A stretch of 34,809 bases of DNA. Source: Myxococcaceae bacterium. GTDB lineage: Bacteria; Myxococcota; Myxococcia; Myxococcales; Myxococcaceae. The stretch is from positions 1-34,809 of the forward strand of contig JAFGNZ010000185.1 in NCBI GenBank assembly GCA_016926755.1. Direction: 5' to 3'. Made by a program: the position numbers and the translations under genes. The notes under the pieces were generated by a model. The model made no database searches and had not been told where the DNA came from. It saw only the letters and a program-made list of their open reading frames with translations. Below, one piece after another: positions 1 through 34,809 of the stretch (within the stretch, counting starts at the first letter, position 1; every line of letters begins with the position of its first letter).

Positions 1-1
1 C

Positions 2-1192
<1,191 letters not shown>

Positions 1193-1196
1193 GGGC

Positions 1197-2126
1197 TCAG
1201 CGGGACTCCAGCTCCTCCATCCCCGCCTCGTCCTCCGCGGGAGCGGCCGGCGCCACCGGAGGCAGGCGCGTGAGGTTCCACGGCTCCCCCGCCCTCCAGG
1301 CCACCTCGCCGGACAGGCCCCAGCCGCCGCGCACGGCCTCGCGGCCCTCGTACTCCAGCCAGAACACCGCCTCGTCCGGACGGGCCGCCTGATCCAGGCA
1401 GGCGATCCGCGACACCGGCCGGTGGCCCTCGCCCCCCAGCGACACCGCGAACGCCTTGTGCGAGTGCCCGCACAGCCCCCACCTCGGCCGGATCGTGTCC
1501 ACCAGCCGCCGCGTGATGGGGTTGCCGATCCAGTAGGAAGGCAGGGGCCGCCCGCTGGACAGCCCCTCGTCCCGGGCGCGCTGGACGATCCCCCGGGGCC
1601 ACTCGTGCACCAGCAGGAGATCCACGTCCCGGAGGCCGGAGAGCTTCTCCACCTCGGGCGCCCGGAAGTAGCCGGCCTGCTTCGCCGTGTCCAGCGAGGT
1701 GGGCCGCTTCAGCGGCTGCTCGAAGAAGCGCGGCGCGTGGATGCCGGACAGGTACGCGATGCGCAGCCCGTGAAGGTGCCGCAGTCCGGCACGCCCCAGG
1801 TAGTGCACATTCGGCGCCAGCTCGAAGCCCCCCGGCGCGTCATGCAGCGCCTCGAAGTCCTCGTTGTTGCCGCCAATGAAGTACAGCGGCCGCTTCATCC
1901 GCCGCGTCCCATCCGCGTACTCGGCGAACTCGGCCGGCATGGCGCGCTTGGCCGTCTTGCGCCGGTGATCATCCGAGCGCCGGAACGCCTCCACGTCCCC
2001 CACCGCCAGCACCAGCTCCACAGGCTGACCGCGCGCCTCCTCCAGCGCATCCATCCACGCCTCCACGCGGTGGAAGCGGCCATGGATGTCTCCCACGCCA
2101 ACGACGAGCAGGGGTTGTGGAGGCAT
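1197..2126 (-). CDS. Metallophosphoesterase resembling lariat debranching enzyme Dbr1
   Basis: A 309-residue calcineurin-like phosphoesterase. Metal-binding motifs are in order: GDIHGR (Asp13, His15), GDVEAF (Asp44), GGNNED (Asn87), LLVHEWP (His174) and GHSH (His221, His223). Several blocks match what I recall of eukaryotic Dbr1: FIGGN, APNVHYLGRAG, RIAYLSGI, VEKL followed by VHEWPRGI, and the GHSHKAFA end. The usual GNHE/GNHD histidine is Asn88 (AAC) here, while Dbr1 keeps that His but replaces the first-motif Asp by Cys. The ATG at 2126 has GAGGGCGGA just upstream. Cytoplasmic, with no signal peptide. Substrate unknown: Dbr1 cuts 2'-5' bonds, but bacterial relatives could act on other phosphodiesters or monoesters. 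Loss of the catalytic-type His may change activity. Confidence 0.85.
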   Translation of the reverse strand: MPPQPLLVVGVGDIHGRFHRVEAWMDALEEARGQPVELVLAVGDVEAFRRSDDHRRKTAKRAMPAEFAEYADGTRRMKRPLYFIGGNNEDFEALHDAPGGFELAPNVHYLGRAGLRHLHGLRIAYLSGIHAPRFFEQPLKRPTSLDTAKQAGYFRAPEVEKLSGLRDVDLLLVHEWPRGIVQRARDEGLSSGRPLPSYWIGNPITRRLVDTIRPRWGLCGHSHKAFAVSLGGEGHRPVSRIACLDQAARPDEAVFWLEYEGREAVRGGWGLSGEVAWRAGEPWNLTRLPPVAPAAPAEDEAGMEELESR

Positions 2127-2206
2127 CGTCCGCCCTCAAAGCTGCCGCGCGTCAACTCCCGTGTCGAGAGAGAATTCCCCCCGTTGTGCAGAAACAGTGA
2201 AAAGGG

Positions 2207-2242
2207 AAAAAAACGATGGGGACGCCCCAGCGGGACGCCCCC
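2207..2242 (-). terminator. Intrinsic terminator downstream of the VWA lipoprotein gene
   Basis: Read on the minus strand, bases 2242-2218 form an 11-pair stem with a GCU loop if two G-U pairs are allowed. After four further bases a run of seven Ts follows (2213-2207). On the plus strand the same two positions would be A-C mismatches, so the element works only for minus-strand transcripts. It starts 27 bases after the stop of the gene ending at 2270 and lies upstream of the phosphoesterase start. Confidence 0.75.
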
Positions 2243-2269
2243 AGGCACCGCCTCCGTTCCGGGGCCGCG

Positions 2270-5236
2270 CTAGCAACCCAGCGGGTAGATCACCTCGATG
2301 TAGGCGCCGGGAGGCGGCGCCGCATCCTTGTCGAAGAGGATGGAGTTGGTCGCGGGGACGTACACCCAGCCGGCCGTCACCTGCGCGCCGTTCACGCGCA
2401 CCACGATCTGCGCCGGATCCTCCGGCTCGTCGGAGAGCGGGAAGTTCCGCTTGGGGCCGAAGGTGGTGTCCGAGAGCTTCTTGAGGGACTCGGCCCAGTT
2501 CGGGGTGCAGATGCTCTCCACCACGCCACCGGTGGCCTGGGCCAGCTGGATGTAGCGGGTGCCGGAGCTGCTCGCGGTGGAGCAGGTGGCCAGATCCGGC
2601 GGCCCGGCGATGGCGGAGACGCTCAGCTTGCTGAGATCGTTGTCCTTCAGCGACTTGAAGTACGTCTCGTAGAAGGACACCGGCTGGTTGGAGAAGTCCT
2701 CCTCGTCGGTGACGAAGATGATGGCCAGCCGCGCCTCCTCGCGGAGGAAGCCGCCGTTGCCGTCGCCGCCCTGCGGGGTGCGCGGATCATCCGCGTTGTG
2801 CAGCAGCGGCGGCGAGAGCGCGCGGTAGGCGGCCTCCAGGCCCTGCTCGTTCCAGTGGCACACGCCCACGCGGGCGTTGGTGGCGAAGACGCCCGAGGCG
2901 TTCGGCGTGAGCGGGGTGATGATGCGCGGCGTGACGCCGCTCACCGGGAAGAGCCGGCCGTTCTCTCCACCCTCGGCGCCGCCCGGGCACTGGGACCAGC
3001 CGCCCGAAGAGGTCTCCAGGCCGGTGGTGGTGACGCCGATGTGGTAGTCCACGCCAGCGGCGGTGGCCGAGCTGAGGAAGGCCGCGAAGTTGGAGCCCAG
3101 GCTCTGCTGCTCCTCCATCATCGAGCCCGAGTTGTCCACCACGAAGAGCACGTCCACCTTGGCCGCGGACTCCTGGATGAAGATGTCCACCTGGTCCGCC
3201 CTCTGGGCGCCCTGGCCCACCAGGCTCGCCGTATACCGGGGGCCCCCGCCCAGCTCGAAGCGCAGCGCCGCCAGGTCCTCTCCGTCATCCGCGGGCGCGT
3301 ACGTGGCGCGCACCATGAAGCGCTGGTTGCCCTGGAGCGTCAGCGGGAACGAGGGCACGTTGTCCAGAAGGAACTCCTGGGTGTCTTGCTCCAGGCTCAT
3401 CCCCTGCACCGTGATGGGCACCGGGCACCGGTTGTAGGCGACGAGCTCGCGCGTGCGGGGCTCGCAGGTCAGCTTGGTGAGCCCGAACTCCACGTGGGTG
3501 GGCTGCACGGAGAAGCACCCCTGCACGCCCTCGCCCTGCACGCTCACCGTGGGGTGGCCGGCGGACGGGTGGTTCACCCAGCCCTCGGCCAGCGCGGCAT
3601 AGGAGGCCTCCGCGGCCGGCTTGAAGTGGACGCGCAGCCGGGCCTGCCGCCCGGGCTCCAGCACGGTGTTCTCCACCCGGGAGGAGGTGAAGACCGGATC
3701 CGAGCCCGCCGCGAGCTGCATGGAGGCCAGGTAGCAGGCCGTGGAGCCGGTGTTGCGCAGGGTCACCCCGAGCACCACCTCCGAGCCCACAGGCACCCGG
3801 CCGAAGTCCAGCACCTGCGGCGTAAGCGCGTACGTGCACGGCGGGAAGACCCTGCCCCGGCCCTTCAGCACCACGCCCTCCGTCGCCGTGGAGCGCCCCT
3901 GGCGCGTCGTCACGGCCAGCCCCGCCTGGCCCTCGCCTCCGCCCGCCCGCGGCGTGAAGGAGACGGCCACGAAGGCGGACTTGCCCGGCTCCAGCGGCTG
4001 GCTCGCCGGCGCCTGCGCCAGCGTGAAGAAGCCGCCGAGCTGGGGGGTGATCTGCAGATCGCTCAGCAGCACCTCCTGGCGGCAGCGGTTGAGCACCTCC
4101 ACCCGGCGCGTGGCCGACATGCCCTCCGCCACGTCGCCGAAGTCGACGATCCGCGGCTGCACCCTCACGCACGACGAGCCGCCCTCGCCCACCAGGGCCA
4201 CCTTGGGCGCAGGCGCGGAGGAGCCCTGGGCCTGCACCTGGATCGCCACGCGCCCCTCGGGGACGCGGCCATACGCCGTCGGCGTGAAGGCCACCCGGAT
4301 CTCCGCCGCCTCGCCGACCTTCAGCTCCTGGCTCGCCGGCACGTGCGCGCTCACCACGCGGAAGACGCCGCCCCCATCGGAGAGGATGCTCGCGCCCGTG
4401 TAGCGCAGCGGCTCGGTGCCCTGGTTGCGCACCATGATGCGCTCCTCGGCCGTGGCGCCCAATGCCACACTGCCGAAGTCCACGCGCACCGGAGAGATCT
4501 CCAGCTGGGAGGCGATGCCCATGCCCGTGAGCGGGACGATGGCGGGCTCACACCCCTCGCACACCGCCACGCGCACCTCCGCCAGCGCCGAGCCCAGCCG
4601 CCGCGGCTTGAACGCGATGGGGATGGCCTGCTCCTGGCCCGCCGACAGCACCACCTCCCTGCCGGCCTCGCTGGAGGAGAACTGGTCGGCGTCCGCGCCC
4701 ACCACCTGCAGGCGCAGCGGGCTGTCCACCTGCGTGGGGTTGCGCACCAGCAGCTCACGCACCTCCACCGTCCCCAGCGGCACGTTGCCGAAGTCGAGCC
4801 CCTGGCTCCTCACCTCCACCCAGGCGTTGACGCCCAGGCCGGAGAAGGACACCTGCGAGCCGCCCTCCTCCTCGGAGTCCGCGTCGGTGAAGAGCTGCAC
4901 CACGCCCTGCACCGAGCCCTCCACCTCGGGCGAGAAGCGCACCTCCACCTCGTGCTCGCCGCCCGCGCTCAGGGAGAAGGGCTCGAAGGCAGGCACCTCC
5001 ACGTTGGGCACGCTGGAGCGCGCGCTCTCGACGCGCACCGGCGCGCGGCCCTCGTTGGTCAGCCGGAGCTTCACCGTCTTCGTCGATCCCACCGCCGCCG
5101 GGCCGAACTCGAGCACCTCCGGCCACGCCGTGAAGGCCGTCCGCGCGCCCTTGCCGCTCCCCAGCCGGTCGCAGCCGCCTATCGCCGCGGCCACGCACGC
5201 CCAAGCTGCCAGGAATCGCCACCCACGTCCCCGCAT
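2270..5236 (-). CDS. Lipoprotein with six FG-motif (ASH/choice-of-anchor D) domains and a VWA domain
   Basis: A 988-residue predicted surface or periplasmic lipoprotein. The N-terminus is a signal peptide with lipobox IGGC (Cys22). Six repeats each contain a hydrophobic-x-FG-x-x-x-x-G motif at about residues 44, 149, 254, 366, 478 and 584, spaced 105-112 residues. This is the pattern of ASPM/SPD-2/Hydin-like domains that end with 'choice-of-anchor D' modules in bacteria. A von Willebrand A domain follows from about residue 695, with the MIDAS motif DNSGS at 701-705, a mid-domain Thr/Asp-rich region and VTDEED near residue 845. The C-terminus ends in GC. The ATG at 5236 is preceded by GGGAGG with good spacing. 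Likely role is metal-dependent adhesion or protein binding at the envelope; the partner is not visible. A terminator follows at 2207-2242. Confidence 0.88.
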   Translation of the reverse strand: MRGRGWRFLAAWACVAAAIGGCDRLGSGKGARTAFTAWPEVLEFGPAAVGSTKTVKLRLTNEGRAPVRVESARSSVPNVEVPAFEPFSLSAGGEHEVEVRFSPEVEGSVQGVVQLFTDADSEEEGGSQVSFSGLGVNAWVEVRSQGLDFGNVPLGTVEVRELLVRNPTQVDSPLRLQVVGADADQFSSSEAGREVVLSAGQEQAIPIAFKPRRLGSALAEVRVAVCEGCEPAIVPLTGMGIASQLEISPVRVDFGSVALGATAEERIMVRNQGTEPLRYTGASILSDGGGVFRVVSAHVPASQELKVGEAAEIRVAFTPTAYGRVPEGRVAIQVQAQGSSAPAPKVALVGEGGSSCVRVQPRIVDFGDVAEGMSATRRVEVLNRCRQEVLLSDLQITPQLGGFFTLAQAPASQPLEPGKSAFVAVSFTPRAGGGEGQAGLAVTTRQGRSTATEGVVLKGRGRVFPPCTYALTPQVLDFGRVPVGSEVVLGVTLRNTGSTACYLASMQLAAGSDPVFTSSRVENTVLEPGRQARLRVHFKPAAEASYAALAEGWVNHPSAGHPTVSVQGEGVQGCFSVQPTHVEFGLTKLTCEPRTRELVAYNRCPVPITVQGMSLEQDTQEFLLDNVPSFPLTLQGNQRFMVRATYAPADDGEDLAALRFELGGGPRYTASLVGQGAQRADQVDIFIQESAAKVDVLFVVDNSGSMMEEQQSLGSNFAAFLSSATAAGVDYHIGVTTTGLETSSGGWSQCPGGAEGGENGRLFPVSGVTPRIITPLTPNASGVFATNARVGVCHWNEQGLEAAYRALSPPLLHNADDPRTPQGGDGNGGFLREEARLAIIFVTDEEDFSNQPVSFYETYFKSLKDNDLSKLSVSAIAGPPDLATCSTASSSGTRYIQLAQATGGVVESICTPNWAESLKKLSDTTFGPKRNFPLSDEPEDPAQIVVRVNGAQVTAGWVYVPATNSILFDKDAAPPPGAYIEVIYPLGC

Positions 5237-5439
5237 AATCGCCGCCTCCCAAAACCATCGACGGCCGCGGTCGTTGCAACAGGGATGCCCGCGCGGAGGA
5301 GCCGAGGACTCAACAGGGCAAACGCGCCGGGCGCCTTGGGAAAAAACCCGGACTGGAGTGGAAGGAGCGTGCCCTGTCCGAAGGTGTCTGAAGTTCTTTC
5401 AGGACTGCCGGGCCAAGGACGGGAGAAAGCTTCCCACCT

Positions 5440-6381
5440 TTACCTGCCAGGCCGCCCCGGGCCCGGGGCCCCAAGTCCCCCGACGAGCAGCCTGCCCAGG
5501 ATCCCTGTTCCCCAGAGCACACCTCCCACGCACACCCCCGCGCCCAGGAGGGCCAGCGGGGCCACCGGCTCGGCGAGGACGAGCGCGCCCAGCGCCCAGG
5601 AGAAGGCGGGGGTGAGCAGCGAGCCCACGCCCCCCAGCGCCGTGGTGACGTAGCCCATGGCATAGGTGAAGACGAGCTGCGCCAGCGCCGAGGCGAGCCC
5701 CACCCCCACCAGGATCAGCGCCGTGCCCGGCATGAGCGGCCGCCAGTCGGCGAGTGCGAACGGCAGGCCGAACAGCAGGCCGAAGATGCAGAACGAGAGG
5801 AAGACGGTGGCCGGGTCCGTGTCGTTGCGCAGCGCGCGCAGGGCGACGACGGCCGCGCCGCTGAAGACGGCGGAGAGCAGGCCCGCCCCCGCGCCCAGGC
5901 CGAAGGAGAGCGCCGGCATCTCCAGCGAGGTGCCCCAGATGACGAGCCCCGCGCCCGCCGTGGCGGCGATGAGCCCGCCCAGCAGGTGCCCGCTGACGCG
6001 CTCCTTCAGGAAGAAGAAGCCGAGGATGGAGCCAAAGATGGGCCAGCAGGCGTTGAGCAGGACGGCGGGCCCTACCGCCAGCTGCTCGATGCAGAAGAAA
6101 TAGAAGCAGACGGAGACGCCACCGAAGATGCCGCGCAGCGCCCACAGCCCGGGCCGCCCGAAGCGGGGCCTCTTCCCCATGAGCGGGTAGTAGGCGCCCA
6201 GGAACACCAGGCCCACGGCGAAGCGGCCGCACACCACCTGCCCCACGGAGAGCCGGCCGGAGAGCATGCGGGCGAACAGCGCCATGGTCGCGAACAGGAA
6301 GCTGGAAAGCACCAGCAGCGGCAGCCCGCGCCAGCGCTCGGGGAGGACGAGGCCCTTCTTCTTCATGGAGATGCGGCGCAC
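5440..6381 (-). CDS. EamA/DMT-family transporter
   Basis: A 313-residue inner-membrane protein with about ten hydrophobic segments arranged as two repeats of five, the usual layout of EamA (DUF6, drug/metabolite transporter) permeases. Recognisable parts are the N-terminal segment with FLFATMALFARML, the segment-4 block LLNACWPIFGSILGFFFLKERV that closes the first repeat, and the equivalent LTPAFSWALGALVLAEPV in the second. Such proteins export or import small metabolites; the substrate cannot be read from sequence. The start is uncertain: the longest form begins at GTG 6381, an ATG in frame lies at 6366 (MKKKG), and neither has a clear Shine-Dalgarno. It is divergent from uvrA across 134 bases. 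Confidence 0.88.
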   Translation of the reverse strand: MRRISMKKKGLVLPERWRGLPLLVLSSFLFATMALFARMLSGRLSVGQVVCGRFAVGLVFLGAYYPLMGKRPRFGRPGLWALRGIFGGVSVCFYFFCIEQLAVGPAVLLNACWPIFGSILGFFFLKERVSGHLLGGLIAATAGAGLVIWGTSLEMPALSFGLGAGAGLLSAVFSGAAVVALRALRNDTDPATVFLSFCIFGLLFGLPFALADWRPLMPGTALILVGVGLASALAQLVFTYAMGYVTTALGGVGSLLTPAFSWALGALVLAEPVAPLALLGAGVCVGGVLWGTGILGRLLVGGLGAPGPGRPGR

Positions 6382-6437
6382 CGTAGTGCAGAACGCCCGC
6401 GCGCGCCCCAGCGGCGGAAATCACCTTGAAAAACAGG

Positions 6438-6451
6438 ATGTTCAGGAACAT
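6438..6451. promoter_or_regulatory. 14-base perfect palindrome upstream of uvrA, possible LexA-type operator
   Basis: The sequence ATGTTC-AG-GAACAT is a perfect inverted repeat with 6-base arms, lying 64 bases before the uvrA ATG and about 57 bases from the divergent transporter gene. It contains TGTTCAGG, which matches the right half of the SOS box I recall for Myxococcus (…YGTTCAGS); the left half of that consensus does not match. uvrA is a classic SOS gene, so a LexA or other DNA-damage repressor is a reasonable guess. The palindrome is seen directly; the repressor is inferred. Confidence 0.45.
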
Positions 6452-6453
6452 TC

Positions 6454-6501
6454 GAGCCACACCACGCAGAAAGTGGCTCACCGGAACACCCTTTCAGTGT
6501 T
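6454..6501 (+). promoter_or_regulatory. Two small inverted repeats in the uvrA leader/promoter
   Basis: GAGCCAC (6454-6460) pairs with GTGGCTC (6473-6479) across a 12-base loop, and AACAC (6485-6489) pairs with GTGTT (6497-6501). A TTAGAC hexamer at 6500-6505 could be a -10 element; if so the message would be almost leaderless, in keeping with the absence of a Shine-Dalgarno before the uvrA ATG. No good -35 hexamer is seen. Confidence 0.3.
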
Positions 6502-6515
6502 AGACCGCGCCCATC

Positions 6516-9425
6516 ATGTCCGAGCCCGACGTCATCACCCTCCGCGGAGCCAAGGAGCACAACCTCAAGAACGTCTCGCTGGAGATCCCCAAGAAGAAGC
6601 TGGTGGTCTTCACGGGAGTGTCCGGCTCGGGGAAGAGCTCACTGGCCTTCGACACCCTCTACGCGGAGGGCCAGCGCCGTTACGTGGAGAGCCTCTCGGC
6701 GTACGCGCGGCAGTTCCTCGGGCAGATGGAGAAGCCCAAGTACGACACGCTGCGCGGGCTGTCCCCCACCATCTCCATCGAGCAGAAGGCGGCCAGCAAC
6801 AACCCGCGCTCCACGGTGGGCACGGTAACGGAGGTGCACGACTACCTGCGCGTGCTCTACGCCTCCATCGGCGTGCAGCACTGCCCCCACTGCGGGCGCA
6901 AGGTGGGCAAGCAGAGCGCGCAGCAGATCGTGGACGAGATCCTCAAGGCCCCGGCCGGCGCCAAGGTGCAGCTGCTGGCGCCCATCGTCACCCACCGCAA
7001 GGGCGAGCACAAAGAGCTGCTGACGGAGGCGCAGAAGCGCGGCTTCTCGCGGGCGCGCATCGACGGCAAGCTCAAGAGCCTGGAGGAGCGCATCGAGCTG
7101 GACAAGAAGTCCAAGCACGACATCGCGCTCATCATCGACCGGCTGGTGCTCAAGCCGGAGGTGCGCACGAGGCTGACGGACTCGGTGGAGACGGCGCTGC
7201 GCGAGGGCAAGGGCACGCTGATCGTCACGGACGAGACGGGCGAGGCCTCCTCGGATCGCATCATGAGCGAGCTGAACGCGTGCCACGCCTGCGGCCTCTC
7301 GTTCGGCGAGCTGACGCCGGCCTCCTTCTCCTTCAACAACCCGCTGGGCATGTGCACCGACTGCAACGGCCTGGGGACGAAGGCGGAGATGGATCCGGAC
7401 CGCATCGTCCCGGATCCGTCCCGCACAGTGCGCGACGGCGCCATCGAGCCGTGGGCCAGCGGGATGAACAAGGGCGAGGGGTGGACGGCGGACTTCGTGG
7501 AGAGCCTGGCGGACGCGTTCAAGCTCGATCTGGACGTGCCGTACGGGAAGCTCTCCGAGCGGGAGAAGAACCTGCTGATGTACGGCTCCAACGGGAAGAC
7601 GTTCACCGTGAAGTGGGGCGAGGGCGGCCGCTACAAGATGGAGTGGGAGGGCCTGGTCCACAAGCTGATGCGCAGCTTCAAGACGACCACCTCCGAGTCC
7701 ATGCGGACGTACTACCAGAAGTTCTTCAGCGACAAGCCCTGCCCCACGTGCAAGGGCGATCGCCTGAAGCCGGAGAGCCGCGCGGTGAAGGTGCACGGGT
7801 GCTCGCTGGTGGAGCTGAGCAGGCTGACCATCTCCGAGGCGCTGCGCTTCCTCTCCGAGCTGAGCCTGACGGAGAACGAGCGGAAGATCGCCACGGAGCT
7901 GCTCAAGGAGATCCGCAGCCGGCTGTCATTCCTGGTGGACGTGGGGCTGGGGTACCTGACAATGGACCGGACGGCGTCCACGCTGTCGGGCGGCGAGAGC
8001 CAGCGCATCCGGCTGGCCTCGCAGATGGGCAGCGAGCTGACCGGCGTCATCTACATCCTGGATGAGCCCTCCATCGGCCTGCACCAGCGGGACAACGGCA
8101 AGCTGCTGGCCACGCTCAAGCGGCTGCGCGATCTGGGCAACTCCGTCATCGTCGTGGAGCATGACGAGGAGACGATGGAGGAGGCGGACTGGATCGTCGA
8201 CTTCGGGCCCGGGGCGGGCGAGCTGGGCGGCCAGGTGGTGGCGCAGGGCACGCCGCGGCAGGTGATGGAGGACGAGCACAGCCTGACGGGGGCCTACCTC
8301 TCGGGGCGCAAGGAGATCGAGATCCCCCAGCAGCGGCGCAAGCCGGGCAAGCAGAAGCTGGTCATCCAGGGGGCTCGGGAGAACAACCTGAAGGATCTGG
8401 ACGTGGAGATCCCGCTGGGGGTGCTGGTGGCCGTCACCGGCGTGTCCGGGGCGGGCAAGTCCACGCTGATCAACGAGATCCTCTACCCGGCCCTGGCGCG
8501 GCAGCTGTACGAGAGCCGCGAGGTGCCGGGCCGGCACAAGTCCATCCAGGGCATGGAGCACCTGGACAAGGTGATCGACATCGATCAGCGGCCCATCGGG
8601 CGCACGCCGCGCAGCAACCCGGCGACGTACACGAAGCTGTTCGACTCGATCCGCGAGGTGTTCGCGATGACGCCGGAGGCGCGGGCGTTCGGGTACACGC
8701 CGGGGCGCTTCTCGTTCAACATCAAGGGTGGGCGCTGCGAGTCGTGCGAGGGCGACGGCGTGAAGCTGGTGGAGATGCACTTCCTGGCGGACGTGTACGT
8801 GCCGTGCGAGGTGTGCCAGGGCAAGCGCTTCAACGAGGCGACGCTGCGGGTGCGCTACAAGGGGAAGAACATCGCCGAGGTGCTGGAGATGAGCGTGCGC
8901 GAGGCGATGCAGCACTTCGGGGCGCACAAGGACATCATGCGCGTGCTCCAGACGCTGGAGGACGTGGGGCTGGGGTACATCCGACTGGGGCAGAGCTCGC
9001 CCACGCTGTCGGGCGGCGAGGCGCAGCGCATCAAGCTTGCGCGAGAGCTGGCGCGGGTGGCCACGGGGCGCACGCTCTACATCCTGGACGAGCCGACCAC
9101 GGGCCTGCACTTCGAGGACATCCGCAAGCTGCTGCTGGTGCTGAACCGGCTGACGGAGGCGGGCAACTCGGTGCTGGTGATCGAGCACAACCTGGACGTG
9201 ATCAAGAGCGCGGACTGGGTGATCGATCTGGGCCCGGAGGGAGGCTCTGGCGGGGGCAGGCTCCTGGCGACGGGCACGCCCGAGGAGGTGGCGCGGGTGG
9301 AGGCGAGCCACACGGGGCGCTACCTGGCGCACGTGCTGAAGAAGGCCCGGCGGCAGCGGGTGGGTCAGCGGGTGGAGGCCGCGGGCCCCCTGCCCCACCG
9401 CGAGAGCGCTGGCGCGAGCGCGTAG
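6516..9425 (+). CDS. uvrA: Excinuclease ABC subunit A (UvrA)
   Basis: The damage-recognising ATPase of nucleotide excision repair, acting with UvrB and UvrC in the cytoplasm. It is 969 residues, the normal size. Two ABC modules are present: Walker A GVSGSGKS at 34-41 and GVSGAGKS at 642-649, with signature LSGGE at about 490 and 831. Both zinc modules of UvrA are visible, CHAC…CTDC from residue 256 and CESC…CEVC from residue 741. The N-terminus ([13 protein letters not shown]) is canonical, which fixes the ATG at 6516 even though no Shine-Dalgarno precedes it. The last ~25 residues form a poorly conserved tail rich in Arg, Gly and Ala. Its stop is 10 bases from the convergent SitI6-like gene. 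A palindrome upstream suggests damage-inducible control. Confidence 0.98.
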
Positions 9426-9435
9426 GACTTGGGGG

Positions 9436-10164
9436 CTACGACGCCGTGCTCCGCAGGGGCAGCTCGCGGAAGACGATGTCCTGCTCGTAGCCCAGGCGCC
9501 GAGCCGCTTCCACGAAGCGCTCGGTGCCGATGATCATCGTCAGGAAATCCTCCAGCCGGAACAGGTCCAGATCCTGGGGCAACGAGGCGGCCTCCAGGAT
9601 GGGCTGCTCCGGGCGCCTCCATCCCGTGCGTTCGCACTTCGGGCACGGAGGAGGACGATCGGCGGGCAGGCAGTCCGGGTGAAACCTGCCTCGCGGCAGC
9701 AGTTCCAGTTCGTGCAGCTCGGGTGGGTCCTTCTTGCGGAAGCGCAGCTCCGCGCGGCGACCCTTGAGCCCACGGACGCCCTCGGCCTGCATGCGCTCCA
9801 GCGCCTCGCGCCGCATCAGAAATTCCCAGGGGTTGAGCAGGAAGAAGGGGCCGAATTCTCCTCTGGCCGTGCCCATCATGGGGCCGAACTTGGTTCCCGG
9901 CCAGAGATGGACTCCGGGCGGAACCAGAGGCCGTACCTGCTCGCGCAGCCGCTCGAACTCCGCGTAGTCCTCCTCCAGCCGCGCCGAATACTTTTCGGAG
10001 TCCGGCAGGTGGGACAGATCCACGGAAGGATAGATGTCCCCAGCCGTCGACCAGATGCCATCACAGGCAGGACAATGCACACCAGGCAGGCCCCACCTGT
10101 GCACAGCAACGTAGTAGCCCGAGTAGCGGGGGGCGCTGGCTCTTCGCAACCAGTAGAAGCGCAT
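9436..10164 (-). CDS. SitI6-family double-CXXC immunity protein
   Basis: A 242-residue cytoplasmic protein of the Myxococcus double-CXXCG paralogous family (TIGR02264 type), whose characterised members are SitI immunity proteins. Family blocks seen are the RWGLPGVHCPACDG start (Cys31, Cys34), YPSVDLS, VRPLVPPG, PGTKFGP, RREALERMQAEGVRGL, HPDCLP (Cys165), PPCPKC (Cys174, Cys177) and FRLEDFLTMIIGTERF near the end. Both CXXC pairs are kept but the Gly after each is displaced (CPACDG, CPKCERTG). It probably binds zinc and neutralises the toxin encoded just upstream. The ATG at 10164 lies 6 bases after the lipoprotein stop, with GGAGG inside the upstream coding end, so the two genes are one operon. 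Confidence 0.88.
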   Translation of the reverse strand: MRFYWLRRASAPRYSGYYVAVHRWGLPGVHCPACDGIWSTAGDIYPSVDLSHLPDSEKYSARLEEDYAEFERLREQVRPLVPPGVHLWPGTKFGPMMGTARGEFGPFFLLNPWEFLMRREALERMQAEGVRGLKGRRAELRFRKKDPPELHELELLPRGRFHPDCLPADRPPPCPKCERTGWRRPEQPILEAASLPQDLDLFRLEDFLTMIIGTERFVEAARRLGYEQDIVFRELPLRSTAS

Positions 10165-10170
10165 GACGTC

Positions 10171-10896
10171 TCAAGAACCTCCGACAGGAGGGGGCGGCAC
10201 TCGAGGCCGAAACGGGACAACGAGACCATAGAGCCGGAACTCGTAGATGAGTTGCCCTGCGTACTTCTCGATCTCGGGCTTCAACGCGTTCGGGTTATTC
10301 TCGATGTACTTGCGCCAGGCCTCATTCCACGGACCTCCATCCTTCCCCCGATGGATGCGCCGGTGCTCCTCCACCTCCAGGGGCATCGTGTACTGGTCGA
10401 TGTCGATTCCCTTCTCCCTGAACCACTCCTTGAACTCTTTCGGGAAGAGGTGGTGCATCTCATAGGGCTTGCTCCGCAGCGCCTTCAGCTCCTCCAGCAT
10501 CTGCTTCTGGCTGGGGAGCAGCTCCGGCGGCGGCCTCGGCCCCCACGGGATGATGAACACCGACCGAGAGCTTCCCGGAAGTGGCTGCGCGCTTCCCCAG
10601 AACCTCATGGCCGAGCCCTGGCCCTGAGGCAGCACCAGCCCTCCTCCCCTCGTGCGCACCACCTGTCCGGCCATCAGGTAGCCGGCCACCTCCCGGCACC
10701 GGAACACCGCGCACCCTTCTTCGGAGCACAGCGCGACCACGCTCTGCTCTTCCGCGCACGCCTGCTCGAACGGGACGAGCTCTCCCGGCGCCTCGCAGCC
10801 CGCCTCGCCTTCACTCACCACGGGCGCAGTGCCTGCGCACGCCGTCAGCACTCCGCACAGCAGCAGCCACAGCCCGTGGTGATGAAGGTTCTTCAT
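10171..10896 (-). CDS. SitA6-family polymorphic toxin lipoprotein (DUF2380/TIGR02269)
   Basis: A 241-residue lipoprotein. The signal peptide ends in lipobox LTAC (Cys20). A six-cysteine N-terminal region follows (Cys34, 47, 57, 62, 67), then a linker, then a His-rich C-terminal domain: EMHHLFP (His148, His149), the HRRIHRGKDGG block (His178, His182) and WRKYIENN. The HHLFP/HRxIH arrangement is that of HNH/WHH-type nuclease toxins. Known SitA proteins pass between kin cells by TraA/B-dependent outer-membrane exchange and kill siblings lacking the matching SitI. I chose the ATG at 10896 because it opens the signal peptide; the open frame runs on upstream to 11163 only as a shadow of the cysteine-rich gene. 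The nuclease activity is inferred from motifs. The immunity gene follows by 6 bases. Confidence 0.85.
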   Translation of the reverse strand: MKNLHHHGLWLLLCGVLTACAGTAPVVSEGEAGCEAPGELVPFEQACAEEQSVVALCSEEGCAVFRCREVAGYLMAGQVVRTRGGGLVLPQGQGSAMRFWGSAQPLPGSSRSVFIIPWGPRPPPELLPSQKQMLEELKALRSKPYEMHHLFPKEFKEWFREKGIDIDQYTMPLEVEEHRRIHRGKDGGPWNEAWRKYIENNPNALKPEIEKYAGQLIYEFRLYGLVVPFRPRVPPPPVGGS

Positions 10897-10948
10897 GGCG
10901 CTGCGAAAGTACCACGCCCCCTTCTCCCCCCAGCCCTCCCCTGCTGCA

Positions 10949-12271
10949 TCACAGCGGTAGCCGGCCCTCGTCGCAGCGCCTCTGGCAGAGCGAGGGGGAG
11001 AGGCACGTCTGCGTACAAGGGCACAGGATCTGGCCCGTGCGGCACTCGGAAGTGCTCGTGCGGACGCACTGCCCGTTCCGGCAGTCGAAGCCTGTACCGC
11101 ACGAAGTGCCGCAGCGACCGCAGTTCGTGTCGCTGCTCTGGAGGTTGACGCAGCGGCCGCCACAGAGCGTCAAGCCCTGGGTGCACTGGCAGCTGCCTCC
11201 CTGGCAGATCTGGTTCGTGCCGCAACGCTTGCCGCACGTGCCGCAGTTCCGCGCGTCGGTGCGTAGGTCCGCGCACTCACTCGCGCAAGCGGTCAGCCCT
11301 CCCGTGCACTGACAGAGGCCATTGCGGCAGAGCTGGTTCGGACCGCAGCGCTTGTTGCAGAGGCCGCAGTGCTGCTCGTCGGTGCGGGTGTCGACACACT
11401 GGCCAGAGCAGAGGCTGAGCGTCCCCGGGCACAGACACCGGCCGTTTCGGCAGAGCAGATCCGAACCGCACGCTCTCCCGCACTCCCCACAGTGCTCGCC
11501 GTCCGTCTCCGTGTCGACGCACTCGCCACCGCACAGCGTCTGCCCTCCGGCGCAGCCGGTGCGCACGCACTGGCCCTCGCGGCAGTCGAAGTCCTCGCCG
11601 CACGCATTCCCACAGCGCCCGCAGTTCTCGTCGCTGCTCTGGAGGCTGACACAGGCCTCGCCGCAGAGCGCCAGCCCCTGGGTGCACTGGCAGACACCTG
11701 CCTGGCAGAGCTGATCCGCGCCGCACGTGCCGCCGCAACGCCCACAGTTCCGGGCATCGGCCTGGAGGTCCACGCACTCCCCCTCGCATGACGTCTGGCC
11801 CGCCGGGCACTCTGGAGGAGGCGGCTCGCCATCGCGCAACGCAAAGAAGGCCGCCACCCCTCCCCCGAGGATCCCCACGCCGATCAAGATCAGCCACCAG
11901 GGAAAGGCTCTCGCGGGCGCCACGGCGGGCGCGCTCACCGCCACGGAGATGGTGGGGCTCTCCGCGAAGCGCTCGTCAGGCACGTCATTGTCAGCGACGA
12001 CCAGGCGGAAGGTGTAGCGCCCCGGCGGAGTGCCCGGGGGCACCTGAAGGTCCACGATGAACACTTCCGTGCTCCCCGCGGCCATGTCGCGCACGACAGG
12101 GCCCCGCAGGCTCAGCCACGCGAGCGTCATGCTGTCCGAGGGCTGGAGGCTGGCCCGCGCGCGCATGGCAGCGCTCGTGACGTTGGAGACCGTGAAGGAC
12201 ACCTCACCTCGCCCGCTCGGATCCAGCGAGACAGTGGGCGCGGGGGTGGTGATGGCGAACGCTCGCGACAT
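10949..12271 (-). CDS. Membrane protein with six eight-cysteine repeats
   Basis: A 440-residue protein of unknown function. Residues 1-120 form a cysteine-free, beta-rich domain resembling Ig-like or CARDB-type modules (TPAPTVSLDPSG start, PPGRYTFRLVVADND). One transmembrane helix covers 124-144 (WWLILIGVGILGGG). The remainder has six repeats, each with eight Cys in the exact spacing C-x6-C-x3-C-x9-C-x2-C-x3-C-x5-C-x4-C, starting at Cys155, 196, 240, 281, 322 and 363, followed by a degenerate six-Cys tail. There is no N-terminal signal peptide, so the simplest topology puts the cysteine-rich part outside, where disulfides can form, and the beta domain inside. GAGGAGGAAG lies eight bases before the ATG at 12271. 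Similar repeats are frequent in myxobacteria, but I know no assigned function. Confidence 0.85.
   Translation of the reverse strand: MSRAFAITTPAPTVSLDPSGRGEVSFTVSNVTSAAMRARASLQPSDSMTLAWLSLRGPVVRDMAAGSTEVFIVDLQVPPGTPPGRYTFRLVVADNDVPDERFAESPTISVAVSAPAVAPARAFPWWLILIGVGILGGGVAAFFALRDGEPPPPECPAGQTSCEGECVDLQADARNCGRCGGTCGADQLCQAGVCQCTQGLALCGEACVSLQSSDENCGRCGNACGEDFDCREGQCVRTGCAGGQTLCGGECVDTETDGEHCGECGRACGSDLLCRNGRCLCPGTLSLCSGQCVDTRTDEQHCGLCNKRCGPNQLCRNGLCQCTGGLTACASECADLRTDARNCGTCGKRCGTNQICQGGSCQCTQGLTLCGGRCVNLQSSDTNCGRCGTSCGTGFDCRNGQCVRTSTSECRTGQILCPCTQTCLSPSLCQRRCDEGRLPL
11066..11809 (-). repeat. Six tandem coding repeats of about 123 bases
   Basis: These encode the eight-cysteine modules. The period is 41 codons, except 44 between units 2 and 3, where a CVRTG linker adds three residues. 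Units 2 and 6 are closest to each other (QSSDxNCGRCG, FDCRxGQCVRT), and units 1 and 5 share ADARNCG/TDARNCG features, which points to duplication of a four-unit block followed by divergence. Confidence 0.85.
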
Positions 12272-12353
12272 GACCGGCGCTTCCTCCTCGGGTGGGCTGG
12301 CCCGACAAGAGTAGGGAGCATCGCCCCGAGTGAAAGAGCGATCTCACCGCGCC

Positions 12354-12388
12354 GTGCGCTTGCGAACCCAAGCGTGCCCCGTGGGGCA
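12354..12388. promoter_or_regulatory. Two adjacent hairpins between the DUF454 and cysteine-rich genes
   Basis: CGCTTG (12357-12362) pairs with CAAGCG (12369-12374) across a 6-base loop, and G-U pairs would lengthen the stem on a plus-strand RNA. It abuts TGCCCC-GT-GGGGCA, a perfect 14-base palindrome at 12375-12388. No T run follows on either strand, so this is not a standard intrinsic terminator. It may be a binding site or a processing or pausing structure. Confidence 0.35.
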
Positions 12389-12408
12389 GGCCGGGCCGGG
12401 TTCAGCCG

Positions 12409-12825
12409 TCAGGGGCGAGGCCCGCTCGGACGGCTGAGCACGTACGTCGCCCCGACGAGCATGAGCGCCCCGGCGGCGACGAGCACGTGCCACTTCACGC
12501 GCGCGATGAACACCATGATCGACAGGCTCACGAGCATCGCGGAGATGGAGCTCACCTTGACCTTCACCGGGACGATGCCGTGCTCATGCCAGTCCCGAAG
12601 CCGGGGACCGAACCGTGGGTGCGTGTACAGCCAGTGATGGAAGCGGCGTGAGCTGCGCGAGAAGGCCCACAGCGCGACGAGCATGAAGGGCGTCGTCGGC
12701 AGCAGCGGCAGGAACGCGCCCAGCGTCCCAAGGCCCACGCACACGAACCCCAGGGCCATGAAGAGAGACCGGAAGCGAAGGTTGTCTTCGCCCGTGACAG
12801 GAGGGCTCTGCTCGAGCTTCGACAT
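12409..12825 (-). CDS. DUF454 (YbaN-like) inner-membrane protein
   Basis: A 138-residue protein of the DUF454/YbaN family. The diagnostic block is present: GLGTLGAFLPLLPTTPFML, then WAFSRSSRRFHHWLYTHPRFGPRLRDW. The first hydrophobic segment is within residues 20-50, and two more lie near the C-terminus (about 92-108 and 110-128), typical for this small family. Its biochemical role is not known. The ATG at 12825 has GGGAGAG about nine bases upstream. It is divergent from the peptide transporters across 206 bases that hold no other gene. Confidence 0.9.
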   Translation of the reverse strand: MSKLEQSPPVTGEDNLRFRSLFMALGFVCVGLGTLGAFLPLLPTTPFMLVALWAFSRSSRRFHHWLYTHPRFGPRLRDWHEHGIVPVKVKVSSISAMLVSLSIMVFIARVKWHVLVAAGALMLVGATYVLSRPSGPRP

Positions 12826-13031
12826 GGGACCATCTCTCCCTGCTCATCGCCGCTGTGTGCATTCTAGCACCAGCCGGCCGGGCAAGCCCGCGCCCCCCTG
12901 CCATTCTCAAGCCGCCCCGACAGATCGAGCCATGCTGAGCGGCCTCTGGCGAGATTGTCCCGGGCCGCCCTCTGAGGTAGGGAGAAAGGGCTGATCGTTG
13001 GAGTTCCTCCTTCCCGCCGAGACGCCTCCGC

Positions 13032-14480
13032 ATGGCTGACACGCCCCCCGCGACGAGCAACCGCTTCCCGCCGCAGATCCCGTTCATCATCGGCCAGGAG
13101 GCCTGTGAGCGCTTCAGCTTCTACGGGATGCGGAACATCCTCACGGTGTTCCTCATCGACTACCTGCTGAGGAACGCGCACCCGGATCCCGCCGCGCGGG
13201 AGGCGATGGCCAAGTCGCACTTCCACCTGTTCATGTCCGGGGTCTACTTCTTCCCGCTGTTCGGCGGGTACCTGGCGGACCGGTTCTTCGGCAAGTACAA
13301 GGTCATCTTCTGGCTGAGCCTGCTGTACTGCGCGGGCCACGCCTGCCTGGCCCTCTTCGAGAGCAACATCTACGGCTTCTACACGGGCCTGCTCCTCATC
13401 TCGCTCGGCTCGGGCGGCATCAAGCCGTGCGTCTCCGCCATGGTGGGAGATCAGTTCACCGCGGAGAACAAGCACCTGGTGAAGAAGGTCTTCGCCATCT
13501 TCTACTGGTCCATCAACTTCGGCTCGTTCTTCGCCTCGCTCTTCATCCCGCTGGCGCTCAAGAGCCTGGGCCCCGCGGTGGCCTTCGGCATCCCCGGCAT
13601 CCTCATGTTCATCGCCACCGCCATCTACTGGGCCGGCCGGCGCCACTACGTCATCGTCCCGCCCACCGGCCCCAACCCGCACTCGTTCCTCAAGGTGGTC
13701 CTCTCCGCCCTGCACGGCCCGAAGCAGCCGGGCGGTGACTGGCTCTCCCGTGCCCGCGCCGAGCACCCCGAGTCGGCGATCGAGGGCGCGCGCGCCGTCC
13801 TGCGCATCAACCTGCTGCTGATGCCCACCATCCCCTTCTTCTGGATGCTCTTCGATCAGAAGGCCTCCACCTGGGTGGTGCAGGCCCGGTCCATGGATCC
13901 GCAGATCGGCTCCTTCACCTTCCAGCCGAGCCAGATGCAGTTCGTCAACCCGGCCCTGGTGATGATCCTCATCCCGCTGCTCACGGCCGTCATCTACCCG
14001 GCCTTCCAGCGGCTGGGCTGGGAGCTCACCCCGCTGCGCCGCATGCCGCTGGGGCTGGTGATCGGCGCGGCCTCGTACATCATCGCCGGCTACTACCAGG
14101 TGGTCATCGAGGGCGGCGCGCAGCTCAACATCGCCTGGCAGATCCTCCCGTACATCGTGCTCACGCTGGCGGAGGTCCTCGTGTCCACCACGGGGCTGGA
14201 GTTCGCCTATACCCAGGCCCCCCGCGAGATGAAGAGCGTGGTGCAGAGCCTGTGGCTGCTCAACTCCACGCTGGCCAACGTGGCGGTGGCCATCGCCGCC
14301 GCGCTCAACATCTTCACCGGCTCGGCCCAGTTCTTCTTCTACGCGGGGCTGGCGGCGCTGGCGGGCACGGGCATGGCCCTCATGGCGCGCCGGTACAAGG
14401 TCCGCGACTACTACCAGGAGGCGGCGCCCATCCCCGTGGGCGAGCACGCCGCGCCCGGCCTCTCCGCCAAGGGAGCGTAG
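13032..14480 (+). CDS. POT-family proton-coupled oligopeptide transporter (first of two)
   Basis: A 482-residue inner-membrane importer of the POT/PTR2 branch of the major facilitator superfamily, expected to take up di- and tripeptides with protons. The ExxERFxxYG motif is at about residues 23-32 (GQEACERFSFYG). The PTR signature-like FGGYLADRFFGKYK follows, then GSGGIKPCVSAMVGDQF. Near the C-terminus TGLEFAYTQAPREMKS closely matches the corresponding segment of animal PepT transporters. Twelve or more hydrophobic segments fit the family, and the loop after segment 9 is short. The first gene of a pair: the next POT gene starts 9 bases after its stop, so they are likely co-transcribed. Confidence 0.92.
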   Translation: MADTPPATSNRFPPQIPFIIGQEACERFSFYGMRNILTVFLIDYLLRNAHPDPAAREAMAKSHFHLFMSGVYFFPLFGGYLADRFFGKYKVIFWLSLLYCAGHACLALFESNIYGFYTGLLLISLGSGGIKPCVSAMVGDQFTAENKHLVKKVFAIFYWSINFGSFFASLFIPLALKSLGPAVAFGIPGILMFIATAIYWAGRRHYVIVPPTGPNPHSFLKVVLSALHGPKQPGGDWLSRARAEHPESAIEGARAVLRINLLLMPTIPFFWMLFDQKASTWVVQARSMDPQIGSFTFQPSQMQFVNPALVMILIPLLTAVIYPAFQRLGWELTPLRRMPLGLVIGAASYIIAGYYQVVIEGGAQLNIAWQILPYIVLTLAEVLVSTTGLEFAYTQAPREMKSVVQSLWLLNSTLANVAVAIAAALNIFTGSAQFFFYAGLAALAGTGMALMARRYKVRDYYQEAAPIPVGEHAAPGLSAKGA

Positions 14481-14489
14481 GCGCCGCGC

Positions 14490-16520
<2,031 letters not shown>

Positions 16521-16536
16521 CGCCGCGGCGTGGGCC

Positions 16537-19412
<2,876 letters not shown>

Positions 19413-19413
<1 letters not shown>

Positions 19414-20210
19414 CAACGCTTCTGTCCTTCCGTAATCAGGAGGACAGAATACTTCAACGCGTCCGGATCCGACAGCAGGCCCAGATATTGCTCACAGAAG
19501 ACCCGGTAGCCCAGAGTACCCCCGAAAGCCGGTGAAACCACGGGCTCCAGCGTGGTGAAGCGCTGCTTCCAGTCGTTGATCAGCCGGGAGTCCGCCGCGC
19601 CGGCGACGACCCACAGGGGAGTCAGGTGTACCCGCACCGCCTCCAACCCAGCCCGGCGGAAGAGGTGGAACAGCTTCCGGCCCACATAGAGATCCAGCCC
19701 CGCGGCGCCCAGGGCGGAGACGAACAGGCGGCACCCCTCCTCGAGCTCCGGTGAGAGGGGCCAGTTCTGCAGCCCCAGGGCGTCCACATCGGCCACCACC
19801 ACGCGCCCGCCGGGCCGCGCCACGCGGATGAACTCCGCCAGCGCACCCGCCGGGTCGGGCAGGTACTCAATGACGAACTGGCACCACACGTAGTCGAAGG
19901 TGTTGTCCTCCAGCTCCAGCTTGCGGAGATCTCCCTGGAGGAAGGAGCACTGGGGCAGCGGCGCACAGTGGGCGCGCGCCTCGGCCAGCCGCTGCGCGTT
20001 GAGATCCACCCCCAGCACGCTGCCCTGGCGACCCACCACCTCGGCCATCACGGCGGTGATGACGCCGGGGCCGCAGCCGGCATCCAGGGCCCTCATGCCC
20101 GGCGCGAGGCCGGTGGTGAGCAGGTGGCCGTGTACGGGCAGGGCCCGGGCCTGCTCGGCGAGTCGCCGGGCCTCTACCTCGGACTCCATGAGGTAGCTGC
20201 CGCCGCTCAC
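19413..20210 (-). CDS. Class I SAM-dependent methyltransferase
   Basis: A 265-residue enzyme. The SAM-binding motif I is ALDAGCGPGVIT (about residues 41-52). The acidic end of strand 2 is LGVDLNAQR, followed by FLQGDLRKLEL and motif IV FDYVWCQFVIEYLPDP, then ARPGGRVVVADVDALG, as in UbiE/Menaquinone-type small-molecule methyltransferases. The substrate is unknown. The open frame extends upstream into the neighbouring gene, but I choose GTG 20210: it overlaps the upstream stop as GTGA (4 bases) and has GAGGATC about ten bases before it. An ATG at 20189 is an alternative. At the other end its TGA overlaps the kinase ATG. Sitting between a PilZ protein and a kinase suggests a signalling or modification role rather than housekeeping metabolism. 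Confidence 0.88.
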
Positions 20211-22621
20211 GCCGCGCGATCCTCGTCCTGATCCAGGTGGCGCGCGGAGCGGTTCTGGAGGCGCTCGAAGACGGCGGCCATCAGCATGTGCCACGTCCGC
20301 GCGGTGCTGCGGTGGAAGGTCCACTCGGCCACGCGGCAGTGCCAGCGGAACCCGAGCGACACCAGCCCCTCCACCTCATCATCCTGGACGAGCGCCAGCG
20401 CCGAGGCCTTGCCCTGCTCCCGGTAGTGCTCCACGCACCGGGCCGCCAGCGCCTCCCGCGCCTCGGCGGCGCGCGGGTGCTGGGGATCCGGCACGACGAA
20501 GGAGAAGGCCGTCGTCATCTCCGGCCAGCTCAGGCCGGGCGTGGCCTCCTCCGCCAGCGCCATCGCCAGCGGCGCGTCCTCGCCGTCCACGACGAAGAGG
20601 GAGCGCCCGCGCTGCAGCCCGTGGACGGCGTAGCGCTTGGAGAGCGTATTCATCCGCGCCTCCTGGGCCAGCAGATCATCGGCCATCAGCCGCACCACGT
20701 CGCCGCGCGCGCGCAGGCTGTCCTCCATCCACCGCAGATCCGCCTGGGTGGCGGGCCGCACCTGGGGCAGCTCCTTGCGCGTGCGCAGGGGCTGGGAGAA
20801 GGCCAGGCGCGTGTAGTTCATCGTCCGCAGGTCCGTGAGGCCCTCGATGTACATGGAGCGGGCGATCCAGCCGAAGACGCGATCCGGCCACTTGTTCTGG
20901 ATGCGCCAGAAGATGCGCAGGTAGTGCACGTCCTCGTGGGCCTCGGCGTAGTCCACGCAGAGGGCGGACAGCTCCCGGGAGATGCTCTCGCCCCGGCGCA
21001 CCGTGGGCAGCACCATGAGGTGCTGGAACATCCACGTGTGCGAGTGCGTCCGCACCCCGGAGACGTGGCCGAGCAGCTCCGGCCCGTCGCAGTAGAGGAA
21101 GGTGCGGGTGAGCCCCTCGCTCGCGCCGGCCAGCTTCTGGTGCGTGTCCTCCAGCACCTGCAGGTGCGGCCCCTCCTCGAAGGGGTAGTCGGGGTGGAAC
21201 AGATGCACCTTCTGCGCCAGCTCCCAGATCTTGCTGAACGGCTCGGTGCGCCCATCCCGCACCTGGGGGCAGCGCGCCTGCACGAAGGCGTTGATGACGG
21301 CCTGGCGGGCCTCGGGCCGCACTTGGGTCAGCCGCATCCCGCAGCGGAAGGGCCGGGCCATGCCTCCAGCGGTCTGATCCAGCAGCGGCGCGTTGTCTCG
21401 CACCTCCGCGCTGCAGAGCGCCCGCGCGCCGTCCGGCAGGAGCAGCGTGAGCTCGTCGATGATGAGCCCCACCGGCAGCACCTCGCGGGCCGCGTCATAG
21501 ACGATGGACAGCCCCATGGGCTGCAGATCCATCACCGGGTGCTCGCTGTGCTCTCCCGTGATGGGGGAGAGGATCGAGATGGCGAAGGGCTGCTCCTGGT
21601 CGGCGCGGAACCGCATGCTGGCGCGGCGGTGGTACATGGACAGGCTGCGCGGCAGCGAGAGGGTGAAGCCGTCCGCCTCGGTGCGCACCACGGCCGCCCA
21701 GCCGCGATAGCTCTTGCCGCTCATGTCGAAGAACACCTGCACCACGTCCCCCACCGAGACCGTCCACTGCTGGGGGTTGCCGCACCGCAGCTCCGGGCGC
21801 AGGCCCTGCCCGTCCTCGATGAGCGTGGCGGCCAGCTCCTCCCGGAACCGCACCCCCTGCACGAGCATGCACTGCAGCGAGGGCTGCCGGCGCAGCGCGC
21901 GCCGCATCACCGCGAGCACGCGCACGAAGTCATCGATGGTGGCCAGCTCCACGTACCCGATGCCGGCGCCCGCCCGCTCGATCTGGACGCCGACGCGGAA
22001 GAAGGCATCCCCATGCGTGCGCTCCAGCCCGATGTGCCGGACGAAGCCGCCCCCGGCGCGCAGCACCACCTGGCCGGCCCGCTCCACCCGCAAGTCGAAC
22101 AGGCGGGTGCCGGGCGGGAGCTTCTCGATGGGGGCGTCCACTGGCAGCTTGAGCAGGAAGCCCTCGTTGCCCACGTTCAGGCAGAGGGCGTGCAGCGTCT
22201 GCCCCTCCACGGTGAAGCAGGCATGCAGCCCCACCGTGGGCACGCGCTTGGAGGAGCGCTGCCGCAGCAGCTCGCGCAGGCTGCGGATCATCTCCTCCAC
22301 GGAGACGGTGGGATCCACCGTGTGGAACTCGTGCCCCTCGGCCGCGACGTCCACCAGCTCACGCATGGCCTCCGTCTCGGACTTGGGGCACAGGAACACC
22401 CGCAGCGCCCGGGGCGCCAGCCGCTCCAGATCCCGGATGAAGCGCCGGGCCTCCATGGCGTCCGCCAGCACCACGTCCGGCACCCGCTCCGCCAGCGTGC
22501 GGGCCGCGTCCTCCCGCGAGGAGACGGCGACAATCTCCCGAGGGGCCAGGGCGGCCACCAGCCCGGCGCGCAGCACCGGATCGGGATGGACGATCAATAC
22601 CGATTGCTCGCGCGTGAGCAT
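20207..22621 (-). CDS. Receiver-like / PilZ / GNAT-like multidomain protein
   Basis: An 804-residue cytoplasmic protein and first gene of the operon. Residues 6-120 look like a receiver: VLIVHPDPVLRAGLV, Asp54 in VVLADAME as possible phosphoacceptor, and Lys80 in FLCPKSE. From about 125 a PilZ-like barrel follows (CLNVGNEGF), then a YcgR/PilZ pair around 280-420 with RRASMRF for the RxxxR motif and MDLQPMG where DxSxxG is expected, so cyclic-di-GMP binding is uncertain. From about 490 the protein resembles GNAT acyltransferases (LLGHVSGVRTHSHTWMFQHLMVLP), with a second possible GNAT-like half near 590-780 (VRPATQADLRWMEDSL, SLGFRWHCRVAEWTFHR). ATG 22621 is preferred because AGGAGG sits five bases before it; a GTG at 22627 would overlap the Shine-Dalgarno. 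Domain calls are from motifs only; the GNAT calls are the weakest. Confidence 0.82.
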   Translation of the reverse strand: MLTREQSVLIVHPDPVLRAGLVAALAPREIVAVSSREDAARTLAERVPDVVLADAMEARRFIRDLERLAPRALRVFLCPKSETEAMRELVDVAAEGHEFHTVDPTVSVEEMIRSLRELLRQRSSKRVPTVGLHACFTVEGQTLHALCLNVGNEGFLLKLPVDAPIEKLPPGTRLFDLRVERAGQVVLRAGGGFVRHIGLERTHGDAFFRVGVQIERAGAGIGYVELATIDDFVRVLAVMRRALRRQPSLQCMLVQGVRFREELAATLIEDGQGLRPELRCGNPQQWTVSVGDVVQVFFDMSGKSYRGWAAVVRTEADGFTLSLPRSLSMYHRRASMRFRADQEQPFAISILSPITGEHSEHPVMDLQPMGLSIVYDAAREVLPVGLIIDELTLLLPDGARALCSAEVRDNAPLLDQTAGGMARPFRCGMRLTQVRPEARQAVINAFVQARCPQVRDGRTEPFSKIWELAQKVHLFHPDYPFEEGPHLQVLEDTHQKLAGASEGLTRTFLYCDGPELLGHVSGVRTHSHTWMFQHLMVLPTVRRGESISRELSALCVDYAEAHEDVHYLRIFWRIQNKWPDRVFGWIARSMYIEGLTDLRTMNYTRLAFSQPLRTRKELPQVRPATQADLRWMEDSLRARGDVVRLMADDLLAQEARMNTLSKRYAVHGLQRGRSLFVVDGEDAPLAMALAEEATPGLSWPEMTTAFSFVVPDPQHPRAAEAREALAARCVEHYREQGKASALALVQDDEVEGLVSLGFRWHCRVAEWTFHRSTARTWHMLMAAVFERLQNRSARHLDQDEDRAA

Positions 22622-22626
22622 CAGCA

Positions 22627-22632
22627 CCTCCT
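22627..22632 (-). promoter_or_regulatory. Shine-Dalgarno of the PilZ operon
   Basis: AGGAGG on the minus strand, five bases before ATG 22621. It decides the start, because the upstream GTG at 22627 lies within it. Confidence 0.8.
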
Positions 22633-22852
22633 GAAGCGCGCGCCATCGGGGCTCTGCCGGGCCTGCCTCATCACAGACTCTCCATGCGCGCCAGGGAGCG
22701 CCCCAGCCGCCGAGAGGGGCGCAGGCCAGGGAGCGAGTTCAGCGAACCCAAAAGCTAGCCGCTTTCCCGCGTGAAGAAAAGTTGCCCCGATGGGTTCTGC
22801 CGTGAAGTGGAATGAACGGTATTTTCTTCGTCTCGCGAACTAAAGAAGGATC

Positions 22853-22858
22853 AGGAGG
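22853..22858 (+). promoter_or_regulatory. Shine-Dalgarno of nadA
   Basis: AGGAGG four bases before ATG 22863. It supports that start over the longer open frame beginning at 22812. Confidence 0.8.
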
Positions 22859-22862
22859 GCCG

Positions 22863-23792
22863 ATGGGCGCCGAGATGGACCATGAGACGAAGATCCAGGA
22901 GCTGAAGCGATCACTCAACGCTGTCATCCTGGCGCACTATTACCAGGAGAGTGAAATCCAGGACGTGGCGGACTTCGTCGGCGACAGCCTGGCGCTGGCC
23001 CAGGCCGCGGCGAAGACGACGGCGGACGTCATCGTCTTCTGCGGCGTCCACTTCATGGCGGAGACGGCGAAGATCCTCAACCCGACGAAGCAGGTGCTGC
23101 TGCCGGATCTGAAGGCGGGGTGTTCGCTGTCGGACCGGTGCCCGCCGGGGGCCTTCAAGGCGTTCAAGGAGAAACACCCGGACGCCTTCGTGGTGAGCTA
23201 CGTGAACAGCTCGGCGGCGGTGAAGGCGATGAGCGACGTGATCTGCACGTCCTCCAACGCGGTGAAGATCGTCAACCGCGTGCCCCGGGATCGGCAGGTG
23301 CTCTTCGCGCCGGATCAGCACCTGGGCCGGCACGTGATGAAGCAGACGGGCCGGGACATGGTGCTGTGGCCGGGCAGCTGCATCGTCCACGAGATCTTCA
23401 GCGAGAAGAGGCTGGTGCAGCTCAAGGTGGAGCACCCGGACGCGGAGGTGGTCGCCCACCCGGAGTGCGAGCAGGCGGTCCTCCGGCACGCGGACTTCAT
23501 CGGCTCTACCAAGGGCATCCTCGACTACGTGGTGGCCAGCCCGAAGCAGAAGTTCATCGTGGTGACGGAGGCGGGGATCATCCACCAGATGCAGCTCAAG
23601 GCGCCGGGCAAGACGTACATCCCCGCCCCGCCGGACAACGGGTGCTCGTGCAACGAGTGCCCGTACATGCGGCTCAACACGCTGGAGAAGCTCTACCTGT
23701 GCATGCGCGACCGGACGCCGGAGCTGCTGCTGCCGGAGGAGCTGCAGAACGCCGCGCGCGCCCCGCTCCAGCGCATGCTGGAGTGGTCCTGA
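22863..23792 (+). CDS. nadA: Quinolinate synthase (NadA)
   Basis: Makes quinolinate from iminoaspartate and dihydroxyacetone phosphate in de novo NAD synthesis; a cytoplasmic 4Fe-4S enzyme. It is 309 residues from ATG 22863, typical of the compact NadA type. Conserved blocks are [39 protein letters not shown] (Cys87), [18 protein letters not shown] (Cys173), [14 protein letters not shown] and [15 protein letters not shown] (Cys266). Cys87, 173 and 266 are the expected cluster ligands. The frame extends 17 codons upstream to GTG/ATG-like starts, but AGGAGG fixes the start at 22863. It is divergent from the PilZ operon across 241 bases. nadB and nadC are not in the window. Confidence 0.97.
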
Positions 23793-23883
23793 CGCGCGGC
23801 GTCGATTCCGTGGAGTGTCATCCAGCACAGGAAACCCGATCTGGCAGCTTGCGCCGGACGGGCCGGGGTGAGATGGAGCACGC

Positions 23884-24501
23884 GTGGGCTTTCGATTCCT
23901 AGCCGTCCCCAGCCACCGCCTCGTCGATCACCCTCGCGCGCTGCCGGATGAAGATCGTTTCGAGCCGGAGCTTCCTCCCATCCCCGAGGCCGTGGAGCGC
24001 GCGCTCGCGGGCTCCGAGTTCCGGGATGTCCGCGCGCGGGATCGCCTCCGCTCGCTGCTGCAGAGCGATCGGCCACCGACGCTGGGCTCGCCCGGCGCGG
24101 GCTTCGGCCCCTCGGCCGTCTTCGCCCAGCCGCCCCAGGATCTGCCGGCGCTGCTGCGCCTGGCGGATGAGCTGGAGTCGCTCGCCCGCCGAGAGGCCGG
24201 TGAGCGCGCGCTGGTGTGGAAGTGCGGCGAGTGTGGCGCCCGCTACGCGGTGCCCGTGGCCCTGGTGAGGCCGGTGTCCATCCGCTGCGAGCGGTGTGGC
24301 AACCCGGTGGAGCTCACCGCCCCGCACAGCCTGGGCGAGGAGGCGCTGATCGATCCGTTCCTGGGCGCGGTGAACCAGTGCCGCCGGGAGCTGGCGGCCT
24401 TCTTCCGCGAGGCGATGGCGCGCGGCTGGCCCGTGCTGGTGTCCGCGGGCCAACGCCCCGCCATGTCCGGCGGAGAGCCCGCGCACGAGGACGGCGGCTA
24501 G
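23884..24501 (+). CDS. Zinc-ribbon protein of unknown function
   Basis: A 205-residue cytoplasmic protein. A four-cysteine zinc ribbon lies in the middle: WKCGECGARY, then about 20 residues, then IRCERCGNPVEL, similar in style to MJ0042-type zinc fingers found in many myxobacterial proteins. It is preceded by a helical stretch (PALLRLADELESLARRE) and followed by another (LGAVNQCRRELAAFFREAMARG). There is no signal peptide or membrane segment. The start is GTG 23884, with GGAG about eight bases upstream; no in-frame ATG exists before the zinc ribbon. It lies 91 bases after nadA in the same direction, so co-transcription is possible. Its stop is 10 bases from the convergent metal-binding protein gene. 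No function is assigned. Confidence 0.75.
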   Translation: MGFRFLAVPSHRLVDHPRALPDEDRFEPELPPIPEAVERALAGSEFRDVRARDRLRSLLQSDRPPTLGSPGAGFGPSAVFAQPPQDLPALLRLADELESLARREAGERALVWKCGECGARYAVPVALVRPVSIRCERCGNPVELTAPHSLGEEALIDPFLGAVNQCRRELAAFFREAMARGWPVLVSAGQRPAMSGGEPAHEDGG

Positions 24502-24511
24502 CGGGCAGCGG

Positions 24512-24880
24512 TCAGATGAAGACGCCGGCGGACGCGTCATAGCGCGCGTTCTCCAGCTTCAGCGCCGGGCCCTTCTCGTCGCGCAGCGCATCCATCACCT
24601 GGCGGCCACCCTTGCACCGGCTGCACTCGCACTTGCCCTTCTTGCAGGTGCAGTCCGCCTTGCTGCTGCACTGGCACTTCGCCGACAGCAGCTCGTCCAC
24701 CTCGCGCAGCGGATCCTGCGCGGTGAGCGCCTGCGCCGCCTCGTCCTGCTTCACCTCGGCGGGGGCCTGCTGGGCCGTGGCCGCTCGCTCGTGGCCCTCA
24801 CAGGCATGCCCCACGCTCGGCGCCACCAGCACGCCGCTCGCCATCCACAGAGCAGCCACCGTCATACCGATGCGCTTCAT
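24512..24880 (-). CDS. Secreted metallothionein-like cysteine-rich protein
   Basis: A 122-residue protein with an N-terminal signal peptide (Lys2, Arg3, hydrophobic core 7-23, probable cleavage after Ala26 in GHA-C). The mature part begins CEGHE, then a Gln/Ala/Glu-rich linker, then a cluster of seven cysteines between residues 69 and 89 in the pattern C-x-C-x5-C-x-C-x4-C-x-C-x2-C, mixed with Lys and Ser. Repeated C-x-C pairs are the hallmark of metallothioneins and other soft-metal binders. The 33-residue tail has no Cys. A lipoprotein reading of GHAC is less likely because the lipobox -3 position is Gly. GGAGGAGGAAG precedes the ATG at 24880. A role in binding copper, zinc or similar metals in the periplasm is inferred. 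Confidence 0.8.
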   Translation of the reverse strand: MKRIGMTVAALWMASGVLVAPSVGHACEGHERAATAQQAPAEVKQDEAAQALTAQDPLREVDELLSAKCQCSSKADCTCKKGKCECSRCKGGRQVMDALRDEKGPALKLENARYDASAGVFI

Positions 24881-24899
24881 GTGCTTCCTCCTCCGGGCA

Positions 24900-24931
24900 A
24901 CAGCCTGAATCAGCCCACGACAGCCTGAATC
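24900..24931. repeat. 12-base direct repeat spaced 20 bases upstream of the cysteine-rich protein gene
   Basis: ACAGCCTGAATC occurs at 24900-24911 and 24920-24931. The start-to-start spacing of 20 bases is close to two helical turns, and the pair lies 20-51 bases before the ATG at 24880. It could be a tandem operator for a metal or stress regulator, or a small chance duplication. Confidence 0.5.
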
Positions 24932-25077
24932 CTCGAACCGCGAGCGCCTATACCCCAGCGCTTCGCCTCTGCCAAGCCCACTATCACACCTGCGCCTACC
25001 TTCCAGGCGAATCCCAGCCGGGCGCCGCCCGTTGCTCGCGACAGCCAGAGGCGCCGCGTACAGTCCGCCCGCCCCCT

Positions 25078-26640
25078 GTGTCCGATCGAACCGACCGCCT
25101 CCTGTACCTCGTGGCCCTGCTGCTGGGCATGCTGCCCCTGTGGGTGGCCCGGCATCTGCCCATGGTGGACCTGCCGCAGCACCTCCACCTCATCTCCGTG
25201 CTGCACCGGTTGGAGGATCCGAGCACGCTGTACCCGGAGTTCTTCGCCGCGCGCAACGCGCTCACTCCGTACCTGGGCTACTACTACCTCGTCAGCGGGC
25301 TGAACTGGCTGCTGCCGCTGGAGGTGGCCAACCGCCTCTTCCTCAGCGCCTATGTGGCGGGCCTGCCCCTGTCGCTCGCCTTCCTGCTGCGCGCGCTCGG
25401 CCGGCCCACGTGGCCCTCGCTGCTCGCGCTGCCCTTCGCCTACGGCGACAGCTTCGCGTGGGGCTTCGTCAACTACTGTGCCTCGCTGCCGCTGGCCGTC
25501 CTGTGCTGCGGCCTCTTCGTGCGCACCCTCACCGATGGGCCGCGGCGCCGCGCCTGGGCCGCGGGGCTGGCGGTGTGCCTGGTGGCCGTCCTCCTCTTCC
25601 ACGTGCAGGCCTTCTTCTTCCTCGGGCTGGGGCTGCCCTGGCTGCTGGCCACCACGCGCGTGCCCGAGGATGCCCAGGCCCGGGATCTCCGCGCCCGGCT
25701 CCGGCCTCGGCTCCCCGCGCTCGCGGGCGTGGCCCCGGGCGTGCTCCTCTTCCTCGGCTGGGTGGCGCTGCGGCTCGGCCAGCCCGCCGAGATCGCCCCC
25801 GGCCAGCCGTGGAAGGCCTGGGGGCCGCTCCTCTCCGAGCAGAACCTCGCCTGGAAGTCCTTCGCGCAAAACCGGGGCGAGCTCCTCCACGTCCTCGCCA
25901 ACCTCTTTCATGATGGCTCGGATCGGTGGCCGGTCTACGCGGTGGGCGGCGTGGCGCTGGTGGGGCTGGTGCTGGGCCTGACGCTCGGCGGCCCTCGCCC
26001 CGAGGGGCCCGTGGCCCGCTTCAGGCTCCTGGGGCTCGGGCTGATCGCGCTCGCCCTCTACTTCCTGCTGCCCTTCGACATCCGCGGATACATCTACTAC
26101 CTCAACACGCGCTACGCGCACCTGGCCGCCGCGCTCCTCGTCGCCAGCGTGCCGATCACACGCCCCAGCCACGGGCGCCCCCTGCTGTGGGCCAGCGCCG
26201 CGTGCGCGCTCCTGCTCGCCGTGCTGCTCGGCCGAGGCTTCCGCGCCTTCTCCCGCGAGGCCTCCGAGTGGGACGCGCTCGTGGCGGCCACCGCGCCCCA
26301 GCCCCGGGTGATGGGCCTGATCTTCGAGCCGCGCTCCCAGGTGGTGCGCTTCCCCGTCTTCCTCCACGGCGCCGCGGTGCTCGCCCGGGCGCGCGGCGGC
26401 ATCACCCACTTCAGCTTCGCCCTCACGCCCCACTCTCCCCTGCGCTACGTGGGCGATCCCCCCCCCACCTTCCCCTCCGAGTGGCGGCCGCAGGAGTTCT
26501 CCTACGCCTCGCAGGGGGCCTTCTACGATCACTTCCTGGTGCGCGGCGCCCACCCCTCACGCGTCTTCGGCGCCCGGCTCCAAACGGAGCTGGCCGTGGT
26601 GGCCAGGGAAGGCGAGAGCTGGCTGGTGCGGCGCCGCTGA
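25078..26640 (+). CDS. Polytopic membrane protein, possible GT-C-type glycosyltransferase
   Basis: A 520-residue integral membrane protein with about ten hydrophobic segments over residues 7-385 and a soluble C-terminal part (about 400-520). The first loop holds HLPMVDLPQHLHLISVLHRLEDP. An acidic/His-rich first loop after helix 1 is typical of GT-C glycosyltransferases and O-mannosyl/oligosaccharyl enzymes, but the DxD/ExD signature is not clear (MVDLPQH only). YYYLVSGLNWLLPLEVANRLF and FDIRGYIYYLNTRYAHLAAA are other conserved-looking parts. The start is GTG 25078 with no Shine-Dalgarno; TACAGT lies 13-18 bases upstream and could be a -10 for a near-leaderless message. The next gene starts 78 bases after the stop. 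Function is inferred only at the level of fold. Confidence 0.75.
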   Translation: MSDRTDRLLYLVALLLGMLPLWVARHLPMVDLPQHLHLISVLHRLEDPSTLYPEFFAARNALTPYLGYYYLVSGLNWLLPLEVANRLFLSAYVAGLPLSLAFLLRALGRPTWPSLLALPFAYGDSFAWGFVNYCASLPLAVLCCGLFVRTLTDGPRRRAWAAGLAVCLVAVLLFHVQAFFFLGLGLPWLLATTRVPEDAQARDLRARLRPRLPALAGVAPGVLLFLGWVALRLGQPAEIAPGQPWKAWGPLLSEQNLAWKSFAQNRGELLHVLANLFHDGSDRWPVYAVGGVALVGLVLGLTLGGPRPEGPVARFRLLGLGLIALALYFLLPFDIRGYIYYLNTRYAHLAAALLVASVPITRPSHGRPLLWASAACALLLAVLLGRGFRAFSREASEWDALVAATAPQPRVMGLIFEPRSQVVRFPVFLHGAAVLARARGGITHFSFALTPHSPLRYVGDPPPTFPSEWRPQEFSYASQGAFYDHFLVRGAHPSRVFGARLQTELAVVAREGESWLVRRR

Positions 26641-26718
26641 CACGCCGACTGTGGGGGAGTGAGCGTCAACGAAGGCAGGGCCCCACGTCCCGCGCGGGGT
26701 GCAGTAGAAGAGGCCCCC

Positions 26719-27921
26719 ATGCCCAACCCGCACGAGCCCCGTCCCCTGCTCGACGCGCTCCGCTCCGGCGCGCCGCTGCCCGAGTTCCCCCCGGACGCCG
26801 TGGAGCAAGCCCGCACCCTCGCCAGGGACGCGGCCGCCGCCACCCCCGCCGCCGTCGAGGCCCTCCCCACCCCGCTCGCCGAGGCCCTCCTCGAGGGCGC
26901 CGTCCTCGCCGGCAGCACCCCCCTCCCCGAGGCCCTCTCCCGCTCGAGCGTGAAGCTCCTGGCCAAGGCGGCGAAGAAGGCGCTCTACCGCCTGCGCTCC
27001 CGCGGCGTCGCCGTCCCCGAGGCCCCGCGCCCCGCCACCCCGGAGCTGCCGCGCGCCCCCGAGCCCGAGGCCCTGCCCTGCCTGCTGACCAGCATCACCG
27101 GAGACGGCCGGCGCGCCCTGCTGCTCGGCCGCCCCCTCCGAGGCGGAGGCATCGAGGCGGCCCAGGTGATCTTCTCCGACGAGCTCGGCGTGGTGGAGCT
27201 CGCCTTCAATGAGGTGACCCGCAGCAGCTACCGCAAGCGCCTCAAGGAATCGATCGAGCCAGGCTTCGCGGTGGAGCTCTCTCGCGAGGAGGCCGCGGCC
27301 GTGCTCGCCGAGGCCGTGGCCCTCAACCTGAGCTCGCGCACCCCCTTCCCCAAGGATCTGGACACGGCGATGCGCCACTACGGCGTGCTGCCCGCCACGA
27401 CCGAGCCCTCCGTCCCCCTCCCCGAGCCCGAGGACGTGAAGGGCGTCCTGGAGGGCCACACCCTCCACGAGACGGAGGAGATCTCCCAGTGGCTGCCGCC
27501 CGAGCCAGAGCTGCGCAAGGTGGCGCAGAAGATGGACGAGATCACCGCCAGCCCGCTGGCCCTCACCGGCCCCCAGCGCGAGGAGCAGATGCTCCAGGCC
27601 GTGCGCGCCGCGGCCCGCGCCTTCTTCACCCCCCGGGTGCGCAAGCTCTACGGCCTGCGGCTGTGGCGGATGGCGGAGTTCTTCGAGCGCACCGGCCGCG
27701 CGCCCGCCGCCCAGGTGGCACGCGCCGAGGCACGCCGGCTCTTCCACGGCCCCGAGGAGCCCTTCTCGCGCTTCGCCGAGCGCCTCTTCGAGAAGTTCCT
27801 CGTGCTGGCCGGAGCCCAGGCCGCGGCGCCCGAGCCCGGAGGCGACGCCGCGAGGCCAACGGCCTCGCCGGCTCCCGCCCCCACCGAGCGGCGCAGCCCC
27901 GGCGGCCTCATCCTCCCCTGA
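26719..27921 (+). CDS. Unassigned 400-residue protein
   Basis: I do not recognise this family. It appears cytoplasmic, with no signal peptide or membrane segment. Residues 1-120 are helical and Ala/Pro-rich, including a basic stretch (KLLAKAAKKALYRLRSRG). A compact central part (about 120-190) has PCLLTSITGDGRRALLLGRPL, then QVIFSDELGVVELAFNEVTRSSYRKRL. A C-terminal helical part (about 260-375) is rich in Glu and Arg (QREEQMLQAVRAAARAFFTPRVRKLYGLRLWRMAEFFERTGR in shorter pieces), followed by a Pro/Ala tail. I chose the ATG at 26719, with AAGAGG upstream, over GTG 26659. It lies 78 bases after the membrane-protein gene and its stop is 21 bases from the convergent SprT-like gene. Confidence 0.72.
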   Translation: MPNPHEPRPLLDALRSGAPLPEFPPDAVEQARTLARDAAAATPAAVEALPTPLAEALLEGAVLAGSTPLPEALSRSSVKLLAKAAKKALYRLRSRGVAVPEAPRPATPELPRAPEPEALPCLLTSITGDGRRALLLGRPLRGGGIEAAQVIFSDELGVVELAFNEVTRSSYRKRLKESIEPGFAVELSREEAAAVLAEAVALNLSSRTPFPKDLDTAMRHYGVLPATTEPSVPLPEPEDVKGVLEGHTLHETEEISQWLPPEPELRKVAQKMDEITASPLALTGPQREEQMLQAVRAAARAFFTPRVRKLYGLRLWRMAEFFERTGRAPAAQVARAEARRLFHGPEEPFSRFAERLFEKFLVLAGAQAAAPEPGGDAARPTASPAPAPTERRSPGGLILP

Positions 27922-27942
27922 GCCCTAAGCTGACGCCCCGCC

Positions 27943-28746
27943 TCACCCCTGGATGCGGGCGCGCAACAGCAGCTCCAGGTTCTCGTCCTCCCACGCCTGA
28001 GCGCGCTTGTAGTCGTGGAAGCGCCGCTCGTGCTCCATGAACTCGGGCGGGTGGACACACCGCCGCCCGTCCTCGCCCCGCCGCGTGCGGTACACGTGGT
28101 GCAGCATCTCGTGGAAGACGATCCACTCGACGAAGTAGCGAGGCACCACCGGCTGATCCAGCGCCGGGTGGATCCGGATCACCTTCGAGTCCGCCGAGTA
28201 GGAGCCCATCTTGATGCTCTTGCGCGGCCCCTTCACCCGAGGCGCCGGGCCATACGTGATGGCCGCGGTGATCCGACTCCGGAAGTAGCGTTCGTTCAGC
28301 CGCTCGAAGATCCGGCCGAGATCATGGTGCCGCCCCACCGGCTCCAGCCGCAGGCGCTTGCGCATCTGCGCCGGAGACACCCGGCGGATGTACGCCTTGT
28401 TGCGTTCGATGAACCGATCCAGCCGCGTGCTGGCCTCCTGCTCACCGCTGCGCACGAAGTCCGCCAGCGCCTGGAGCACGTCATCCGGCGCGGCGAGGAA
28501 CATGTGATGCACCCGCAGCCGGTACAGCGCGCGCTGGCGCTGGAACGTGAGCATCGTGTGCGTGTTGTCGTGGATCTCGATGGCGACCTTCGCGCGCAGC
28601 CGCGTGCGCAGCCGTCGCTCGAGGACACGCCGCCACACCTTCAGCAGCCGGTTCGGTTCCGGATCCACCGGTTGCTGCCGCGCAAGCCGCGCTGCCGGGT
28701 AACTCCGCTTGCTGACTACGCTTTTCTGCTTCTTCTGGCGCGCCAT
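27943..28746 (-). CDS. SprT-like zinc metalloprotein
   Basis: A 267-residue protein with a SprT-type metal site: HEMLHHV near residue 205 (the HExxH-like motif reads HEMLH) and a downstream His in HPPEFMEHERRFHDY. The preceding block IFERLNERYFRSRI…ITYG and KMGSYSADSKVIRIHPALDQ is characteristic of the SprT domain, known for a possible DNA-protein crosslink protease in eukaryotes and as SprT in bacteria. The N-terminal ~120 residues are basic and helical (RRVLERRLRTRLRAK, MHHMFLAAPDDVLQALADF), an extension not part of the core. The start ATG at 28746 has no Shine-Dalgarno, but a strong-looking promoter lies only 15 bases upstream. Proteolysis is inferred from the motif, not shown. Confidence 0.85.
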   Translation of the reverse strand: MARQKKQKSVVSKRSYPAARLARQQPVDPEPNRLLKVWRRVLERRLRTRLRAKVAIEIHDNTHTMLTFQRQRALYRLRVHHMFLAAPDDVLQALADFVRSGEQEASTRLDRFIERNKAYIRRVSPAQMRKRLRLEPVGRHHDLGRIFERLNERYFRSRITAAITYGPAPRVKGPRKSIKMGSYSADSKVIRIHPALDQPVVPRYFVEWIVFHEMLHHVYRTRRGEDGRRCVHPPEFMEHERRFHDYKRAQAWEDENLELLLRARIQG

Positions 28747-28759
28747 GGGTCAGCGCGGG

Positions 28760-28789
28760 ATTTTAAGAGCCCGTCTGACATGCTGTAAA
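28760..28789 (-). promoter_or_regulatory. Sigma-70-like promoter of the SprT-like gene
   Basis: On the minus strand, TTTACA (28789-28784), an 18-base spacer and TAAAAT (28765-28760). The -10 lies 13 bases before ATG 28746, so the expected start site gives a leader of only a few bases, in agreement with the absent Shine-Dalgarno. Confidence 0.55.
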
Positions 28790-28904
28790 CGCGTCTCCAG
28801 GAGCCGAAATCCTAGGAATTCCAACGACTTAGAGCCACTCATCCGCACTCGGGCCCACTTGTCCGCCCCTGGAGCAGGTCGGCATCCAAGCGCATAAGCC
28901 CGCG

Positions 28905-31397
28905 TTATCTCGAGGCTTTTCTGGCGCAGTGGATGGGGTAGATCTCCTTCTTTCCGAGCCGCAGTCGTTTGATGTCGCTGCCATCCCGCTTCCTCTTGGG
29001 AGGGCACCACCACTCCAGGGTGATCTTCCCAGGGGCGAAGTACAGGACCTTGTTGAGCTCGACCTTCCTGCCATTCACCCGGACCAGCGTGGGGGAAGAA
29101 GTCCTGAAGACCACCTCCACCAGCTGGGGCTCCGCCTTCGTCGCCTCCACCGTGGCGACCGACCCCCCGGTCGCCCCCTCCAGGGGCCTGGCAGGGGCCG
29201 GAGCGGGCTCTGTCCGAGCAGCCGGCGGAGCACTCCCCTCCGGCGTCGCGGAGCCGCCCTGCGTCTCCGCGCTCGGACCTGCCAGGTTGTCCGACGAAGC
29301 CGCGGCGAGAGGCTCGGCGCCGGCGGAGTCCTCAGGCTCGACGGGGGCCGGCGACGGGTCCGCTGCCGCCACAGCCTCGGGGGCAATGGAAGGCGCCTCC
29401 TCGGGCGTGTTGGCGGGCGGAGTCTCCGGCGAGGGCTCGGTGTCGGCAGGCAAGCCGTCCTCCGTCGCGCGCTGGGGATCGATCTGCGCGAGGGCCAGCG
29501 CAGCCCCGAGCCCAGGCTCCTCGGGCTCATCCAAGCTGGCGCTGACGGCCCAGAACAGGCTCACCCCGAGCAGGAAGAGCACCACCGCCCCCACCGCGAT
29601 CAGGACCAGGATGAAGCCCCGGCTCTTCAGCGTGGAGCCCTGGCCCTCGTTCTCGTAGCCGGTGGTGGACTCGTCGTCGTCCTGATCCGCCGTGTAGCCC
29701 TCGGTCGGATCGGAGTCATCCATCTCATCCAGCTCGGAGAGCTCCGACTCCGTGTCCAGGGGCAGGTCTTCTTCCGGATCCACGAGCCTGTCGAACGGGC
29801 GGGAGCCCTGCGGGCCCCCCGTGGGCTGCGTCATCGAGTCGGAGGACGGAGGAGGCTCGTCGGCCAGGCGGCGCCGGTTCCCCGTCGAGGACTCCGTCAC
29901 CGAATAGGCAGAGGCCTCATCGACCAGGCGGCGCCGCTGCCCCGTCGTGGGCGGTGTGACGGAGACGGAGGCGCCGTCATAATCCTCACCCTCGTCTTCC
30001 TCCTCGGGGGCGGGCCGGCGGCGCTGGCTCATCGTCGGCTGCGTCAACGAGATGGACTGGCCGGAGTCGTCATCCTCCTCCGCCCCCTCGGAGATGAGCG
30101 GCCGACGGGAGGGAGGCGCCTGAGGCCGACGCGCGCGCGGCTCGGTGTCCGGATCCGAGATAGGAGTGGGGCGGCGCGGCGACCCGCCGGAGCCTCGCCC
30201 CCGCTGGTGCACGGTGGACTCGCCGCTCTTGGTCCGCTTGTAGCCAGGGGCTCTGCCCACGGCGGTGCGCTCCACGCGATCCTCGATGACCTCCTTGGTC
30301 TGGTCGATCTCCCGGACCGCCTTGTCCTCGGCTGTCGCAGGCACGCTGGCGAGCAGCTCCAGCGGTCGCGCCATCTGCGTGGGCGGCTCCGGCTCGGAGG
30401 AGAAGCCGGGCGGCGAGGCCTCGCCCTCTCCCGTCGCGCGCCGCATGGGCCGGGCGGCGAGCCCCGGGGACATGGTCTGGGTGGCCTCCTTGCGCTTGGG
30501 CACGGCGATGGGGATGTGCAGGACGGTGCGCTCCTCCTCCTCGCCCATCAGCCGCGCGACGTACTCCGCGATGTTGGTGCTCTGCCTGAGCGCTCCCGAG
30601 TTGAGGAACACCTCCAGGTCGGCCTGCACCTCCGAGGCCCGCTGGTAGCGCAGGTTCCGGTCCTTCACCAGGCAGCGCATGATGATGCGCGACAGATCCG
30701 TGGGGTAGTCGTCCTTGAGCAGGTGCGGCGGCGACGGATCCTCGGAGCGGATGGCGTAGAGGATGCCCTCCGTCGTCGGCTTGGCGAACGGGCTCTTCCC
30801 GGTGGTGATCTCGTACATCATCGTGCCGAGCGCGAAGAGATCGGCACGGTGGTCCAGCTTCTCCTGGGCCACCTGCTCCGGGGCGAGGTAGAGGAACTTG
30901 CCCTTGATGACGCCGGGCTTGCTGCGGTTGACGAGCGCTCCGGCCTTGGCGATGCCGAAGTCGACGATCTTCACCCGACCGTCGTAGCCGATCATCACGT
31001 TCTGCGGGCTGACGTCCCGGTGGATCAGCTCGAGCGGGCGCCCATCCACGCCCTTGGAGTGATGCGCGTAGTCCAGCCCCGCGGCGACCTGGGCGCAGAT
31101 GGCGGCGGCGACGCCATAGGGCACGTTGGCGCCGAACTTGCCCTCCTCCTGCACCACGCGGCGCAGGTCGATGCCCTCGACGAACTCCATCGCGATGAAG
31201 ATGGTGTTGTCGAGCTTGCCCAGCTCATACACCTGCACGATGTTGGGGTGATGGAGCTGCGCGGCGATGCGCGCCTCGTCCAGGAACATCTGGACGAACT
31301 CAGGCTCCTCCGAGAGGTAGGGGAGGATACGCTTGAGGACCACCAGCCCGGGCGTGGGCGGCTCTTGCGCAAGGAAGAGCTCCGCCATTCCCCCCAC
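28905..31397 (-). CDS. Transmembrane Ser/Thr protein kinase (Hanks type), start unresolved
   Basis: A eukaryotic-type kinase with Lys22 (VVLKRIL), Glu41 in helix C, HRDVSPQN at 126-133, DFG at 146-148 and APE at 172-174 (numbering from GTG 31397). The frame continues upstream to a TAA near 31529. Codons just before 31397 read P-F-G-K-Y-L-L-I-K-R-L-A, the normal N-terminal kinase strand with the Gly-loop, so the true protein starts higher, yet no ATG, GTG or TTG lies between the TAA and 31397. Candidates are ATT 31463, CTG 31502 or ATC 31436. A 250-residue linker with TxPTxxQRRR-like repeats leads to a membrane helix (about 610-635, LVLIAVGAVVLFLLG), an Ala/Pro/Glu-rich segment and a PEGA-like domain (VEVVFRTSSPTLVRVNGRKV) outside the cell membrane. 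Confidence 0.85.
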   Translation of the reverse strand: MGGMAELFLAQEPPTPGLVVLKRILPYLSEEPEFVQMFLDEARIAAQLHHPNIVQVYELGKLDNTIFIAMEFVEGIDLRRVVQEEGKFGANVPYGVAAAICAQVAAGLDYAHHSKGVDGRPLELIHRDVSPQNVMIGYDGRVKIVDFGIAKAGALVNRSKPGVIKGKFLYLAPEQVAQEKLDHRADLFALGTMMYEITTGKSPFAKPTTEGILYAIRSEDPSPPHLLKDDYPTDLSRIIMRCLVKDRNLRYQRASEVQADLEVFLNSGALRQSTNIAEYVARLMGEEEERTVLHIPIAVPKRKEATQTMSPGLAARPMRRATGEGEASPPGFSSEPEPPTQMARPLELLASVPATAEDKAVREIDQTKEVIEDRVERTAVGRAPGYKRTKSGESTVHQRGRGSGGSPRRPTPISDPDTEPRARRPQAPPSRRPLISEGAEEDDDSGQSISLTQPTMSQRRRPAPEEEDEGEDYDGASVSVTPPTTGQRRRLVDEASAYSVTESSTGNRRRLADEPPPSSDSMTQPTGGPQGSRPFDRLVDPEEDLPLDTESELSELDEMDDSDPTEGYTADQDDDESTTGYENEGQGSTLKSRGFILVLIAVGAVVLFLLGVSLFWAVSASLDEPEEPGLGAALALAQIDPQRATEDGLPADTEPSPETPPANTPEEAPSIAPEAVAAADPSPAPVEPEDSAGAEPLAAASSDNLAGPSAETQGGSATPEGSAPPAARTEPAPAPARPLEGATGGSVATVEATKAEPQLVEVVFRTSSPTLVRVNGRKVELNKVLYFAPGKITLEWWCPPKRKRDGSDIKRLRLGKKEIYPIHCARKASR

Positions 31398-31565
31398 CGC
31401 GAGCCGCTTGATGAGGAGGTACTTGCCGAACGGGATGGCAGTCTGGGGGGAAGTGGAGGAAATGGCAGGCCCGTCGTGGCTGGAACGAAGAGGTGGGATC
31501 AGGCCCCAGAGGCCTGACGTTTCCGGAGCTTACCTGCAAACGCGAGATTCGTGCAGCCACTCCGC

Positions 31566-32666
31566 CTACGGTGTGCTGGCCACTCCCGGCAGATCGATCG
31601 CGCAGTCCTGCGGGTAGAGGATGTAGGTGTAGGGATTATCCGTCCCCGGCACGACACCCGCGTCCCGGAAGGAGTAGGTGCAGCTGGAAAAGGTGCCGCC
31701 GTCCTCCGGGTTGGTGAAGCCGCCGTCCGCGCAGGGCACGTGGCTGTAGGTATCCCACACACCGCGGATGCCATTGGGGAAGCTGACGGAGCCGCCGTCA
31801 TTGACGACGTTGCGCCAGTCGCAGCGAGGGGGGCCGCCGTCGAACGTCTCGCCGAAGGTCTTGTCGTTGCTCACCAGCACGCCGCCCGTCACCTCGAAGC
31901 CCAGGTGGACGTTGTTCTCCGGGTCCTCCGGGCGCTGCTTGAGGGCCACCGGGTTGGCGTTGGTGATGGAGACCGGCCCCGGGATGTGAACGCGCGTGCC
32001 GCCGAACTCGGGGTTGGCCGCCACCGCGCCACCGTCGGCATCGCCGAAGCCCGCCGGAACAGTGTTGTCCACCGGCACCTCAGCGGTGCCCAGCTGGGTG
32101 ATGACGAGGCTGCCGGAGACGTTCGGCAGACCGAAGGCGCTCTTCAGCGCAGGCCGGTAGGCATTGCGCGTCTTGAGCTGACGCTCGGAGTTCGAGGCGT
32201 TGACATCCGAGGCGATGGCGTTGATGCGACGAAAGACACCCTCGATCCTCAGCACGTCACCCAGCTGCGGCTCATACTTCGTAGGAACGTCCTGGTAGAA
32301 CTTGTCGACCCAGAGGCCCTCGTTCTTGAAGCACGGATCAACGACCCAGAACTGGGAGATGGAGTCACCCTGGCCGCCCCGGGTGGTGTCATCCACCGCG
32401 ATGACGACCACGTACTCCAGCGTGACCGCCCGCCCCTGGGCTCCGGTCGCACGGAGCTGGCCGATGGGGCCACGGCCCTGGCTGTCCGGCCGCGGACACA
32501 CCCTCGGGCCGGCGTCCGCGCCGCCATCGGTACCACCATCACCCTGGCTGCAGACGCCCGTGCACCCGTTCGGGCCACCGTCGGGATCAGGATCCTCACG
32601 GCCGGAACAGCCCATGAGCGCAGTGGCCATCAGCACCACCGCGCCCAGAGTCTTGCGCCGTTGCAT
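31566..32666 (-). CDS. DGG-rich lipoprotein of unknown function
   Basis: A 366-residue lipoprotein: MQRRKT start, hydrophobic core, lipobox LMGC (Cys19), then a Gly/Asp low-complexity tether (DGGTDGGADAG) with Cys pairs, typical of myxobacterial outer-membrane lipoproteins. The body is beta-rich with regular Gly, Asn and Asp turns (LEYVVVIAVDDTTRGG, QLGDVLRIEGVFRRIN, SFRDAGVVPGTDNPYTYILYPQDC). I do not recognise an enzyme motif. The ATG at 32666 is preceded by AGGAG nine bases upstream. It sits upstream of the Ser/Thr kinase by 100-170 bases in the same direction, so both could share a transcript. A promoter candidate lies at 32740-32769. Confidence 0.82.
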   Translation of the reverse strand: MQRRKTLGAVVLMATALMGCSGREDPDPDGGPNGCTGVCSQGDGGTDGGADAGPRVCPRPDSQGRGPIGQLRATGAQGRAVTLEYVVVIAVDDTTRGGQGDSISQFWVVDPCFKNEGLWVDKFYQDVPTKYEPQLGDVLRIEGVFRRINAIASDVNASNSERQLKTRNAYRPALKSAFGLPNVSGSLVITQLGTAEVPVDNTVPAGFGDADGGAVAANPEFGGTRVHIPGPVSITNANPVALKQRPEDPENNVHLGFEVTGGVLVSNDKTFGETFDGGPPRCDWRNVVNDGGSVSFPNGIRGVWDTYSHVPCADGGFTNPEDGGTFSSCTYSFRDAGVVPGTDNPYTYILYPQDCAIDLPGVASTP

Positions 32667-32739
32667 CGCGTTCTTCTCCTATTATGGATTTTCCGGCGCC
32701 GTGCTCCATAGAGTCCGGCAGCTTCCGGCGTGAGCAAAC

Positions 32740-32769
32740 CTTATACCGAGGGGGCGTGCGGGCCGGCAA
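32740..32769 (-). promoter_or_regulatory. Promoter candidate for the DGG-rich lipoprotein
   Basis: On the minus strand, TTGCCG (32769-32764), an 18-base spacer and TATAAG (32745-32740). It would give a leader of about 67 bases to ATG 32666. It lies between divergent genes and may overlap control of the plus-strand oxidoreductase. Confidence 0.4.
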
Positions 32770-32817
32770 GGCAGCCCGTCCGCCCCCTGTGACACACGCG
32801 AAGAATCCGAGGGACGC

Positions 32818-33846
32818 ATGAAGGCGGTGGTGTTCCACCAGCACGGAGATGAGGGGGTCCTTCAACTCACGGAGTTCCCTGACCCGACCCCAGGCGCACG
32901 CGATGTGTTGGTGCGCGTCAAGGCCGTGGCGCTCAATCACCTGGATCTCTGGACCCGCCAGGGGTGGCCCGGGCTGAAGCTGGAGCTGCCTCACATCCTG
33001 GGCAGCGACATCGCCGGCGTGGTGGAGCGCGTGGGGCCGGAGGTGAAGGATCTGGCGCCTGGCACCGAGGTCCTCGTGAACCCCGGGCTGTCCTGCGGAG
33101 CCTGCGAGCGCTGCCTTCGGGGCGAGGACAACCTCTGCCGCGGCTACCGGATCATCGGCGAGCACGTGCGCGGCGGGTACGCGGAGCTGATCTCCGTGCC
33201 CCGGCAGAACATCCTCCCGAAGCCCACGCGCCTCACCTTCGCCGAGGCCGCGTGTCTGCCGCTCACCTCTCTCACCGCCTGGACGATGCTGGTGCGCCGC
33301 GCCGGCGTGCAGCCAGGAGAGACGGTGCTGGTGCACGCGGCGGGCTCCGGGGTGGGCAGCGCGGCCGTGCAGATCTGCAAGCTGCTGGGGGCCAAGGTGA
33401 TCGCCACCGCCTCCACCGAGGAGAAGCTGAAGCGCGCCCGGGAGCTGGGGGCTGATCACACCATCAACTACCGCGAGAAGGACTTCCTCGATGAGGTGAA
33501 GCGCATCACCCAGCGGCGGATGGTGGACGTCGTCTTCGAGCATGTCGGCGCCGCCACCTTCGAGAAGAGCGTGGCGTGCCTGCCCAACGGCGGGCGGCTC
33601 GTCACCTGCGGGGCGACGACGGGCTACGAGGTGAAGCTGGACCTGCGGGTGCTCTTCTACAAGCGCATCTCCCTGCTGGGCTCCACCATGGGCAGCAAGG
33701 GCGATCTCTTCCGCGTCCTCCAGCTCGTGGGGGAGGGCCGGCTCAAGCCCGTCCTGGATCGAACGCTGCCGCTGGCGGACGCGGCGCTGGCGCACCGGCT
33801 CCTCAAGGATCGTGCTCAGTTCGGCAACATCGTCCTGCTCCCCTAG
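32818..33846 (+). CDS. Zinc-containing MDR-family oxidoreductase
   Basis: A 342-residue medium-chain dehydrogenase/reductase, NAD(P)-dependent. The N-terminus MKAVVFHQHG and VRVKAVALNHLDLW belong to the quinone-oxidoreductase/zinc-dehydrogenase family. The structural zinc site is complete: CGACERCLRGEDNLC, four Cys. The nucleotide-binding Rossmann motif is VLVHAAGSGVGSAAVQ. The catalytic-zinc positions differ from classical alcohol dehydrogenases (NHLD where Cys is usual, GSDIAG where GHE is usual), so the catalytic zinc is probably absent and the enzyme is nearer to quinone or enoyl reductases. The ATG at 32818 has GAGGG upstream. The phosphodiesterase gene follows by 36 bases and may be co-transcribed. 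Substrate unknown. Confidence 0.9.
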   Translation: MKAVVFHQHGDEGVLQLTEFPDPTPGARDVLVRVKAVALNHLDLWTRQGWPGLKLELPHILGSDIAGVVERVGPEVKDLAPGTEVLVNPGLSCGACERCLRGEDNLCRGYRIIGEHVRGGYAELISVPRQNILPKPTRLTFAEAACLPLTSLTAWTMLVRRAGVQPGETVLVHAAGSGVGSAAVQICKLLGAKVIATASTEEKLKRARELGADHTINYREKDFLDEVKRITQRRMVDVVFEHVGAATFEKSVACLPNGGRLVTCGATTGYEVKLDLRVLFYKRISLLGSTMGSKGDLFRVLQLVGEGRLKPVLDRTLPLADAALAHRLLKDRAQFGNIVLLP

Positions 33847-33882
33847 CCGCGCGGATCCAGCGCACGAAGCGAGAGTCCTCCC

Positions 33883-34710
33883 ATGGCGCACCGGCTCCCC
33901 AAGTTCCTCCAGGGTCTGAAGCCGACCCTCCACATCGCCCACCGGGGCGGCGCCCTCCTGGCGCCGGAGAACACCCTCCACGCCTTCCGCATGGCCGTGG
34001 AGCGCTACCACACGCACATGCTGGAGCTGGACGTCCACCTCACGCGCGACGGCGAGCTGGTCGTCGCCCATGACTCCACCCTCGATCGCTGCACCGATGG
34101 CGCCGGGCCCCTGGCGGCGCTCACCCTCTCCGAGCTGCAGCGGTTGGATGCCGGCTTCCACTTCACCCCCGATGGAGGCCGCACCTTCCCCTTCCGCGGG
34201 CAGGGCGTCCGCGTCCCCACCCTGCGCGAGGTGCTGCGCGCCTTCCCCGGCCTGCGCATCAACCTGGAGATGAAGCCGGAGCCCCCTGGCACCGAGGACG
34301 CCCTCCACCAGGTGCTGCGCGAGGAGCACGCCTTGGATCTCGTGTGCATGGGCAGCGAGCACGACGCCGTCGCCGAGCGCCTGGCCCACCGCATGCCGGA
34401 CGCCTGCCACTTCTACCCGCGCGAGGCCCTCATCGCCTACGTCCTCCCCGTGCGCGCCGGAGAGACGCCTCCGGTGGATCCGCGCTACACCGTGATCGAC
34501 ATGCCCGTGTACCTCGGAGAGCTGCGCCTGGTGGACGAGGACTTCCTCCGCGCCGCCGCCCGCCACGGCAAGTGGGTCAATGTCTGGACCGTGGATGAGC
34601 CCGCGGAGATGCGCCGCCTCGTCTCCGAAGGAGTCGGCGGTATCATGACGGACCGTCCGGATCTGCTGCGGCAGGTCCTCGATGATTCTTCCCTCGCGCC
34701 ATCAGCCTGA
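33883..34710 (+). CDS. Glycerophosphodiester phosphodiesterase
   Basis: Hydrolyses glycerophosphodiesters to glycerol-3-phosphate and an alcohol, in phospholipid turnover. It is 275 residues with the full GDPD core: HIAHRGGALLAPENTLHAF, ELDVHLTRDGELVVAHD, STLDRCTDG, INLEMKP and a C-terminal VNVWTVDEPAEMRRL, GGIMTDRPDLL. His, Glu and Asp of HRG, ENT and ELDV are present. There is no signal peptide, so it is a cytoplasmic form. It follows the oxidoreductase by 36 bases in the same direction. Confidence 0.95.
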   Translation: MAHRLPKFLQGLKPTLHIAHRGGALLAPENTLHAFRMAVERYHTHMLELDVHLTRDGELVVAHDSTLDRCTDGAGPLAALTLSELQRLDAGFHFTPDGGRTFPFRGQGVRVPTLREVLRAFPGLRINLEMKPEPPGTEDALHQVLREEHALDLVCMGSEHDAVAERLAHRMPDACHFYPREALIAYVLPVRAGETPPVDPRYTVIDMPVYLGELRLVDEDFLRAAARHGKWVNVWTVDEPAEMRRLVSEGVGGIMTDRPDLLRQVLDDSSLAPSA

Positions 34711-34716
34711 GAGCCC

Positions 34717-34809
34717 ATGCCCCGCACCGTGTCTCGCAAGCGCCCCGCTCCCGCCGCCCCCCCCCCCCCCCCCCCCCCGCGGGCCCCCCCCCCCCCCCCC
34801 CCCCCCCCC
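34717..34809 (+). CDS. Start of an unidentified gene, truncated by window end
   Basis: An ATG at 34717 opens a frame beginning M-P-R-T-V-S-R-K-R-P-A-P-A-A that then reads into proline codons of the poly-C tract. It lies 6 bases after the phosphodiesterase stop, so it could be the next gene of that operon. Only about 13 codons are trustworthy; nothing can be said about the product. Confidence 0.35.
   Translation, partial: MPRTVSRKRPAPAAPPPPPPPRAPPPPPPPP
34757..34809. other. Poly-C tracts at the window end, probably an artefact
   Basis: A run of 22 Cs (34757-34778), then GCGGG, then 26 Cs to the last base. Such pure runs at a contig end are typical of assembly or sequencing noise and unlike the rest of the sequence. 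Confidence 0.7.

Follow-up and report, generated by a model that had tools for sequence, protein, structure and literature searches.

The window, the whole 34,809-nucleotide stretch of DNA that was analysed (contig JAFGNZ010000185.1 of a Myxococcaceae bacterium), carries on its minus strand, at positions 1197 to 2126, an open reading frame that starts with an ATG at 2126, stops at 1199 to 1197, and encodes a product of 309 amino acids. The GC content at its three codon positions (0.76/0.50/0.92) marks the coding frame, and dN/dS values of 0.20 to 0.33 against five orthologues reveal purifying selection on the gene. An opposite-strand open reading frame at 1422 to 2273 was rejected as a shadow open reading frame, and codon-position GC did not select that frame. 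We designated the gene a metallophosphoesterase of the Dbr1/CWF19L1 branch on the basis of the open reading frame, Pfam, phmmer searches of the PDB, an AlphaFold2 model, and VIA-align. The protein and its orthologues are referred to as the GNNE family in subsequent discussion.

The syntenic neighbours on the same strand, both recognized with Pfam, are a gene for a 988-amino-acid protein with ASH/HYDIN Ig-like domains (2270 to 5236) and an EamA (DMT) transporter gene (5440 to 6381). A divergent plus-strand open reading frame (6516 to 9425) follows, which we take to be uvrA; it was named by recognition of its sequence, and its synteny was tested. The Dbr1-like and ASH/HYDIN genes are adjacent in most of the loci that hold this flank, and in three loci (L025, L055, and L074) the Dbr1-like gene abuts the divergent uvrA directly. 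In the window, the ASH and EamA genes that separate the Dbr1-like gene from uvrA may have been inserted later. The Ig domains at 2270 to 5236 are repeated and ASH/HYDIN/Cep192-like, a type that takes its name from the cilia and centrosomes of eukaryotes. Farther along the window, a minus-strand open reading frame at 10949 to 12271 matches the Pfam family of plant Stig1 (stigma-specific) proteins at 7e-30, probably because of a resemblance between Cys-rich repeats.

The GNNE gene was present in 69 of the 96 genomes of the window's own family, within a sample of 193 genomes. Searches of phages and plasmids with the window protein gave no match and PADLOC has no family for it; these results, together with the syntenic neighbourhood, rule out a mobile or defence origin. 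In most of its family, the GNNE gene is an old chromosomal core gene that has been inherited vertically and is in linkage with uvrA. One contig titled Comamonas sp. KCTC 72670 (L016, BNCN01000003.1) holds an orthologue that is 76% identical to the window protein and has the same ASH-domain neighbour; this record looks mislabelled or contaminated.

The sequence-only reading of the window had called the protein a bacterial Dbr1-like phosphoesterase, citing the blocks AVGDVEAF, FIGGNNE, APNVHYLG, and HEWPRGI, all of which are found in the 309-amino-acid translation. In a Pfam search up to an E value of 1 only generic Metallophos types were matched (best, PF00149 at 1.7e-10), and an NCBIfam search gave no match. 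However, when the protein was compared with all PDB sequences with phmmer, the matches were Entamoeba Dbr1 (E value of 2.6e-23) and CWF19L1 (1.5e-9), with none other at an E value below 1. A profile of 17 family members matched Dbr1 at 3.4e-28 and CWF19L1 at 4.4e-11. The AlphaFold2 model, built from a 30-row alignment, had a pLDDT of 91.9 and a pTM of 0.91. Foldseek ranked Dbr1 first for this model (E value of 1.6e-21), and VIA-align superimposed 250 residues within positions 4 to 262 on Dbr1 at 2.2 Å with a Z score of 29.5, compared with 23.8 for CWF19L1 and 18.1 or lower for other phosphoesterases. Because of the PDB matches and the gap in structural Z scores, the resemblance to Dbr1 is specific rather than superfamily level. 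Neither better matches to another class of phosphoesterase nor the absence of a lariat-recognition loop, which would have spoken against the assignment, was found: Dbr1 came first, and a loop of Dbr1 length with the equivalent of Arg158 is present. The window protein represents a genuine bacterial branch of the Dbr1/Drn1 kind, one that is both specific and conserved. The sequence-only reading had given no strand and had overlooked three features: the Asp at the position of Dbr1 Cys14, the lack of a Dbr1 C-terminal domain, and the occurrence of Asn-Asn in human CWF19L1 as well.

The protein contains the motif set D-x-H ... GD ... GN ... H ... GHxH of the superfamily, and residue conservation was counted in an alignment of 60 GNNE orthologues of the window protein. 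The metal-ligand positions lie in GDIHG (residues 12 to 16, 2079 to 2093; Asp13 and His15), GDVE (residues 43 to 46, 1989 to 2000; Asp44), GGNNE (residues 85 to 89, 1860 to 1874; Asn87), HEWPRG (residues 174 to 179, 1590 to 1607; His174, equivalent to Dbr1 His180), and CGHSH (residues 219 to 223, 1458 to 1472; His221 and His223, equivalent to Dbr1 His230 and His232). None of the seven positions varies among the 60 orthologues, an argument that metal binding has been kept. The Entamoeba histolytica Dbr1 structures used for comparison (4pef, 4peh, and 5k77) share this ligand set with the window protein except at Cys14. Also shared with Dbr1 are the whole metallophosphoesterase domain (residues 4 to 262) and the SGI and H-[DE]-W-P-x-G blocks.

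The residues that define Dbr1 function are a different matter. Dbr1 has an invariant Cys14 in its alpha pocket, a general acid, His91, a Tyr64 that stacks on the branchpoint adenine, a lariat recognition loop (residues 130 to 158) held by the invariant Arg158, from which Ile132, Lys134, Phe136, Phe155, and His156 contact RNA, and a C-terminal domain (residues 262 to 354); when Cys14, the loop, or the C-terminal domain was lost, the enzyme no longer functioned in yeast complementation (PMC4176325). In the GNNE family the position of Cys14 is occupied by Asp13, that of His91 by Asn88, and that of Tyr64 by Arg61, each in 60/60 orthologues. The loop equivalent (residues 127 to 155, 1662 to 1748) has the same 29-residue length, aligns to Dbr1 130 to 158 without gaps, and ends in Arg155, which corresponds to Arg158 and is present in 60/60 orthologues, but of the five loop contacts only Ile132 is kept (as Ile129), the other four positions being Ala131, Arg133, Gly152, and Tyr153. 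The Dbr1 C-terminal domain is missing. The structural match to Dbr1 ends at residues 262 to 265, and about 45 residues past the domain, a family-specific tail (residues 263 to 309, 1200 to 1340) with conserved tryptophans in a GWG...W...W pattern, stand in its place. The modelled fold and the aligned loop are thus Dbr1-like, and the aligned catalytic and RNA-contact residues are not. Because five tested defining features fail (the loop contacts, Cys14, His91, Tyr64, and the C-terminal domain), the window protein is outside Dbr1 proper.

The change that had first drawn attention to the gene, Asn in place of the His of GNHE, is real. Residue 88 is encoded by AAC at 1865 to 1863 and is preceded by the metal ligand Asn87, and the description of a single-codon change from CAC to AAC fits because GNHE paralogues have CAC at that codon. 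Whether Asn88 is conserved had been raised as a check; its invariance in all 60 orthologues rules out both a sequencing error and a mutation of one strain. Asn88 is fixed across the clade, including in L070, from a family elsewhere in the order (51% identity), and in the distant metagenome-assembled genome L026 (52 to 53%), and in the phylogenetic tree a single branch divides the orthologous clade from all other sequences. Dbr1 chains in the PDB entries with 7-mer and 16-mer branched RNA (5k77 and 5k78, which have the same sequence entry) read GGNAE at this motif, and the Ala is consistent with removal of the His to trap substrate. A partial literature search turned up no papers on His91/86 point mutants. 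Natural replacement of the His does not always end activity. The motif set D-x-H, GD, GNxE, H, and GHxH is common to the metallophosphoesterase superfamily, and YfcE, which has GNCD, hydrolyses bis-pNPP with Mn2+ (PMC4320098). YfcE-type class III phosphodiesterases resemble the window protein in this natural replacement of the motif IV His, but they are small (about 183 amino acids), belong to another branch, and were absent from the PDB sequence matches. By analogy, the change from His to Asn predicts altered or lost acid catalysis but not necessarily inactivity.

Our best explanation, in which we have moderate confidence, is that the GNNE protein belongs to the Dbr1/CWF19L1 branch as a soluble phosphodiesterase with two metals, whose acid catalysis is altered and whose substrate is something other than a lariat. 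Its basis is a fold obtained by prediction and residues assigned by alignment. Asp13, His15, Asp44, Asn87, His174, His221, and His223 would hold two metals of the Mn/Fe type, and these would activate a water molecule for attack on a phosphodiester in a nucleotide or nucleic acid that the Arg155 loop helps to hold. Asn88 cannot serve as a proton donor to a sugar-hydroxyl leaving group in the way that Dbr1 His91 does. The substrate is therefore probably not the branch of an RNA lariat but a molecule that brings its own acid or whose leaving group hardly has to be protonated. With the catalytic His always replaced by Asn and the metal site intact in the alignment, the probable outcomes are cleavage of some other substrate or binding without cleavage. 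It could also be, however, that catalysis disappeared along with the general acid, by analogy with the GGNAE chains of Dbr1 and with CWF19L1, which is described as non-catalytic and in which metal ligands have also been lost. The sequence-only reading had offered two outcomes, an unusual nucleic-acid substrate with a 2'-5' linkage or changed chemistry, of which changed chemistry has proved the better half.

The main rival, possible but distinctly less probable than this phosphodiesterase, is a Drn1-like non-catalytic protein. Its metal site and loop would bind a partner protein or else a nucleic acid that is branched or structured, and the His-to-Asn change would prevent cleavage and leave a naturally substrate-binding form. 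Drn1/CWF19L1 is described as a non-catalytic partner of Dbr1 that binds it 1:1 (PMC10470207). When the PDB was searched with 53 residues around GNNE, the best match was human CWF19L1 (8ro2), which also carries Asn-Asn where Dbr1 has the GN(H)E motif, within GANNQE, and the Dbr1 chains crystallised with branched RNA likewise lack the His. CWF19L1 also shares with the window protein the ELAxNxxYLGRxG...GLxIxYLSG block as well as the fold, at the Z score given above. However, Asn-Asn does not define CWF19L1, because the Caenorhabditis elegans protein (8ro1) reads GPANP. Furthermore, the metal site of CWF19L1 is degenerate (His15 to Glu, Asp44 to Asn, and His174 to Ser) and most of its loop has been lost, whereas the GNNE family keeps every ligand position and the window protein has a loop of Dbr1 length. 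CwfJ C-terminal domains are defining for CWF19L1/Drn1; the window protein ends at 309 amino acids and gave no Pfam match to a CwfJ C-terminal domain up to an E value of 1.

A second family bears on this rival because the GNNE protein could work with it, where it is present, as Drn1 works with Dbr1. Paralogues that read GNHE were found in 30 of the 193 sampled genomes, all 30 of which also have the GNNE gene; Myxococcus xanthus, for example, carries both. The converse does not hold, since GNHE is absent from 39 of the 69 GNNE genomes of the same family, so it is no obligate partner. The Myxococcaceae paralogues examined (L057 to L062 and L071; for instance, L060:3671-4492, minus strand) are about 30 to 36% identical to the window protein over the full alignment and have the same fold and an Asp at the position of Cys14. 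Unlike the GNNE family, they keep the catalytic His91 and Tyr64 (KYRHLGDF; Tyr in 7/7). They are closer to Dbr1 than the window protein is (phmmer E value of 4.6e-31, VIA-align Z score of 31.9), and their loop is two residues longer than the GNNE loop and lacks Arg158. The GNHE family is a better candidate for a bacterial debranching enzyme than the GNNE family. Its genome position is variable, and in L062 and L071 the gene adjoins a DeaD-type DEAD-box RNA helicase gene with a DbpA domain.

A third group of this branch, with a short loop and GNHE/D, occurs in other Myxococcota (L063 to L068). L065 and the GNHE paralogue L060 gave a weak match to the PADLOC candidate model PDC-S10. Relatives on haloarchaeal and actinobacterial plasmids are annotated only as metallophosphoesterases. 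The plasmid matches H2, H3, H4, and H7, grouped with the third group, include distant relatives on haloarchaeal plasmids. A scan of viral contigs found one distant GNHE phosphoesterase (L080:4932-5687, plus strand), which belongs by motif to the third group and not to the GNNE family; a scan with the GNHE profile found none.

In the phylogenetic tree the three prokaryotic families separate cleanly. With the motif unmasked, Dbr1 is placed on the side of the GNHE family and CWF19L1 joins the GNNE side with support of 100/99, a placement that favours the Drn1-like binder. When the motif was masked, the join of CWF19L1 with GNNE had support of 91/84, the position of Dbr1 was not firm, and a clade uniting the eukaryotic Dbr1 and CWF19L1 was not rejected (P = 0.35). 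The tree is suggestive only, because both eukaryotic branches, that of CWF19L1 included, are very long. One could go further and propose that the GNHE/GNNE pair mirrors Dbr1/Drn1 because both descend from one ancient duplication, so that eukaryotic lariat turnover would have inherited a pre-existing bacterial enzyme and its partner, whose original branched nucleic-acid substrate persists in myxobacteria; we regard this as a long shot.

It is unlikely that the GNNE protein is a true bacterial 2'-5' debranching enzyme, acting, for example, on group II intron lariats or the msDNA of retrons and using another acid in place of His91. Dbr1 is the closest fold, and the loop has the length of the Dbr1 loop and its terminal Arg. 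In myxobacteria, msDNA is very common and carries 2'-5' branches (PMC6868368). In addition, a retron-type reverse transcriptase, counted at an E value below 1e-20 to the window genome's own type XIII-like reverse transcriptase, was present in 62 of 69 GNNE-positive but only 9 of 27 GNNE-negative genomes of the family (Fisher test, 7e-8), genomes that are not independent and whose pattern follows genera. For that reason, and because genomes that have the gene and no reverse transcriptase exist, the co-occurrence was not relied on as a link to retrons. No retron reverse transcriptase was detected in seven GNNE-positive genomes, and in two of the drafts that carry the gene (G048 and G150, 99 to 100% complete) no RVT_1, retron reverse transcriptase, or group II intron domain was detected. 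Thus, a retron or intron branch is not the sole or obligate substrate. The Rfam msr model RF00170 matched nothing in the 193 genomes, nor did it match in the controls, so that its silence carries no weight. M. xanthus carries the gene, and yet its mature msDNA is described as branched (PMC6868368). Taken with the missing general acid, Cys14, Tyr64, C-terminal domain, and most loop contacts, the two near-complete genomes in which neither a reverse transcriptase nor a group II intron was detected leave the proposal that bacteria process 2'-5' linked nucleic acids with this protein without support. Finally, an ordinary class III phosphodiesterase or nucleotidase resembling Dbr1 by superfamily-level accident, as the generic Pfam calls and the widely shared motif set might suggest, is very improbable given that no other metallophosphoesterase in the PDB matched at an E value below 1 and that the structural gap is large (Z score of 29.5 versus 18.1).

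Dbr1 is known as a spliceosome-linked enzyme of eukaryotes, and a partial literature search found no paper describing a bacterial member. A vertically inherited gene of the same branch in M. xanthus, a tractable laboratory species that has the GNHE paralogue too, offers a way to study which role the Dbr1 fold had prior to splicing or apart from it, and to learn whether any bacterial enzyme deals with the 2'-5' branches of retrons and group II introns. The invariant change from His to Asn with all metal ligands kept is, moreover, a natural experiment on how much weight the general acid carries in this superfamily.
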